A stretch of DNA of 64,000 bases from Mesorhizobium sp. RMAD-H1 (GTDB lineage: Bacteria; Pseudomonadota; Alphaproteobacteria; Rhizobiales; Rhizobiaceae), in contig NZ_JACHWN010000004.1 in the NCBI RefSeq assembly GCF_014191375.1, positions 310,001-374,000 of the forward strand, written 5' to 3'. Below are positions 1-64,000 of this stretch, one piece after another. Under the pieces are notes generated by a model. It saw only the letters and a program-made list of their open reading frames with translations, did not search any database and was not told the DNA's origin. Positions within the stretch are counted from its first letter, which is position 1; each line of letters opens with the position of its first letter. A program made the translations under genes and the position numbers.

Positions 1-1
1 G

Positions 2-1429
2 ATCCTCGCCGTCCTATCGCTCGTCATGGGCACGGCCGCCGCCATCCATGCAACGATGACCAAGGAGGAGGTGCGTTCGGCGATCGGCTGGGTCGGCGTC
101 ATCGTCCTGTCGCCGATCCTCGGCACGCTGATCTATGCGGTGGCGGGCATCAACCTCATCCGCCGGTCGACGCTCACGCTGCAGCGCGCCGGCATGACGG
201 CGGTCGAGCGTCATCATCTGGCCGGATATGACGTGGGCGGCGAAACGGTGGAGCGGGATTTCGGCGACACCTTCGCCGCCATGAAGACCCTGGGCGATCG
301 CGTCAGCCGCTGCAGGCTCACCTCCGGCAACACGATCGACATGCTGGAGACCGGCGACGCGGCCTATGCCGCCATGCTCGCCGCCATCAAGGGCGCGCAG
401 CGCAGCATCCTGCTGGAAACCTATATTTTCGACAAGGACGTGATCGGCATCCGCTTCGCCGACGCGCTGGTGGATGCGGTCAAGCGCGGCGTCGAGGTGC
501 GCGTGCTGATCGATGCCGTCGGCGCGCGCTATTCCATCCCCAGCATCGTCGGATATCTGCAGAAGGGCGGTGTGCCGGTCGATGTCTTCAACGGCAACAT
601 CATCATGGGGCTGCGGTTGCCCTATGCAAACTTGCGCACCCATCGCAAGATCCTCATCGTCGATGGCGGCGTGGCCTTCACCGGCGGCATGAACATCCGC
701 GCCGGCTTTGCCGCCGAGATCGCCGGCGCCGTCGCCGCGGGCGATACCCATTTCCGCGTCACCGGCCCCATCGTCGCCGATCTCTTCCATACCGCGCTCG
801 AGGACTGGCGCTTCGCCACCGGCGAATTGCTGGACGGCCCGCCATGGGCCGTTGTCGTGCCCGAGAGCGATCCCGGCACCGGCGTGCTGGCGCGCGTAGT
901 GCCCTCCGGGCCGGACAAGAGCCTCGAAACCAACCATCGCATGATGATGGGGGCCTTCTCCGTTGCCAGAGACTATATCCGCATCATGTCGCCCTATTTC
1001 CTCCCCGACCGCGAGTTGATCAGCGCGCTCACCACAGCGGCGCGGCGCGGCGTCGCCGTCGATATCCTCGTGCCGGGGGTGAACAATCTCAAGCTGGTCG
1101 ACCACGCCATGACGGCGCAGTTCGACCAAATCCTGAAGGATGGTTGCCGCATCTGGCGGGCGGCCGGCCATTTCAACCATTCCAAGCTGATGGTGGTCGA
1201 TGGCACCTGGGCCTATATCGGCTCGTCCAATCTCGACCCGCGCTCGCTGCGGCTGAATTTCGAGGTGGATATCGAGGTGTTCGACAGGCATTTCGCCACG
1301 GAGGTGGATGCGCGCATCTGCGCCGCGATGGAAGGCGCGAAGCCGGTCCTTCTCAAGGAGCTGCGCGCCCGCCCGTTTCCGACGCGCCTGCTCGAGCGCA
1401 TCATATGGCTTGGTTCACCCTATCTGTAA
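2..1429 (+). CDS. cls: Cardiolipin synthase / phospholipase D family protein, 5' end outside window
   Basis: Membrane enzyme of the cardiolipin synthase type, which joins phosphatidyl groups to make cardiolipin at the inner membrane. Two PLD active-site motifs are visible: HRKILIVDGG (first HxKxxxxD) and NHSKLMVVDG followed by GSSNLDPRS (second). The N-terminus is hydrophobic, with two probable membrane helices ahead of the first PLD domain. The frame stays open to the left window edge with no stop before the first ATG at 26, and the sequence before that ATG already looks like a membrane helix, so the true start is probably upstream of the window. Its last 29 bases overlap the convergent gene that follows. 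The exact acceptor cannot be told from sequence. Confidence 0.88.
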   Translation: MLAVLSLVMGTAAAIHATMTKEEVRSAIGWVGVIVLSPILGTLIYAVAGINLIRRSTLTLQRAGMTAVERHHLAGYDVGGETVERDFGDTFAAMKTLGDRVSRCRLTSGNTIDMLETGDAAYAAMLAAIKGAQRSILLETYIFDKDVIGIRFADALVDAVKRGVEVRVLIDAVGARYSIPSIVGYLQKGGVPVDVFNGNIIMGLRLPYANLRTHRKILIVDGGVAFTGGMNIRAGFAAEIAGAVAAGDTHFRVTGPIVADLFHTALEDWRFATGELLDGPPWAVVVPESDPGTGVLARVVPSGPDKSLETNHRMMMGAFSVARDYIRIMSPYFLPDRELISALTTAARRGVAVDILVPGVNNLKLVDHAMTAQFDQILKDGCRIWRAAGHFNHSKLMVVDGTWAYIGSSNLDPRSLRLNFEVDIEVFDRHFATEVDARICAAMEGAKPVLLKELRARPFPTRLLERIIWLGSPYL

Positions 1430-2258
1430 GCTGCTCGCCAGTCCCTGATACAAGCGCCGATTCCAGATCGATATGCGCCTTGATCGGCAGATGATCGGAG
1501 GCGATGCGGGCAAGCGGCGTGTCGTGCACCTCCACCGCCGTGACGAGATCATGCGGATGGCCGAGCACCCGGTCGAGCGCCAGCACCGGGAAGCGCGAGG
1601 GAAAGCTCGGCACCGCGCCTGAAGACGGGTCGAAGATCGGCCTGAGCGAGGAAAGCGACGAGCGCTTGCCGACGCGCCATTCGTTGAGATCGCCAATCAG
1701 GAGCGTCGGCCGCGCCTCCTCGGCTTCGAACGCTGTCATGATCGTTTCCGCCTGCTGCTCGCGCGAGCGCCTGAGGAGGCCGAGATGCGCCGCGATGATG
1801 CGCAGCTGCCCGACGGCGAAATCGATGTCGACCACCAGCGCGCCCCGCGGCTCGACGCCCGGCAGCCGCAACTGGCGCACATTGCGCACCGTTCCCTTGC
1901 GCATGAGGATCAGATTGCCGTGCCAGCCATGGCCGGTGGGCGACATGGCGTTGATCGGCACCGGCACCAGCCCGCTTGTCCGCTCCAGCCAGTCGAGATC
2001 GAGCAGGCCCGAGCGCTGGCCGAACCGCTTGTCCGCCTCCTGGATGGCGATCACATCCGCATCGATCTCGGTAATGACGCGCGCGGTACGCTCCGGGTCG
2101 AACTGCTTGTCGACCCCGACGCATTTATGCACATTGTAGGAAGCGATGATCGTGTCCCCGCCATGCCGGTTGGCGGCAGGCGGCCTGTGGCCGGGGCGGT
2201 TCCTGATAGCCGTGAGAATGCTTGCGGAGAGCTTCTTTTCCTTGAGGGTCCTTCGCAC
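1401..2258 (-). CDS. Endonuclease/exonuclease/phosphatase (EEP) family protein
   Basis: Metal-dependent phosphodiesterase fold of 285 residues. Motifs in order: IASYNVHKCVG (N-terminal Asn), IQEAD (metal-binding Glu), GDLNEW (Asp/Asn pair) and SDHLPI (catalytic Asp-His near the C-terminus). This is the pattern of EEP proteins that cleave nucleic acids, sphingomyelin or inositol phosphates; the substrate cannot be assigned here. The start is a GTG preceded by AAGGAAG at suitable spacing. It converges on and overlaps the cardiolipin synthase 3' end by 29 bases. EEP proteins often sit beside PLD-type cardiolipin synthases in rhizobia, which hints at a phospholipid role, but that is inference. 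Confidence 0.8.
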   Translation of the reverse strand: MRRTLKEKKLSASILTAIRNRPGHRPPAANRHGGDTIIASYNVHKCVGVDKQFDPERTARVITEIDADVIAIQEADKRFGQRSGLLDLDWLERTSGLVPVPINAMSPTGHGWHGNLILMRKGTVRNVRQLRLPGVEPRGALVVDIDFAVGQLRIIAAHLGLLRRSREQQAETIMTAFEAEEARPTLLIGDLNEWRVGKRSSLSSLRPIFDPSSGAVPSFPSRFPVLALDRVLGHPHDLVTAVEVHDTPLARIASDHLPIKAHIDLESALVSGTGEQLTDRVNQAI

Positions 2259-2394
2259 CTACGCTTCCTTTTCCGTTCTCCGCAAAACGGCTTTTCTGCC
2301 ATTGGCTGTCCCCGGGCCGCCATGGCAGCGCTCTCTAGAATAATCGTTTCCGGCCCGGTGACGCAAGTTTCGCTGTGCTGTCGCGCGAAATCCC

Positions 2395-3141
2395 TCAGAA
2401 GATCCGGATGGCGGAGGTGGCGATGATGATGATCGCCACGGCCACCATCAGCGGGCGCACCGGAACGCGGCTGACCACATAGGCGCCGAAGGGCGCGGCT
2501 ATGACGCCTCCGATGATCAGCCCGATCGCCGCGTTGAGTTCAGACCATCCGAGCGTCAGGATGAAGGTGATGGAGATCGACAGCGTCACCAGGAATTCGG
2601 TCAGATTGGTGGAGCCGATCACCTTCTTCAGGTCGTGGCCGCGCCCGACGAGCGAGGTCGTCACGATGGGCCCCCAGCCGCCGCCGCCCGCGGCATCGAG
2701 TATGCCGCCGCCGAAGCCGACATAGGGGATGATCCAGTCGCGCATGTCGCGCGGCCAGAGCGGCCGGAACGCCTTGAACAGGATATAGAGCCCGATGGCC
2801 ATCAGATAGGCGGAGACCAGGGGTTCCACGGCCTTGCCGTCGATCTGCGTCAGGAGATAGGCGCCGATGACGCCGCCGAGGATCCCCGCCGGCGCCAGCC
2901 GCGCGACGAAGTGCCAGTTCACATTGCGATGATAGACGTGCGAGATGCCCGAGGCGGCGGTGGTGAACACCTCGGTGACATGCGCCATCGCGCTCGCCGT
3001 CGCCGGCGGGATGCCGATGGCGAGAAGGCTGGTGGTCGACAGCACGCCAAACGCCATGCCCAGCGCCCCGTCGACCATCTGCGCGCAGAAGCCGATGAGA
3101 ACGAAGGTGAAAAAATCGGCTGATAAAAAATCGAATGACAT
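2395..3141 (-). CDS. Sulfite exporter TauE/SafE family membrane protein
   Basis: Integral membrane protein of 248 residues in the TSUP family, which moves sulfite, sulfonates or other small organic anions across the inner membrane. About seven to eight hydrophobic segments are visible, with the repeated glycine-rich pattern GALGMAFG near the N-terminus and GGGILDAAGGGGWGP in the middle that marks the family. The ATG at 3141 is chosen because AGGGGG lies just upstream of it; an upstream in-frame ATG at 3174 would add 11 hydrophilic residues without a ribosome site. It stands alone between the EEP gene and tRNA-Leu. Substrate unknown. Confidence 0.82.
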   Translation of the reverse strand: MSFDFLSADFFTFVLIGFCAQMVDGALGMAFGVLSTTSLLAIGIPPATASAMAHVTEVFTTAASGISHVYHRNVNWHFVARLAPAGILGGVIGAYLLTQIDGKAVEPLVSAYLMAIGLYILFKAFRPLWPRDMRDWIIPYVGFGGGILDAAGGGGWGPIVTTSLVGRGHDLKKVIGSTNLTEFLVTLSISITFILTLGWSELNAAIGLIIGGVIAAPFGAYVVSRVPVRPLMVAVAIIIIATSAIRIF

Positions 3142-3256
3142 GGATCCCCCTGCCGGTGAAAATCGGTTCGGCACAACTCTCTCTTCCGGTGAAAGGTTCC
3201 TTCATGATGGAGAAGGAGGCAAGCAGGCGTTTCAACCGCGCGGGAAGATAGAAAGC

Positions 3257-3282
3257 AAAAAGCCCGCGAGAGCGGGCTTTTT
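3257..3282. terminator. Rho-independent terminator, probably bidirectional
   Basis: A perfect stem (AAAAGCCCGC with GCGGGCTTTT) closes a GAGA loop and has T-runs on both sides. It lies downstream of the minus-strand tRNA-Leu and about 115 bases upstream of the TauE start, so its main job is most likely to end the tRNA transcript. Confidence 0.85.
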
Positions 3283-3326
3283 GATGATTTTTTCAACTGA
3301 TCGCGAGACCTGAATGAAAAGGGAAA

Positions 3327-3411
3327 TGGTGCCCAGAAGAGGACTCGAACCTCCACGCCTCGCGGCACAGGTACCTGAAACCTGCGCGTCTACCAATTCC
3401 GCCATCTGGGC
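3327..3411 (-). tRNA. tRNA-Leu (CAG)
   Basis: Class II tRNA on the minus strand. The acceptor stem GCCCAGA pairs with TCTGGGC, followed by A and an encoded CCA (3327-3329). The D-arm has the leucine-type GGCGGAATTGGTAGACGC. The anticodon stem CAGGT/ACCTG encloses loop TTCAGGT, giving anticodon CAG. A short variable arm and the T-loop GGTTCGAGTCC follow. The stem-loop at 3257-3282 terminates it. Confidence 0.96.
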
Positions 3412-3587
3412 AGCGGGGTCCCATGTAAGGGGCGGACCGCACTCTGTCAATCGGGTTCGGGAGGATTTGTCAGCTTTTTTGCTGGCTTTGTTCAATGCCC
3501 TCCCGGAAGGGGTGTTTTCCGCCGGGATCAGGCGGCAGAACAAGGGGGCGGTTGCAATTCCGGTGGAAGAAACTGCCCCGATAGATC

Positions 3588-4208
3588 CTATCCCTGCAGA
3601 ACCTCCTTCGAGGCGATGGTGGAATCGGCATTGAGCCTGTAGACGATCGGAATGCCGGTGCCGAGCTCGCGCCCGATGATTTCCTCGCCCGTAAGTCCCT
3701 CCAGCGCCATGATCAGCGCGCGCAGCGAATTGCCGTGGGCGGCGATCAGCACCGTCTCGCCACGCAGCACATGCGGCTGCACGTCGTGCAGGTAATAGGG
3801 CCAGACGCGAGCGCCGGTGTCGCGCAGGCTCTCGCCGCCGGGCGGTGGCACGTCATAGGAGCGGCGCCAGACATGCACCTGCTCCTTGCCCCATTTCTCG
3901 CGCGCATCGTCCTTGTTGAGGCCGGCGAGCTCGCCATAGTCGCGCTCGTTCAGCGCCTGGTTACGGATCGTTTTCAGATCGGGCTGGCCGACCTCGTCCA
4001 GAATGTGCTGGCAGGTGACCTGCGCGCGCGAAAGCATGGAGGTGAAGGCGATGTCGAATTTCAGGCCCGCCGCCTTCAGCCGCTTGCCGGCGTCCTTGGC
4101 TTCGGCATGGCCGAGCTCGGTCAGGCCCGGATCACGCCATCCCGTGAAAAGGTTCTTGAGGTTCCATTCGCTCTGGCCGTGACGGACGAGGACGAGGGTG
4201 CCGGACAT
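3588..4208 (-). CDS. gpmA: 2,3-bisphosphoglycerate-dependent phosphoglycerate mutase
   Basis: Interconverts 3- and 2-phosphoglycerate in glycolysis and gluconeogenesis in the cytoplasm. The 206-residue protein opens with the histidine phosphatase motif [10 protein letters not shown] (phosphorylated His), followed by [19 protein letters not shown] and [11 protein letters not shown] (second catalytic His). The ATG at 4208 gives [11 protein letters not shown] as in the family; the longer open frame upstream is a shadow of dapB. It lies 35 bases downstream of dapB on the same strand, so it is probably cotranscribed with dapB and the ABC exporter. The length is on the short side, as usual for alphaproteobacterial GpmA. 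Confidence 0.95.
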
Positions 4209-4243
4209 CGCATTGCTCCATGATTGACGGGATGAGGGAGGGA

Positions 4244-5080
4244 TTAATCGTTGAGGCCGAGCACGTCGAGCATCGAATAGAGCCCTGGTTTGCGCCCGCG
4301 CGCCCAGAGCGCCGCCTTGACCGCCCCGCGCGCGAAGATCGTGCGGTCCTCGGCATGATGGGAAAGGGTGATGCGCTCGCCCGTGCCGGCGAGGATGACC
4401 GAATGGTCGCCCACCACCGAGCCGCCCCGCAGGGTGGCGAAGCCGATCGTGCCGTTCTCGCGCGGGCCCGTATGGCCGTCGCGCACCCGCACGCTTTGCT
4501 TTGCGAGATCGATGCCGCGCCCCCTGGCCGCCGCCTCGCCGAGGAGGAGCGCGGTGCCCGAAGGCGCGTCGACCTTGTGTTTGTGGTGCATTTCCAGGAT
4601 CTCGATGTCGAAATCCTCGGGGCCGAGCGCCTTCGCCGCCTTCTCCACCAGCACGGAGAGAAGATTGACGCCGAGGCTCATATTGCCTGATTTGACGATG
4701 GTCGCGTGGCGCGCCGCGGCGCGGATATTTTCGTCGTCCGCCGCCGAGCAGCCCGTCGTGCCGATGACATGGACGATGCGCGCCTGCGCCGAAAGCATGG
4801 CGAATTCCACGGTCGCGGCGGGGGAGGTGAAGTCGAGCACGCCTTCGGCGGCGGCGAAGACGGGCAGGGGATCGTCCGATATGGCGATGCCGAGAGGGCC
4901 GACGCCCGCCACTTCGCCCGCGTCGCGGCCGATCAGCGGCGAGCCGGGCCGCTCGATCGCGCCGCAAAGCCGCGCGCCGTCGGTCTCCTGGATAGTGCGG
5001 ATCAGCGCCTGGCCCATGCGCCCGCCGGCGCCGACCACCACCAGCCTCATGTCGGATGTGGAGGATTCCCCTTCGCTCAT
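4244..5080 (-). CDS. dapB: 4-hydroxy-tetrahydrodipicolinate reductase
   Basis: Reduces hydroxy-tetrahydrodipicolinate with NAD(P)H in the diaminopimelate/lysine pathway. The 278-residue protein has the nucleotide-binding [10 protein letters not shown] near residue 17 and the substrate motif [15 protein letters not shown], which holds the catalytic His pair and Lys. The start ATG overlaps the stop of the upstream ABC exporter gene (ATGA), so the two are translationally coupled. A second in-frame ATG lies ten codons in (MRLVVVGAG), close to where many homologues begin; the overlap favours the first. dapD and dapE are elsewhere in this window. Confidence 0.95.
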
Positions 5081-6957
5081 GCCTTGTTTCCTGCTTTTCC
5101 GCGCCGTTTCGTCTGGATTTCGGGAGCTTTTTCGCCTGTTTCCCCCATCTCGTCCATAATGAGATCGTCCACCACCTGCCAGTCGGCGCCGCCCTGCAGC
5201 TTGTGGAAACGGGTGTAGATGCTGTTGGGATCGGCGATCAGCGTCTCATGGCGGCCTTCCTCGACGACGCGTCCCGCCTCCATCACCACGATATGGTCGG
5301 CATTGACGATGGTCGAGAGCCGGTGCGCGATGACGATGGTGGTGCGTCCCTGCATGATGCTGTCGAGCGCCTGCTGCACCCGCTTTTCCGACTCATTGTC
5401 GAGCGCCGAGGTCGCCTCGTCCAGGAGCAGGATCGGCGCGTTGCGCACGATGGCCCGCGCGATGGAGAGGCGCTGGCGCTGCCCGCCGGAAAGCGTCACG
5501 CCGTTTTCGCCGACCGGGGTATCGTAGCCCTCTGGCTGCTGCAGGATGAACTCATGCGCATGGGCGAGCTCCGCCGCCGCGATGATTTCCTCCATCGTGG
5601 CATCGGGCCGCCCGTAGCGGATATTGTCGGCGATGGTGCCCTCGAAAAGATAGGGCTGCTGCGAGACATAGGCGATCGACTGGCGCAGCGACTGGACGGT
5701 CACCCCGGCGATGTCCTGGCCGTCGATCAGGATGCGGCCCTTCTCGATGTCGTAGAAGCGCTGCACCAGCGCGATCAGCGTCGATTTGCCCGCGCCGGAC
5801 GCGCCGATGATCGCCGTCGTCTTGCCAGCCGCCGCGACGAGGCTGACGCCATGCAGCACCGGCGCCATATCGGAATAGGAGAAATGGACGTCCTCGAAAC
5901 GGATCTCGCCCTTCTCGACAGTGAGCGGCACGGCGCCCGGCCTGTCGCTCTGCTTCGGCTGGGTATCGAGGATTTCGTAGATCATGCGCGCATTGACGAG
6001 CGAGCGCTCCAGCCCGACCTGCAGGCGGGCGAGGCGGCGCGCCGGATCATAGGCGAGCAGCAGCGCGGTGATGAAGGCGAACATCGCGCCGGGCGGCTGC
6101 TGGTTGAGGATGGCGCGATAGCCGCCATAGGCGATGACGCCGGCGACGGCGAAGCCGGCGAGGATTTCGGCGATCGGCGTCGTGCGCTCGGAGACGCGGG
6201 CGATCTTGTTGGTCCGCGCTTCCGCGCGTTCGATCAGCCCGCCGATCTTGGCGCGCAGCTGGTCCTCCATGGTGAAGGCCTTGACGATGGCGATGCCCTG
6301 GGTCGCCTCCTGCATGGCGCCGAGCAGGTGCGAGTTGAGTGAGACGACCTCGCGCGTCACCGAGCGGATGCGGCGCGAGATATAGGCGACTGCCAGCACC
6401 AGCGGCGGCCCGATCAGGAAGACGATCGCCGACAGCGCCGGGTCCTGATAGAACATGACGGCGACGAGCGAGACGAGCGAGACCATGTCGCGCGCGATCG
6501 AGGTGATGGTGATGCTGAGCAGATCGCGCACGCCCGCGACGTTCTGGTTGATCTGCGCGGCGAGATGGCCCGAGCGCGTATCATTGTAGAAATTGAGCCC
6601 GAGCTTCATCAGATGGTCGAAGATGCGCTTCTGGTAGCGCGCCACCAGATTGTTGCCGATCTTGGCGAGTTCCACCGCCTGCACATAGGTGGCGATCCCG
6701 CGCAGCACGAAGGCGGCGAGGATCGCCCCGCAGATCACCGCGATCAGGTCGATACGCTGCGCGTAGAAGATCGTGTCGATCACTTCCTTCATGATATAGG
6801 CGACGAAGGCGGTGGTGCCGGCGATCGTCAGCGCCGCGCCGATGGCCAGGACATAGGCGCCCCTGTATTCGCCCGAGTTCTCGGCAAGCACGCGCCGGAT
6901 GATGCGGGTCGCCTCCGAGGGGTCGATTTTCTTCTTCTTGGCTTGGCCTATGCTCAC
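5077..6957 (-). CDS. MsbA-like ABC exporter, fused permease and ATPase
   Basis: Half-transporter of 626 residues with an N-terminal six-helix ABC type I exporter domain (about residues 30-330) and a C-terminal ATPase. Walker A is GASGAGKST, the signature [10 protein letters not shown], Walker [13 protein letters not shown], followed by the switch His in IAHRLST. Proteins of this shape flip lipid A precursors or other lipids, or export peptides; the sequence resembles MsbA but substrate is not proven. The stop overlaps the dapB start by four bases. Upstream lie glk and mgsA on the same strand, separated by a family A repeat. Confidence 0.88.
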
Positions 6958-7045
6958 GGTCAGGATAGTCCCGGATAAACTGTCGAGCGTCCTATAGCCT
7001 TATTGCGCTGGTTTGCCTATCCCAAGTGGCGCTATGCCATGGAAT

Positions 7046-7156
7046 GCCCCTCATCCGTCTGCCGGCACCTTCTCTCCGCAGGCCGGGAGAAGGAAGAAGC
7101 GGCAACGCCTATGCCCCCCTCTCCCCGCTTGCGGGGATGGGGTAAGGGTGAGGGGC
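7046..7156. repeat. Intergenic repeat family A, copy 1
   Basis: About 110 bases beginning GCCCCTCATCC and ending GGGTGAGGGGC, so the ends are inverted repeats of each other. Inside are two GC-rich hairpins, including CTCCCCGCTTGCGGGGA. Near copies lie at 14025-14134, 18237-18347 and, more diverged, 59764-59911. This copy fills the gap between glk and the ABC exporter. Confidence 0.85.
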
Positions 7157-7169
7157 AAACTGGGTCCGC

Positions 7170-8207
7170 TCAGGCGCCCTTGCGCCAGCGCCGTCCCTCG
7201 GTCGGCACGCCGAAGCGCGTCGGCGTGCGGGCATAGGCCGAAAGGCCGCTGAGCGCGGCCAGCGGATGGGTGATCACATAGACCGGAATGGTCTTCATGA
7301 TGTCCTCATGCGGCGCCTTGTCCTCGAAGGCCTCGCGGAAGGAGCCGTCCTTCAGCGCCGGGATGATGCGCTGCACGATGCCGCCGGCGAGATAGATCCC
7401 GCCTTGGGCCATGAAGGTGAGGGCGAAATCGCCCGCAAGCCGCCCGAGATAGGTGACGAAGAGCTCCAGCGTCTCCTTCGCCTCCCTGGACGAGCCGTCC
7501 AACGCGGCGCCGGTGATGTCCGCCGGCGTCATCAGGACAGGCTCGACGCCGTTCGCCTTGCAGACGGCGCGGTAGATGTTCTGCAGGCCCCGCCCGCACA
7601 GGAGCTGCTCGGCCGAGATGCGCCCCTTGATGCGTTCCAGATGCGGAAAGATCTCGAAATCGCGCTCCGTCCGCGGACCGAGATCGACATGGCCGCCTTC
7701 GCCGGGCACCGGCACCCAGGTCTGGCGGGTGCGGATCAGCCCCGCCACGCCGAGCCCCGTGCCGGGGCCGAGCACGACGCGGCTGCCGTTCGGCTCGCTG
7801 GTGCCCTCGCCGATCTTTTCCAGATATTCGCTTTCGAGCGAGGCGACGGCCAGCGCCTGCGCCTCGAAATCGTTGAGGACGGTGATGTCCTCCAGCCCCA
7901 GCGTCTCCATCATCTGCTTAGGTCTAACCACCCAGGGACAGTTGGTCAGGTCGATCTCGTCGCCATCCACGGGCCCGGCGATCGCCAGCACCGCCGAGCG
8001 CGGCTGGATCGAGGTATGGTCGAGGACGGCGCTCTGGATCGCATCGTCGATCGTCGCATAGTCCGCTGTCTGCAGGATCGGGAACTGCTTCGGCTCGGCA
8101 TAGGAATCGACGAGGATGGCGAAGCGCGCATTGGTGCCGCCGATATCGCCGACGAGAACCGGGAAATGCAGGAGGCTTTCGGTATCGATGCTGGAGATCA
8201 TTGTCAT
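7170..8207 (-). CDS. glk: Glucokinase
   Basis: Phosphorylates glucose to glucose 6-phosphate with ATP in the cytoplasm. At 345 residues it is the Glk-type rather than a short ROK kinase. Visible motifs: [11 protein letters not shown] (phosphate loop), VLNDFEAQA (catalytic Asp), [10 protein letters not shown] (ATP site) and PGEGGHVD. Two possible ATG starts lie six bases apart (8207 and 8201); the first is used here. mgsA lies 48 bases upstream on the same strand, so the pair likely forms an operon controlling glycolytic input and overflow. The 3' end sits next to a family A repeat. Confidence 0.94.
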
Positions 8208-8255
8208 TTCCCGTTCTGCTCCGGAAGACGGATGCCGGACGTTCCCGGATTTTTC

Positions 8256-8642
8256 CTAGTTTCCATTGGCCAGCTTCTCCACCAGCAATTCCGCCGTAGC
8301 ACGGTTGAGTGCCATCGGTATGTCATAGACGGTGCCGAGTCGCGTCAGCGCCTTGACGTCCACATCATGCGGCATCGGCGACAGCGGATCGATGAAGAAG
8401 ATCATCGCCTGAACCTCGCCCTCGGCGATCATCGCGCCGATCTGCTGGTCGCCGCCGAGCGGCCCGCTCTTGACCCGCTGCACGACTAGCGAGGGGCAGG
8501 CCTCCTGCACGAGACCACCGGTGGTGCCGGTCGAAACGATCTCGAAACGCGAAAGCCAGCGCTCATGGGCGCGGGCGAAGGCGACCATGTCATCCTTCTT
8601 CTGGTCATGCGCGATCAGGGCTAGGCGTAACGACTTCGGCAC
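8256..8642 (-). CDS. mgsA: Methylglyoxal synthase
   Basis: Converts dihydroxyacetone phosphate to methylglyoxal and phosphate, a bypass of lower glycolysis. The 128-residue protein has the family landmarks [11 protein letters not shown] (residues 9-19), the phosphate-binding [18 protein letters not shown] with the catalytic Asp, and [18 protein letters not shown]. The start is a GTG at 8642 with only a weak ribosome site. It sits just upstream of glk. Confidence 0.94.
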
Positions 8643-8752
8643 GAGAAATCCATATCGGCAACAGTGCTAAATCGATTGAAGCCTATAGCGAAACCGGCCC
8701 CGCCTGAAAAGGGCCGATCGCCATTTACCTCTTACCGGGCGGATCGGCGCTG

Positions 8753-9832
8753 TCAGTTCCGAGGCCGCGGAACCGGCAGCGGAATGCTTGCCGGGGGTGT
8801 CGGCGCGGCGAAAGCAGCCGCCGGCACCGCCGGAGCGGCAGGGATGGCCTCCTGAACGCCGTTCGGGGCCGTGGCCGCCGCCGTGGCGTTGCGGCCGAGA
8901 CCAAACGTCACATCCGCGATCGAAGCGGGGGCCGGCTCGTTCAATATGCGCGCGCAGGCAGGCGGCAGGTCTGAGAGCATCATCGGCTTTTTGGGTTTCG
9001 GCGGCTTGGTCGGCTTCACCGGTTTGGCCGGCTTCCACGGCTCGTCGGTGAACCACCAGGCGAGCGACTTGCCGCAGCCATCATCATTCCTGTTGATCGG
9101 CTCCTGCGGCTTGCAGCCGGGCGAGCCGGGCTGGCAGGATATGCGGACATGGAAATGATAATGATGCCCCCAATAGGGGCGGACCTTGGCCATCCAGCCA
9201 CGGTCGCCGGTGACGGTGTCGCAAAGCTTCTTCTTGATGCCGGGGTGGACGAAGATACGCTCCACTTCCGGATAATTCGCCGCCCGCTTCAGGAGAGCCG
9301 CATGGGCCGGCGTCCAGATGTCGGGATCGACATAGAGCGAATCCTTTCTGAGCATCGAGACGGCACTGGTATTTTCACGCTCTTCGGCGGTGAGGCGGCG
9401 GTTCGGCATCGGCGTGAGCCAGATATCGGCGTCGAGGCCGATCTGGTGCGAGGCGTGGCCCGTCAGCATCGGGCCGCCGCGCGGCTGCGAGATGTCGCCG
9501 ACGAGCAGGCCGGTCCAGCCGTCCTGTGCGGCCTCGCGTGACAACCTTTCGAGGAGCGCGATCATGCGGGGATGGCCCCAGCGCCGGTTGCGCGACAGGC
9601 GCATCACCTGCCAGTTCGGCCCGTCCACGGGAATGGCGACGCCGCCGGCAAGGCAGCCTTTGGAGTAGAAGCCCACCGATTCCGGCTTCGCCACGGCCGG
9701 CAGCTTCTGGCCGCCGAAAGCTTGCTTCGCGGGCTGCTCGGCCAGCGCATCGCTCGCGCTCATCATTTCCAGCGCGGTTGCTGCGCAGAGAAGGGCGGCA
9801 AGCCCGATGCGGGTGAGGCGTTTTGCAGACAT
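8753..9832 (-). CDS. mepA: Penicillin-insensitive murein endopeptidase
   Basis: Periplasmic zinc endopeptidase that cuts D-Ala-mDAP cross-links in peptidoglycan. The ATG at 9832 follows GGGGGAAA and opens a signal peptide (lysine/arginine start, hydrophobic core, cut near ALAEQ). The LAS-family metal motifs are present: TGHASHQIGLDADIWL (His and Asp) and WGHHYHFHVRISC (His-x-His). The mature protein continues with a proline- and alanine-rich tail with a KPxKP repeat (KPVKPTKPPKPKKP), longer than E. coli MepA and possibly a wall-binding linker. Upstream open frame to 9952 lacks a ribosome site. Confidence 0.93.
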   Translation of the reverse strand: MSAKRLTRIGLAALLCAATALEMMSASDALAEQPAKQAFGGQKLPAVAKPESVGFYSKGCLAGGVAIPVDGPNWQVMRLSRNRRWGHPRMIALLERLSREAAQDGWTGLLVGDISQPRGGPMLTGHASHQIGLDADIWLTPMPNRRLTAEERENTSAVSMLRKDSLYVDPDIWTPAHAALLKRAANYPEVERIFVHPGIKKKLCDTVTGDRGWMAKVRPYWGHHYHFHVRISCQPGSPGCKPQEPINRNDDGCGKSLAWWFTDEPWKPAKPVKPTKPPKPKKPMMLSDLPPACARILNEPAPASIADVTFGLGRNATAAATAPNGVQEAIPAAPAVPAAAFAAPTPPASIPLPVPRPRN

Positions 9833-9990
9833 CGGCGGTTTCCCCCCATTTTGGCCTGGAGCATGGCCGGAAAATACACAGGCTTCGAAAAATCTGCCCG
9901 ATTCTGTCCCGAATATCGATGGCATTATGATGGCGGTGGATGCCCGCGGCAACGCTTGAAGCCCCGTGGATCACCCGAAGGCCGCGACAT

Positions 9991-10863
9991 TCACCCCCTC
10001 CAGTTGCCCTCCCGCCACAGCGCATTGAGGCCGTGCCGGTAGCTCGGATAGCGGAACTGATAGCCGAGCTTCTTGATCTTCGCGTTGGAGACCCGCTTGT
10101 TCTCGCCATAGAAGGAGCGTGCCATGGGGGGAAGATCGGCTGTCTCGAACGGGATCTCCGGCGGCGGCTCGACCCCCATGATTTCGGCCGCGCAGGCCAC
10201 CACATCCTGTGGCGGGGCCGGTTCGTCATCCGTGATGTTGAAGATGCCGTCCACGCTGCGAGACGCCAGAAGCGCGAGGCTGCCGGCAATATCGTCCACA
10301 TGGATGCGGTTGAACACCTGTCCGGGCTTGACGAGCCGTCGCGCCGTGCCTTTCTCGAGATTGACGAAGGCGTTGCGCCCCGGCCCGTAAATGCCGGCAA
10401 GCCGCAGGATCGCCAGCGGCACGCCATGGGCGCTGGCGAGGTCCTGCCAGCTTCGTTCCGCCGCCAGCCGCTCGACGGAGCGCGCCGAGACGGGGCTCGG
10501 GGGCGTCTCCTCGTCCACCCATTCGCCATCGTGGTCGCCATAGACCCCGACGGTCGAGAAATAGCCGATCCATTCGAGCGCAGGCGCTGCATCGCGCAGC
10601 ATGTCGCCGAAATGCGAGAGAACCGGGTCGCCTCCCGCGGCTGGCGAGATGAAGACGACGAGATGCGTCGTCCGGCCCAGTTCCTCCGTAATCTCGACGG
10701 GAGCGGATATGCCGTCGAAGAGAAAAGGAGCTATCCCCGCGCGTCCGAGCGCGGTGAAATGGCTGAGCGTCCGGGTGGTTCCGGCGATCCGGTCCGCGGT
10801 TTCGCCGATTTCGCGTGCGGCGGCCTGCCCGCAATAGCCCGCGCCGAAAATGAAAAAATGCAT
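9991..10863 (-). CDS. SDR-family NAD(P)-binding protein (extended epimerase-like)
   Basis: A 290-residue Rossmann protein beginning MHFFIFGAGYCGQAAAREI, where GAGYCG is the dinucleotide-binding turn, with STVGVYGDHDGEWVDE in the region where extended SDRs place their active-site Ser/Thr and Tyr (here Tyr in VYGDH, lacking the usual YxxxK). That makes it an atypical SDR of the YeeZ-like group, so it may bind NADP without classical epimerase chemistry. It begins one base after the queG stop on the same strand, implying cotranscription. Function unknown. Confidence 0.78.
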   Translation of the reverse strand: MHFFIFGAGYCGQAAAREIGETADRIAGTTRTLSHFTALGRAGIAPFLFDGISAPVEITEELGRTTHLVVFISPAAGGDPVLSHFGDMLRDAAPALEWIGYFSTVGVYGDHDGEWVDEETPPSPVSARSVERLAAERSWQDLASAHGVPLAILRLAGIYGPGRNAFVNLEKGTARRLVKPGQVFNRIHVDDIAGSLALLASRSVDGIFNITDDEPAPPQDVVACAAEIMGVEPPPEIPFETADLPPMARSFYGENKRVSNAKIKKLGYQFRYPSYRHGLNALWREGNWRG

Positions 10864-10864
10864 T

Positions 10865-12025
<1,161 letters not shown>

Positions 12026-12050
12026 TATATGGAAACGCTCGCGGGAGATT

Positions 12051-12210
12051 ACCCCCCTCTGCCCTTCCGGGCATCGCCCCCTCAAGGGGGGAGATTGGTT
12101 TACACCGCTCGCAGCCTTCATCCTGCAATGCTGACGATCGGTGCAGGGCATTTATGAAAGCGCAATCTCCCCCTCTGAGGGGGAGATGGCCGGCAGGCCA
12201 GAGGGGGGTG
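12051..12210. repeat. Intergenic repeat family B, copy 1
   Basis: A 160-base element with long inverted ends, ACCCCCCTCTGCCC on the left and GGCCAGAGGGGGGT on the right, each followed inward by a second palindromic block (CTCCCCCTCAAGGGGGGAGA type). The middle differs among copies. It separates GST from queG. Other copies: 21212-21372 and 25981-26142, with a half copy at 32434-32478. Confidence 0.88.
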
Positions 12211-12239
12211 CCTGGCGATTCCATCAGAACCGGAGCCCT

Positions 12240-12932
12240 TTAGAAATCGAGATCGCCATAATGTGCGACCGGGGAAAGCCCGCGCACCCGGTCCGAAAGC
12301 AGCGGGCGGAAGGACGGGCGGGATTTCACGCGGCTATACCAGTCGCGCGCCGCCGGGTGATCCGCCCACTCGATTTCGCCGAGATAATCGAGGATGGAGA
12401 TGGCGCCCGCCGCGGCCATGTCGGCATAGCTCGGCAGCGCGCCGCCCAGCCAGTCGCGCGTCGCCGCCAGCCAGTCCACATATTTCATGTGCTGGCGGAT
12501 ATTGGCGCGCGCGGCGCGGATGGCGGTCGAATCCGGCGAGCTGCCGCCCTGTTCCGCAGCCATCTGCAGCTTGTAGACGCGCTCGCGCGCAATGTGCCGC
12601 GTCACCTCATTGTCGAGTTTGCCGAGGAACCAGTCGACCAGCCGGCGCACCTCGGCACGCTCGATCGGGCTTTCGGGCAGGAGCCGGCGGTTGCGCTTCA
12701 GCGCGCCGCGCGTCTCGTCGAGATATTCGGCGATCACCGTCGGCCCGACGATCGGCACGTCGTTTTCCGCGAGCAGCACCGGAAGCGTGCCCGCCGGATT
12801 GAGCGCCAGGAACTCCTTGCGCCGCGCCCATGGCTTTTCCTCGATCAGCTCTGCCTCGATGCCGTATTCATTGAGGATCAGCCGCGCATAGCGCGAGCCG
12901 GTGGACATGGGATGATGAAAAAGCGTCAGCAT
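12240..12932 (-). CDS. Glutathione S-transferase family protein
   Basis: A 230-residue GST-fold protein with an N-terminal thioredoxin-like domain (MLTLFHHPMSTGSRYARL, then NPAGTLPVLL with the cis-proline loop, and VGPTVIAEYLDE with the glutathione-binding Glu/Ser region) and an all-helical C-terminal domain. Conjugation or peroxidase activity is likely; the substrate is unknown. The ATG at 12932 gives the normal family length, and the open frame further upstream has no family similarity. It is followed by a family B repeat and queG on the same strand. Confidence 0.86.
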   Translation of the reverse strand: MLTLFHHPMSTGSRYARLILNEYGIEAELIEEKPWARRKEFLALNPAGTLPVLLAENDVPIVGPTVIAEYLDETRGALKRNRRLLPESPIERAEVRRLVDWFLGKLDNEVTRHIARERVYKLQMAAEQGGSSPDSTAIRAARANIRQHMKYVDWLAATRDWLGGALPSYADMAAAGAISILDYLGEIEWADHPAARDWYSRVKSRPSFRPLLSDRVRGLSPVAHYGDLDF

Positions 12933-13211
12933 GGTCGAGCGCGATGGGTCTTTCGAGCTGGAGCGTTGAACAACAATATCTGGGCACGGTCGCGATCTTG
13001 CCGCGGTTCTCGTGCACCGGTATTCAAGCCGGGCTGGCATTTCATCCGCCAGCGGCGTATTTCTTCCGCTGTCTGATTCCCGGCCAGTCCCTGTCGGCCA
13101 AACCTATAGGGGCAACGGCTGCGGGAAACAAGCGATCCCTGGCGGCATGGTTTCGCCGCTGCCAGTCTGCCGCACCCCTGTCGCAACCGTTTCAAGCGAA
13201 GGTTCCCCCGC

Positions 13212-14018
13212 ATGGATATGAAGACCCTCTTTGACGCCCTGATCCTGGGCCTGCTCGAAGGCTTGACCGAATTCATCCCCGTTTCCTCGACGGGACATCT
13301 GCTCCTGGCCGGCCATTTCCTGGGGTTTCACTCGACAGGCAAGACATTCGAGGTGCTGATCCAGCTGGGTGCCATCCTCGCCATCCTCAGCGTCTATTTC
13401 GGCAAGCTCTGGAAGATGCTCCTCGCCCTGCCGCATGATCCGCGCACCAGGCGCTTCGTTCTCGGCATCCTCATCGCCTTCCTGCCCGCGGCCGTCATCG
13501 GCGCGATGGCGCACGGCTTCATCAAGGCGGTGCTGTTCGAAACGCCGATGCTGGTCTGCATCATGCTGATATTAGGTGGCTTCATCCTTCTCTATGTCGA
13601 CAGGCTCAATCTCAAGCCGCGCTATCACGACGTGATGGATTATCCCCTGTCGCTCTGCCTGAAGATCGGCTTCGTCCAGTGCCTGGCGATGATCCCCGGC
13701 GTGTCGCGCTCGGGTTCCACCATCGTCGGCGCGCTTCTGATGGGAGCCGACAAGCGCTCGGCGGCGGAGTTCTCCTTCTTCCTCGCCATGCCCACCATGG
13801 CCGGCGCCTTTGCCTACGACCTCTTCAAGAACCGCCATATCCTGAGCTTCGACGATGCGACGGTCATCTTCACCGGCTTCGTCATGGCCTTCATCGCCGG
13901 CGTCTTCGTCGTGCGCTATCTCCTCGACTATGTCTCGCGCCACGGTTTCGCGCTTTTCGCCTGGTGGCGGCTGATCGTCGGCGCCGCCGGCCTTGCGGCG
14001 CTGCTCGTCTGGGGGTGA
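13212..14018 (+). CDS. uppP: Undecaprenyl-diphosphatase
   Basis: Integral membrane phosphatase (BacA/UppP) that recycles undecaprenyl diphosphate for cell-wall synthesis and gives low-level bacitracin resistance. The 268-residue sequence carries both diagnostic motifs, [15 protein letters not shown] near residue 17 (catalytic Glu) and [10 protein letters not shown] near residue 161 (Arg), among about seven or eight membrane helices. Length is typical. It is transcribed alone, divergent from GST, and convergent with the NDUFA9-like gene; a family A repeat lies between the 3' ends. Confidence 0.95.
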
Positions 14019-14024
14019 AGGCTG

Positions 14025-14134
14025 TCCCTCATCCGCCTACCGGCACCTTTTCCCCGCGAGCGGGGAGAAGGAAGAAGCGGCAACGCTAATGTCCCCCTCG
14101 CCCCGCTTGCGGGGAGAGGGTAAGGGTGAGGGGC
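14025..14134. repeat. Intergenic repeat family A, copy 2
   Basis: About 110 bases from TCCCTCATCCGCC to GTGAGGGGC, nearly matching 7046-7156 and 18237-18347. It lies between the convergent 3' ends of uppP and the NDUFA9-like gene, where its hairpins could end both transcripts. Confidence 0.85.
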
Positions 14135-14144
14135 AAATGTCCGC

Positions 14145-15131
14145 TTACGCCATGCCCTTCTTCGTGAACTGGCCCTGTTCGCGGAAACGCCAGAGATAGG
14201 TGGGCAGCACCGCGTCGGTGGCCGTCGGGCGGATGCCGATGCCCTCCAGCGTGCGGCCTTCGCTTGCTGCCTTGTCGGAAACCACATTGTCATGCTGCAG
14301 GAGCGTCACCTGGTCGCGTGTCAGCATTGGCTTCGGCAGAAGGCCCGCGATCGAGCCGATGAGCTTCGCCGCGAACCACGGGATCGGCACCAGAGTGCGC
14401 TTGCGGTCGATCACCCGCAGCATCTCCTCCATGCAGCGGCGGAAGCTCATCACCTCAGGCCCGCCGAGCTCGTAGATCTTGCCGTGTTCGAGTGTACCGT
14501 CCACCGTGCGCGCCACCGCTTCCGCCACGTCGCCGACATAGACCGGCTGGAACTTCGTGTGACCGCCGCCGATCAGCGGCAGGAAGGGCGAGAAGCGCGC
14601 CATGTCGGCGAATTTGTTGAAGAAGCCGTCCTCCGGCCCGAAGACGATCGAGGGCCGCAGGATGATGGCGTCGGGCAGCACCTCGTGCACGGCCTTCTCG
14701 CCCTCGGCCTTGGTGCGGGCATAGGCGGAGGCAGACTGCGGGTCGGCGCCGATGGCCGAGACGTGGGTCAGCGGGATGCCCTCGGCCCGGGCGGCCTCCG
14801 CCACCGCGCGTGCGCCGAAGGCCTGCACGGCGTTGAAGCGCTGGCCGCCGCTCTCATAGAGGATGCCGACGAGGTTGATCACATGGTCCGCGCCCTTGAC
14901 GGCCCGGTCGATCGACCAGCGGTAGCGCAGATTGGCCTGCACGGTCTGGATCTGGCCCATATTGCCGAGCGGCTGCAGATAGGGGGCCAGCGTCGGCCGG
15001 CGCACCGCGACGCGCACCCGGTATCCGCGCTGGGCGAGCGCCGCCACCACATGGCGGCCGACGAAACCCGAACCGCCAAAGACGGTGACGAGTTTCGGTT
15101 TGTTGAGAATCCCCGTTTTCTCGACGGCCAT
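14145..15131 (-). CDS. Complex I NDUFA9-subunit-like NAD(P)-binding protein
   Basis: Atypical extended SDR of 328 residues. The Rossmann motif GGSGFVGRHVV lies near the N-terminus, followed by INLVGILYESGGQRF, VSAIGADPQSASAYARTKAEGE and RPSIVFGPEDGFFNKFA, the signature of the NDUFA9/Ycf39-like family that binds NADPH and in mitochondria stabilises complex I. The ATG at 15131 follows AGGAGA and is clearly better than the upstream frame. Whether the bacterial protein joins complex I or acts on quinones is not known. Confidence 0.88.
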   Translation of the reverse strand: MAVEKTGILNKPKLVTVFGGSGFVGRHVVAALAQRGYRVRVAVRRPTLAPYLQPLGNMGQIQTVQANLRYRWSIDRAVKGADHVINLVGILYESGGQRFNAVQAFGARAVAEAARAEGIPLTHVSAIGADPQSASAYARTKAEGEKAVHEVLPDAIILRPSIVFGPEDGFFNKFADMARFSPFLPLIGGGHTKFQPVYVGDVAEAVARTVDGTLEHGKIYELGGPEVMSFRRCMEEMLRVIDRKRTLVPIPWFAAKLIGSIAGLLPKPMLTRDQVTLLQHDNVVSDKAASEGRTLEGIGIRPTATDAVLPTYLWRFREQGQFTKKGMA

Positions 15132-15371
15132 GGCACAATCTCCTGCAAGGGCATTCGCATGCCCGGGGATGCGCCCGGGCATGCATGATGCGGCTCAAAT
15201 AAAGGTCCGGCGGCGCAGCCTGAACGCCACCCTTTTCCGGCCGTGGTGTAATGCGTTTTTTCGCGGGCTGAAAGGGGGCATGATGATGCAGGGGCCAAAC
15301 GGGCGCTTTTGCCGCCGCATTCTCCTTTATTCCCCCTTTGCCTTTTCGCCCCCGCCTGCTAAATCGCGCGC

Positions 15372-17180
15372 ATGAGCACACCATTGGACCATATCCGCAA
15401 TTTTTCCATCGTCGCCCATATCGACCACGGGAAATCCACCCTTGCCGACCGGCTGATCCAGATGACCGGCGGGCTGGATACGCGCGAGATGAAGGATCAG
15501 GTCCTCGACTCGATGGATATCGAGCGCGAGCGCGGCATCACCATCAAGGCTCAGACCGTCCGCCTGCATTACAAGGCGAAGAACGGCGAGGACTATGTCC
15601 TGAACCTGATCGACACCCCCGGCCATGTCGACTTCGCCTATGAGGTCTCCCGTTCGCTCGCCGCCTGCGAGGGCTCGCTCCTGGTGGTCGACGCCAGCCA
15701 GGGCGTCGAGGCGCAGACGCTCGCCAATGTCTATCAGGCGATCGACAACAATCACGAGCTGGTCGTCGTCCTCAACAAGGTCGATCTGCCGGCAGCCGAG
15801 CCCGAGCGCGTCAAGCAGCAGATCGAGGAGGTGATCGGCATCGACGCCTCAGAGGCGGTGATGATCTCGGCCAAGACCGGCCTCGGCGTCGAGAATGTGC
15901 TGGAAGCCATCGTCGAAAAGCTGCCCCCGCCCAAGGCGGGCGACCGCAACGCGCCGTTGAAGGCCATGCTGGTCGACAGCTGGTACGACGCCTATCTCGG
16001 CGTCATTGTGCTGGTGCGCATCATCGACGGCGTGCTGAAGAAGGGCCAGACCATCCGCATGATGGGCACGGGCGCGAAATATCCGGTGGAGCGCACCGGC
16101 GTCTTCACGCCCAAGATGGTCAATGTCGACGAACTCGGCCCCGGCGAACTCGGCTTCATCACCGCCTCCATCAAGGAGGTGGCGGACACCCGCGTCGGCG
16201 ATACCATCACAGAGGACCGCCGCCCGACAGAGCATATGCTGCCGGGCTTCAAGCCGGCGCAGCCCGTCGTCTTCTGCGGTCTCTTCCCCGTCGATGCCGC
16301 GGATTTCGAGGATCTGCGCGCCGCCATGGGCAAGCTGCGTTTGAACGACGCCAGCTTCTCCTTCGAGATGGAGACCTCCGCCGCGCTCGGTTTCGGCTTC
16401 CGCTGCGGCTTCCTCGGCCTCCTGCATCTGGAGATCATCCAGGAGCGGCTGGAGCGCGAGTTCGATCTCGACCTCATCGCCACCGCGCCCTCCGTCGTCT
16501 ACCGCATGAAGATGACCGACGGCACGGTGAAGGAGCTGCACAACCCCGCCGACATGCCTGACGTGGTGAAGATATCAGCCATCGAGGAGCCGTGGATCCG
16601 CGCCACCATCATGACGCCGGACGATTATCTCGGCTCGATCCTCAAGCTCTGCCAGGAGCGCCGCGGCATCCAGGTGGACCTTTCCTATGTCGGCCCGCGC
16701 GCCATGGTCACCTACGACCTGCCGTTGAACGAAGTGGTGTTCGATTTCTACGACCGACTGAAATCGATCTCCAAGGGCTACGCCTCCTTCGACTACGCTC
16801 TGTCGGAATATCGCGAGGGCGATCTGGTCAAGATGTCGATCCTCGTCAATGACGAGCCGGTCGACGCGCTCTCCATGCTGGTCCACCGCTCGGCGGCGGA
16901 AAAGCGCGGCCGCGTGTTGTGCGAAAAGCTGAAGGAGCTGATCCCGCAGCACATGTTCAAGATTCCGATCCAGGCCGCCATCGGCGGCCGCATCATCGCC
17001 CGCGAAACCATCTCGGCCCTGCGCAAGGACGTGACCGCCAAATGCTACGGCGGCGACGTCACCCGCAAGCGCAAGCTTCTGGAAAAGCAGAAGGAAGGCA
17101 AGAAGAAGATGCGCCAGTTCGGCAAGGTGGAGATCCCGCAGGAGGCGTTCATCCAGGCGCTGAAGATGGGGGATAATTAG
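15372..17180 (+). CDS. lepA: Elongation factor 4 (back-translocating GTPase)
   Basis: Ribosome-bound translational GTPase of 602 residues. G-domain motifs are visible: AHIDHGKST (P-loop), [10 protein letters not shown] (switch), DTPGHVDF and NKVDLPAA. The EF-G-like domains follow, and the LepA-specific C-terminal domain ends with [20 protein letters not shown]. It acts on stalled or mistranslocated ribosomes. It is transcribed from its own region of about 240 bases after the divergent NDUFA9-like start. A small lipoprotein gene follows 82 bases downstream. Confidence 0.97.
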
Positions 17181-17262
17181 GAAATCCGTTCCTTCACCCT
17201 GAGCTTGGCGAAAGGAGCCGGCGACCTGGCCGGTTCCGCTAAATGGAGCTGTCCAGGACCGC

Positions 17263-17424
17263 ATGCCCGCCCGCCTTCTCCTCTGGCTCCTACCGCTTTT
17301 CCTCGCTGCCTGTGCTTCGCCAGCCCAGCGTTCGGCTGCTCCGATGATGGAGAATACGCCGCCCCTTTTACCGGCCAGCATTAAGCCGCTGACGGTTGAG
17401 CAGGAAGAACAAATCGCGCAATAG
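17263..17424 (+). CDS. Small predicted lipoprotein, 53 residues
   Basis: Short open frame, below usual gene-caller length cutoffs, with a convincing lipoprotein signal: MPARLLLWLLPLFLAACASP, where LAAC is the lipobox and Cys17 would be lipidated. The mature part of about 37 residues is proline-rich then acidic and contains no domain I recognise (ending TVEQEEQIAQ). The upstream AGGA gives a weak ribosome site. It lies on the same strand 82 bases after lepA. The call rests on the signal sequence alone. Confidence 0.6.
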   Translation: MPARLLLWLLPLFLAACASPAQRSAAPMMENTPPLLPASIKPLTVEQEEQIAQ

Positions 17425-17936
17425 GCGTAAGCCGATAGAACGGACAAGTCGCTGGTTTCCGTCGCTCACCAAGGCGACGTTCCATTTCGGAACGGCAAGA
17501 CCAGCCGCAACGGAGCCTTCTCCTCAAAAACTTATCCCACAGTTCCCGCCCCACCTTTATCCTTGCTCCAGTTCTTCCCGCGGGAACGCGGCTCGCGACG
17601 GCGGGTCTCGCGGGGAAGGACCGGCGCTTTCGGTTCCACCGCTGACGCAGTGGTGAGCCGGCAGGCTCCGTCCAGGGTTTCCCCTCACGGGAAGGGCCGA
17701 GACGGGACGTGGGTGAATGAAGCTCCCGCGACGATCCCTAGCTCTTCCCCAAGCGGAACGGACGGACATCGCCGACGGGCGGTCTTGCGGCCGCAATTGA
17801 ATTTTATAATGAGCGTTGGCAAGACCGCCCGTCTTCCCATTCCCGGATCGGGGTATTCTTTCTCAATGGCCAGACGGAGACATCCGGGCGTGGTAACCAC
17901 CTTCCATTGCATGCGCGATGTGATATCAGGTGGCAC
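17425..17936. other. Gene-free stretch with stacked inverted repeats
   Basis: I see no supportable gene here. It contains a perfect 15-base inverted repeat, GACGGGCGGTCTTGC at 17774-17788 with its complement at 17819-17833 around a 30-base AT-rich loop, and a longer pair of weakly complementary blocks starting at CTTCCCGCGGGAACG (about 17573) and CACGGGAAG (about 17687). Open frames across it on both strands are rich in Arg/Ser/Pro and look like shadows. Confidence 0.6.
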
Positions 17937-18230
17937 ATGACCGACAAGCCACGCATCACCATCACCTATTGCACCCAGTGCAGCTGGTTGCTTCGCGCCG
18001 CCTGGATGGCGCAGGAGCTGCTCTCCACCTTCGGCCAGGATCTGGGCGAAGTGGCGCTCATCCCCGGTACAGGCGGGATTTTCGAAATCCGTGTCGGCGA
18101 CGAATTGATCTGGGAGCGTAAGCGCGACGGCGGCTTTCCCGAGGCGAAGGTGCTGAAGCAGCGCGTCCGCGATATCGTCTGGCCCGAGCGCGATTTGGGC
18201 CATTCGGATCGGAAGGACGGGGACACTTGA
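17937..18230 (+). CDS. SelT/SelW/SelH (Rdx) family redox protein
   Basis: A 97-residue thioredoxin-fold protein. After the first strand (ITITYC) comes the redox motif CTQC, the cysteine version of the CxxU of selenoprotein W, and later GGIFEIRVGDELIWERK and DGGFPEAKVLKQRVRD, typical of the family. It probably acts as a small thiol oxidoreductase in the cytoplasm; partners unknown. The ATG at 17937 is used; the frame is open ten codons further up. The stop is followed within ten bases by a family A repeat, and rmuC converges from the other side. Confidence 0.88.
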   Translation: MTDKPRITITYCTQCSWLLRAAWMAQELLSTFGQDLGEVALIPGTGGIFEIRVGDELIWERKRDGGFPEAKVLKQRVRDIVWPERDLGHSDRKDGDT

Positions 18231-18236
18231 TACATT

Positions 18237-18347
18237 GCCCCTCATCCGCCTGCCGGCACCTTCTCCCCGCACGCGGGGAGAAGGAATAAGCGCCAACGTC
18301 TACGCCCCCCTCGCCCCGCAGGCGGGGAGAGGGTAAGGGTGAGGGGC
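18237..18347. repeat. Intergenic repeat family A, copy 3
   Basis: About 111 bases from GCCCCTCATCC to GTGAGGGGC with two internal hairpins (CTCCCCGCACGCGGGGAG and CCCCGCAGGCGGGG). It lies between the convergent SelW-like gene and rmuC, nearly abutting both stops. Confidence 0.87.
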
Positions 18348-18354
18348 AGTAACT

Positions 18355-19602
18355 CTACTCCTCCTCCACCACGCGCAGACGCAATTGCCCGGTCTTGCTG
18401 TCGGCGATCTTGGCTTCGCCGCTGCGGGCGGAAGGTGCGGGCGAGGGTGCGTCGCCGGCCGGCTCGCCGAATTCCAGCGCCTCGATCCTCTCGCCGCGCT
18501 TGGTCACCTTGCCGGAGGAGACCAGGATGTCGTCGATATCCTTGTTGGCCTGCATGAAATGGGTCTGCAATTTGCGCACCCTGTCGTCGAGGCGGGCGAC
18601 GTCCTCCATCAGCCGGATCACCTCGCCCTGGATCAGATGCGCCTGCTCGCGCATGCGCGCATCCTTCAGGACGGCCTGGATCACCTGGATCGACAGCATC
18701 AGGAGCGACGGCGAGACGATGACGATGCGCGCGCGGTGCGCCTTCTGCACCAGCCCTTCGAAATTCTCGTGGATCTCGGCGAAGATCGATTCCGACGGCA
18801 CGAACAGGAAGGCGGTGTCCTGCGTCTCGCCGGAAATCAGATATTTCGCCGATATGTCGCGGATATGCACCTCGACATCCCGGCGGAACTGGGCGATGGC
18901 CGCCTTCTTCGCCTCCGGCCCGTCCGCATCGCGGATCGCGCTCCAGGCCTCCAGCGGGAACTTGGCGTCGATGACGAGCGACGGCATGCCGTTCGGCATG
19001 CGCACCAGGCAGTCCGGCCGGTTGCCGTTCGAAAGCGTCGCCTGGAATTCATAAGCGCCCTGCGGCAGGCCATCGGCGATGATCGCCTCCATGCGCGACT
19101 GGCCGAAGGCGCCGCGCGTCTGCTTGTTGGCGAGGATCGCCTGCAATTGCACCACCTGGCCGGCCAGCGCCTGGATGTTGTTCTGCGCCGTGTCGATCAC
19201 CGCCAGCCGCTCCTGCAGCTTGGCAAGGTTCTCATGCGTCGACTTGCTCTGCTCGGTCATCGTCTGGCCGATGCGGCTCGTCATGCCGTCCAGCCGCTCG
19301 CGGATCGACTGGTTGAGCTCCGCCTGCCTGGCGCCGAAGACCTCGGCCATGGTCTGCATCCGGCCCTGCATCTCGGCCTGGGCCTTGAGGATCTCCGCCA
19401 TGCGCATCTCAGCGTCGCGGGCGCGCTCTGCGGCCTGGACCTCGGCGATGGCGCGGGAGCGGGCCGAGCGCCACGCCGCGATGAGAAAGAAGAGCGCGAA
19501 AAGCACGACGATGGCCGCGCCGAAGAGCAATGCTCCGCCGACGGAAATCCTGTGCACGCCGAGCTGCAGGAGCGGGGCTGCGAGAAGTGTGCTGTTGTCC
19601 AT
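18355..19602 (-). CDS. rmuC: DNA recombination protein RmuC
   Basis: Member of the RmuC family, proposed to limit rearrangements at inverted repeats and related to PD-(D/E)xK nucleases. The 415-residue protein has an N-terminal membrane helix (GALLFGAAIVVLFALFFLI), a long coiled-coil (about residues 60-170) and a nuclease-like core with LVIDAKFPLEAW, where the D/AK residues fit the PD-(D/E)xK pattern, followed by TAFLFVPSESIFAEI. Its start faces def on the other strand about 110 bases away. Confidence 0.93.
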   Translation of the reverse strand: MDNSTLLAAPLLQLGVHRISVGGALLFGAAIVVLFALFFLIAAWRSARSRAIAEVQAAERARDAEMRMAEILKAQAEMQGRMQTMAEVFGARQAELNQSIRERLDGMTSRIGQTMTEQSKSTHENLAKLQERLAVIDTAQNNIQALAGQVVQLQAILANKQTRGAFGQSRMEAIIADGLPQGAYEFQATLSNGNRPDCLVRMPNGMPSLVIDAKFPLEAWSAIRDADGPEAKKAAIAQFRRDVEVHIRDISAKYLISGETQDTAFLFVPSESIFAEIHENFEGLVQKAHRARIVIVSPSLLMLSIQVIQAVLKDARMREQAHLIQGEVIRLMEDVARLDDRVRKLQTHFMQANKDIDDILVSSGKVTKRGERIEALEFGEPAGDAPSPAPSARSGEAKIADSKTGQLRLRVVEEE

Positions 19603-19714
19603 GATGCCAGCCTATCCGATTCGCGCCGCCAATGTGAGATCAAAACAGGAACATTTTTTATGGGAGCGATTTCAGTCCATTGACGCTTCGCCCCCGAGCG
19701 ATTAGGTGAAGGCC

Positions 19715-20245
19715 ATGTCTATCAAGCCGCTTGTCATCCTTCCCGATCCCATCCTGCGCCAGGTGTCGAAGCCGGTGGAGCGCGTCGACGATCAGTTGCG
19801 CGCCTTTGCCGACGACATGCTGGAGACGATGTATGCCGCGCCGGGCATCGGCCTTGCCGCGATCCAGGTGGGCGAGCCGTTGCGCATGCTGGTCATCGAT
19901 CTCTCGAAGGAAGATGAGGAGAAGGCGCCGCATGTCTTCATCAATCCCGAGATCGTCTCCTCTTCCGAGGAGCGCAGCACCTATGAGGAAGGTTGCCTGT
20001 CGATCCCCGATTATTATGCGGAGGTCGAGCGGCCGGCGAGCGTGCGCGTCACCTATCTCGATCGCGAAGGCGTGCGCCGGGAGATCGCCACCGAGGGGCT
20101 GATGGCCACTTGCCTGCAGCACGAGATCGATCATCTGAACGGCGTGCTCTTCATCGACCATATCTCCAAATTGAAGCGCGACATGGTGGTGAAGAAGTTC
20201 AAGAAGCTGGCCAAGGACCGTCCTCCGAGCCGGCTCGCGGTCTAG
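19715..20245 (+). CDS. def: Peptide deformylase
   Basis: Removes the formyl group from nascent proteins; cytoplasmic metalloenzyme of 176 residues. All three catalytic motifs are present: [18 protein letters not shown] (metal-binding Cys) and QHEIDHLNG (HExxH-type His pair and Glu). The ATG at 19715 follows AGGTGAAG; a GTG nine bases upstream is also in frame. The stop is 11 bases before fmt, the usual def-fmt operon of formyl-methionine metabolism. Confidence 0.97.
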
Positions 20246-20256
20246 GGACGCACATC

Positions 20257-21189
20257 ATGTCGCTGCGCGTCATCTTCATGGGCACGCCGGATTTCTCCGT
20301 GCCGGTGCTGACTGCGCTCATCGGCCAGGGCCATGAGATCGCGGCGGTCTATTCGCAGCCGCCCCGCCCCGCCGGCCGGCGCGGGCTGGAACTGACCAAA
20401 TCCCCCGTGCATGAGAAGGCCGAGGAGTTCGGCATCGAGGTGCGCACGCCGAAGAGCCTGAAAAGCGCGGAGGAACAGGAGGCGTTCCACGCGCTTCAGG
20501 CCGATGTGGCGGTGGTCGTCGCCTATGGGCTCCTGCTGCCGCGCGCCATTCTCGAAGGCACGCGGCTCGGCTGCTATAACGGCCATGCTTCCCTGCTCCC
20601 GCGCTGGCGCGGCGCCGCGCCCATCCAGCGCGCCATCATGGCCGGCGACCGCGAGAGCGGCATGATGATCATGAAGATGGATGAAGGGCTCGATACCGGC
20701 CCCGTCGCCATGGTCGAAAGGATAACGATCACGCCCGACATGACGGCTGGCGAATTGCACGACCGCCTCAGCCAGATCGGCGCCGACCTGATGGTGCGCG
20801 CCATGGCCGCGCTCGAGCGCGACAGCCTGACCCTGACGCCGCAGGCGGAGGAGGGCGCCACCTATGCCGCCAAGATCGACAAGGCGGAAACGCGCATCGA
20901 CTGGACGGGTCGCGCGCAGGACATCCACAACCGCATCCGCGGCCTCTCGCCGTTTCCCGGTGCGTGGTGCGAGATGGAGATCGGCGGCAAGCCTGAGCGG
21001 ATAAAATTATTGAAATCGATTCTGGCGGAAGGGTCGGGCGGCTCTCCCGGAACGATCCTTCCAGGCGACGGGCTCACGATCGCCTGTGGTGAAGACGCGG
21101 TGAAGCTGACATTGCTGCAAAAGGCCGGCGGCAAGCCTCTCCTCGCCGCGGATTTTCTGCGCGGAGCGCCGGTAACGCGGGTTTTCTGA
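20257..21189 (+). CDS. fmt: Methionyl-tRNA formyltransferase
   Basis: Transfers a formyl group from 10-formyl-tetrahydrofolate to initiator Met-tRNA. The 310-residue protein begins [18 protein letters not shown] and carries the formyltransferase core with [20 protein letters not shown] (catalytic Asn and His) and [11 protein letters not shown] (catalytic Asp), plus the C-terminal tRNA-binding domain. It starts 11 bases after def. A family B repeat follows at once, then truA on the same strand. Confidence 0.97.
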
Positions 21190-21211
21190 TGCGTACGGCT
21201 TTTCGACCTGT

Positions 21212-21372
21212 CACCCCCCTCTGCCCTGTCGGGCATCTCCCCCTCAAGGGGGGAGACTGGCTGACACAACCCACGACATTCATCCTGCAACGTTCGCGAT
21301 TGATGCCGCACATTGATGAAGGCGTAATCTCCACCCTTGAGGGGGAGATGGCCGAGAGCCCAGAGGGGGGTG
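21212..21372. repeat. Intergenic repeat family B, copy 2
   Basis: A 161-base element with ends CACCCCCCTCTGCCCT and CCCAGAGGGGGGTG and inner blocks CTCCCCCTCAAGGGGGGAGA and CTTGAGGGGGAGAT. It lies between fmt and truA, ending 33 bases before the truA start, so any hairpin would be in the truA leader. Confidence 0.88.
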
Positions 21373-21405
21373 CTGGCGCAACGCTTCCCCTGGGATGGCA
21401 CTAAC

Positions 21406-22218
21406 ATGCCGCGCTACAAGCTCACCATCGAATATGACGGCACGCCCTATGCCGGCTGGCAGCGCCAGGAGAACGGCCATACGGTGCAGGCCGCGATCGA
21501 GCAGGCGATCGGAAAGTTCTGCGGTGAGGACGTCGCGCTCGGTGCCGCCGGGCGCACCGACGCGGGCGTCCATGCGCTGGCGCAGGTGGCCCATGTCGAC
21601 CTGACGAAGGACTGGGGCGCGGCCAAGGTGCGCGATGCGCTGAACGCCCATCTGGTGATGGCGGACGAACGCGTGGTCATCCTCAATGTCGAGCGCGTGC
21701 CGGAGAGCTTCGATGCGCGGTTCTCGGCCACGGCGCGTCATTATCTCTACCGCATCGTCAACCGCCGCCCGCCCATTGCCATCGAGATGAACCGCGCCTG
21801 GTGGGTATCGAAACCGCTCGATGTGGAGGCGATGCATGCGGCCGCGCAGCGGCTCCTCGGCAAGCATGATTTCACCACCTTCCGCGCTTCGCAATGCCAG
21901 GCGAAAAGCCCGGTCAAGACGCTCGACCGGCTGGATGTCACACGCAATGGCGAACTGGTCGAAATCCGCGCCTCGGCGCGCTCCTTCCTGCATAACCAGG
22001 TGCGCTCGCTCGCCGGCAGCATGATGGAGGTCGGCGTCGGCCGCTGGACGGGCGATGATCTCGTCGCGGCGCTTGAGGCGCGCGACCGCGCGGCATGCGG
22101 GCAGGTCGCGCCGCCCTACGGTCTGTATTTGATTGGGGTGGATTACGAGTTGGTCCAATGCTCCCCTTCGTCATCCTCGGGCTTCTCCCGAGGATCTACT
22201 ACGCGTGCAATTTCATAA
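21406..22218 (+). CDS. truA: tRNA pseudouridine(38-40) synthase
   Basis: Makes pseudouridine at positions 38-40 of the tRNA anticodon arm. The protein starts [20 protein letters not shown] and has the catalytic motif GRTDAGVHA (Asp), followed by [12 protein letters not shown]. Family members normally end near GLYLxxVDY; here that point is reached at 22146 and the frame then runs on for 23 more residues ([13 protein letters not shown] and on) into a family C repeat before its stop, for 270 residues in total. The extension looks acquired from the repeat and is unlikely to matter for catalysis. Confidence 0.95.
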
Positions 22219-22286
22219 CCCCTCACCAGCCACGATTTTGTAACGGCAAGGTCGGCAGATCCTCGGGACAAGCCCGAGGATGACGG
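22169..22286. repeat. Inverted-repeat element family C, copy 1
   Basis: Left arm CGTCATCCTCGGGCTTCTCC and right arm GGACAAGCCCGAGGATGACG are nearly perfect complements about 75 bases apart. The left arm lies inside the end of the truA frame. Similar CGTCAT-ended elements lie at 32219-32365 and 37840-37894. Confidence 0.85.
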
Positions 22287-22294
22287 TGTGGTAT

Positions 22295-22918
22295 TCAGCG
22301 ATGCAGCAGCGTGTTGTCCGCCGGGCCGGGATAATCGATGCCGAGCAGGTGCTGGAGCATGATGGTGATGAAGATCGACCCGATGAAGAGCACGACATAG
22401 AAGGGCAGCGCGAATGTATGCGGCCTTTGCAGCGCCACCTGCGTCAGCCGGTAGGAAAAGACGATCGACAGCCCGAACAGCATGATCGAGATCAGCGCCA
22501 TGATTTCGTTCGATATCGGGAGGAACAGCCGTATCAGCGTCGCTGGGACGAACAGCCAGGCGATCAGCGCCGTGCCCCAGTTGGAGGCGATCACATAGGG
22601 CGCGAAGCGCCGCGAGATGCCGATGCGCTTGGCGAGGAGCCCGAGCGCCACGATCGGCAGCACCCATGAGATCATGTCGACCATGGCGGTGCGGATGACG
22701 ATGCTGAGGCGCAGGGCCGCCTCGTCGTCGCCGCGGGCGAGATCGGCCGCATAGGCGACCCAGCCGGCAAAAAGCGGCGGTATCGCCACCACCATCGCGA
22801 AGAAGGATTGCCAGAAGCCCTCCGCCGATATGTCGAGATGGACGAGGCCGTCCGGCCGGCCCCGCATCATGCGCCAGCTTCCGTAGAGATAGCGATGGAT
22901 GTCATCGAGCGTCGGCAT
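22295..22918 (-). CDS. Uncharacterised membrane protein next to dapE
   Basis: A 207-residue protein with a soluble N-terminus (MPTLDDIHRYLYGSWRMMRG) followed by about five hydrophobic helices, including FFAMVVAIPPLFAGWVAYAA and FALPFYVVLFIGSIFITIML. No catalytic motif is seen and I do not recognise a named family beyond a loose likeness to Yip1-type membrane proteins. Its start lies eight bases after the dapE stop on the same strand, so it is probably cotranscribed with dapE, but nothing ties it to lysine synthesis. Confidence 0.72.
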   Translation of the reverse strand: MPTLDDIHRYLYGSWRMMRGRPDGLVHLDISAEGFWQSFFAMVVAIPPLFAGWVAYAADLARGDDEAALRLSIVIRTAMVDMISWVLPIVALGLLAKRIGISRRFAPYVIASNWGTALIAWLFVPATLIRLFLPISNEIMALISIMLFGLSIVFSYRLTQVALQRPHTFALPFYVVLFIGSIFITIMLQHLLGIDYPGPADNTLLHR

Positions 22919-22926
22919 GGATCATC

Positions 22927-24114
22927 TCATGCGAAGAAATCGGCCAGGAAACGTTGGTAGATTCTGGTCAGCATTTCCAGATCGGACAATGCGGCACGTT
23001 CGTCGACCATGTGCATGGTCTGCCCCACCAGCCCGAATTCCACCACCGGACAATAATCCTTGATAAAACGGGCATCCGACGTGCCGCCCGAGGTGGAAAG
23101 CTGGGGCTTTCTGCCGGTGACGGCCTCGATCGAGGCGCTGAGCGTGCCGATCAGCTTGTCGTCGCGGGTGAGAAAGGCCGGGCTCGGCCTGTCGCGCCAG
23201 AGAAGCTCGTAATTGATCGGCGTTTCACGTCCCGGCCGCAGCTTGGTTGTCGCCGCCGCGCGATCGAGGCGATTGTGGATTTCCGCCATGATCGTCTCTT
23301 CGCTCCAGCTGTCGTTGAAGCGGATGTTGAACGATGCCGTCGCCTTTGCCGGGATGACATTGGTCGCCGGATTGCCGACATCGATGGTCGTCACCTCGAG
23401 ATTGCTCGGCTGGAAATCCTGCGTGCCCTCGTCAAGGAGCGGGTCGAGCAGGCCCTCGACGAGAGTGACGAGACCGCGCACCGGATTTTCCGCCAGATGC
23501 GGATAGGCGGCATGTCCTTGCACGCCATGCACGACAATGGTGCCGGACACCGAGCCGCGCCGGCCGATCTTGATCATGTCGCCCAGCCGTTCCGGATTGG
23601 TCGGCTCGCCGACGATTGCGGCATCCCAGCGCTCGCCCCTGGCCTTGGCCCATTCGAGCAGCTTCACCGTCCCGTTGATCGCCGGACCCTCTTCGTCACC
23701 GGTGATGAGAAAGGAGATGCTGCCCTTGAGCGGCCCATGCTCGGCTGAATGGCGGGCGACGGCTGCCGCAAAACAGGCGATGCCGCCTTTCATGTCGACG
23801 GCGCCGCGCCCGTAGATTTCGCCATTGTCGATCGTGGCCGAGAAGGGCGGATGCTTCCAGGCGCTTTCGTCGCCCGGCGGCACGACATCGGTATGGCCGG
23901 CGAACATCAGATGCGGCCCGTCGCCGGAAAGCCTGGCGTAGAGATTCTCGATATCGGGCGTGCCGCTCTCCGAAAAGACCGGCCGTTCGATGGAAAAGCC
24001 GAGCGGTTTCAGCATGTTGGCAAGCGCGGTCAGCGCGCCGCCTTCGGCCGGCGTCACCGAGGGGCAGCGGATGAGCGCGGCGAGATTTTCGGCAGGATCG
24101 AGGGGCAATGTCAT
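22927..24114 (-). CDS. dapE: Succinyl-diaminopimelate desuccinylase
   Basis: Zinc peptidase of the M20 family that hydrolyses succinyl-diaminopimelate in the succinylase branch of lysine and peptidoglycan synthesis. The 395-residue protein shows the metal motifs [11 protein letters not shown] (His, Asp), [10 protein letters not shown] and [12 protein letters not shown] (catalytic Glu pair), the dimerisation domain and a C-terminal [11 protein letters not shown]. The ATG at 24114 gives family length; upstream frame has no ribosome site. dapD, the preceding enzyme, is 2 kb away on the same strand, separated by plus-strand genes. Confidence 0.95.
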
Positions 24115-24332
24115 GGCTTGATCGTCATTACAGGAGTTGCAAGAAGGCTGCACCAGCTATTTTCATCGGGCCGCGGAAAAGGGCTGTCCGCCGCCATGTT
24201 CGTATCACCGAGGTATGAACCGACATATAAATTTAACTTGACCTCACCGTGATCGGCATCGTTAGTTAACGGGACATTGCCGAAGAGCCCGGGAAACGGG
24301 CCATGTTTGATAACGGTAAAGGGGAACCAGCG

Positions 24333-24917
24333 ATGCGCAAATTTGCGGTCGTGGCGTGTATGGCGACTGTGCTCGCCGGCTCAGTGGGTATTGCCGAAGC
24401 GGCGCAGCGTCTTGCCGCCGGCGGTCTGACCAGCATTCCTTATGGCCACATGGAATTCTGCCAGCGCACTCGCGGCCAGTGCGGGGCGCACCGGGTTTTG
24501 CCGCCCATCGCGTTGACGCAGGCGAACTGGAAAAAGATCGAGCGGATCAACCGGTTGGTCAATGCCACCATCAAGCCCAAGTCGGATCTCGAGGTCTACG
24601 GGAAGCGCGATTACTGGACCATACCGACCAACGGCATGGGCGATTGCGAGGATTATGTGCTCATGAAGCGGGCGAAGCTGCTTGCCTCAGGTTTCGGCGC
24701 ATCGCAATTGCTGATCACCATGGTGCGAAACAGGGGCGAGGCCCATATCGTTCTCACCGTCAGGACGGACCGGGGCGATTATGTCCTCGACAATCTGCGT
24801 GATGATATCCGGCCGGTGGAAGGCACCGGCTATTATTATGTGAAGATGCAGGCGCCGAACCACTCCGGCCGCTGGATCGCCATATCCGGCCGGGCTGCCG
24901 AGATCGCGTCGAATTGA
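24333..24917 (+). CDS. Transglutaminase-like cysteine peptidase (BTLCP), secreted
   Basis: A 194-residue exported protein of the bacterial transglutaminase-like cysteine protease family (DUF920), common in rhizobia. It opens with a signal peptide (MRKFAVVACMATVLAGSVGI, cut near AEAA). The catalytic set is visible: Cys in MGDCEDYVLMKR, His in AHIVLTVRTDRGDYVLDN, with the Asp in the same stretch. The ATG at 24333 follows AAAGGGGA. A TTGACC with a 17-base gap to GTTAGT (24238-24266) is a possible promoter. LapG relatives cut surface adhesins, but this protein's substrate is unknown. Confidence 0.9.
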   Translation: MRKFAVVACMATVLAGSVGIAEAAQRLAAGGLTSIPYGHMEFCQRTRGQCGAHRVLPPIALTQANWKKIERINRLVNATIKPKSDLEVYGKRDYWTIPTNGMGDCEDYVLMKRAKLLASGFGASQLLITMVRNRGEAHIVLTVRTDRGDYVLDNLRDDIRPVEGTGYYYVKMQAPNHSGRWIAISGRAAEIASN

Positions 24918-25258
24918 AGGCCACGGTGATTGTCATCCGGCTGTCATGAAAATCGGGCATGTAGCCGATCGTTCTCGATTATTGAACGCTACATTAGAAC
25001 ACACTGTTCAGGGCAGCCGAACAATGCTAGCCGAATAACGATCCCGTGAGGACGTAAGAAAATAATAAATACTTGATTTTTAATAACATTTTTTTCGAAT
25101 AGTAAGACGGTCACGGAATTTCAAGAGCACAAATCCGTGAGCGGTTGAACAATTTCGTTATTGGAATTCCCCGCCATTGTCTCCCATCTGAGCTGCATCG
25201 AAACGGCGATTCCTCCCACAAAGCCAGCCGTTCCGAAAAAAGTTCAAGGAGATAGAAC
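24918..25258. other. AT-rich non-coding region with a hairpin
   Basis: About 340 bases without a gene, much richer in A and T than its surroundings, including a run near 25065-25095. A stem-loop at 25111-25141 pairs TCACGGA with TCCGTGA, extended by ATTT/AAAT with one bulge. The segment is the upstream region of the small secreted protein genes, whose first start has an AAGGAGATAG ribosome site, so it likely holds their promoter. Confidence 0.55.
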
Positions 25259-25489
25259 ATGAAGAAGATTGCACTCGCTGTTGCCGCCCTTTCGCTGAGC
25301 GCCGGCGCTGCTTTCGCCGAGAACCCGAATGTCAGCACGCCTGCCGATCTCTATGCGAACGACAGGACGCCTGCCGTCACGCAGAAGGTCGACTATGCTG
25401 CGCCGGCTTCGATCGGCAAGTCCGTGGTCGATCAGACCAACCCGGCCGCAAACCGCTTCGGCGATGCGTCCCCTGCCAACCAGCAGTAA
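25259..25489 (+). CDS. Small secreted protein, tandem paralogue 1
   Basis: A 76-residue protein with a clear Sec signal peptide: MKKIALAVAALSLSAGAAFA, cut before ENPN. The mature part (about 56 residues) has no cysteines, is rich in Asn, Asp, Ala and Pro, and carries the blocks TPADLYANDRTP, KVDYA and NPAANRFGDASPAN. The next gene shares all these blocks. This resembles the short periplasmic DUF680-like proteins of rhizobia, but that is a loose assignment and no function is known. A strong AAGGAGATAG ribosome site suggests high expression. Confidence 0.8.
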   Translation: MKKIALAVAALSLSAGAAFAENPNVSTPADLYANDRTPAVTQKVDYAAPASIGKSVVDQTNPAANRFGDASPANQQ

Positions 25490-25589
25490 TCGATAAAAGT
25501 GCTATCTCCCCGGCGGATGGCGGGCAACGCTTCAATCTCTTTGCGTGGAAGCGACCGCCATCCAATGGGGCGATGAAAGGAAGATGAAA

Positions 25590-25832
25590 ATGAAGAAGAT
25601 CGTTCTTGCTGCCGCCGCCCTCGCTCTGAGCGCCGGCGCCGCCTTTGCCGAAAACCCGAATTTCGGCATCCCCGCCGACCTCTATGCCAACGACCATACG
25701 CCGTCCGCGCATAGCCGCGTCGACTATACGCCGACCGCGACCATTCGCCAGAAGGCGCCCGAGACCACCGTCAACGCCACCAATCCGGCGGCCCACCGCT
25801 TCGGCGATGCCTCCCCGGCAAACGGCGAGTAA
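25590..25832 (+). CDS. Small secreted protein, tandem paralogue 2
   Basis: An 80-residue paralogue of the gene 100 bases upstream: the signal peptide MKKIVLAAAALALSAGAAFA and cleavage before ENPN are nearly identical, and the blocks IPADLYANDHTP, RVDYT and NPAAHRFGDASPAN recur. It has a short insertion (QKAPETTVNA) in the middle. The ATG at 25590 has AAAGGA at good spacing; an ATG six bases earlier is too close to it. The rho-independent terminator at 25900-25934 ends the pair. Function unknown. Confidence 0.8.
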   Translation: MKKIVLAAAALALSAGAAFAENPNFGIPADLYANDHTPSAHSRVDYTPTATIRQKAPETTVNATNPAAHRFGDASPANGE

Positions 25833-25899
25833 GGTCTGAGGCGGCAGGCAGGCCGTTCTCCAGTCCGGCTGCCCGCAACCGCCTTGGAATTGGTACCGA

Positions 25900-25934
25900 A
25901 AAGCGGCGAAGCTCGGCTTCGCCGCTTTCTTTTT
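25900..25934 (+). terminator. Strong rho-independent terminator
   Basis: A perfect 13-base-pair stem, AAAGCGGCGAAGC with GCTTCGCCGCTTT, closes a TCG loop and is followed by CTTTTT. It ends the transcript of the two tandem secreted protein genes. Confidence 0.92.
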
Positions 25935-25980
25935 GGGCCCGGGTTCCGAGTTAACCTTGATAGGAAACGCTGGCGGGACA

Positions 25981-26142
25981 GCGCCCCCCTCTGCCCTGCC
26001 GGGGCATCTCTCCCGCATGGGGGAGATTGGCTGTCATTGATAACGGCGTTATTTCTTGCAGCGCTGGCGGTTGGCGAAAGCAGAACTCATAAGCAATCTC
26101 CCCCCTTGCGGGGGAGATGGGCGGCAGCCCAGAGGGGGGCGC
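25981..26142. repeat. Intergenic repeat family B, copy 3
   Basis: A 162-base element with ends GCGCCCCCCTCTGCCCTGCC and GCCCAGAGGGGGGCGC, inner blocks CATGGGGGAGATTGG and CCCCCTTGCGGGGGAGAT. It lies just beyond the terminator and before the convergent dapD 3' end. Confidence 0.88.
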
Positions 26143-26179
26143 CTGGTGATTCCGTTAGAACAAAAGCCGTTCTAGATGT

Positions 26180-27034
26180 TCAATCTCGCAGCAGCTCGTT
26201 GATGGACGTCTTCGAGCGGGTCTTTTCGTCGACGCGCTTGACGATCACGGCGCAGTAGAGGTTCGGGCCCGGCTCGCCATTCGGCAGCGGCTTGCCCGGC
26301 ATGGTGCCGGCGACGACGACGGAATAGGGCGGCACCTCGCCATAGAAGACTTCACCCGTGGCGCGGTCGACGATCTTGGTCGATTTGCCGATGAACACGC
26401 CCATGCCCAGTACCGAGCCTTCGCGCACGATGCAGCCCTCGACCACCTCCGAGCGCGCGCCGATGAAGCAATTGTCCTCGATGATCGTAGGACCCGCCTG
26501 CATCGGCTCCAGCACGCCGCCGATGCCGACGCCGCCGGAGAGGTGGACATGCTTGCCGATCTGCGCGCAGGAGCCGACCGTCGCCCAGGTATCGACCATG
26601 GTGCCTTCGTCGACATAGGCGCCGAGATTGACGAAGGAGGGCATCAGGACGGCGTTGGGGGCGATATAGGCCGAGCGGCGCACGACGCAATTGGGCACGG
26701 CGCGGAAGCCCGCCTTCTCGAATTCATGCGCGCTCCAGCCGTCGAATTTCGAGGGCACCTTGTCCCACCACACGGACTGGCCCGGACCGCCCTTGATGAT
26801 CTCCATCGGATTGAGGCGGAAGGAGAGGAGCACGGCCTTCTTCAGCCATTGGTGGACATGCCAGTTGCCGTCTGCGCCTTTTTCTGCGACACGGGCTTCG
26901 CCGCGGTCGAGGGCGGTCAGTGCATGTTCGACGGCGTCGCGCACTTCGCCGCGTGTATGCACATTGACGCCGTCACGTTCGTCGAAGGCCTTGTCGATGA
27001 TCTTTTCAAGGCTGGCAAGGTCTGGCTTGGACAT
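26180..27034 (-). CDS. dapD: Tetrahydrodipicolinate N-succinyltransferase
   Basis: Transfers succinyl from succinyl-CoA to tetrahydrodipicolinate, the entry to the succinylase branch of lysine synthesis. The 284-residue protein has an N-terminal helical domain, then a left-handed beta-helix built from hexapeptide repeats ([34 protein letters not shown]) and ends with the substrate loop. Length is typical. It sits opposite the LOG-family gene with divergent starts 208 bases apart, and on the strand of dapE. Confidence 0.96.
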
Positions 27035-27242
27035 CGGGAAATGGCTCCTAAACGGGCTGTTGACGATCCGCCGGCTAAGCTCCGTATCCTGACCGGCGGC
27101 GCGGCTTTTGCGGAAAATGGTCTAAGGCTGATAAGCGAAGGCGGCAGGGGGGTCAATCGCAGGAGCGATTCTATATATCCGGGATGCGGCAAACCGGTCG
27201 AATTGGCCAGGTTTGACGGAATGGCAATGGAGTAGAAAAAGC

Positions 27243-28082
27243 ATGGATCCGATGGAAAAGAACGGCTGGACGCCATTTCCCCATTCAGGCGAAGCCGTCA
27301 GGCAGGCCGAGACGGTGCCGGATACGCCGCAGACCCGCGCGCCGGCCTACAAGCTTGCCTTCACCGACCAGGATTTCCTCACCCGCCGTGAGCTGCGCCC
27401 GGTTCGTCTCCAGCTCGAGCTTCTGAAGCCGGAGATGATCTTCGAGGACCGCGGCATCAAGTCGACCGTCGTCCTCTTCGGCGGCGCCCGCATTCCGGAG
27501 CCGGGCGGCGAGGCATGGGCGGCCAAGAACGAGACGCAGAAGAAGAACCTCGAGGCCAATTCCCGCTATTACGAGGAGGCGCGCAAATTCGCGCGCCTGT
27601 GCTCGCAATATTCGGCCACGACCTACTATCGCGAATTCGTCATCGTCACCGGCGGCGGCCCCGGCGTCATGGAGGCGGGCAATCGCGGCGCCACCGATGT
27701 CGGCGCGCCGACCATCGGGCTCAACATCGTGCTGCCGCACGAGCAGGCGCCCAATGCCTATGTGACGCCCGACCTCTGCTTCAACTTCCACTACTTTGCC
27801 ATCCGCAAGATGCATTTCCTGATGCGCGCCAAGGCCTTTGCCGTATTCCCCGGCGGCTTCGGCACCATGGACGAGCTCTTCGAGACGATGACGCTGATCC
27901 AGACCGGCCGCATGGAGCGCGTGCCGCTCCTGATGTTCGGCAAGGAATTCTGGACGAAGGCGATCAATATCGAATATCTGGCCGAGCAGGGCACGATCTC
28001 GCCCGCCGATGTGGAACTCCTCACCTTCGTCGACACCGCCGAGGAGGCATGGGAGAAGATCAGGACCTTCTACAAGCTCTGA
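27243..28082 (+). CDS. LOG family nucleotide phosphoribohydrolase-like protein
   Basis: A 279-residue Rossmann-like protein of the TIGR00730/LOG type, often called lysine decarboxylase in older annotations. The defining motifs are GGGPGVMEAGNRGA and PGGFGTMDELFE, the ribose-phosphate and catalytic site of enzymes that release free bases such as cytokinins from nucleoside monophosphates. An N-terminal extension of about 80 residues places it in the longer bacterial subgroup. The ATG at 27243 follows GGAG. Its last 13 bases overlap the convergent DUF817 gene. Physiological substrate not known. Confidence 0.88.
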   Translation: MDPMEKNGWTPFPHSGEAVRQAETVPDTPQTRAPAYKLAFTDQDFLTRRELRPVRLQLELLKPEMIFEDRGIKSTVVLFGGARIPEPGGEAWAAKNETQKKNLEANSRYYEEARKFARLCSQYSATTYYREFVIVTGGGPGVMEAGNRGATDVGAPTIGLNIVLPHEQAPNAYVTPDLCFNFHYFAIRKMHFLMRAKAFAVFPGGFGTMDELFETMTLIQTGRMERVPLLMFGKEFWTKAINIEYLAEQGTISPADVELLTFVDTAEEAWEKIRTFYKL

Positions 28083-28963
28083 CCGCGCGCGCCCGCTTCC
28101 TTCTCGTCATCGAGCGGACGTGGCGGGTGCACCCATGTCACCAGCACGACGGAAATGATCATCAGGAGATACCAGGAGCCGAGTTTCGAGAGCGAAACCG
28201 GCGTCCAATGCGTCGCCTGGCCGGGATAGAGCCAGGCTCGCGACCAGGTGCCGATATTCTCTGCGAACCAGATGAACAGCGCCACCAAGAGGAAGGCGAC
28301 GAGCAGCGGCATGCGGTGGCGGAAGCGGAAGACGCGATAGTGCATCACCGTCGGCCAGTAGAGGAGGGCGGTGAAGGCGAAGAGCGCCAGCCGCACGTCC
28401 GGCAGATAGTGATGGGCGAAGAAATTGATATAGATCGCCACCGCCAGAAGCGCGGTCGCCCGGAAGGGCGGATAGCGGTTGAGGCGGATGTCGAAGATGC
28501 GGTTGATGCGCGCCATGTAGGAGCCGACCGCCGCATACATGAAGCCCGAGAAGAGCGGCACGCCGCCGATGCGCAGCAGATTATGTTCAGGATATATCCA
28601 TGACCCGGCATGGGTCTTGAAGATCTCCATCACCGTGCCGACGACATGGAAGATCAGGATGACCTTGGCTTCCCCGATGGTTTCGAGCTTGAAGATCAGC
28701 ATGCCGAGCTGGATGACGAGCGCTGCGACGAACAGGAAATCGTAGCGCGCCAGCGGCATGGCATCGCTCCAGATGAACTTCGTCGCGATGATGAGGCCGA
28801 GCATCGCGCCGCCGAAAAGGCATGCCCAGGCCTGCTTGAGCCCGAACACCAGGAATTCGACCAGCGCGCCCGAGAGCCCGTGGCGCGGCATCCGGTCGAG
28901 CAGCACATGCGCCGTCGCATCGATGCGCGCCTCGACGGATGTGAACCGCTTCTGGGCCTGCAA
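28070..28963 (-). CDS. DUF817 family membrane protein
   Basis: A 297-residue integral membrane protein with about eight helices. The conserved stretch MEIFKTHAGSWIYPEHNLLRI and the pattern IYINFFAHHYLPDVR match the DUF817 family, whose function is unknown. The likely start is a TTG at 28963, immediately after the TAA stop of the HAD nucleotidase gene; no ATG exists in the first 24 codons, so translation probably depends on the upstream gene. The 3' end overlaps the LOG gene by 13 bases. Confidence 0.82.
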   Translation of the reverse strand: MQAQKRFTSVEARIDATAHVLLDRMPRHGLSGALVEFLVFGLKQAWACLFGGAMLGLIIATKFIWSDAMPLARYDFLFVAALVIQLGMLIFKLETIGEAKVILIFHVVGTVMEIFKTHAGSWIYPEHNLLRIGGVPLFSGFMYAAVGSYMARINRIFDIRLNRYPPFRATALLAVAIYINFFAHHYLPDVRLALFAFTALLYWPTVMHYRVFRFRHRMPLLVAFLLVALFIWFAENIGTWSRAWLYPGQATHWTPVSLSKLGSWYLLMIISVVLVTWVHPPRPLDDEKEAGARGQSL

Positions 28964-29674
28964 TTATGCGGCCTTTTCCGGCAGGATGCTTTCCAGGAAT
29001 TGTGCCAGATTGTCGGTGACGTAGTCCACCTGGTCGGTATATTCCGGATCGCTTTCCCAGATTTCCGAGAAGGTGGGCTCGAAATTCCTCGGCACGATCA
29101 GCACGGTCTTCATGCCGAGCGCCTTCGGCACGACGAGGTTGCGCGCCAGATCCTCGAACATCACCGCATGGCGGCTGTCGACCCGGTGCAGGCCGAGGAA
29201 CTTGTCATAGGTCTCGCGCGCCGGCTTCGGCGTCAGGTCCGCGGCGACGATATCGAAAATGTCGTCGAAATGGTCGAGGATGCCCAACTGCCGCGCCGAG
29301 CGCTCGGCGTGACCGCGATTGCCGTTGGTGAAGATGAACTTGCGCCCCGGCAGCCGCTTGATCGCCTCGCCGAGCGCCGGATCGGGCGCGAGCCAGGAAT
29401 AGTCGATGTCGTGCACCTTTTCCAGGAAGTCGTCCGTATCGATCTGGTAGCGCTCCATCAGCCCTTTCAGCGTGGTGCCGTATTCCTGGTAGAACTGCTT
29501 CTGCACCTTGCGCGCCTCCTCGCGCGGCAATTGCAGGAGCTGCGCGACATAGCTCGTCATCTTCACATCGATCTGCGAGAACAGGTTCGACGCATGCGGA
29601 TAGAGCGTATTGTCGAGATCGAAGACCCAGTCGGTGATATCGGCGAATGCTTGGGGCTGCAGCGTATTGGTCAT
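28964..29674 (-). CDS. Pyrimidine 5'-nucleotidase, HAD superfamily
   Basis: A 236-residue haloacid dehalogenase-fold phosphatase. Motif I is VFDLDNTLYPHA with the nucleophilic Asp pair, motif II FTNGNRGHAE, and motif III contains the Lys in PKPARETYDKFL before motif IV AVMFEDLARNL. This is the SDT1/PPM1-like pyrimidine nucleotidase subfamily that dephosphorylates UMP and CMP. The ATG at 29674 gives the normal length. argB lies upstream on the same strand with a hairpin between. Confidence 0.9.
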   Translation of the reverse strand: MTNTLQPQAFADITDWVFDLDNTLYPHASNLFSQIDVKMTSYVAQLLQLPREEARKVQKQFYQEYGTTLKGLMERYQIDTDDFLEKVHDIDYSWLAPDPALGEAIKRLPGRKFIFTNGNRGHAERSARQLGILDHFDDIFDIVAADLTPKPARETYDKFLGLHRVDSRHAVMFEDLARNLVVPKALGMKTVLIVPRNFEPTFSEIWESDPEYTDQVDYVTDNLAQFLESILPEKAA

Positions 29675-29727
29675 GGCATTCTTATGCCATGAATCGCGGC
29701 AAATGCCAGTGGCGGAGAGGAATGAGG

Positions 29728-29787
29728 TAGTGAACAGCGAGATAGTAAGTTGGGGTTTTCTACTCACTATCTCACTGCTCACTATCT
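29728..29787. repeat. Imperfect hairpin between argB and the HAD gene
   Basis: TAGTGAACAGCGAGATAGTA on the left pairs imperfectly with TACTCACTATCTCACTGCTC on the right. The right arm itself contains a direct repeat of CTCACTATCTCAC/GCTCACTATCTCAC. It lies ten bases past the argB stop and could end or process that transcript. Confidence 0.6.
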
Positions 29788-29797
29788 CACTATGGAA

Positions 29798-30691
29798 TTA
29801 CGGCACGATCAGCGTGCCCGCGCCATGCTCGGTGAATAGCTCGAGCAGCACCGAATGCGGCGTCTTGCCGTTGAGGATGACCACGCCTTCCACGCCGCGC
29901 TTGATGGCGTCGATGCAGGTTTCGACCTTGGGAATCATGCCGCCGGAGATCGTGCCGTCCTTGATCAGCGCCTGCGCGTCGGCGACGGAGAGTTCCTTGA
30001 TCAGGTTCTTGTCCTTGTCGAGCACGCCGGGCACGTCGGTCAGAAAGAGGAGGCGCGAGGCGGCGAGCGCACCGGCGATGGCGCCTGCGAAGGTATCGGC
30101 ATTGATGTTGTAGGTATGGCCGTCGCGGCCCGGCGCCACCGGCGCGATGACGGGGATCATCTCGGAGCGGGCCAGCAGGTCGAGCAATGTGCGGTCCACC
30201 TCGACCGGCTCGCCGACAAAGCCGAGATCGAGCACCTTCTCGATATTGGAATCGGGGTCGACCACGGTCTTCTTCGCCTTCTCGGCGAAGACCATGTTGC
30301 CGTCCTTGCCGCACAGGCCGATCGCCCATTCCCCCTCTGCATTGATGAGCGCCACGATCTCCTTGTTGATCGAGCCGGCCAGCACCATCTCGACCACTTC
30401 CACCGTTTTCTCGTCGGTGACGCGCAAGCCCCCCTCGAAGCGGGACTCGATGCCGAGCTTGGCGAGCATCGCCGCGATCTGCGGCCCGCCGCCATGGACG
30501 ACGATGGGGTTGATGCCCGACTGCTTCAGGAGCGCGATGTCGCGTGCAAAGGCCTTGCCCAGTTCCGGATTGCCCATGGCATGGCCGCCATATTTGACCA
30601 CCACCGTCTTGTTCTCATAGCGCTGCATATAGGGCAGGGCGGCGGAAAGGAGTTGCGCCTGGATTTCCGCATTTTCGGGGGAATGGGCCAT
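29798..30691 (-). CDS. argB: Acetylglutamate kinase
   Basis: Phosphorylates N-acetylglutamate, the second step of arginine synthesis. The 297-residue protein has the amino-acid kinase motifs [16 protein letters not shown] and [13 protein letters not shown], the last with the substrate Arg and the C-terminal Lys loop. The ATG at 30691 ([11 protein letters not shown]) gives normal length; the upstream frame reads into the sigma factor promoter region. engB and argB are normally near neighbours in this order; here a sigma/anti-sigma pair on the other strand lies between. Confidence 0.95.
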
Positions 30692-30898
30692 GGGTATCGC
30701 GGGCTCCGCAGAAAAGAGGGGGTAGGAGTTGCGCGGTCTCATAACGCATGTTGCCGCCGGGGAAAACATCTGATTGAAGCGCGGGCGCCGCAATCGCAAT
30801 ATTTCCGATATCCACCGCCATGATCGGCGGAACCTTCGTTATTGTGGTTGTGCTTCGCCCGATGCGCGGTATCGTGCGTCATCCAAGGGAGGCAAATC

Positions 30899-31441
30899 CT
30901 GGAGACGACGCCTGAAGACCTGTCCAAGCTGATCTCCCGCGTCGCCATGCGTGACCGGGCGGCTTTCGATGCGCTTTATCGCGCCACCAGCGCGAAACTT
31001 TTCGGCGTCTGCCTGCGTGTCTTGAAGGATCGCGGCGAGGCGGAAGATGCGCTTCAGGACGTTTATGTGAAGATATGGAACAGGGCGGATCGTTTCGCGG
31101 TCACGGATTCGAGCCCGATTTCCTGGTTGGTGGCGATCGCCAGGAACCACGCGATCGACCTGTTGCGCGCCCGCCGGCCCGTGGACGATCTGGAAGATGC
31201 CGGCGAGATCGCCGAGCCGTCGCCCGGGCCGGAGCGCAGCGCCCTGGCGGCGAGCGAGGCGCGCCGGATCGATCGCTGTCTGGAGGAGCTCGATCCCGCG
31301 CGGGCCGATGCCGTGCGCGGCGCCTATATGAATGGGGAGAGTTACGAGGAACTGGCAAAGCGGCATAACGTGCCTTTGAACACCATGCGCACCTGGCTGC
31401 GCCGCAGCCTCATCAAGCTCAGGGAATGCCTGCAGAGATGA
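30899..31441 (+). CDS. ECF-type RNA polymerase sigma factor
   Basis: Extracytoplasmic-function sigma factor of about 180 residues. Region 2 reads LYRATSAKLFGVCLRVLKDRGEAEDALQDVYVKIW (shown in two parts: LYRATSAKLFGVCLRVLKD, then EDALQDVYVKIWN) and region 4 ends with YEELAKRHNVPLNTMRTWLRR, a helix-turn-helix. The natural start seems to be a CTG at 30899 (reading ETTPEDLSKLI), with an AAGGGAGG ribosome site six bases upstream; the only alternatives are TTG codons 51-57 bases earlier without one. The anti-sigma gene overlaps its stop. Confidence 0.88.
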   Translation: METTPEDLSKLISRVAMRDRAAFDALYRATSAKLFGVCLRVLKDRGEAEDALQDVYVKIWNRADRFAVTDSSPISWLVAIARNHAIDLLRARRPVDDLEDAGEIAEPSPGPERSALAASEARRIDRCLEELDPARADAVRGAYMNGESYEELAKRHNVPLNTMRTWLRRSLIKLRECLQR

Positions 31442-32151
31442 CGACGGAACGAGAGGAACAGGAAAACATGCCGGAGGGCGACGATCTCGTCGCCGCCGAA
31501 TATGTGCTCGGCGTTCTGGCGCATCAGGAACGCATGATCGCTGGCCGGCGCATCGAGACGGAGAAGGCGTTCGCCCTTCACGTGGCCCGCTGGCAGAAGC
31601 ATTTCGACAGCTTGTCGGACGATTATCAGCCGGTCGAGCCGCCGGCGGCGCTGAAATCGGGCATCGACCGGCGGCTTTTCGGCGAGGCGCGCCAGGTGCA
31701 GATACCCTCGCTCTGGTCGAGCCTCGGCTTCTGGCGCGGCCTTGCCGCGGCCTCGCTGCTTCTGGCGGCCGTCGCTTTTGGACGCGAGTTTATGCCCCTG
31801 CCGCGTCATTCGTCCGCTCCGATGGTCGCCTCGCTGGAGGCGACCGGCAGCCCTTACAAGACCATGGCCGTCTTCGATCCCAGAACCGACATGCTGCGGC
31901 TGAAGATGATGGAGGGCGAGATGCCCGCCGACCAATCGCTGGAGATCTGGCTGATCGCCGGCAACGGCGAGCCGGTTTCGCTGGGGCTGATGAAGCGGGA
32001 CGGCCCCACCGAGATGCCGGTGAAACCGGCCATGGCCGCCAGGATACGCGACGGCGTCCGGCTCTCCATCACCGCCGAGCCGATGGGCGGCTCACCGTCC
32101 GGCAAGGCGACAGGCCCGGTCATGGCCTCGGGCGTTGTGCGGACGATTTAG
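31438..32151 (+). CDS. Anti-sigma factor, RskA-like, single membrane helix
   Basis: A 237-residue partner of the upstream sigma factor. An acidic N-terminal cytoplasmic part (EEQENMPEGDDLVAAEYVLG, LAHQERMIAGRR) binds sigma, one membrane helix follows (GFWRGLAAASLLLAAVAFG) and the periplasmic C-terminus carries the anti-sigma-K/RskA domain with EIWLIAGNGEPVSLGL. The ATG overlaps the sigma stop (ATGA), a coupled pair; an ATG 12 bases earlier is also possible. No zinc-binding HxxxCxxC motif is seen, so it is not a ZAS-type factor. Signal unknown. Confidence 0.85.
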   Translation: MTTEREEQENMPEGDDLVAAEYVLGVLAHQERMIAGRRIETEKAFALHVARWQKHFDSLSDDYQPVEPPAALKSGIDRRLFGEARQVQIPSLWSSLGFWRGLAAASLLLAAVAFGREFMPLPRHSSAPMVASLEATGSPYKTMAVFDPRTDMLRLKMMEGEMPADQSLEIWLIAGNGEPVSLGLMKRDGPTEMPVKPAMAARIRDGVRLSITAEPMGGSPSGKATGPVMASGVVRTI

Positions 32152-32218
32152 AGCGTTTCACGGTCGGGTGGAAACAGCGGCGAATAATATTCTCATGGAG
32201 TAACTGCGGCCCCGTCGA

Positions 32219-32365
32219 GGCATGGGTTCCAGTGGCAAGCACTGGAATGACGGTAGGTTGGCTGTCGGTGAAAATGTTCCGGCGGTCTCCGTCTGCAGGG
32301 CAGTTTCGACATAGCGAAAGCCTCTCCATCCCGTCATCCCAGTGCTTGTCACTGGGATCCATGCC
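32219..32365. repeat. Inverted-repeat element family C, copy 2
   Basis: Left arm GGCATGGGTTCCAGTGGCAA continues to GCACTGGAATGACGG; the right arm is CCGTCATCCCAGTGCTTGTC and ends GGGATCCATGCC. The arms are imperfect complements with about 80 bases between, the same architecture (CGTCATCC at one end) as 22169-22286. Confidence 0.8.
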
Positions 32366-32433
32366 TCAACCTTTCTAGCGCAACAACGACTGGAGATTAT
32401 TCGGATGACGCCATCAAAAACTGAACTTCCCTA

Positions 32434-32478
32434 ATTCCCCCTTGAGGGGGAGATGCCCGGCAGGGCAGAGGGTGGTGT
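32434..32478. repeat. Partial copy of repeat family B
   Basis: Matches only the right end of the family B element: TTCCCCCTTGAGGGGGAGAT then GCCCGGCAGGGCAGAGGGTGG. The left arm is missing, so this looks like a decayed or half element. Confidence 0.75.
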
Positions 32479-32507
32479 GACCGCATCAACGCCCCCAAAA
32501 CCGCCCC

Positions 32508-33179
32508 TCACTCCCGTGTCAGCCGCACGATCGCCGCGCGCAACTCGTCGAGGCCAACGCCCTTCTCCGACGAGGTGGCGATGATGCCGGGGAAGGCGGC
32601 GGGCCTCTTGGCGGTCGCCTTTGCCGTTTCCTCCATCAGGCGCGGCACGCCGGCGGCCTTGATCTTGTCGATCTTGGTCAGCACGATCTGGTAGGAGACG
32701 GCGGCCTTGTCGAGAAGATCCAGCACTTCCGCATCATTCTTCTTGATGCCGTGGCGCGCGTCGATGAGCACGTAGACACGCTTCAAGGTGGTGCGCCCGC
32801 GCAGATAATCGAAGACGAGCCTGGTCCAGGCGTCGACCTGCGCCTTCGGCGCTTCGGCGAAGCCGTAGCCCGGCATGTCCACCAGCGCCAGCGGCGGCAG
32901 GTCGCCCTTCTCGCCCGAATAGCCTTCCGGCACGAAATAGTTGAGCTCCTGCGTGCGGCCCGGCGTGTTGGAGGTGCGCGCCAGGCCCTTCTGGCCGACG
33001 AGCGCGTTGATCAGCGATGATTTGCCGACATTGGAGCGCCCCGCGAAGGCGATCTCCGTCGGCCCTTCGGGCGGCAGGAATTTCATCGCCGGCACGCCGC
33101 GGATGAATATCCAGCCCTTGGCGAAGAGCATCCGCCCCGCCTCGATCAGTTCCGCCTGTTTCTCGTGCGCTTCGCTCAC
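32508..33179 (-). CDS. engB: Ribosome biogenesis GTPase YihA/YsxC
   Basis: TRAFAC-class GTPase needed for large-subunit assembly. The 223-residue protein has [12 protein letters not shown] (P-loop), [13 protein letters not shown] (switch), [12 protein letters not shown] (Walker B) and TKIDKI (base recognition). Its ATG overlaps the stop of the upstream acetyltransferase gene (ATGA), so translation is coupled to that gene. In related genomes engB usually follows yidC directly; here an acetyltransferase intervenes. Confidence 0.95.
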
Positions 33180-33814
33180 GTCGCCCGTTCCAGTTTTTCC
33201 AAATCCAGTCCGCCGATGGCATCGATGTTCCGGGTGATCTTGTCAACCGGCCAGTTCCACCAGGCAATGTCCAGGAGGCGTGAAATGGTTGCCTCGTCGA
33301 ACCGCATCTTCACCACCCGCGCCGGGTTCCCGGCGACAATGGCATAGGGCGGCACGTCGCGCGAGACGACCGAGCGGGTCGCGATGACGGCGCCGTCGCC
33401 GATCGTCACGCCCGGCATGACCGTGGCGTTCATGCCGATCCAGACATCATTGCCGACGACGGTATCGCCGCGAACGGTCCTGCCGAGCTTTTCCATGTCG
33501 AAGGCCGCCGCCCAGTCCCCGCCGAAAATGCCGAAAGGATAGGTGGAGAAGCCGTCGAGCGGATGGTTGGCGCCGTTCATGATGAAGGTCGTTCCCGCGG
33601 CGATCGCGCAGAACCTGCCGATGATCAAACGGTCGCCGATGAAATCGAAATGATAGAGGACGCAATGCTCCTCGAAGCGCTCCGGCCCCGCCGGATCGTC
33701 GTAATAGCTGTAATCGCCGACGATGATGTTGGGCCGCGTGACGAGGTTTTTCAGGAAGCCGCAGCGCGTCTGGCCGGGCATGGGATGGATGGTGTCAGGA
33801 TCTGGTGCTGGCAT
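33176..33814 (-). CDS. CatB-related O-acetyltransferase
   Basis: A 212-residue left-handed beta-helix acetyltransferase of the xenobiotic/Vat-CatB type, which acetylates hydroxyl groups (chloramphenicol, streptogramins or sugars). Visible features: [29 protein letters not shown] with the catalytic-type His, [20 protein letters not shown] and [15 protein letters not shown]. The ATG at 33814 is preceded by GGAG. Its stop overlaps the engB start. Placement inside the rpmH-rnpA-yidC-engB set is unusual. Substrate unknown; resistance should not be assumed. Confidence 0.85.
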
Positions 33815-33989
33815 GGAGGGCTCCGGCAAAGGAAAAGCTTTCGGAAAATGGAAAGCGGCCTGCCCGCCACAATGGGTCACGGGGACGTGACATGGACGTG
33901 GAAACTGCAGACCTGAGTTCAGTTGCGCATTGGGAAGCATCCTCTGTGACGATGCGGCCTATAAAGCATTTTGCGGCCGCAGAAACAAG

Positions 33990-34015
33990 AAAAGCCCCCC
34001 GGAGAGGGGGCTTTT
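33990..34015 (-). terminator. Terminator downstream of yidC
   Basis: A stem of ten base pairs, AAAAGCCCCC with GGGGGCTTTT, around a CGGAGA loop, followed on the minus strand by TTCTTGTTTCT. It lies 17 bases past the yidC stop, so the acetyltransferase-engB pair is probably transcribed partly from its own promoter. Confidence 0.85.
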
Positions 34016-34031
34016 CCTCGAAATTCCAGCG

Positions 34032-35891
34032 CTATTTCGCCGTTTTGGGTTTTGATTTGAAGAGGCCCTTCAGATTGTCCCAAAGCTCGACCTTGGCGCC
34101 CTGCCGCTTCATGATCACCGCCTGCTGGATGATCGACAGCGTGTTATTCCATGCCCAGTAGATGACGAGACCGGCCGGGAATGTCGCCAGCATGAAGGTG
34201 AATATGATGGGCATCCAGGTAAAGATCGCGGCCTGAGTCGGGTCCGGCGGCGTCGGGTTCATGCGCATCTGCAGGAACATGGTGATGCCCATGATCAGCG
34301 GCCATACGCCGATCATCAGGAACGGCGGCACCGCATAGGGCAGGAGCCCGAACAGGTTGAAGAGCGACGTGGGGTCCGGTGCGGCGAGATCGTGGATCCA
34401 GCCGAAGAACGGCGCATGGCGCATTTCGATGGTGACGTAGAGCACCTTGTAGAGAGCGAAGAACACCGGGATCTGCACCAGCACCGGCCAGCAGCCGGCC
34501 AGCGGGTTGATCTTCTCGGTCTTGTAGAGCTCCATCATCGCCTGCTGCTGCTTGACCTTGTCGTCCGCGTATTTCTCGCGGATCTCCATCATCTTCGGCT
34601 GCACCATCTTCATCCGCGCCATCGAGGCGTAGGACTTGTTGGCGAGCGGGAAGAACAGCGCTTTCAGGAGAACGGTGACGAGCAGGATCGCCACGCCGAA
34701 ATTACCGGAGAACTTGTAGAGCCAGTCGATGAGATAGAACATCGGCTTGGTGATGAAGTAGAACCAGCCCCAGTCGATCAGAAGCTCGAACTGCCGGATG
34801 CCGAGGTTCTTCTCATAGGCGTTGATCTTGGCCACTTCCTTGGCGCCGGCAAAGACATGGTTCTCGATCGAGGCCGACTGGCCGGGCGCGATCGTCACGG
34901 GATCGCCGAGGAAATCCGCCTGGAAGCGCGAACGCCCGTCGGTGAAATAGGAGAAGCGTGCCTGGTAGGTCTCGTTCTGCGGCGGGATCAGCGTCGCCGC
35001 CCAGTATTTGTCGGTGATGCCGAGCCAGCCGCCCATCGATTTCGGCGGCGAGACGGCCTTCTCCTCCTCGATCGTGGAATATTTGATCTCCTGCAGGCCG
35101 TCATCGCCGATGACGCCGATCAGGCCCTCATGCAGCACATAGGTCGCGCTCGGATGTTCCGGCGGCGAGAAACGCGTCACGCGCCCATAGGAGGAAAGCG
35201 AGACCGGCGCGCCGGAGGCGTTGGTGACCGTGTCGGCGACGGTGAACATATAGTCGTTGTCGACCGAGATCACGCGCTTGAAGGTAAGGCCCTTGTCGTT
35301 GGTGTAGGTGAGCGTCACCGGCGTCGAGGGCGTCAACGTGTCGTTGCCCTCGACCTTCCAGACCGTGGTCGGACCGGGCACGGCGCCGGTCTGGTCGTTG
35401 CCGGCATAGCCGAGCTCGACGAAATAGCCCTGCTTCAGCGGCGAGGGCGCCAGAAGCTCGATATTGGGCGAGCTGTCGTCGACCGTCTCGTGATAATCCT
35501 TGAGGTAGAGATCGTCGAGGCGCGCGCCCGTCAGGTTGATCGAGCCCCTGAGGCTCGGCGTGTCGATCCTGATGCGGCCGGACTGCGCGATCGCTGCCTC
35601 GCGGCTGAGCGTGCCGTTTGCCGCATTGTCCGGTGTCTGGCCGGGGATGCCCTGCTGGCCGGTGGCGCCGGGAATATTGTCCGCATGGCCTTCGCCACCC
35701 GGCGCAGTTCCCGGCTGGCCCTGCCCGGCAGGAGCCTGCGCCTGCCTTTGCGCCTGTTCCTGGCGTTGCGCCTCGATCCGAGCCTGTTCCTTTTGCGCTT
35801 CGACCTTGGGGTTCATGTAGAACACCTGCCACAGCGTCAGGATCAGAATGGACAGGGCAATGGTGATGAAGAAATTGCGGTTGTTTTCCAT
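34032..35891 (-). CDS. yidC: Membrane protein insertase YidC
   Basis: Inserts proteins into the inner membrane, alone or with SecYEG. The 619-residue protein has an N-terminal helix (FFITIALSILILTLWQVFY), a Gln/Pro/Gly-rich linker, the large periplasmic beta domain and the C-terminal five-helix core with FFPLANKSYASMARMK and LAGCWPVLVQIPVFFALYKV, ending in a basic tail. The ATG at 35891 is used, since the frame upstream is a shadow of rnpA. It follows rnpA and is closed by the terminator at 33990-34015. Confidence 0.96.
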   Translation of the reverse strand: MENNRNFFITIALSILILTLWQVFYMNPKVEAQKEQARIEAQRQEQAQRQAQAPAGQGQPGTAPGGEGHADNIPGATGQQGIPGQTPDNAANGTLSREAAIAQSGRIRIDTPSLRGSINLTGARLDDLYLKDYHETVDDSSPNIELLAPSPLKQGYFVELGYAGNDQTGAVPGPTTVWKVEGNDTLTPSTPVTLTYTNDKGLTFKRVISVDNDYMFTVADTVTNASGAPVSLSSYGRVTRFSPPEHPSATYVLHEGLIGVIGDDGLQEIKYSTIEEEKAVSPPKSMGGWLGITDKYWAATLIPPQNETYQARFSYFTDGRSRFQADFLGDPVTIAPGQSASIENHVFAGAKEVAKINAYEKNLGIRQFELLIDWGWFYFITKPMFYLIDWLYKFSGNFGVAILLVTVLLKALFFPLANKSYASMARMKMVQPKMMEIREKYADDKVKQQQAMMELYKTEKINPLAGCWPVLVQIPVFFALYKVLYVTIEMRHAPFFGWIHDLAAPDPTSLFNLFGLLPYAVPPFLMIGVWPLIMGITMFLQMRMNPTPPDPTQAAIFTWMPIIFTFMLATFPAGLVIYWAWNNTLSIIQQAVIMKRQGAKVELWDNLKGLFKSKPKTAK

Positions 35892-35922
35892 TGACGGTCC
35901 CAGGTCCGGCCAGGGGGCCGGA

Positions 35923-36309
35923 TCAGCGTTTAGGTTCAGCTTTCTTGGCAACCCGCCTGGCGAGTTCCCTGACAAGTTCGGTGAACGGCGCGTCGAGCGC
36001 GTCACGGCGTGCAACGATCACATAGTCGGTCCCGTCGGCCATGTCACCTGCGGCGTGGGTGCGCACCGCTTCGTTCAAGCGCCTGCGGATACGGTTTCGG
36101 ACGACTGCGTTGCCGTTCTTCTTGGTGACGGTAATGCCGAAGCGCGGCCTGTCGCCTGCCTTGGCCGCGGCGGATTCCGCAGGCTCGCGCTTTCTGACTT
36201 CGAGCAGGAAGAACGGACCACGCCGTTTCTCCCCGCTCCTTACAGCCAAAAACTCCGCTCTCTTGCGAAGGCGGAGTGGCTTTTGCTCGTTCATAGTCTC
36301 GTTTATCAC
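35923..36309 (-). CDS. rnpA: Ribonuclease P protein component
   Basis: Basic protein subunit of RNase P, which processes tRNA 5' ends. The 128-residue protein starts in the region [19 protein letters not shown] and has the RNR motif region [17 protein letters not shown], which binds the RNA. Two ATGs (36309 and 36294) are possible; the second, [13 protein letters not shown], resembles other family members. It lies 23 bases after rpmH and before yidC, the standard order. Confidence 0.94.
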
Positions 36310-36332
36310 CGCGCCGTTTGCGCGGGACCGGC

Positions 36333-36467
36333 TTAAGCGGAAAGCCGCTTGCGGCCGCGCGCGCGGCGGGCTGCGATGACTTTGCGTCCGCCCGGCGTTG
36401 CCATGCGGGAACGGAAACCGTGGCGGCGCTTGCGGACAAGCTTGGACGGCTGATAGGTGCGCTTCAT
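36333..36467 (-). CDS. rpmH: Large ribosomal subunit protein bL34
   Basis: Complete 44-residue L34, too short for usual cutoffs: it begins [20 protein letters not shown], continues with [19 protein letters not shown] and ends KRLSA. The sequence and length fit the family closely. A strong promoter lies about 115 bases upstream (36584-36612), and rnpA follows. Confidence 0.97.
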
Positions 36468-36583
36468 TTATTTAATACCGCGGCGTGCGGCCCTTCTTGA
36501 TTCTGCTTTTGACAGGAGCTGGCTCGGCCGGCTTTCAGGCAACATAATTGCCGTCTGGCCAATGAAGTCCGAACGTGGGCCGG

Positions 36584-36612
36584 CTTATAGATGCAACCTC
36601 GGAGTAAGTCAA
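36584..36612 (-). promoter_or_regulatory. Predicted housekeeping promoter of rpmH
   Basis: On the minus strand TTGACT (-35) and TATAAG (-10) are separated by exactly 17 bases, close to the sigma-70 consensus. It reads into the leader of rpmH about 115 bases ahead of its start and fits a highly expressed ribosomal protein operon (rpmH-rnpA-yidC). Confidence 0.75.
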
Positions 36613-36924
36613 TTCGGATGCGCCGAAAACCGCGCCGGATGCCGATTCCGCTCTGGGGCGGACCGGATGGCAGTGCAGACGCAGGGTTGTGTTTTTCTAT
36701 CTCAAGTTGATAAATCAGGCTTTACAACCATTATTAAGAATGAGTTAATCAATCCATCGAGGGTTGATTCGCAGCCAGTCACTGAGGAGAAACCCTTGAA
36801 TGTTCGGCATTCCGAAGGACCCCATCGCCTGCGGGATGACCCGAACAGCCGGATAGCTTGCAGGGCGCTGGTCCCCGTGTGGTCAACCCATCCCTCCATG
36901 CGGCGTGGTTTCCTGCAATGCTCG

Positions 36925-36956
36925 CCACGGCCTGGCTCGACGGGGCCAGGCCGTGG
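36925..36956. other. Perfect 12-bp hairpin upstream of a small ORF
   Basis: CCACGGCCTGGC pairs with GCCAGGCCGTGG around a TCGACGGG loop. No T-run follows on either strand. It lies about 115 bases before the 61-residue membrane ORF and could sit in its leader or be the end of an unseen small RNA. Confidence 0.55.
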
Positions 36957-37070
36957 GGTCTCACCCGGATGGTTCTACCGTCGCATTCCTCGTTGTCGCG
37001 TTTTTGCGTCTCCTCGTTCAGTCAGGCGTCTCAGGTCAGTCCTACCCAGAATGATTTCGGGAGAGATCGA

Positions 37071-37256
37071 ATGAAGGACGGAGCATCCCTTCAGTCCATT
37101 ATGTGGGCCCGGCAGCCGGGCAACGACAATTACAGAATCGCATCCGATGCCGTCGCCGGTGTCCGCACCAGGAAAACCTTGCGCGGCAGGGAGCTTCCCG
37201 CCCTCGTGCTCATCGAGGCCGGGCTCCTCGTTCTTGCGGTTTTCTGGTGGATATGA
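37071..37256 (+). CDS. Small protein with one C-terminal membrane helix, 61 residues
   Basis: A short frame starting with ATG at 37071 after a good GGGAGAG ribosome site. The first 40 residues are polar and basic (ending VRTRKTLRGR); the last 20, LPALVLIEAGLLVLAVFWWI, form a tail-anchor-like membrane helix. I recognise no family. A stem GAAGGCCGG/CCGGCCTTC at 37266-37289 follows the stop and could end the transcript. Likely real because of the ribosome site and tail helix. Confidence 0.55.
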   Translation: MKDGASLQSIMWARQPGNDNYRIASDAVAGVRTRKTLRGRELPALVLIEAGLLVLAVFWWI

Positions 37257-37265
37257 CGCGCGGAT

Positions 37266-37289
37266 AGAAGGCCGGTATCCCGGCCTTCG
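37266..37289 (+). terminator. Stem-loop after the 61-residue ORF
   Basis: Perfect nine-base stem GAAGGCCGG and CCGGCCTTC around a TATC loop, ten bases past the stop. There is no T-run, so it is only terminator-like. Confidence 0.5.
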
Positions 37290-37462
37290 GGCAGGCGCGT
37301 TTCCGCCCCACTTCCCGTGGATACATCCTCTCCATCCCGGCCGCACCATTGTCATCGCCCGGCATCCGGCTATTAAGAAGCCGCTGCGGGCATCATCCGG
37401 TCCGCGGCAATGGCTTCATTCCGGTCGATCCGATCGGGCCAAATCAGGAAGAGGAGTTTGCA

Positions 37463-37810
37463 ATGTCCATCCGCCGCATCGAACCCGGTCCGCGCATGAG
37501 CCAGGCTGTCATTCACGGCAACACCGTCTATCTCGCCGGGCAGGTCGGCGCGCCGGGCAAAAGCGTCACCGAGCAGACGAAGGCCATTCTCGCCACCATC
37601 GACGAGCTTTTGGCGCAAGTCGGCAGCAGCAAGTCCAAGCTGCTCCAGACGATCATCTGGCTCGACGACATGGCCGACTTCGCCGAGATGAACGCGGTCT
37701 GGGACGCCTGGGTCGATCCGGCCAACACGCCCGCACGCGCCACGGGCGAGGCCAAGCTCGCAAGCCCCGAATACAAGGTCGAGATCATCGTCACCGCCGC
37801 CCTGGATTGA
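37463..37810 (+). CDS. RidA family protein
   Basis: A 115-residue protein of the YjgF/YER057c/RidA family, whose best-known members hydrolyse reactive enamine/imine intermediates from PLP enzymes. It has NTVYLAGQVGAPG, TIDELLAQVGSSKSKL and ends TPARATGEAKLASPEYKVEI. In the archetype the last region carries an Arg (RxxV...E) that defines active members; here the equivalent ARATGEAKLA retains Arg and Glu. The ATG at 37463 follows GAGGAG. It could belong to a non-deaminase Rid subgroup. Confidence 0.85.
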   Translation: MSIRRIEPGPRMSQAVIHGNTVYLAGQVGAPGKSVTEQTKAILATIDELLAQVGSSKSKLLQTIIWLDDMADFAEMNAVWDAWVDPANTPARATGEAKLASPEYKVEIIVTAALD

Positions 37811-37839
37811 TCCTGCCGTAAGGATTGCCGGGAAAGGCG

Positions 37840-37894
37840 CCTTCCGTCATGGATCCTCGGGCTGAATGATTGACCTGAAGATCCATGACGAAGG
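37840..37894. repeat. Inverted repeat between convergent genes (family C-like)
   Basis: CCTTCCGTCATGGATC on the left pairs with GATCCATGACGAAGG on the right (11 bases perfect, extended with a one-base bulge) around 24 bases. It lies between the convergent RidA-like and DUF4105 genes, where it could end both transcripts. Confidence 0.75.
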
Positions 37895-37929
37895 GGCATG
37901 TTCGGCGGGATGGAGCTGCCTCCGGCACC

Positions 37930-38922
37930 TCACTCGCCGCGGATGCGGGCGGAATAGCCGATCGGCCCTCCGTCCGCCCGGGCGCCGATGGCCGCCTGCC
38001 TTTCGATGTCGGCAAGCGGCGCGCCATTGGCGATCAGCCCTTCTTTGTAGAGATATCCCGGCAGATAGCCCGAGAGCAGAACGCGATAGTCCAGCGGAAA
38101 GCCCGGATTGAGCGTGCGCGCCATGTCGAACACCACGGTCGTGCAATTGGTGGTGATCGTATTGTAGAACTCGGCTTTTTTCGCCAGCCTGTTGGCGGTG
38201 TCGAGATAAAGGAGGAAAAGCGCCCTGGCCGCGGCCGGATCGATCCTGATCGGATAGCGATAGACGTGTTCCCCGCGGACATTGGTGCGCAGGCGGATGA
38301 TGTCGCTTTCGTCGGCGGCGATCATCGCCAGTTCGAATTCCTTGAAGAAGCCGCCGATTTCGGAGAATTCCTCGTCACGGGTCTTGCGGATCTCGGCCGA
38401 GAAGACGACATGCCGCCCGTCGGAGAAGCCGAAGCTGACGAGTGTGTGCGCGATGGCCGGACTGCCCCAATAGGACAGGAAGAGATCGACCGTTTCGATC
38501 TTGTCGAGATCGTAAGTGTCGGTCTCCCAGCGCGGCGTGAAATCGGTGGTCGTGCGCCAGTCGAAATGCCGCACATTGTGGAGCGTGACCTGATTGCCGT
38601 CGATGGTGGCCGTCACCGTATGCGCCACGTCGGGCGCCCAGTCGCGCGTCAGCGACGGCTTGATCGTCGACCACCAGGCAAACAGGGCGAGCATCGCGAT
38701 GCCGGCTGCAAGGCGCGAGAAGCGGCGCTTGCGCGTGAACTCCGCCGCCAGGACGAAGAGCGAGAATGCGCCCCAGACGACGAGCGCCGCGATACGTCCG
38801 CTCTCGCCGAGCGGCAGCTGGTACCAGAGGGCAAGACCACCCCAGAGAAAGCATAAGACCAGAACAAGGAAGAAAAGCAGCCGGCCGGTGAAACGCAGCA
38901 TCGAGGCGAATATGGTTGTCAT
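37930..38922 (-). CDS. DUF4105 domain membrane protein
   Basis: A 330-residue protein with three N-terminal membrane helices (LLFFLVLVLCFLWGGLALWY, then two more by residue 90) and a large soluble domain thought to face the periplasm. The DUF4105 signature is present: HFDWRTTTDFTPRWETDTYD, VDLFLSYWG, and FYNTITTNCTT with the conserved Asn-Cys-Thr. That Cys and a downstream region suggest a papain-like hydrolase fold in this family, but activity is unproven. It is divergent from the small 75-residue gene. Confidence 0.85.
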   Translation of the reverse strand: MTTIFASMLRFTGRLLFFLVLVLCFLWGGLALWYQLPLGESGRIAALVVWGAFSLFVLAAEFTRKRRFSRLAAGIAMLALFAWWSTIKPSLTRDWAPDVAHTVTATIDGNQVTLHNVRHFDWRTTTDFTPRWETDTYDLDKIETVDLFLSYWGSPAIAHTLVSFGFSDGRHVVFSAEIRKTRDEEFSEIGGFFKEFELAMIAADESDIIRLRTNVRGEHVYRYPIRIDPAAARALFLLYLDTANRLAKKAEFYNTITTNCTTVVFDMARTLNPGFPLDYRVLLSGYLPGYLYKEGLIANGAPLADIERQAAIGARADGGPIGYSARIRGE

Positions 38923-39033
38923 GTTTCTCCGGCAATATCGGCTTCGAGAACGATGGTTTGTCCCGATAGCAAATCCGTTATTGGACTCTTATCTCAAAAG
39001 GTGCGAATATTTTACTATCAGGAGGATGACGCC

Positions 39034-39261
39034 ATGACCGCAATGGTTCATACGCATGCCTCGAAAGCGATAGTCAACGAGGTGAAGGATTACCTCAAGG
39101 CCAAAAATCCCCGGCAGAATGTCGTATCGACATCTGAGATTCGGACGCGCCTGCGGAAGAAATTTCCGCATTGCGGCCTGTCGGATTCGGGATTGGCCGA
39201 AGTGATCGGCCGCGAAGCGGTCGAACAGGGCTTCAGCATTCACTTCGACAAGCAGGACTGA
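39034..39261 (+). CDS. Small uncharacterised protein, 75 residues
   Basis: A 75-residue basic soluble protein (MTAMVHTHASKAIVNEVKDY, then RTRLRKKFPHCGLSDSGLAE) that I do not recognise. It starts with ATG at 39034 after a consensus AGGAGG, so translation should be efficient. Composition suggests alpha-helix; the middle (VVSTSEIRTRLRKKF...GLAEVIGREA) could be a small winged-helix-like unit, but that is a guess. Its last 22 bases overlap the convergent msrQ 3' end. Confidence 0.68.
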   Translation: MTAMVHTHASKAIVNEVKDYLKAKNPRQNVVSTSEIRTRLRKKFPHCGLSDSGLAEVIGREAVEQGFSIHFDKQD

Positions 39262-39923
39262 TTTGGCGAAGTGCGGCGTGTCGGACGCTGGGCTGCTGCT
39301 CGTGCTGATCGGCGCCATCTGAGGAAGGATGGGCGCACGATCCGCCATGTCAGCAGGACGGTCACGATCGCGGCATAGATCACCGGCTCGGCCGGCCAAC
39401 TCTTCACCGACAGGATGAAATGGATCGCCCCGCCGGCTGCCGCGACATAGATCAGCCTGTGCAGCCTCGTCCAGTTGCGCCCCATACGCCTGATCGACCA
39501 AGCATTGGACGTGACCGCGAGCGGCACGAGGATGAGAAGGCTGGCCATCCCTATGGTGATGAACGGCCGTTTGACGATGTCGGCGAGGACGGCGTTCAGA
39601 TCGAGCGCCTGATCGAGGATCATGTAGACGCTGAAATGCATGACGCCGTAATAGAAGGCGAGCAGCCCGAGCGCCCTGCGGTAGCGCAGGAGGTTGATGG
39701 AAAAGATCTCGCGCAATGGTGAGACCATCAGCGTCAGGATCAGGAAGCGCAGGGTCCAGAGCCCCAGCCGATGCTCGAATTCCTTCACCGGATCTGCGCC
39801 GAGCCCGCCGGTGCTGCCGAGATAGAAGCTCCACAAAGCCGGCAGAAACCCGATGCCATAGAGCGCCCATATCAGCGCATCGCCGCGCCGTTTGGCGCGT
39901 CGCGCAATGTCGGTGGCAGCCAT
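39240..39923 (-). CDS. msrQ: MsrQ, haem-binding membrane subunit of the periplasmic Met-sulfoxide reductase
   Basis: A 227-residue membrane cytochrome b-like protein of the ferric reductase superfamily that passes electrons from the quinone pool or flavin to MsrP. Six helices are visible, with the haem-ligand histidines in YYGVMHFSVYMILD and RLHRLIYVAAAGGAIHFIL. Its start lies one base after the msrP stop, a two-gene operon for repairing oxidised periplasmic methionine. Confidence 0.94.
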   Translation of the reverse strand: MAATDIARRAKRRGDALIWALYGIGFLPALWSFYLGSTGGLGADPVKEFEHRLGLWTLRFLILTLMVSPLREIFSINLLRYRRALGLLAFYYGVMHFSVYMILDQALDLNAVLADIVKRPFITIGMASLLILVPLAVTSNAWSIRRMGRNWTRLHRLIYVAAAGGAIHFILSVKSWPAEPVIYAAIVTVLLTWRIVRPSFLRWRRSARAAAQRPTRRTSPNQSCLSK

Positions 39924-39924
39924 C

Positions 39925-40872
39925 TCAGTAATAGACCTTCAGATCCATGCCGGAATAGAGCGAGGCCACTTGTTCGCCATAGCCGTTGAAGGGCAGGGTC
40001 TCGCGCCGTCCGGATCCGAAGAACCCGTCCTCGCCGATCCGCCGTTCCGTCGCCTGGCTCCAGCGCGGATGATCGACCTCGGGATTGACGTTGGCGTAGA
40101 AGCCGTATTCCTGCGCGTTCTGCTTGTTCCACGAGGTCGGCGGCTGCTTGTCGACGAGGCTGATGCGCACGATCGACTTGATGCCCTTGAAGCCGTATTT
40201 CCAGGGCACCACCAGCCGGATCGGCGCGCCGTTCTGGGTCGGCAGCGTCTCGCCATAGAGCCCGACCGCCAGGATGGTCAGCGGATGCATCGCCTCATCG
40301 AGGCGCAGCCCTTCGACATAAGGCCAGTCCAGCGGCTGGAACAATCCCTGCTGCCCCGGCATCTCTTCCGGCCGCACTATGGTTTCGAATGCCACATATT
40401 TCGCCGATGAGAGCGGCTCGACCCTGTTCAGCAATTCCGAAAGTTGGAAGCCGGTCCATGGAATGACCATCGACCAGGCCTCGACGCAGCGCATCCGGTA
40501 AATCCGCTCTTCGAGCGGCATCTTTGCGATCAGGTCGTCAATGTCGAATTCTGCCGGTTTCGAGACGAGGCCATCCACTTTCACCCGCCAGGGCTTCGGC
40601 TTGAAATTGCCGGAATTGGAGGCCGGATCGGTCTTATCCGTGCCGAATTCATAGAAATTATTGTAGGTCGTCACGTCCTTGAGCGGTGTCAGCTTTTCGT
40701 CCGTCGCGTAAGGGCCGCGCGGCGCCTTGAGCGCCTCCGCCCGCGCCGCCGGTATTCCCGAAACGCCGACCAGCCCTGCCGCCATCGCGCCGGCCAGGAA
40801 CTCGCGGCGGCGCAGATAGACCCGTTGGGGGGTGATTTCCCGGGAAGGGACGGGCGGGATGCGGTAGGCCAT
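39925..40872 (-). CDS. msrP: MsrP, molybdopterin catalytic subunit of periplasmic Met-sulfoxide reductase
   Basis: A 315-residue molybdoenzyme of the sulfite oxidase fold that reduces methionine sulfoxide in periplasmic proteins. A twin-arginine signal is visible ([17 protein letters not shown]), so it is exported folded by Tat. The molybdenum-ligand Cys lies in [17 protein letters not shown], and the C-terminal [20 protein letters not shown] is typical. The ATG at 40872 follows GGGAG. msrQ follows. Confidence 0.95.
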
Positions 40873-41216
40873 GGCGTTTTCTCCCAATTCGACCGTATCA
40901 GAAACGGTTAACGGTTCCTGCATAGAAACGGAATGGCCGCGCCGGGAAGTTTCAACTTCACGAAAGCGTGAAACCGTTCAGGCGTGCAAACGTTGGAGCA
41001 AGCATAGTCCCTCTGTGGCATGCATGCATCAGCTCTTTCTAAAAGACCCCTCGTGAAGACACCAATGCTCGAAGGGCACGGCATGTTACGCTAGATTACA
41101 TTGTGTGATTTATGGTGAAGCGACCGCGCCACGACACGGAATTCGTTGGCCCCGAAAGCTCGAATGTGGGGCCGAGTTCTAAAGCTTGGTTAACTTCTCA
41201 CTGTCAGGATCGACCT
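40873..41216. other. Divergent intergenic region, msrP and hydrolase promoters
   Basis: About 340 bases between two divergent genes with no further gene seen. A short inverted pair TTTCAACTTCACGAAAGCGTGAAACC-like region near 40950-40975 (TTTCA...TGAAA) is the only structure noted; it could be an operator of a redox-responsive regulator, but the evidence is slight. Confidence 0.4.
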
Positions 41217-42113
41217 ATGGTGAAGAATCGTATTACCGGCGTATTTTCTGCCCTTGTTTTTCTGGCCCTTGCCCTGCCTGCGGCGGCCTCCGAATTGTCG
41301 CAATCCACACCGGCTGATATGGCCGCCAATGCGGCTTTGGCCGCGAAACCGGCTGCCGCGTCGGACGTGAGGAAAGGTTCCGTCGGTGTCGGGCTGGGCG
41401 AAGGGGTGACGATGAGAAAGAAGATCGAAACAACCGGGCAGGCCGCGGGCCAGAAGATCATTCGCAATCCGCAGTTTCTTTATCGTTTCTACCGCCCCGA
41501 GAACCCGACCGGAAAGACGGTCATTCTCCTGCACGGCTCGGGCGGCGACGAGACGAGCCTTGTGCCGCTCGCCTCAAGGATATGGCCCAATGCGGTGCTG
41601 CTCGGCGTGCGCGGGCGCGTGCTCCAGGAAGGCCGCACCCGCTGGTATCGCAGCATCACGCCGGTGAAATTCGACCAGAAGGATGTGCGCGCCGAGGCCG
41701 ATGCCTTTGTCGTCTTCCTGACGAAACTCGCCAACAGCCAGGGCCTCGATCTCAGCCGCGCCACCTTCGTCGGCTATTCCAACGGCGCCAATCTTCTTGC
41801 CGCGACGATGCTGCTGCACCCCGATCTGGTCAAGCGCGCGGTGCTGATGCGCCCGATGCCGGTGCTCGACAAGACGCCGGCCGCCAATCTGTCCAAGGTC
41901 AATGTGCTGACCATCGCTGGCGCTGAGGACGAGATCTATGCGCCCTATGCGCCGGCCTTGTCGGCGCTCCTGCGCTCATCCGGCGCACGGGTTGAATCCC
42001 GCACCGTGGCGACCGGGCATCTCCTCGGCGACGAGGACGTGCGCATTGTCGGCGAATGGCTTGCCGCACAGGGGCCGGATGGGGCGCCTGCCGTTTCGAT
42101 GCAGACGAAATAA
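41217..42113 (+). CDS. Exported alpha/beta hydrolase, carboxylesterase-like
   Basis: A 298-residue alpha/beta hydrolase of the phospholipase/carboxylesterase (MhqO-like) group. A signal peptide opens it (MVKNRITGVFSALVFLALAL, cut near PAAAS). The oxyanion region is LLHGSGGDET, the nucleophile elbow GYSNGA (Ser), the acid is probably in AGAEDEIYAP and the catalytic His in GHLLGDED. An unusual segment of about 50 residues (SELSQSTPADMAANAALAAK and on) precedes the hydrolase core. ATG at 41217 has AGGA upstream. Substrate unknown. Confidence 0.85.
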   Translation: MVKNRITGVFSALVFLALALPAAASELSQSTPADMAANAALAAKPAAASDVRKGSVGVGLGEGVTMRKKIETTGQAAGQKIIRNPQFLYRFYRPENPTGKTVILLHGSGGDETSLVPLASRIWPNAVLLGVRGRVLQEGRTRWYRSITPVKFDQKDVRAEADAFVVFLTKLANSQGLDLSRATFVGYSNGANLLAATMLLHPDLVKRAVLMRPMPVLDKTPAANLSKVNVLTIAGAEDEIYAPYAPALSALLRSSGARVESRTVATGHLLGDEDVRIVGEWLAAQGPDGAPAVSMQTK

Positions 42114-42271
42114 GCAATTCGCCGTCATCACATAAAGGAGAGGGCGGACCGTTGCCGTCCTCTTGATCTCCATTCTTCTGCCCTATGGTCTTGAAAGCGT
42201 GTCTGCCTGCGCGTAGGAAACAGCGCAGCAAACTTGCAGAGCCGAGAGGCACGAAGGGAAGGATAGGGCGA

Positions 42272-43705
42272 ATGACACTTCACAAGAATCTGATTGATGG
42301 CGAATGGATCGGTGAGAGCGGCGTGCCCAACATCAATCCGTCCGATACCAATGATGTCATCGGCGAATATGCGCGCGCAGGCCTGGAGGAGGCGAAGGCC
42401 GCCATCGCGGCCGCCAAGGCCGCGGCGCCCGCATGGGCGCGTTCGGGCATCCTTGAGCGCCACGCCATTCTGCGCAACACGGCTGATGAGATCATGGCGC
42501 GGAAGGAAGAGCTGGGTCGGCTGTTGTCGCGCGAGGAGGGCAAGACCCTTGCCGAGGGCATCGGCGAGACCATCCGCGCCGGCCAGATCTTCGATTTCTT
42601 CGCCGGCGAGGCGTTGCGTCTTGCGGGCGAGACCATCCCCTCGGTCCGCCCGGGCATCGGCGTCGAGATCACGCGTGAGCCGGTCGGCGTCGTCGGCATC
42701 ATCACGCCGTGGAACTTCCCGATCGCCATCCCCGCCTGGAAGATCGCACCCGCGCTCTGCTACGGCAACACCATCGTGTTCAAGCCGGCCGAGCTGGTGC
42801 CGGGCTGCTCCTGGGCCATCGTCGATATCCTGCACCGCGCGGGTCTGCCCAAGGGCGTCCTGAACCTCGTCATGGGCAAGGGCTCGGTCGTCGGCCAGGC
42901 GATGCTCGACAGCCCCGACATCGACGCCATCACCTTCACCGGTTCGGTCGGGACCGGCAAGCGCGTGGCCGCGGCCTCGATCGAGCATAACCGCAAGTTC
43001 CAGCTCGAGATGGGCGGCAAGAATCCCTTCGTCGTGCTCGATGATGCCGATCTCTCCGTCGCCGTCGAATCCGCCGTCAACTCGGCCTTCTTCTCCACCG
43101 GCCAGCGCTGCACGGCCTCCTCGCGCATCATCGTCACCGAAGGCATCCACGACAAGTTCGTCGCCGCCACGACGGAACGGCTGAAGAGCCTCGTCGTCGA
43201 CAATGCGTTGAAGCCCGGCACGCATATCGGCCCGGTGGTCGACGAGACGCAGCTGAAGCAGGACATCGACTATATCGAGATCGGCCGGAGCGAGGGCGCG
43301 AAGCTCGCCTTCGGCGGCGAGCGTCTCAACCGCGAGACGCCGGGCTTCTATCTGCAGCCGGCGCTCTTCACCGAGGCGAACAATGCCATGCGCATCAGCC
43401 GCGAGGAGATCTTCGGCCCGGTGGCGTCCGTCATCCGCGTCAGGGATTACGAGGAGGCGCTTGCCGTCGCCAACGACACGCCGTTCGGCCTGTCCTCCGG
43501 CATCGCCACCACGAGCCTGAAACATGCCACCCATTTCAAGCGCAATGCGGAAGCCGGTATGGTGATGGTCAATTTGCCGACGGCGGGCGTGGATTTCCAT
43601 GTGCCCTTCGGCGGCCGCAAAGGCTCGTCCTACGGCCCGCGGGAACAGGGCAAATATGCCGCGGAGTTCTACACCGTCGTCAAGACGGCCTATACCCAGG
43701 CCTGA
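42272..43705 (+). CDS. NAD(P)-dependent aldehyde dehydrogenase
   Basis: A 477-residue aldehyde dehydrogenase. Motifs: PWNFPIAIPAWK (cofactor loop), FTGSVGTGK, ELGGK-like LEMGGKNPFVVLDD (catalytic Glu region) and GQRCTASSR with the nucleophilic Cys. The subfamily resembles alpha-ketoglutarate-semialdehyde and related dehydrogenases used in sugar-acid or hydroxyproline catabolism, an inference from sequence style. ATG at 42272 follows AAGGGAAGGA. A bidirectional terminator separates it from the thiamine operon. Confidence 0.9.
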   Translation: MTLHKNLIDGEWIGESGVPNINPSDTNDVIGEYARAGLEEAKAAIAAAKAAAPAWARSGILERHAILRNTADEIMARKEELGRLLSREEGKTLAEGIGETIRAGQIFDFFAGEALRLAGETIPSVRPGIGVEITREPVGVVGIITPWNFPIAIPAWKIAPALCYGNTIVFKPAELVPGCSWAIVDILHRAGLPKGVLNLVMGKGSVVGQAMLDSPDIDAITFTGSVGTGKRVAAASIEHNRKFQLEMGGKNPFVVLDDADLSVAVESAVNSAFFSTGQRCTASSRIIVTEGIHDKFVAATTERLKSLVVDNALKPGTHIGPVVDETQLKQDIDYIEIGRSEGAKLAFGGERLNRETPGFYLQPALFTEANNAMRISREEIFGPVASVIRVRDYEEALAVANDTPFGLSSGIATTSLKHATHFKRNAEAGMVMVNLPTAGVDFHVPFGGRKGSSYGPREQGKYAAEFYTVVKTAYTQA

Positions 43706-43728
43706 GCATCGCGATTGCCGCAGTTACG

Positions 43729-43756
43729 AAAAGGGCCCGGTTTCCGGGCCCTTTTT
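43729..43756. terminator. Bidirectional rho-independent terminator
   Basis: AAAAGGGCCCGG pairs with CCGGGCCCTTTT around a TTT loop, with T-rich flanks on both strands. It lies between the 3' ends of the aldehyde dehydrogenase gene and thiX and probably ends both transcripts. Confidence 0.9.
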
Positions 43757-43760
43757 GCTG

Positions 43761-44516
43761 CTACCGTCCATCGGTTTCCTTCGACCAGCTCGCCATGCGC
43801 CGCGCCGCGACGGAGGTGACGGCGTGGAGAAGCACGGTGAAGGCCGCCAGCACGAAGAGGGCGGCGAACATCAGGTCGACCTTCGCCCGGCCATTGGCGA
43901 GAAGCATGAGATAACCGAGCCCTTTCGACGCGCCGACCCATTCGCCGACGACGGCGCCGATCGGCGCATAGACGGCGGCGAGCCGGAGGCCCGAGCCGAA
44001 GGCGGGCAGCGCCGCCGGCAGGCGCAGCCGCAGAAGCGTGCTCATCGGTGTCGCCCCCATGGTCCGGGCGAGATCGAGCAGCCCCGGATCGGTGCGCCGC
44101 AGGCCGTCATAGAAGGTGGAGACCACGGGAAAGAAGATCATCAGAACAGTCACCGCGATCTTCGATGCCATGCCGTAGCCGAGCCACAACGTCAGGATCG
44201 GCGCGAGCGCGAAGATCGGGATCGCCTGGCTGAACACCATCAGCGGCAGGAGCAGCCGCCGCGCCATGGGCGAGATCATCAGGTGCAGCGCCGTCGCGCC
44301 GCCGATCGCCGCGCCGAGCACAAGCCCGATCAGCACTTCGATGATGGTGGTGCCGGCGTTCTCCGCGATCAGCGCGCGGTTGTCGATGAGTGCGGTGAGC
44401 ACGTCGCCAGGACCGGGCAGGATGAAGGATGGAACGCCGGTCAGCCAGACGACCGCCTGCCAGAGCGCCAGCGCCGCGCATGCGGAAAGCAATCCGTCGA
44501 TGAAGCGGGTTTTCAT
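43761..44516 (-). CDS. thiX: ABC transporter permease for thiamine pyrimidine precursor (ThiX-like)
   Basis: A 251-residue binding-protein-dependent permease with about six helices and an EAA-type loop (GATPMSTLLRLRLPAALPAF). Its place at the end of the thiamine operon, beside ThiZ and ThiY homologues, marks it as ThiX of the HMP-precursor uptake system. The ATG overlaps the thiZ stop (ATGA). It is the last gene before the operon terminator. Confidence 0.85.
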   Translation of the reverse strand: MKTRFIDGLLSACAALALWQAVVWLTGVPSFILPGPGDVLTALIDNRALIAENAGTTIIEVLIGLVLGAAIGGATALHLMISPMARRLLLPLMVFSQAIPIFALAPILTLWLGYGMASKIAVTVLMIFFPVVSTFYDGLRRTDPGLLDLARTMGATPMSTLLRLRLPAALPAFGSGLRLAAVYAPIGAVVGEWVGASKGLGYLMLLANGRAKVDLMFAALFVLAAFTVLLHAVTSVAARRMASWSKETDGR

Positions 44517-45244
44517 TGCGGCAGCTCCCGCAGCCGACGCAGGAGATCGGATTGCATGGCGAGCGTTGCGGGCGCATCGGCGGCCCGCAGCGGACGGCCT
44601 TCAAGACCGTCATAGCGGCTGAGCCCGTCGGCGCTGACGATGATAACATGGTCGGCGAGCCGCACGGCTTCCGCCGGATCATGCGTCACCAGCACGACGG
44701 TGCGCCCTTCCAGCGTTTCATGGGCGAGCTCCTGCATCTCGCTGCGCGTGCGGGCGTCGAGCGCGGCGAAAGGTTCGTCGAGCAGCGCGATCGGCCGGTC
44801 TTCCATCAGCATGCGGGCGAGCGCCGCGCGCTGCCGCATGCCGCCGGAAAGGCTCGCCGGGCGCTTGTGCCGGTGGGGTTCGAGGCCCACACGGGCGATC
44901 AGCCGCTCGGCGCGTGCCCGGTCCGGCGTCTCGCCGCGCAGCCGCGCGCCGAGGACGACGTTTTCATAGACGTCGAGCCACGGTGCCAGGAGATCCGTCT
45001 GCGCCATATAGGCGACCCGCTCCGCAATCGGATTCCCGTCGCCTGCCGCGACGCTTCCCGAAAATTCCCCGCCCGTATCGAGGCCGGCGATCAGCCGCAG
45101 GAGCGTCGATTTGCCGACGCCGGACGGGCCGACGAGGCAGGTCCACCGGCCCGCCTCGATCCCGAGATGGATGTCCCGGAAAAGCGGCTGCCCCGCATGA
45201 TGGAAATCGCCCTGCAGGTGAAGCGCGGGCGGCGCTTCATGCAT
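44513..45244 (-). CDS. thiZ: ABC transporter ATP-binding protein (ThiZ-like)
   Basis: A 243-residue ATPase: GPSGVGKST (Walker A), LSGGMRQRAALAR (signature), IALLDEPFAALD (Walker B) and the switch His in VTHDPAEA. It powers the ThiXY system for uptake of a pyrimidine thiamine precursor. It overlaps tenA upstream and thiX downstream, so it is translationally coupled on both sides. Assignment rests on operon context more than on sequence. Confidence 0.86.
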   Translation of the reverse strand: MHEAPPALHLQGDFHHAGQPLFRDIHLGIEAGRWTCLVGPSGVGKSTLLRLIAGLDTGGEFSGSVAAGDGNPIAERVAYMAQTDLLAPWLDVYENVVLGARLRGETPDRARAERLIARVGLEPHRHKRPASLSGGMRQRAALARMLMEDRPIALLDEPFAALDARTRSEMQELAHETLEGRTVVLVTHDPAEAVRLADHVIIVSADGLSRYDGLEGRPLRAADAPATLAMQSDLLRRLRELPQ

Positions 45245-45944
45245 GTCCGCGCAGCCCCATCTGCCAGAAGGCGGCCTCGAGCCTGGTGGCGATGCGGAAC
45301 TGCCTGCAGAGATGACGCCAGCGCTCGGTTTCCCGCGGCGTGGAGCCGAGCCGGTCCCGTGCCGCCTGCTCGATCAGCTGGCCCGCCCGGTGGCAGACTT
45401 CCTGGTAATCCTGCCCGGCATAGGTATCGATCCACCGGCGATAGGGCGTGTCGGCGGCGGCCGTGGCGGCAAGCCGTGTGCCGATCTCGCCATAGCCCAT
45501 CACACAGGGTGCCAGCACCGCCATCAGGTCGAGAAAATCGCCGGAATGGCCGGCATCGAGCACGAAGCGTGTATAGGCGAGGTTTTCCGGCGCTTCCTCG
45601 GCGGCGAAGAGCTCGTCCTCGGAGATGCCTTCCTCTGCGCAGATGCCGACATGCAGCGGCAGCTCGTGATTGACCAGCGCGTCCACCGTCGAGGCCGCGA
45701 TGCGCATTTCCTCGCGGCTGTTGGCCTTGACCACGGCGAGCGCCCAGGCACGGGCGAAATGGCGCAGGAACACATAGTCCTGGATGAGGTAATGGATGAA
45801 TGAGGCGCGCGGCAATGAGCCGTCGCCGAGCCTTCTTACGAACTCATGGTCGATATAGGCCGTCCAGTCGTCGCCCGCCGCCTCGCGCCAGGCGGCGAAG
45901 ACGGGTGAGGAGAAATCGGTTCTCACGGATGATAGGACGTTCAT
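45237..45944 (-). CDS. tenA: TenA family aminopyrimidine aminohydrolase
   Basis: A 235-residue helical enzyme of the TenA/thiaminase II family. The active-site Cys lies at residue 147 in LAPCVMGYGEIG. TenA hydrolyses amino-HMP, a breakdown product of thiamine, to HMP, which ThiD then phosphorylates. Other residues fit the family: HYLIQDYVFLRHFA and WIDTYAGQDYQEVC. It overlaps thiY and thiZ. In an operon without thiC it is a strong sign of pyrimidine salvage. Confidence 0.9.
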   Translation of the reverse strand: MNVLSSVRTDFSSPVFAAWREAAGDDWTAYIDHEFVRRLGDGSLPRASFIHYLIQDYVFLRHFARAWALAVVKANSREEMRIAASTVDALVNHELPLHVGICAEEGISEDELFAAEEAPENLAYTRFVLDAGHSGDFLDLMAVLAPCVMGYGEIGTRLAATAAADTPYRRWIDTYAGQDYQEVCHRAGQLIEQAARDRLGSTPRETERWRHLCRQFRIATRLEAAFWQMGLRGHA

Positions 45945-46903
45945 TGTGCCGGTCCTTCCGCGTTGACGTCGATGGCGATTTTGCTGACGGGCAGGATGGA
46001 CGGCACCAGGCCATGCTCCTTCAGGAAGGCTTCGTAGCGCCGGTAGCGCCCGATATCGAGCGCGGCGGGCCGGAGCGCGAAGCGTGGCAGCGTGTCAAAC
46101 CAGGCACGCTTGTTGGCCTCGTCCTGCAGCTCTTTGCCGGTCGAGGCATAGATCTCGTAGCTCTCCTGCGGATGGTTGAGAATGAACTGCGTCGCCTTCT
46201 CCGTGGCCGCGAGGAAGCGCGAGATCTTGTCCTTGTCCATGGTCTTCGCATTGGCGACGTAGATCAGCTCGTCATAGGGCGGCACGCCTTCCTCCTCGAC
46301 ATAGAAGCAGCGGCCCTTCACCCCCTCGACCGCCATCTGGTTCAGCTCGACATTGCGATAGGCGCCGATGACGGCATCCACCTGCTTCGACATCAGCGAA
46401 GGCGCGAGCGACCAGTTGACGTTGATGAGCTCCACATCGCTCATCTTCAGGCCGTTCTTGGCGAGGATCGTCTGGAGGATCGATTCCTCAACGCCTGCGA
46501 CGGAGAAGCCGACCTTTTTGCCCTTGAGATCAGTGATCGATTTCACCGGGCCGTCGGCAAGCGTCAGCAGGCAGTTGAGCGGCGAGCCGATGAGCGTGCC
46601 GACCCGCAGCAAGGGCAGGCCCTCATGCGCCTGGAGATGGATCTGCTGCTGGTAGGAGACGGCGATGTCCGCCTGTCCCGCCGCCACCATTTTCGGCGGG
46701 GCGGAAGGATCGGCGGGCGCGATGATGTCGACATCAAGCCCTTCCTCGCGGAAGAAGCCCTTTTCCCTGGCGATGATGATCGGCCCGTGATCCGGGTTCA
46801 CATACCAGTCGAGGATGAGCGAGAGCTTGTCGGCGGCGAGCGCCGGTGTTGCCGCCAATGGCAGCGCCGTCAGGAGCGCGAGCAGGAAACGCGGGAACTT
46901 CAC
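45941..46903 (-). CDS. thiY: Thiamine-precursor ABC transporter substrate-binding protein (ThiY-like)
   Basis: A 320-residue exported binding protein of the NMT1/THI5-like family with a signal peptide (MKFPRFLLALLTALPLAATP, cut near ALAA). Visible: LILDWYVNPDHGPIIIAREK, the family signature for pyrimidine binding, then VDIIAPADPSAPPKMVAAGQ. The start is a GTG with GGAGGAG upstream. Its stop overlaps tenA. Bacillus ThiY binds formylaminopyrimidine; this fits here. Confidence 0.9.
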   Translation of the reverse strand: MKFPRFLLALLTALPLAATPALAADKLSLILDWYVNPDHGPIIIAREKGFFREEGLDVDIIAPADPSAPPKMVAAGQADIAVSYQQQIHLQAHEGLPLLRVGTLIGSPLNCLLTLADGPVKSITDLKGKKVGFSVAGVEESILQTILAKNGLKMSDVELINVNWSLAPSLMSKQVDAVIGAYRNVELNQMAVEGVKGRCFYVEEEGVPPYDELIYVANAKTMDKDKISRFLAATEKATQFILNHPQESYEIYASTGKELQDEANKRAWFDTLPRFALRPAALDIGRYRRYEAFLKEHGLVPSILPVSKIAIDVNAEGPAQ

Positions 46904-46930
46904 GGGGTATCTCCTCCGGTTGAAAGATGG

Positions 46931-47908
46931 TCAGTTCGGGTCGCCGGCCGCGATCAGCGCGATCTCGCCCGGCCAGTAGCGCTTGAGGGCGGAGGCCGCG
47001 CGCCAGGCGCGCAGCCCGCTGCGGCAGCACATCACCACCCGGCGGCCGTCGGGCGGGACGATGCTTTCCGCATGGAACTGGTCGACGCTGGCGCGAAGCG
47101 CGTCGGTGCGCAGCGATTGCGGCGCCTCGTCCGTTCCACGCAGCTCGACCAGAAGGTCATCGTCCCGAAGGGCGGCTGGCGCGATGAACGGGAAGGGGAT
47201 GCGCCCCGGCTCCGGCGCATTGTCGAAGCGGAAGCTGCGGAACGAAAAGCGCTTGAGATCGACGGAGATCATATTGCCGAGCGGCGAGGGCTCCAGGCCG
47301 AGCAGGACGGCCAGCGCCATCTGCGCCTGCAGCGCGCCGAACGTGCCGACGACGGGGCCGAGCACGCCGGCGGTCGCGCAGGTGGCGAGCGTCTTCGGCA
47401 GGTCGGGGAAGATCGCCCGCAGCGACGGCGCGCCGCCGCAGAAGCCGCCGACATAGCCGGTGAGCCCCAGGGCCGAGGCTGAGATCAGCGGCGTGCCGAG
47501 CGCATGGCAGGTGTCCGACAGGATATAGCTCGCGGCGAAGCTGTCGGCGCAGTCCATCGCGATATCCGCTTCGCCGACCAGCCTTTCCGCATTGGCGGGA
47601 TCGAGCGCGGCGACGACGGGTGTGACCTCCGTTTCCGGGTTGAGATCGCGCAACGCATCGCGCGCCGCCAACGCCTTGGGCTGGCCAAGGCTTCTTTCGC
47701 CATAGAGCGGCTGGCGATGCAGATTGCCGCGATCGACGATATCAGGGTCGACGAGCGTGATCCGGCCGACGCCGGCTCCAACCAGATATTGCAGTGCCGG
47801 GCAGCCGAGACCGCCCGCGCCGACGACGAGCACATGCGCCTTTCTGAGCTTCTCCTGACCTTTCCCGCCGACTTCGGGCAGGATCTCCTGACGTGCGTAG
47901 CGGTTCAT
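46931..47908 (-). CDS. thiF: ThiF/MoeB-type sulfur-carrier adenylyltransferase with rhodanese-like tail
   Basis: A 325-residue E1-like enzyme that adenylates ThiS at its C-terminal Gly-Gly. The Rossmann motif is VVGAGGLGCPALQYLVGAGV and the ATP Arg lies in NLHRQPLYGERSLG; the crossover loop Cys is in LATCATAGVLGPVVGTFG. The paired CxxC zinc motifs of E. coli ThiF and MoeB are absent. The C-terminal 60 residues contain RVVMCCRSGLRAWRAASAL, a rhodanese-like active loop. The start overlaps the thiE stop. Confidence 0.88.
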   Translation of the reverse strand: MNRYARQEILPEVGGKGQEKLRKAHVLVVGAGGLGCPALQYLVGAGVGRITLVDPDIVDRGNLHRQPLYGERSLGQPKALAARDALRDLNPETEVTPVVAALDPANAERLVGEADIAMDCADSFAASYILSDTCHALGTPLISASALGLTGYVGGFCGGAPSLRAIFPDLPKTLATCATAGVLGPVVGTFGALQAQMALAVLLGLEPSPLGNMISVDLKRFSFRSFRFDNAPEPGRIPFPFIAPAALRDDDLLVELRGTDEAPQSLRTDALRASVDQFHAESIVPPDGRRVVMCCRSGLRAWRAASALKRYWPGEIALIAAGDPN

Positions 47909-48516
47909 CTGCTATAGCCTCGCGTCGCTGCGACCCATTCCGTGACCCGTGCCTCCGGATCGGGATTGAGCGTGATGTCGGTCACGACGGAAACGATGTC
48001 TGCCCCGGCGGCGAAAGCGCCGGGCGCGCGCTCGACGGTCATCCCGCCGATCGCCACGAGCGGGATGTCACCGATCCGCGCCTTCCATGTCGTGAGCCGC
48101 TCCAAGCCCTGCTCGCCCCACTTCATCTTCTTGAGAATGGTCGGGTAGATCGGTCCGAGCGCGATATAGTCGGGCCTCACCGCCAGGGCGCGGTCGAGCT
48201 CCGCCTCGTCATGGCTCGAAACGCCGAGCTTCAGCCCGGCCTTGCGAATGGCTTCAAGATCGGCCTCGTCCAGATCCTCCTGGCCGAGATGGATGAAGTC
48301 GCAGCCTTCCTCGATGGCGAGCCGCCAGTAATCATTGACGATGAGCTGGCATTGGTGCCGCGCGCAGAGATCGCGGGCTCGGCGGATTTCCGCGCGTAAG
48401 CCGGCCTCGTCCTTGTCCTTGATGCGCAATTGCACCAGCCTGATGCCCAGCGGCAGAAGCCGCTCCAGCCAATCGGCGGAATCGAAAATCGGATAGAAGG
48501 GATCGAGCGCCATCAA
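47905..48516 (-). CDS. thiE: Thiamine phosphate synthase
   Basis: Joins HMP-diphosphate to thiazole phosphate to make thiamine phosphate. The 203-residue TIM-barrel protein has the motif [10 protein letters not shown] (phosphate and diphosphate site), [31 protein letters not shown] and VAIGGMTVE. Both ends overlap neighbours by four bases (thiG before, thiF after). Confidence 0.94.
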
Positions 48517-49277
48517 AGGAATGCCTTTCCCATGACCGGTGTGGACGGGGCGGCCATGTCGCGCGCCTCGATCGGATCGGCTTCAAAGCCAAGGCGCCCG
48601 GCTTCGATCGCCCTAGCGAAAGCTTCCGCCATCCTCACGGGATCGCCCGCCTTGGCGACCGCGGTGTTGAGGAGGATCGCGTCATAGCCAAGCTCCATCG
48701 CCTGCGCGGCATGGGAGGGCAGGCCGATGCCGGCATCGATCACCAGCGGAATATCGGGGAAATGCGCCCGAAGCGTCCGGAGCCCATAGGTATTGTTGAG
48801 CCCGCGGCCGGAGCCGATCGGCGCGCCCCACGGCATCAGCACCTTGCAGCCCGCCTCGATGAGCCGTTCGGCGACGATCAGATCTTCGGTCGTATAGGGA
48901 AAGACCTCGAAGCCTTCATCCGAGAGGATGCGGGCGGCCTCCACCAGTCCGAACACGTCCGGCTGCAGCGTATCCTGCTCGCCGATGACCTCCAGCTTGA
49001 TCCAGGGCGTACCGAACACCTCGCGCGCCATATGCGCCGTGGTGACGGCCTCGCGCACCGAGTGGCAGCCCGCGGTGTTGGGCAGAACCCGAACGCCTAG
49101 TCCTTTGATCAGCGCCCAGAAATCCTGCCCGCCGCGCCCGGATTCGCGCCTGAGGGATACGGTGACGATCCCCGTGCCGGAAGCGCGCACCGCATCGGCG
49201 AGGATGGCGGGCGAAGGGTATTGCGCCGTGCCGAGCAAAAGCCTGCTCGCAACGGGCGTGCCGTAGATTTCCAGCAT
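48513..49277 (-). CDS. thiG: Thiazole synthase
   Basis: Forms the thiazole ring from deoxyxylulose phosphate, dehydroglycine and ThiS-thiocarboxylate. The 254-residue barrel protein has [13 protein letters not shown] (N-terminal strand), [11 protein letters not shown] and [12 protein letters not shown], the catalytic Lys region ([14 protein letters not shown]) and [13 protein letters not shown]. It starts one base after the thiS stop and overlaps thiE. Typical length. Confidence 0.95.
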
Positions 49278-49278
49278 G

Positions 49279-49476
49279 TCAGCCTCCCTGCATGGGCGCG
49301 AGAATTTCCACCTGGTCGCCGTCGGCGAGCCGGGTATCGGCCCGCTCCGCGGCGCTTACGAACGTGCCGTTGACGGCGGTCGCGACCACCGCATCGGCGA
49401 AATCGAGTTCGGCGAGAACCGCGTCCAGCGTGGCGGCATCGGTCTCATGCGGATTGCCGTTCAGGATAATTTTCAT
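49279..49476 (-). CDS. thiS: Sulfur carrier protein ThiS
   Basis: A 65-residue ubiquitin-like sulfur carrier beginning [20 protein letters not shown] and ending with the required Gly-Gly ([11 protein letters not shown]), where the thiocarboxylate forms for thiazole synthesis. Its start lies inside the thiO 3' end (32-base overlap), so translation of the two is linked. thiG follows after one base. Confidence 0.96.
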
Positions 49477-50455
49477 CCATCAGCTCCGGTGTGTTGGTGG
49501 GGTCGGTGACGGCCTCGACGGCCATGCGGGCGAGCACGGGGGCCAGCAGGAAGCCGTGGCGGTAGAGCCCGTTGACATAGAGGGTTTGGCCGCGCCTGCG
49601 GATGCGCGGCAGATTGTCGGGAAAGGCCGGGCGGGCATCGACGCCCGTTTCCAGGATTTCGGCTTCCGCGAAAGCCGGATCGAGCGCGAAGGCCGCGCCC
49701 AGCAGTTCCAGCGCCGAGCGCACGGAGATGCGGCCGCCCGCATTGCTCTCGATCATCGTCGCGCCGACCATGTAGATGCCGTCCCCACGCGGCACGATGT
49801 AGAGCGGAATGCGCGGATGGAGCAGGCGCACCGGGCGGTGGAGGTTAACTTCTTGCGAGCGGATGATAAGCATCTCGCCCTTGACGCCGCGCAGGTCGGC
49901 GAGCGCGTCCCTTGCTGCAAGGCCGCGGCAATCGACGATGAGATCGCTCTCGATGCCGGCAGCATCCCGGTCCGTGCCGAGTTGCAGGCGCACGCCGCGC
50001 CGGCGGAGCTTTTCAGCGAGCTCACCCAGCGCCTTGCGTGGATCGAGATGGCCCTCGCCGGGGAAGAAGAGCCCCTGCCGGAACCGGCCTGCCAGATCCG
50101 GTTCGAGCGTTTTGATCCGCTCCGCATCCACGGTTTCATAGGCGCTGGTGCGGCGGGAAAAGCGCCTAAGCTCGGAGGCGTCGCGCGTGTGGGAAAGGAC
50201 GAGCGTGCCCTGCCGCTCGACGCAATTGGTGTGGCGCTCCCACCAGTCGATCGCCTGCTGGCCGAGCCGCACCACCGGCTCCTCGGCGCTCTCGCCCTCG
50301 CACCATGGTGCCAGCATGCCGCCCGCATACCAGGAGCAGCTGTCGTCGCCGATGCGTTCGCTGCGCGCGACGACCGTGACGTCGAAGCCCCGTTCGGAAA
50401 ATTCCGTGGCGCATGTCAGCCCCGCCACGCCCGCGCCGATGATGGTGATGCGCAT
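49445..50455 (-). CDS. thiO: Glycine oxidase ThiO
   Basis: FAD enzyme that oxidises glycine to iminoglycine for the thiazole ring, replacing the anaerobic ThiH. The 336-residue protein starts MRITIIGAGVAGLTCATEFS, with the FAD Gly-rich loop, and has the DAO family C-terminal pattern GATMIESN and LPRIRRRGQTLYVNGLYRHG with the FAD-binding Gly/Arg. The ATG at 50455 follows the thiD stop by four bases. Use of ThiO implies an aerobic organism. Confidence 0.92.
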   Translation of the reverse strand: MRITIIGAGVAGLTCATEFSERGFDVTVVARSERIGDDSCSWYAGGMLAPWCEGESAEEPVVRLGQQAIDWWERHTNCVERQGTLVLSHTRDASELRRFSRRTSAYETVDAERIKTLEPDLAGRFRQGLFFPGEGHLDPRKALGELAEKLRRRGVRLQLGTDRDAAGIESDLIVDCRGLAARDALADLRGVKGEMLIIRSQEVNLHRPVRLLHPRIPLYIVPRGDGIYMVGATMIESNAGGRISVRSALELLGAAFALDPAFAEAEILETGVDARPAFPDNLPRIRRRGQTLYVNGLYRHGFLLAPVLARMAVEAVTDPTNTPELMDENYPERQSA

Positions 50456-50459
50456 GGCT

Positions 50460-51302
<843 letters not shown>

Positions 51303-51401
51303 GGCGTTTCCGTTCCGAACGGAACTTGGGAAACGCTTGGGACCAGGATGGAATGAGACTTCCAAAAGGGGAATGATCCCCGGTCCGCGACGTGCCAAAC
51401 T

Positions 51402-51483
51402 CCGTTCCCTACGCAGGTATTACCCTGGATCAGGTTCAATGGGTTGGTACGTTAAGCACCTCTCAGCCTTTCGGCACCCCAAC
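51402..51483 (-). promoter_or_regulatory. TPP riboswitch (THI box)
   Basis: On the minus strand the leader of thiD contains the conserved elements GGGGTGCCGAAAGGCTGAGA, then ACCCATTGAACCTGATCCAG and GTAGGGAA. These are the pyrimidine- and pyrophosphate-binding arms of the TPP aptamer. It should shut the ten-gene operon down when thiamine diphosphate is plentiful, probably at thiD translation or by early termination. Confidence 0.95.
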
Positions 51484-51737
51484 GAATTTTGCTGGCTTTG
51501 AGATAGGCCCAAAATGGGAGGAGGTCAAGCCGGCCAGGAATAATGGCGCCATGGCGGCAATCCGGATTACCGCGGCGGTGATCGGAATTGCGGGCGAGCA
51601 AAGATGAACGAAATCAAGGCATAGCATTATTTATTTAGAAATTTATGCTTTGTTTCGCTGGGGTTTCATGGGACGCATGACGAAGGGGACGATCGGATGC
51701 GCTATGCAGCAATGGGAACATATAAGGACAGAACCAT

Positions 51738-53837
51738 ATGACGGATTCTGAATCCCTTGCGTGCGGCGAGCCGGTCGACGCAGCGGAAACCGACGAGGAT
51801 TTCCGCGTCCTTTTTACCACCCATCCCACGCCCATGTGGGTTTATGATCCGCAAACCCTGCAGTTTCTCATCATCAATCAGGCTGCCGTCCAGCTCTATG
51901 GCTATGACCGCGAGCAGTTCCGGCAGCTGACCGTCCTCGATATCCGCCCTCCGGCCGAGCGCGAGCGCATGCTGGAGGCGATCAGGGAAAAATCGGATCT
52001 CGACCGGCCGCAGCGCTGGCAGCATCTTAAGGCCGATGGCGAGATCATCGATGTCTTGACCTATGGCCGGCAGGTGCGCTTCAGGGGTCGCGATGCCGTT
52101 CTCGCCATCGTGCAGGACCGCACCGAGGTCAGTGAGGCCTACAGGCAGGTGCATCACACCCGCTCCCTTCTCGACAATCTGGTGAGCAATCTGCCCCTCG
52201 GCGTTTTCGTCAAGGATATGGAGGATGACGGGCGCTACGTGCTTTTCAACGAGGCGGCCGGCGAGATCAGCGGCCGCACGCCGGCTGAAGTGCTTGGCAG
52301 GACGACCGGCACCATATTTCCGCGCCGCGAGGCGATCCGCCTCAACCGGCAGGACCAGGTGGCCATGCGTCGCAGCGAGGTGCTCTCGCTGGAGCAGAAA
52401 ATCGTGCGGCCCGATGGCCAGACGCGCATCATCCGCACCATAAAGCGTCGCATCCCCGCCAATGATGGCGCGCGCCCGCGCTATCTCATCGGCCTTTCGG
52501 AGGATGTGACGGAAAAGCGGGAAATCCTGTCGCGCATCGAACATGTCGCCATGCATGACGCGCTCACCGGCCTGCCCAACCGCGCCTATTTCACCAGCCA
52601 TGTCGGAAAGCTCCTGAAAAAGGAGCACGAGGCGGAGCCCTTCGCCCTGCTTTATCTCGACGTTGACCATTTCAAGCAGGTCAATGACAGCATCGGTCAT
52701 CCGGCCGGGGATCGGCTGTTGCGGGAAGTGGCCGCGCGGCTGAGCAAGCTGATCTCGCCCGATGATTTCATCGCCCGCATCGACGGCGACGAATTCGCTC
52801 TCGTCTTCATGGATGGCGATGTCACGGAAATCAGCATCTTTGCCGAAAAGCTGATGGCTGCCTTCGCCGAGCCCTTCCGTCTCGACGACAATGAGGAATA
52901 TGTCTGCTGCAGCATCGGCATAGCGCTGGCGCCGAAACATGGCGACGAAGTCGATCTTTTACTGCGCAATGCCGATCTGGCGCTCCATACCGCCAAGGCC
53001 GACGGCCGCTCGACCTTCCGCTTCTACGAGCATTCCATGCGGCTGGCGGCGGAAAAGCGCCACATCATGACGCTTGAGCTGCGGCAGGCGCTGAACGAAG
53101 GCCAGTTCGAGCTTTATTACCAGCCGATCTTCACGCTCGCCGACGACAGCATTTCGGGCTTCGAGGCGCTCATCCGCTGGCGGCATCCGCAGCGCGGCAT
53201 GATCTCGCCTGCCGAATTCATTCCCGTGGCGGAAGAGACGGGGCTGATTGCGGGAATCGGCGAGTGGGTGCTTCGGGAGGCCTGCATGACGGCGGCGCGC
53301 TGGCCCAAATCAGTCAAGATCTCCGTCAATCTCTCGCCGGTGCAGTTCGGCCAGGCCGGCTTGCTCGACAGCGTGATGACCGCGCTTGAGGAGGCCGGTC
53401 TCGAGCCGCACCGCCTGGAGCTGGAGATCACGGAATCTGTCTTCCTCTCCAACAGCCGGCAGAACATCCAGCTGCTTTACGGCCTGCGCGAGCTCGGCGT
53501 GCGCATCGCCATGGATGATTTCGGCACGGGTTATTCCTCGCTCTCCTATCTGCGCTCCTTTCCCTTCGACAAGATCAAGATCGACCGCAGCTTCGTCTCC
53601 GGCATCGAGGTGGATACCCGCAACCTGGCCATCATCCAGGCGGTCGCGGTTCTGGGCGCCGGCTTCAACATCACCACCACGGCGGAAGGCGTGGAAACGG
53701 CACAGCAGTTGCACCGGCTGAAGAACGAGCAGTTCGGCGAGGTGCAGGGCTTTCTCACCGGCAGGCCGATGCCGGCCAGCGAGGTCGAGACATTCATTTC
53801 CGAAAAGGGAAGAGTGTTTCTCTCCGCCAGGGATTGA
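51738..53837 (+). CDS. PAS-PAS-GGDEF-EAL protein, cyclic di-GMP turnover
   Basis: A 699-residue cytoplasmic signalling protein with two PAS domains (about residues 20-130 and 150-275), a GGDEF domain and an EAL domain. The GGDEF site reads DGDEF (349-353), with the first Gly replaced by Asp, and the RxxD inhibitory site before it is not present (SPDD). The EAL site is intact: EAL 476-478 in GFEALIRW, NLSPVQF, EITES and DDFGTGYSS (593-601). The likely net activity is cyclic di-GMP hydrolysis, with GGDEF regulatory. No membrane helices seen. Ligand unknown. Confidence 0.9.
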   Translation: MTDSESLACGEPVDAAETDEDFRVLFTTHPTPMWVYDPQTLQFLIINQAAVQLYGYDREQFRQLTVLDIRPPAERERMLEAIREKSDLDRPQRWQHLKADGEIIDVLTYGRQVRFRGRDAVLAIVQDRTEVSEAYRQVHHTRSLLDNLVSNLPLGVFVKDMEDDGRYVLFNEAAGEISGRTPAEVLGRTTGTIFPRREAIRLNRQDQVAMRRSEVLSLEQKIVRPDGQTRIIRTIKRRIPANDGARPRYLIGLSEDVTEKREILSRIEHVAMHDALTGLPNRAYFTSHVGKLLKKEHEAEPFALLYLDVDHFKQVNDSIGHPAGDRLLREVAARLSKLISPDDFIARIDGDEFALVFMDGDVTEISIFAEKLMAAFAEPFRLDDNEEYVCCSIGIALAPKHGDEVDLLLRNADLALHTAKADGRSTFRFYEHSMRLAAEKRHIMTLELRQALNEGQFELYYQPIFTLADDSISGFEALIRWRHPQRGMISPAEFIPVAEETGLIAGIGEWVLREACMTAARWPKSVKISVNLSPVQFGQAGLLDSVMTALEEAGLEPHRLELEITESVFLSNSRQNIQLLYGLRELGVRIAMDDFGTGYSSLSYLRSFPFDKIKIDRSFVSGIEVDTRNLAIIQAVAVLGAGFNITTTAEGVETAQQLHRLKNEQFGEVQGFLTGRPMPASEVETFISEKGRVFLSARD

Positions 53838-53912
53838 ACGCAGCCTTATCCTCTGCGATGACAAGGCGCGATTTGGGCCGGCGTTGCGGCTCGAATTGAG
53901 GAGGATTCAATC

Positions 53913-53939
53913 ATGGCATTCGAGGAGCGCTGCCAGTGA
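53913..53939 (+). CDS. Eight-residue upstream mini-ORF overlapping the FAH start
   Basis: ATG GCA TTC GAG GAG CGC TGC CAG TGA encodes MAFEERCQ. It follows a near-consensus GAGGAGGATT ribosome site better than that of the next gene, and its TGA overlaps the GTG start of the FAH-family gene (GTGA). Either it is a translated leader that couples or regulates the gene, or the ribosome site is chance. No family; the call rests on site quality and overlap. Confidence 0.4.
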   Translation: MAFEERCQ

Positions 53940-55093
53940 CCATATCGGCGGAAACATTCGAAAACGGAACCTTTGTCGGGCGTGTCTGGCGGCCGGACGT
54001 TGAGGGACCAGCGCTCGTCGTGCTGCGCGGCGGCGTGCTTTACGACATCACCTCCAGGGGGGCGCCGACCATGCGCGACCTCCTCGAGCAGGACGACCCG
54101 GCGGCGTTCGCCCGCGCAGCGAAAGGCGAGGCGCTCCTGTCTCTCGATCAGCTTGCGGAGCAGTCGGTCGAGGCGGCTGGCGATCTGACGCAAATCCATT
54201 TCCTGGCGCCCTGCGACCTGCAGGCGGTCAAGGCCTGCGGGGTCACCTTCGCCCGTTCGATGATCGAGCGCGTGATCGAGGAAAAGGCCGCCGGCAATCC
54301 GGCGCTGGCGCTGAAGATCCGCGAGCGCGTGACGGCGATCATCGGCGATAGCCTGCGCAATTTGAAGGCCGGCTCGCCTGAGGCGGCCAGGGTCAAGGCC
54401 GCGCTGATCGAGGAAAATGTCTGGTCGCAATATCTGGAGGTCGGCATCGGGCCGGATGCGGAGGTGTTCTCCAAGGCGCAGGTCCTCTCCGCCGTCGGCT
54501 GGGGCGCTTCGGTCGGCCTGCACCCGATCTCGAACTGGAACAATCCCGAGCCGGAGATCGTCCTGGCGGTCGACAGCACGGGCAGGGTGAAGGGCGCCAC
54601 GCTCGGCAACGACGTCAATCTGCGCGATGTCGAGGGGCGTTCGGCGCTGCTGCTCGGCAAGGCGAAGGACAACAACGCCTCCGCCGCCATCGGCCCATTC
54701 ATCCGCCTCTTCGACGAGACCTATTCGATTGACGATGTCCGCAATGCCGATCTCGATTTGATGATCGAGGGCGAGGACGGCTTCGTGCTCAAGGGGCACA
54801 GCACCATGAAGGAGATCAGCCGCGACCCGCTCGATCTCGTCTCGCAGACCATCGGCGCCCATCATCAATATCCCGATGGATTCATGCTTTTCATGGGCAC
54901 GCTGTTCGCACCGGTCGAGGACCGCGACGTTCCGGGGGAAGGCTTCATGCACAAGATGGGCGATGTCGTTACCATCTCCAATCCGGAGCTCGGCAGCCTG
55001 ACCAACACGGTGCGGCTTTCCACCCAATGCCCGCCATGGACCTTCGGCACGGCCGCCCTGATGCGCAACCTTGTCGCGCGCGGGCTTTTGTAA
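53936..55093 (+). CDS. Fumarylacetoacetate hydrolase family protein
   Basis: A 385-residue FAH-superfamily enzyme, whose members cleave C-C bonds or hydrate/decarboxylate small keto acids with a divalent metal. The metal site carries the pattern IEENVWSQYLEVGIGPDAEV and EPEIVLAVDSTG with ALGNDVNLRDVE-like LGNDVNLRDVEGRSA. The start is GTG at 53936, with GAGGAG nine bases ahead inside the mini-ORF. The N-terminal third is a domain typical of the longer family members. Substrate unknown; sugar-acid catabolism is one possibility. Confidence 0.85.
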   Translation: MTISAETFENGTFVGRVWRPDVEGPALVVLRGGVLYDITSRGAPTMRDLLEQDDPAAFARAAKGEALLSLDQLAEQSVEAAGDLTQIHFLAPCDLQAVKACGVTFARSMIERVIEEKAAGNPALALKIRERVTAIIGDSLRNLKAGSPEAARVKAALIEENVWSQYLEVGIGPDAEVFSKAQVLSAVGWGASVGLHPISNWNNPEPEIVLAVDSTGRVKGATLGNDVNLRDVEGRSALLLGKAKDNNASAAIGPFIRLFDETYSIDDVRNADLDLMIEGEDGFVLKGHSTMKEISRDPLDLVSQTIGAHHQYPDGFMLFMGTLFAPVEDRDVPGEGFMHKMGDVVTISNPELGSLTNTVRLSTQCPPWTFGTAALMRNLVARGLL

Positions 55094-55115
55094 GCGAAGC
55101 TTTTTCTGGAGCTGG

Positions 55116-55150
55116 AAGCCCCGGAGGGATTGTCCTCCGGGGCTTGTTTC
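55116..55150. terminator. Terminator between FAH gene and glucose dehydrogenase
   Basis: AAGCCCCGGAGG pairs with CCTCCGGGGCTT around a GATTGT loop, followed by GTTTC. It sits between two convergent genes and probably ends both. Confidence 0.8.
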
Positions 55151-57464
55151 ATTGGTTGGTCGGCAGCGTATAGGCGATGACGTAATCGCCCGGCTTGGTG
55201 CCGACGGAGCCGTGGCCGCCTGCCACGATGACGACGAATTGCCGGCCGTCCTCGGTGGTGTAGGTCATGGGTGTTGCCTGCCCGCCGGCCGGCAGTCGCC
55301 CCTGCCAGAGCTGTCGGCCGGTCGTCAGATCATAGGCGCGGATATAGTCGTCCACCGTCGCGCCGAGGAAGGCGACGCCGCTTGCCGTGATCATTGGCCC
55401 GCCGATGCCGGGCACGCCCACCTTGAACGGCAGCGGGATCGGCGTCATGTCGCGCGTCGTGCCGTTCCTGTGTTTCCAGGCGATATTGCCGGTCCTCAGA
55501 TCCGCTCCGGCGACATAGCCCCAAGGCGGCGCCTGGCAGGGAATGCCGAGCGGTGACAGGAAGGGCTTGAGAATGACGGCATAGGGCGCGCCCTCATTGC
55601 GGTTGAGCCCTTGTTCGCTGCCCTTGGTACCTTCGCTGGGCGGCGGCACCTGGTCGCGCGGCACCAGCTGTGAAATGAAGGCGAGGTAGGTCGGCATGCC
55701 GAACATCACCTGCCGCGCCGGGTCGACCGCGATGCTGCCCCAGTTGAACACGCCGAAATTGCCGGGATAGACAATCGTTCCCTCGAGCGAGGGAGGCGTA
55801 TAGCGGCCCTCATATCGCAGCCTGTGAAACTGGATCCGGCAGGCGAGCTGGTCGAAAAGGGTGATGCCCCACATATCCTTCTCCGTCAGCGGCGGCGGCT
55901 CGAAGCTGAGGCCGGAGACGGGCTGGGTCGGCGCGGTGAAATCCTCCGGTATCGCGCCGCCGGGGGCGGGGACCTCCCTGACCGGGATGATCGGCTCGCC
56001 CGTGCGCCGGTCGAGCACATAGATGTCGCCCTGTTTCGTCGGGCCGACCAGCGCCGGCACGACCGTCCCGTCCTCCCTTGTGATATCGAGGAGCGCCGGC
56101 TGGGCCGGCACATCCATGTCCCAGAGATCGTGATGCACCGTCTGGCGCACCCAGCGCATCTGGCCGGTATTGATGTCGAGCGCGACGATGGAGGAGGAAA
56201 ATCTCTCCACATTCTCGCTGCGGCCCATCCCCAGCTGGTCGGGAACCTTGTTGCCGAGCGGCACATAGATAAGCCCGAGATTCTCGTCCACGCTCGATAC
56301 CGACCAGCTGTTGGGCGAATTGGCGGTATAGGTCTGGCCAGGAGGCAGCGGCGCCGTCTGATCCGGATTGCCCGAATCCCAGTTCCAGATCAATGCGCCG
56401 GTATTGACGTCGAAGGCGCGGATGACGCCGGATTGCTCGTGGATGGAATAATTGTCGTTGACGGCCCCGCCGATGATGATCTTGTTGGCCGCGATGACCG
56501 GCGGCGAGGTCGAATAGTAATAGCCGGCGGGATTGTACGGCATGCCCTGTTCGAGATGCAGCGTGCCATTCTCGGCAAAGAAGCTGCAGACCTGGCCGTT
56601 GGCCGCGTCGAGCGCGATCAGCCGCGCGTCGGAAGTGGGCAGATAGACACGCTCGGCACAGGGCTGGCCGGGCGTTGCCGCCGGATCGGCATAGTAGGTG
56701 ACGCCGCGGCAGGTCTGGTGCTGCCGGTCCGGATTGAAGCCGACATTCGGGTCATATTTCCACTTTTCCCGGCCGGTCGCCGCATCGATGGCGATCGCCC
56801 AGTTATGCGGCGTGCAGAGATAGAGCGTATCGCGCACTTTCAGCGGCGTGACCTGATAGGTGGTCTCGCCGACATCCTGCGGCTGCTTGATGTCGCCCGT
56901 CCGGTAGGTCCAGGCGACCTGCAGCCTGCCGACATTTTCCGGCGTGATCTGGGTGAGCGGCGAATAGCGCTGGCCAAAGGGCGTGCGGCCATATTGATGC
57001 CAGTCGCCGGGCGGCACGTTGCCGCCCAGATCGGGATTGGCGATCACCTGCTCCGTCGGCAGCGATCCCTGCATGTCGTAGGGATCCTGGAGCAGCGAAT
57101 ATCCGGCCACCGCCAGGGAAGCCAGTACGGCGATTGCAAGCGGCACGACACCCCCCGTCCTCCTCCAGATCCAGGGGATCAGCAGCCAGAGGCCGAGGAG
57201 CACGATGACGCCGCCGCGCGTGCCCAATTGCCACCAGTCGAAGCCGACTTCGTAGACCGCCCAGGCGAGAGAGCCCAGAATCACCAGGGCATAGACCCAC
57301 AGGGCGGCAGCACTTCTCCTGAACAGGAATATCGCCGTCAGGAATATGCCGATCGCCACGATCAGGTAATACCAGCTTCCGCCGAGTGCCGCGAGCCAGG
57401 CTCCGCCGATACCAAGGACGATAGCGATGAGGAGAAAAAGAACCGCGGTGATGGATATCAACAA
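55149..57464 (-). CDS. gcd: Membrane PQQ-dependent glucose/quinate/shikimate-type dehydrogenase
   Basis: Periplasmic-facing dehydrogenase that oxidises glucose (or quinate/shikimate) at the inner membrane and passes electrons to ubiquinone. About 771 residues: five N-terminal helices (LFLLIAIVLGIGGAWLAALG onward), then an eight-bladed PQQ propeller with WTYRTGDIKQPQ, ATGREKWKYDP and ALDINTGQMRWVRQ, ending PMTYTTEDGRQFVVIVAGGH. No ATG exists at the 5' end; TTG at 57464, seven bases after AAGGAG, is the best start. PQQ synthesis genes are not in the window. Confidence 0.9.
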   Translation of the reverse strand: MLISITAVLFLLIAIVLGIGGAWLAALGGSWYYLIVAIGIFLTAIFLFRRSAAALWVYALVILGSLAWAVYEVGFDWWQLGTRGGVIVLLGLWLLIPWIWRRTGGVVPLAIAVLASLAVAGYSLLQDPYDMQGSLPTEQVIANPDLGGNVPPGDWHQYGRTPFGQRYSPLTQITPENVGRLQVAWTYRTGDIKQPQDVGETTYQVTPLKVRDTLYLCTPHNWAIAIDAATGREKWKYDPNVGFNPDRQHQTCRGVTYYADPAATPGQPCAERVYLPTSDARLIALDAANGQVCSFFAENGTLHLEQGMPYNPAGYYYSTSPPVIAANKIIIGGAVNDNYSIHEQSGVIRAFDVNTGALIWNWDSGNPDQTAPLPPGQTYTANSPNSWSVSSVDENLGLIYVPLGNKVPDQLGMGRSENVERFSSSIVALDINTGQMRWVRQTVHHDLWDMDVPAQPALLDITREDGTVVPALVGPTKQGDIYVLDRRTGEPIIPVREVPAPGGAIPEDFTAPTQPVSGLSFEPPPLTEKDMWGITLFDQLACRIQFHRLRYEGRYTPPSLEGTIVYPGNFGVFNWGSIAVDPARQVMFGMPTYLAFISQLVPRDQVPPPSEGTKGSEQGLNRNEGAPYAVILKPFLSPLGIPCQAPPWGYVAGADLRTGNIAWKHRNGTTRDMTPIPLPFKVGVPGIGGPMITASGVAFLGATVDDYIRAYDLTTGRQLWQGRLPAGGQATPMTYTTEDGRQFVVIVAGGHGSVGTKPGDYVIAYTLPTNQ

Positions 57465-57470
57465 AGCCAA

Positions 57471-57828
57471 TCTCCTTGAGAATTGCGTCCGCCAGATAAA
57501 CCGCCTCCGTATCGCCCTGATGACGGCCGGATCCGGCTTTTGATGATCGCTGTGGCCGGCGTGATGCGACTACCCAACTACAATGGATGAGTTGAGTTCC
57601 CGCGGCAATGGTGTGATTGGGCTCCCGTCGTGCAGCAGTTGCCGCGCCATCATGCGAGACAAACCGTCTTCGCATGAAGCACAGTTGCCATTTTTCCAGG
57701 CCCTTGCACTGCATACCGGTCCCAAGCAATGCATGCGGACGGTCTCCTGGAACGGGAGGTGTCCGCTGGCACGAGGCAGGTTACCTATACAACCGGCAGG
57801 CAGTTGCGGGCCTGCAACCGCCAAGTGT
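57471..57828. other. Non-coding stretch between gcd and the HutC-like repressor
   Basis: About 358 bases upstream of gcd and downstream of the repressor, with no credible gene. A weak GCAGGC/GCCTGC stem near 57801-57822 could serve as repressor terminator. Open frames here lack ribosome sites. It presumably carries the gcd promoter. Confidence 0.45.
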
Positions 57829-58575
57829 TCACTCCTCCACCGCCTTGCCGCTGCGCGTCTCCAGCCGATAGCGGGTGCCGGGATAGACGAGGCGGGCGAA
57901 GGAAACCACCTGCCTGGAGGACCATGTGCGCCGGCGGATCATCAGGCATGGCTCGTTGCGCGGGATGACCAGGAGCTTGCATTCCCAAGGCTCCGGCATG
58001 GCGGCCTCGACGATATGCTCGGACCCGCCGAGCGGCGCCTCGCGCGTGAGATAGGCATTGGGCGTGATGGTGGTGAAATCCTGTTCGAGATAAGAAGGTG
58101 CCGCTGCCGGATTGACGTAGCGGTCCTCGATCTGCACCGGAACATCGTTCTCGCTATGGACGATCAGCGAATGGAAGACCTTGGCGCCGATCGGCATGTT
58201 CAGTGCATCGGCGACGGAAGGGGAGGCGTCTTCCTCCTTGAGCAGAACCACCGAGGCAAGGTGCGTATGCCCCCTTTCCGCGATCTCGTCGGCGATGTTG
58301 CGCACCTCGAAAAGCGCCGAAGTGCCCTTGCGCTCGGCGACGAACGAGCCGACTCCCTGGATGCGGACGAGCTCGCCCTCGCTTGCCAGTTCGCGCAGCG
58401 CGCGGTTGGCGGTCATCTTGCTGACGCCCAGCTCCGCGACGAGTTCGTTTTCGGAAGGGACGCGATGCTTCGGAGGCCATTCGCCGCTGTGAATGCGCTC
58501 GAGGATCATCTGCTTCACGCCGGCATAGAGCGGTGCGCCATCCCCGGTCTTCTCGCTACCCCTCTCGTTCGGCAT
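57829..58575 (-). CDS. hutC: GntR-family transcriptional regulator, HutC-like
   Basis: A 248-residue regulator with an N-terminal winged helix (LYAGVKQMILERIHSGEWPP, ELGVSKMTANRALRELASEG) and a C-terminal UTRA ligand domain (LIVHSENDVPVQIEDRYV, ITPNAYLTREAPLGGSEHIV). This is the histidine-utilisation repressor layout, where urocanate releases DNA. The ATG at 58575 follows AGGAGGGATC. It is divergent from the ABC transporter cluster, with an inverted repeat between. Because the linked lyase is atypical, the effector may not be urocanate. Confidence 0.88.
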   Translation of the reverse strand: MPNERGSEKTGDGAPLYAGVKQMILERIHSGEWPPKHRVPSENELVAELGVSKMTANRALRELASEGELVRIQGVGSFVAERKGTSALFEVRNIADEIAERGHTHLASVVLLKEEDASPSVADALNMPIGAKVFHSLIVHSENDVPVQIEDRYVNPAAAPSYLEQDFTTITPNAYLTREAPLGGSEHIVEAAMPEPWECKLLVIPRNEPCLMIRRRTWSSRQVVSFARLVYPGTRYRLETRSGKAVEE

Positions 58576-58698
58576 GGATGATCCCTCCTGTTATGGCGAT
58601 CGGCGCCTGGAAAATTGCGTCGCGCCGCCGCTCCTTTGGTTCCCTCGTCGCCCGTTTTTTGGGCAGAAGCAGAATCTGCTTCCGTCCGATAGTTTGCT

Positions 58699-58739
58699 CT
58701 TGCATACCATAATAATTGACATATGGTACCCTATACAAG
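58699..58739. promoter_or_regulatory. Inverted repeat, probable operator of the HutC-like regulator
   Basis: CTTGCATAC on the left and CTATACAAG on the right are outward complements (CTTGxATA...TATxCAAG) spaced about 23 bases apart, with TACCAT...ATGGTA and TTGACA (58716-58721) inside. HutC and related GntR repressors bind CTTGTATxxACAAG-type palindromes, so these fit half-sites for such a repressor between the two divergent starts. Confidence 0.55.
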
Positions 58740-58838
58740 CTGAAGAGAATGGCCAGGCTTTACTTGGTCATTGTCGTCGCCAAGCCGGCGCAGACCGGCG
58801 CATCAGAACGTTTCCGAACCACCAAGAGGAGAATATCG

Positions 58839-59681
58839 ATGAAAGCCTACAAGATGTTGCTGGCCGGCGCCATTGCGCTGGCAGCGGGTGCATGGTCTCC
58901 GGCCCAGGCCAAGGAATGGAAGACCGTGACGATCACCCTGGAAGGGGCTTACGCCCCGTGGAACATGACCAATCCGGACGGCACGCTCGGCGGTTTCGAG
59001 CCGGAGCTGGCGAAATATCTCTGTGACCACATGAAGGTGGAATGCAAGCTGGTGGCCTCCGATTGGGACGGCATGATTGCGGCCCTCAACGCCGGCAAGT
59101 ACGACGTCATCATGGATGCGCTGTCGATCACCGAGGAGCGCAAGAAGGTCATCGATTTCTCCATTCCCTACGCCCATACCCATGCGGCTTTCGCCGCCTC
59201 GAAGGATGGCTCATACGCCAATGCCCCCGGCACGGGGACGGTGGTCAAGATGGAGCCGGACCTGAGCGGCGGCAAGGATGCGGTGGAGGCCATGCGCACC
59301 GCCTTCAAGGGCGCCACCATCGGTATCCAGGCGGCGACCGTCTACGCCAAGTTCATCTATGACAATTTCGGCGATATCGCCACGATCCGCGAATACAAGA
59401 CCGGCGCCGAGCGCGATCTCGATCTGGAAACCGGACGCATCGATCTTGCCTTCGACGATGCGGTCTATCTGAACACCACTTTCGAGAAGGCCAATGGCGC
59501 GCTGGGCTTCACCGGGCCCGAAATCGGCGGCACCATCTTCGGCATCGGTGAGGGACTGGGCGTGCGCAAGTCCGATCCCGAGCTCAAGGCGATGCTCGAC
59601 GACGCCATCAAGGCCGCGCTTGCCGAAGGGGTCGTCAAGGAGCTGTCGATGAAGTGGTTCAAGACGGATGTGACGCCTTAA
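58839..59681 (+). CDS. ABC transporter substrate-binding protein, polar amino acid/opine type
   Basis: A 280-residue exported binding protein with signal peptide MKAYKMLLAGAIALAAGAWS (cut near AQAKE). The family signature is TLEGAYAPWNMTNPDGTLGG (position near residue 33), which binds the amino-acid backbone, followed by MDALSITEERKKVIDFSIPY. It is closest in style to octopine/nopaline, arginine and histidine binding proteins. Family members bind cationic or methylated amino acids. The ATG at 58839 follows AAGAGGAG. It opens the cluster but is separated from its permease by a repeat. Confidence 0.9.
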   Translation: MKAYKMLLAGAIALAAGAWSPAQAKEWKTVTITLEGAYAPWNMTNPDGTLGGFEPELAKYLCDHMKVECKLVASDWDGMIAALNAGKYDVIMDALSITEERKKVIDFSIPYAHTHAAFAASKDGSYANAPGTGTVVKMEPDLSGGKDAVEAMRTAFKGATIGIQAATVYAKFIYDNFGDIATIREYKTGAERDLDLETGRIDLAFDDAVYLNTTFEKANGALGFTGPEIGGTIFGIGEGLGVRKSDPELKAMLDDAIKAALAEGVVKELSMKWFKTDVTP

Positions 59682-59763
59682 GCGACTTATCCCGACGGGG
59701 ACGCTGACATTCACCTCCACCCTGCCAGCGATTTCCCCGCAGGGGCAGCCATCGCCTTCAAAT

Positions 59764-59911
59764 GCCCTCATCTGCCTGCCGGCATTACCGGGGTCGAGCC
59801 ACGGGTCTCGACCCGTCCTTCGGCCCCCGCACGCGGGGGAGGGGGAGAATGAAGCGGAAACGCTGGCGTCTCTCTCGCCCCGTTCGCGGGGAGAGAGTAA
59901 GGATGGGGGGC
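59764..59911. repeat. Diverged copy 4 of repeat family A
   Basis: Starts GCCCTCATCTGCCTGCCGGC and ends GTAAGGATGGGGGGC, with a 35-base insertion relative to copies 1-3 (GGGGTCGAGCCACGGGTCTC region) and several substitutions. The family B fragment 59936-59969 follows it. Confidence 0.75.
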
Positions 59912-59935
59912 AGATTGCCATATGCGATTGCCCTG

Positions 59936-59969
59936 CCCTCAAGGGGATGGCCGGCAGGCCGAGGGGGTG
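59936..59969. repeat. Degenerate end of repeat family B
   Basis: CCTCAAGGGGATGGCCGGCAGGCCGAGGGGGTG resembles the right half of the family B element (shown here shortened as GGATGGCCGGCAGGCCGAGG). It is too short to be a full copy. Confidence 0.55.
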
Positions 59970-60024
59970 AAGGCATCGCGTTAGCCCCGGATTTCGCCAG
60001 GACAGGCAACATGGGAACTCTGAT

Positions 60025-60747
60025 ATGTGGCTAGTGGAGACACTCGGTTTCGGGCAGACCGGCTGGGGCGGGCTTCTGCTGATAGGCGCCCTGATGACGT
60101 TGTGCGTCACGCTCACCGCCCTTCTGCTCGGCGCCATACTGGGTGCTATCGTCGCGGCGGCCAAGCTGTCGCCGAACCGCGCTGTCAGAACCGCGGGGGG
60201 GTTCTACACCACCATCTTCCGCGGCGTGCCGGAGCTGCTCATCATCTATCTCGTCTATTTCGGCGGCTCCAGCGCCGTCACCGCGATCGGCGTCTATTTC
60301 GGAGTCGAAGGGTTTCTGGGCATGCCCTCCTTCATCGCCGGTGCCCTGGCCGTCGGCCTCATCTGCGGCGCTTATCAGGCGGAGGTCTATCGCGGCGCCT
60401 TTCTGGCGATCCCGAAGGGAGAGCTGGAGGCCGCCCAGGCGATCGGCATGCACCGTTTCCTGCGTTTCCGTCGCATCATCATGCCGCAAGTCCTGCGCCT
60501 CGCCATTCCGGGCATCGGCAATGTCTGGCAGCTGAGCCTGAAGGATTCGGCGCTCGTCTCCGTCACCGGCCTCGCCGATCTCATGCGCACAAGCCAGGTC
60601 GCCGCCGGTTCCACCCGGCAATATTTCCTGTTCTTCATTGTCGGCGGCTGCCTCTATCTCATCCTGACCAGCATGTCCGACCGCCTGTTCGGCTTTGCCG
60701 AGCGGCGCGCCAGCCGCAGCATGCCGGCCGGCATCGGCCAGATATGA
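60025..60747 (+). CDS. Polar amino acid ABC transporter permease 1
   Basis: A 240-residue permease of the HisMQ family with about five helices. The EAA loop reads [20 protein letters not shown] and the N-terminal part has the [16 protein letters not shown] pattern typical of histidine/glutamine/opine transporters. ATG at 60025. Its stop overlaps a possible start of the next permease. Works with the binding protein upstream and the ATPase downstream. Confidence 0.92.
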
Positions 60748-60758
60748 AGGAGGGCGCG

Positions 60759-61481
60759 ATGGATTTCCCCTTCCTTTTCCAGACCATGAAAACCCTGCTC
60801 GCCGCCCTGCCGGTGACGCTTGGTCTCTTTTCCCTCTCGGTGTTCTTCGGCGGTCTGCTCGCCATCCTGATCGTCTGGATGCGGGTCGGCGGCAATCCCG
60901 TCCTCAGCCGGTTCGCGCGCGGCTATATCTTCGTCTTCCGCGGCTCGCCGCTGCTCATCCAGATGTTTCTCGTCTTCTACGGCCTCGGCCAGTTCGGCAT
61001 CATCCGCCACTCTTTCGTCTGGCCGGCGCTGCGCGAGCCCTTCGTCTGCGCCGTCCTGTCGCTGGCGCTCTGCACGGCAGGCTATACGGCGGAGATATTC
61101 CGCTTCGGCCTGCGCGCGGTCCCGCCGCGCGAGATCGAGGCCGCGCGCGCCATCGGCATGTCGGACTTCCTGCTGGTGCGCCGCATCATCGCCCCGATCG
61201 CCTTCCGCCACGCGCTTCCCGCCTATTCGACCGAGATCGTGATGATGGTCAAATCCACCGCGCTCGCAAGCCTCGTCACCGTCTGGGAGGTGACCGGGGT
61301 TGCGCAGCGGCTGATCTCGCAGACCTATCGCACGATGGAGGTGTTCCTCTGCGCCGCGATCATCTATCTTGTGCTCAATTTCCTGATCCTGCAGGCGATG
61401 GCGCTGCTCGAGCATTATCTTTCGCCGCATCGGCGTGCCGCCGCGCCTCTCGTCCCCGGCAGCCTTCCGGTATCCCGATGA
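60759..61481 (+). CDS. Polar amino acid ABC transporter permease 2
   Basis: A 240-residue second permease of the same family ([20 protein letters not shown], then [20 protein letters not shown]), with EAA loop [20 protein letters not shown]. The ATG at 60759 is preceded by AAGGAGGG; another ATG at 60744, overlapping the permease 1 stop, has none. It overlaps or abuts the ATPase gene. The pair likely forms the heterodimer channel. Confidence 0.92.
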
Positions 61482-61510
61482 CGACGCCAGAAACCAAAAT
61501 GGAGGGGAAC

Positions 61511-62281
61511 ATGGCTGCGGCCACCCGGCTATCCGTCCGCAACATCCACAAGAGCTTCGGCGGCCATGAGGTGCTGCGCGGCATTTCGCTCGAGGCGCAT
61601 GATGGCGACGTCATCTCGCTGCTCGGCGCCAGCGGTTCGGGCAAATCCACCTTCCTGCGCTGCATCAATCTTCTCGAGATCGCCGATCAGGGCGAGATCA
61701 TCGTCGACGGCGAGCGCATAGAGATGATGGTGAAGAACGGCCGCAACGTGCCGGCCAGCCGCAAGCAGGTGGACCGCATCCGGGCCGAACTCGGCATGGT
61801 TTTCCAGTCCTTCAACCTGTGGTCACACATGACCATCCTCGACAATGTCATCGAGGGCCCGGTGCATGTGCTCAAAAGGCCGCGCGCGGAGTGCATCGCC
61901 GAGGCGGAGGCGCTTCTCGAAAAGGTGGGGATCGCCGAAAAGCGCCACGCCTATCCCGCCCATCTCTCGGGCGGCCAGCAGCAGCGCGCCGCTATCGCCC
62001 GGGCGCTGGCGATGAAGCCGAAGGTCATGCTTTTCGACGAGCCCACCTCGGCGCTCGATCCCGAGCTCGTCGGCGAGGTCCTGCGCGTCATGCGCAGCCT
62101 CGCGGAGGAGGGCATGACCATGCTGGTCGTCACCCACGAGATGAGTTTCGCCCGCAATGTCTCCAACCGCGTCATCTTTATGCGCTCCGGGGAGATCGAC
62201 AGCGACGGCCCGCCGGAAGAGCTCTTCGGCAAGGGCGGCTCGCCTGCCTTCCGCCAGTTCATCGGCACGTTCGGGAAGTGA
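61511..62281 (+). CDS. Polar amino acid ABC transporter ATP-binding protein
   Basis: A 256-residue ATPase of the HisP type: [13 protein letters not shown] (Walker A), [15 protein letters not shown] (signature), [14 protein letters not shown] (Walker B) and VTHEMSFAR (switch His). The ATG at 61511 follows GGAGGGG at ideal spacing; one at 61478 overlapping permease 2 is the alternative. Its stop ends two bases before the lyase start, so transport and lyase are in one operon. Confidence 0.93.
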
Positions 62282-62283
62282 TC

Positions 62284-63783
62284 ATGCGCAGGGTCACGCT
62301 GGAAAGAACCCTTGATTGGCGGGCGGTCGCCGCCATTGCCGGAGGCGCCGGGCTGGAACTCGGAGCCGGTGCATGGGAGAGGATCGACCGCGCGGCGCAG
62401 ATCGTCGCCGCGCTGGTCGAACGCGGCATTCGCGCCTATGGTGTCAATACCGGCGTCGGCGCGCTGGCCGATACGGTGGTGGATCGCGCGTCGCAGCGCC
62501 GCCTGTCGCGCAACATCCTGATGAGCCATGCCTGCGGCGTCGGCCCGCTTTTGCCGGCACGCGAGGTACGCGCCATCATCGCCGCCCAGATCAACAATTT
62601 CGCCCATGGCCATTCCGGCGTCCGGCCCGAGATCGTCCGGGCGATTCTGGCGCTTCTCGATCAGGATTGCATTCCCGATGTGCCCTCGAAGGGCTCCGCC
62701 GGCTATCTCACCCATATGGCGCATATCGCGCTGGTGCTGATCGGCGAGGGCACTGCGCATCTGGAGGGCCGGGAGGTGAGCGGCGCCGAGGCGCTGGCCG
62801 CAATCGGCGTCGAGCCTCTCGTGCTGGAGGCGAAGGAAGGCCTGAGCCTCGTCAACGGCACCTCCTGCTCCACCGGCCTTGCCTGCATCGCGCTTTCCCG
62901 CGCCGAGCGCCTGCTCGAATGGGCGGATGCCATCGCCGCGCTGACGCTCGAGGCGCTTGGGGCCCAGATGCCTGCCTTCGGGGAAGACGTGCTGGCGCTC
63001 CGGCCTTCGAAAGGCATCGAGACCGTCGGGCGCGCTTTGCGGAAACGGCTTGAAGGAAGCGGGTTCATCGCGGCAAACGCCGGCGCGCGCACCCAGGACG
63101 CCCTGAGCCTGCGCGCTATCCCGCATGCTCATGGCGCGGCGCGCGACGGCTTTGATTTCGCCGCCGAAACCGTCAATCGCGAGCTCGCCTCCGTCACCGA
63201 CAATCCGGCCGTCGCCGGCACACCGGAGGCGCCGCTGGTCTGGTCCGAGGCCCATGCCGTCGCGCCGGCGCTGGCGCAGGCGCTCGACATGCTGGCGGTC
63301 GCCATTGCACAGATCTCCGCCATGAGCGAGCGCCGCATCGACCGTCTGGTCAATCCGCTGGTGAGCCGGCTCCCGGCCTTCCTCGCCGATGATCCGGGTG
63401 CGGGTTCCGGCTTCATGATCGCGCAATATACGGCGGCTGCCCTCAGCAACGAGAACCGCCGCCTTGCGGCGCCGGCCAGCCTCGACGGCGGCGTCACCTC
63501 TGCCCTGCAGGAGGATTTCCTGGCGCATCCGACGGCGGCTGTGGTGAAGCTTCTCGCTGTGCTGGACAATGCCGAGCAGATCTTCGCCATCGAGCTTCTG
63601 GCGGCGGCGCAGGCGCTGGATCTCCATCCGGGCCAAGCCTCGCGCGCCAGGGGAACGGATGTGGTTTACCGCGCCTTGCGCGACATCCTGCCCCGCTATA
63701 CCGATGACCGGCCGCTGGCTAAGGATATGGCGGCGGCGCAAGGGCTCCTCTGGGAGGCAAATCCGCCAGCCGTGCCTGTCTGA
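62284..63783 (+). CDS. Histidine/aromatic ammonia-lyase homologue lacking the MIO tripeptide
   Basis: A 499-residue lyase of the HAL/PAL family. Conserved sites: Tyr52 in YGVNTGVG, His82 in SHACGVG, Asn191 in LVNGTS, Gln271 and Arg277 in TQDALSLR, Glu391 in SNENRR. The MIO-forming Ala-Ser-Gly is missing: residues 136-147 read [12 protein letters not shown], where HutH has KGSVGASGDLAPLAHM. The Tyr of QDPYSLR is Leu274. This fits the MIO-less clade to which ergothionase belongs, so a trimethylamine-releasing or other elimination is more likely than histidine deamination. Older annotation would call it HutH. Confidence 0.88.
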
Positions 63784-63826
63784 ACGGGACAGGCCTGAAT
63801 GCACCATCGGAACGATCGGGGGGACC

Positions 63827-64000
63827 ATGTCCAATCAATTTGATGTCGCCGTCATCGGCCTTGGCGCGATGGGCAGCGCCACGGTCGCGCATCTGGCCGC
63901 GCGTGGCGTCAGGGTCATCGGCCTGGAGGCCGCCTTCCCCGCCCATGCGCAGGGCTCCTCCCATGGCGATTCCAGGTTGATCCGGCTCGGCTATTTCGAG
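63827..64000 (+). CDS. SolA/sarcosine-oxidase-like FAD amine oxidase, 3' end outside window
   Basis: N-terminal 58 residues of a flavoprotein: [20 protein letters not shown] is the FAD-binding Rossmann loop and [16 protein letters not shown] matches monomeric sarcosine oxidase and N-methyltryptophan oxidase (SolA), where HGDSRIIR holds FAD-contacting His and Arg. ATG at 63827 follows GGGGGG. These enzymes oxidise N-methyl amino acids, a fit with a cluster handling methylated compounds. It begins 44 bases after the lyase stop. Confidence 0.85.

Follow-up and report, generated by a model that had tools for sequence, protein, structure and literature searches.

Closest described systems

Histidine ammonia-lyase (HutH) depends on the cofactor MIO. 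In ergothionase, represented by the Treponema denticola structures (PDB 6s7j/6s7q), Lys383 is a catalytic residue. Work by Maurer in 2019 and by Yan in 2022, which is said to deal with the ergothioneine sulfonate pathway and to be cited for Agrobacterium radiobacter, and a thesis reportedly written on the ergothionase of A. radiobacter may also bear on the lyase family considered here. The second lyase gene of the hut operon in Pseudomonas aeruginosa, PA5093, may be a member of this MIO-less family.

Excerpts of the literature report an ergothionase in A. radiobacter (PMC7653990, PMC13405746) and present hercynine both as a precursor of ergothioneine and as one of its metabolites (PMC7653990). 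In an excerpt on Pseudomonas strain J380, HutH_1 and HutH_2 of the operon are both taken to be histidine ammonia-lyases (PMC8069873), and in an excerpt on strain PAO1 growth on histidine suffers from a single hutH deletion and the name hutG is given to PA5093 (PMC12772324). Our search of the open-access literature found no paper on a hercynine-to-urocanate lyase and none on a thiourocanate hydratase.

Here, we compare these systems with a lyase gene of Mesorhizobium sp. RMAD-H1, located in a 64-kb window, by which we mean the whole stretch of DNA that was analysed.

The lyase operon and its putative regulator

The features of the locus are as follows.

57829..58575, minus strand: HutC-type GntR regulator, divergent from the operon (TIGR02018, 304.6 bits, cut-off 220)
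58721..58734, no strand assigned: palindromic putative operator ATATGGTACCCTAT, found once in the window and also conserved ahead of the operon at orthologous loci
58839..59681, plus strand: ABC substrate-binding protein of the polar amino acid / opine type (213 bits, short of the 256.35 cut-off)
60025..60747, plus strand: HisQ-like permease of the ABC transporter (190.7 bits, short of the 319 cut-off)
60759..61481, plus strand: ABC permease, HisM/OccM-like, judged from its position and from how the orthologue in R. etli is annotated
61511..62281 (alternative start 61478), plus strand: ABC transporter ATPase
62284..63783, plus strand: HAL-fold lyase of the MIO-less GYL family, a predicted histidine-betaine trimethylamine-lyase
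62692..62724, plus strand: shortened loop of the lyase at the MIO site of HutH, residues 137-147, with Tyr141 and His144 invariant in 37 core rows
63827..64000, continuing beyond the window, plus strand: FAD oxidase (N-methyl-L-tryptophan oxidase/MSOX family), 5' part of the gene; 405.7 bits vs. a cut-off of 257

The operon thus runs from the substrate-binding protein through the two permeases and the ATPase to the lyase and the FAD oxidase, with the lyase ATG beginning two bases after the stop codon of the ATPase gene and the HutC paralogue on the divergent side. By type, the importer belongs with amino-acid/opine transporters and not with betaine transporters, and its counterpart in R. etli is annotated as an octopine transporter. 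A "sarcosine dehydrogenase" is also annotated near the R. etli locus.

The palindrome ATAKGGTACCMTAT between the regulator and the operon occurs once in the window, and among 52 divergent pairs it has at least 13 of 14 matches in 48 (14 matches in 42) and 8 to 11 matches in four. At a threshold of at least 12 matches it is absent from the 20-kb stretch L085, the genome's own hut cluster, which instead carries TGTATATACA (L085:8904), presumably the canonical hut operator. A pattern search at 58500-58900, upstream of the window operon, found no copy of TGTATATACA. We infer that the HutC paralogue may regulate the operon by binding to the palindrome at 58721-58734.

The complete canonical hut cluster of the genome, which contains an ASG-type HutH, is located on another contig and would supply the rest of the pathway. 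No match to EgtD was found in the genome of the window, and endogenous synthesis of hercynine was set aside on this evidence, although the control is weak in that 0 of 14 control genomes reached the cut-off. Likewise, no full-length FMO-type match (trimethylamine monooxygenase) was found in the genome, which contains two partial matches to PF00743.

A HAL-like protein without the MIO motif

As proposed in the preliminary description, the reading frame at 62284-63783 on the plus strand is intact, encoding a protein of 499 amino acids. It matches the aromatic amino acid lyase superfamily (PF00221) with 488.7 bits as compared to a gathering score of 27.3, and misses the cut-offs of the curated HutH models TIGR01225 (469.9 vs. 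539.15) and NF006871 (474.7 vs. 524). The structure model of the protein matches HAL structures, with pLDDT values below 50 at residues 138-140 and 400-412 and the lowest values located exactly at the loop.

At the site where HutH carries GSVGASGDLAPLAHM, the lyase has GSAGYLTHM. In the alignment, its loop is three residues short, with S143-G144-D145 of P. putida HutH unmatched and Ala142 replaced by Tyr141, although the exact position of the gap is the aligner's choice. Because Ala-Ser-Gly is missing, the lyase is considered to lack MIO. The absence of this tripeptide with its three-residue gap, as well as the replacement of the Tyr in QDPYSLR (HutH Tyr280) by Leu274, had been recognized in the preliminary description and are borne out by our alignment of 37 core family rows, 22 HutH rows, 6s7j and four ergothionase-like rows. 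Its list of retained active-site residues is correct for Tyr52, His82, Asn191, Gln271 and Arg277 but not for Glu391, since residue 391 is an Asn and the equivalent of HutH Glu414 is Glu410.

Both changes, the loss of the MIO tripeptide and the replacement of Tyr280 by Leu, are present in 37/37 core family rows. Invariant in HutH and the family alike are the equivalents of Tyr53, His83, Asn195, Gln277, Arg283, Met382 and Glu414 (P. putida numbers), which we take to have roles at the active site; His82, Met378, Glu410 and Arg277 of the lyase presumably correspond to the residues with which HutH binds the imidazole and the carboxylate. These shared residues suggest, therefore, that the family still has a pocket suited to a carboxylate and an unmodified imidazole but no longer has the electrophile by which HutH activates the amine. 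Tyr141, His144 (HutH Pro148), Tyr382 (HutH Val386) and Leu274 are new in the family and invariant across the 37 core rows, and the position of HutH Phe329 is occupied by Ala or Pro. Relative to P. putida HutH (1b8f/1gkm), the window lyase differs by the absence of Ala-Ser-Gly and by the replacements of Tyr280 by Leu, Phe329 by Ala and Val386 by Tyr.

Placement beside ergothionase and HutH

The lyase is 29% identical to the T. denticola ergothionase, the loop of which is one residue shorter than in HutH whereas that of the lyase is three residues shorter. It shares with the ergothionase-like proteins a HAL fold without the MIO tripeptide and with Tyr280 replaced, by Leu in both. However, Lys383, Ser194 and Gly379 in 6s7j are Tyr382, Asn191 and Met378 in the lyase. 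The ergothionase-like rows, with their loop one residue short, are without the HutH-type Met and Asn, and at the position of HutH Val386 they have a Lys in 6s7j and in three of the four others (4/5 rows), as compared to Tyr382 in 37/37 rows of the family.

In the best tree, inferred from 68 rows after removal of the loop columns, the family is the sister of the ergothionase-like rows with a support of 97/86, and the 25 MIO rows are located on the opposite side of this branch. The five ergothionase-like rows, including 6s7j, form one group (100/100) with the family outside. The best tree thereby argues against a clustering of the lyase with MIO-containing HutH, for which a tree had been proposed as a check, but a constraint tree that joins the GYL family to HutH without the ergothionases was not rejected (p-AU 0.236). 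A constraint tree in which the ergothionases group with HutH, and the family stays outside, likewise could not be rejected at the 0.05 level (p-AU 0.0664).

Judged by its sequence, the lyase belongs to a distinct and widespread MIO-less family that is neither HutH by its cofactor motif nor quite ergothionase. The earlier suggestion of an ergothionase-type or related MIO-less lyase is thus upheld as far as the lack of MIO and the relationship to ergothionase are concerned. A strict ergothionase identity is not supported by the grouping outside the 6s7j group, by the residues, in particular the Lys, or by the canonical hydratases described below.

Conservation and spread of the family

The motifs GS[AV]GYL and QD[AP]LSLR are present in 80/80 orthologues, which are the best 80 of 528 relatives and thus no independent sample. 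The hosts of these 80 are mainly Rhizobiaceae and Phyllobacteriaceae, with the addition of Thalassospira, Kaistia, Labrys and Jiella. The dN/dS ratio is about 0.13 in comparison with two close orthologues (0.050/0.392 and 0.081/0.638), and selection on the lyase is strongly purifying. The presence of the traits in all of the best 80 of 528 relatives, along with the purifying selection, rules out chance and a sequencing or assembly artefact, including the error hiding an Ala-Ser-Gly that the preliminary description had considered.

A profile built from 25 family members and run against 398 Pseudomonadota genomes gave matches of at least 600 bits in 23 genomes, with the next score at 466 after a gap, and the family member in 23/23 of these genomes has the loop GS[AV]GY[LI] without Ala-Ser-Gly. 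In the bacterial family to which the window belongs, 31 of 199 genomes have a match at E <= 1e-165. Wherever the public annotation was looked at, members of the lyase family are called histidine ammonia-lyase.

A remote member with 38% identity and the loop GSLGYLNH is located on a plasmid in Priestia megaterium, where a 17 kb stretch contains hutU, hutI and a hutG-like gene and the sole lyase is the MIO-less one. This protein (L086; strain JX285, plasmid 3, 7884-9422) is annotated as hutH and passes the curated HutH cut-off (591.7 vs. 539.15). Since it does so without the MIO motif, a gene should be named hutH only after inspection of its loop, whatever its family score.

Neighbourhoods in other genomes

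The neighbourhoods were studied at 80 contig loci (the best 80 of 528 relatives), some of which are ended by contig ends, and in a phylum sample of 22 loci that leaves out the window's own genome, with a flank of about 10 kb. Genes for hutU, hutG, hutI, hutF or hutH were identified in the flank at 18/22 phylum-sample loci and 30/80 of the best 80 of 528, and any hut gene including hutC at 20/22 and 66/80, respectively. An intact ASG-type HutH is encoded in the same stretch at 15/22 and 25/80 loci, an amino-acid-type importer near the lyase at 8/22 and 54/80 loci and the FAD oxidase at 1/22 and 36/80 loci, the second count in each pair again referring to the best 80 of 528. The flank is without a hut gene at 14 of these best 80 of 528 loci, mostly from Mesorhizobium.

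OpuC/ProU-type permeases, the counts of which rest on a loose BLAST criterion, are located near the lyase at 9/80 loci among the best 80 of 528, namely eight Agrobacterium-type loci and L049. By the same criterion, an OpuC-type permease is present at 11/22 phylum-sample loci, one of which is L138, where the permease could instead be part of an adjacent system of the sulfonate type. At Agrobacterium L042, the OpuC/ProU-type parts fall short of the curated cut-offs (ProV-type 293 vs. 326.6, ProW 81.8 vs. 439, OsmF 87.8 vs. 400). Judging from HutXWV in S. meliloti, ProU-type transporters in hut clusters can presumably carry histidine itself.

Five sampled genomes (L123-L127) pair a family member with an ASG-type HutH, an arrangement reminiscent of the two "hutH" genes in Pseudomonas hut operons: a ProU-type transporter is located on one side and hutI-hutG on the other, the lyase gene immediately precedes the ASG-type hutH, and the HutH in these genomes groups with P. 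putida HutH.

Partner hydratases

Urocanate, thiourocanate and S-methyl-thiourocanate hydratase each have a model of their own in NCBIfam, and 11 of 40 HutU-like rows were scanned with these. The nine scanned hydratases from stretches with a family member are all canonical urocanases, with scores of 945.2-1034.5 bits for the hutU model, 662.7-715 for the thiourocanate model (cut-off 930) and values below the cut-off of 880 for the S-methyl model. The only urocanase-family gene in the window genome is also canonical (988.4 for the hutU model, 691.8 for the thiourocanate model), and no thiourocanate hydratase was identified in this genome. In contrast, the hydratase adjoining the ergothionase-like lyase at L090 is a thiourocanate hydratase (1045.7 bits), a difference in partner enzymes that represents one locus among four: no HutU-like gene flanks the lyase at L088 or L089, and the hydratase shared at L138 is canonical.

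Because the genome's urocanase and the nine scanned partner hydratases are canonical, urocanate is the most likely product of the family, and hercynine is a likelier substrate than ergothioneine. The quaternary or methylated histidine put forward in the preliminary description is probably the right kind of substrate.

Other MIO-less and ergothionase-like loci

Several related lyases were observed in the sampled genomes. Two MIO-less lyases are encoded at L138 (G308:C26:49000-68999), one of the window's type and one ergothionase-like (GSLGAADLAQLAQM), the latter with a taurine/sulfonate-type transporter in the cluster. On plasmid pRL1 of R. leguminosarum Ta1k (L089, 5884-7389), an ergothionase-like lyase annotated as histidine ammonia-lyase has hutC, ABC transporter genes of the taurine/sulfonate type and a putative sulfate exporter as neighbours, and this is possibly an ergothioneine sulfonate locus. 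On a plasmid of Paracoccus denitrificans (L090, 4623-6284 and 8001-9437), the thiourocanate hydratase gene directly precedes the ergothionase-like lyase gene.

The ergothionase-like lyase on pSymA of S. meliloti 2011 (L088, about 7845-9479) has a GSVGQADMTLLSH loop, ergothionase as the closest PDB match and, as judged by eye, an apparent signal sequence. Finally, at L140 (G062:C1:3162000-3181999), a HAL relative encoded at about 9.5-11 kb on the minus strand lacks Ala-Ser-Gly (GSVGYLGPEGHLAL), retains the Tyr280 equivalent and adjoins a HisJQMP-type importer; it may represent a third MIO-less type.

Proposed function

We lean toward the hypothesis that the lyase is a MIO-independent trimethylamine-lyase that converts histidine betaine (hercynine) to urocanate, which is fed to the Hut enzymes. 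A 1,2-elimination would remove trimethylamine from hercynine, and the urocanate would then be degraded by the ordinary HutU, HutI and HutF/HutG proteins. MIO would be dispensable because trimethylammonium is already a good leaving group. The shorter loop with the invariant Tyr141 and His144 may fill the space of MIO, and these residues could together with the invariant Tyr382 cage the trimethylammonium group. The ABC importer genes precede the lyase gene, and the FAD oxidase encoded downstream may demethylate N-methyl-histidine.

It is the combination of a MIO-free elimination to urocanate, betaine-type importers in some clusters and the frequent presence of HutH that points to hercynine, with trimethylamine leaving. 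Not all observations fit: the window has an importer of the amino-acid/opine type, the oxidase has no obvious place in the scheme and is present at 1/22 phylum-sample loci, 14/80 loci (best 80 of 528) are without a hut gene, the genome has no full-length FMO-type match, and the OpuC/ProU-type parts at Agrobacterium L042 are below the curated cut-offs.

An unlikely alternative is that the enzyme is an ergothionase or an ergothioneine-sulfonate lyase, with thiourocanate or sulfo-urocanate as the product. The sister relationship in the best tree, the shared replacement of Tyr280 by Leu and the OpuC-type transporter adjoining the family in Agrobacterium loci would all be consistent with such an activity, as would the ergothionase credited to A. 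radiobacter in the excerpts cited above (PMC7653990, PMC13405746). However, the position of Lys383 in 6s7j is Tyr382 in 37/37 rows, Asn191 and Met378 are HutH-like and the single urocanase of the genome is canonical. Furthermore, separate ergothionase-like lyases are present in S. meliloti (L088), R. leguminosarum (L089), Paracoccus (L090) and at L138.

We also considered a lyase for another Nalpha-substituted histidine, such as mono- or dimethyl-histidine or an opine like histopine, which would also yield urocanate. Such a substrate is suggested by the amino-acid/opine-type importer in the window and by the downstream gene of the N-methyl-amino-acid oxidase family, but seems improbable given that OpuC/ProU-type transporters replace this importer in other clusters and that, on chemical reasoning, a secondary amine fits a MIO-free elimination less well.

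A non-catalytic HutH paralogue, acting as a regulator, a scaffold or a subunit in a hetero-tetramer with HutH, might be expected to lose the cofactor and to be encoded in the same stretch as an ASG-type hutH, as at 15/22 phylum-sample loci and 25/80 of the best 80 of 528. Yet the substrate-binding and acid/base residues are invariant under strong purifying selection, some stretches are without HutH (Priestia L086; L130), and the lyase has a transporter and a regulator of its own, which makes this interpretation very unlikely.

A histidine ammonia-lyase working without MIO is the least credible reading, in spite of the retained HutH pocket and the Priestia member that passes the curated HutH model, as it would be redundant beside HutH, and deletion of hutH alone impairs growth of P. 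aeruginosa on histidine (PMC12772324). With the MIO motif absent and the curated cut-offs missed, we agree with the preliminary description that histidine ammonia-lyase is probably the wrong name for a protein that, by these sequence features, is unlikely to have this activity.

Implications for histidine catabolism

Returning to the hercynine trimethylamine-lyase, we see roughly even chances for the broader hypothesis that a widespread and so far unrecognised branch of histidine catabolism, with dedicated importers, a regulator and an operator, is concealed behind additional "hutH" genes of rhizobia, Pseudomonas-like bacteria, other Pseudomonadota and Priestia, and that it represents a new bacterial source of trimethylamine. 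If true, a precise function would be provided for a gene present in 23/398 sampled Pseudomonadota genomes and in 31/199 genomes of the window's bacterial family, and hercynine would join the substrates that feed the hut pathway. It would also show how the HAL fold can act on an unmodified imidazole even when the cofactor is missing, and add one more enzyme to those that form trimethylamine.
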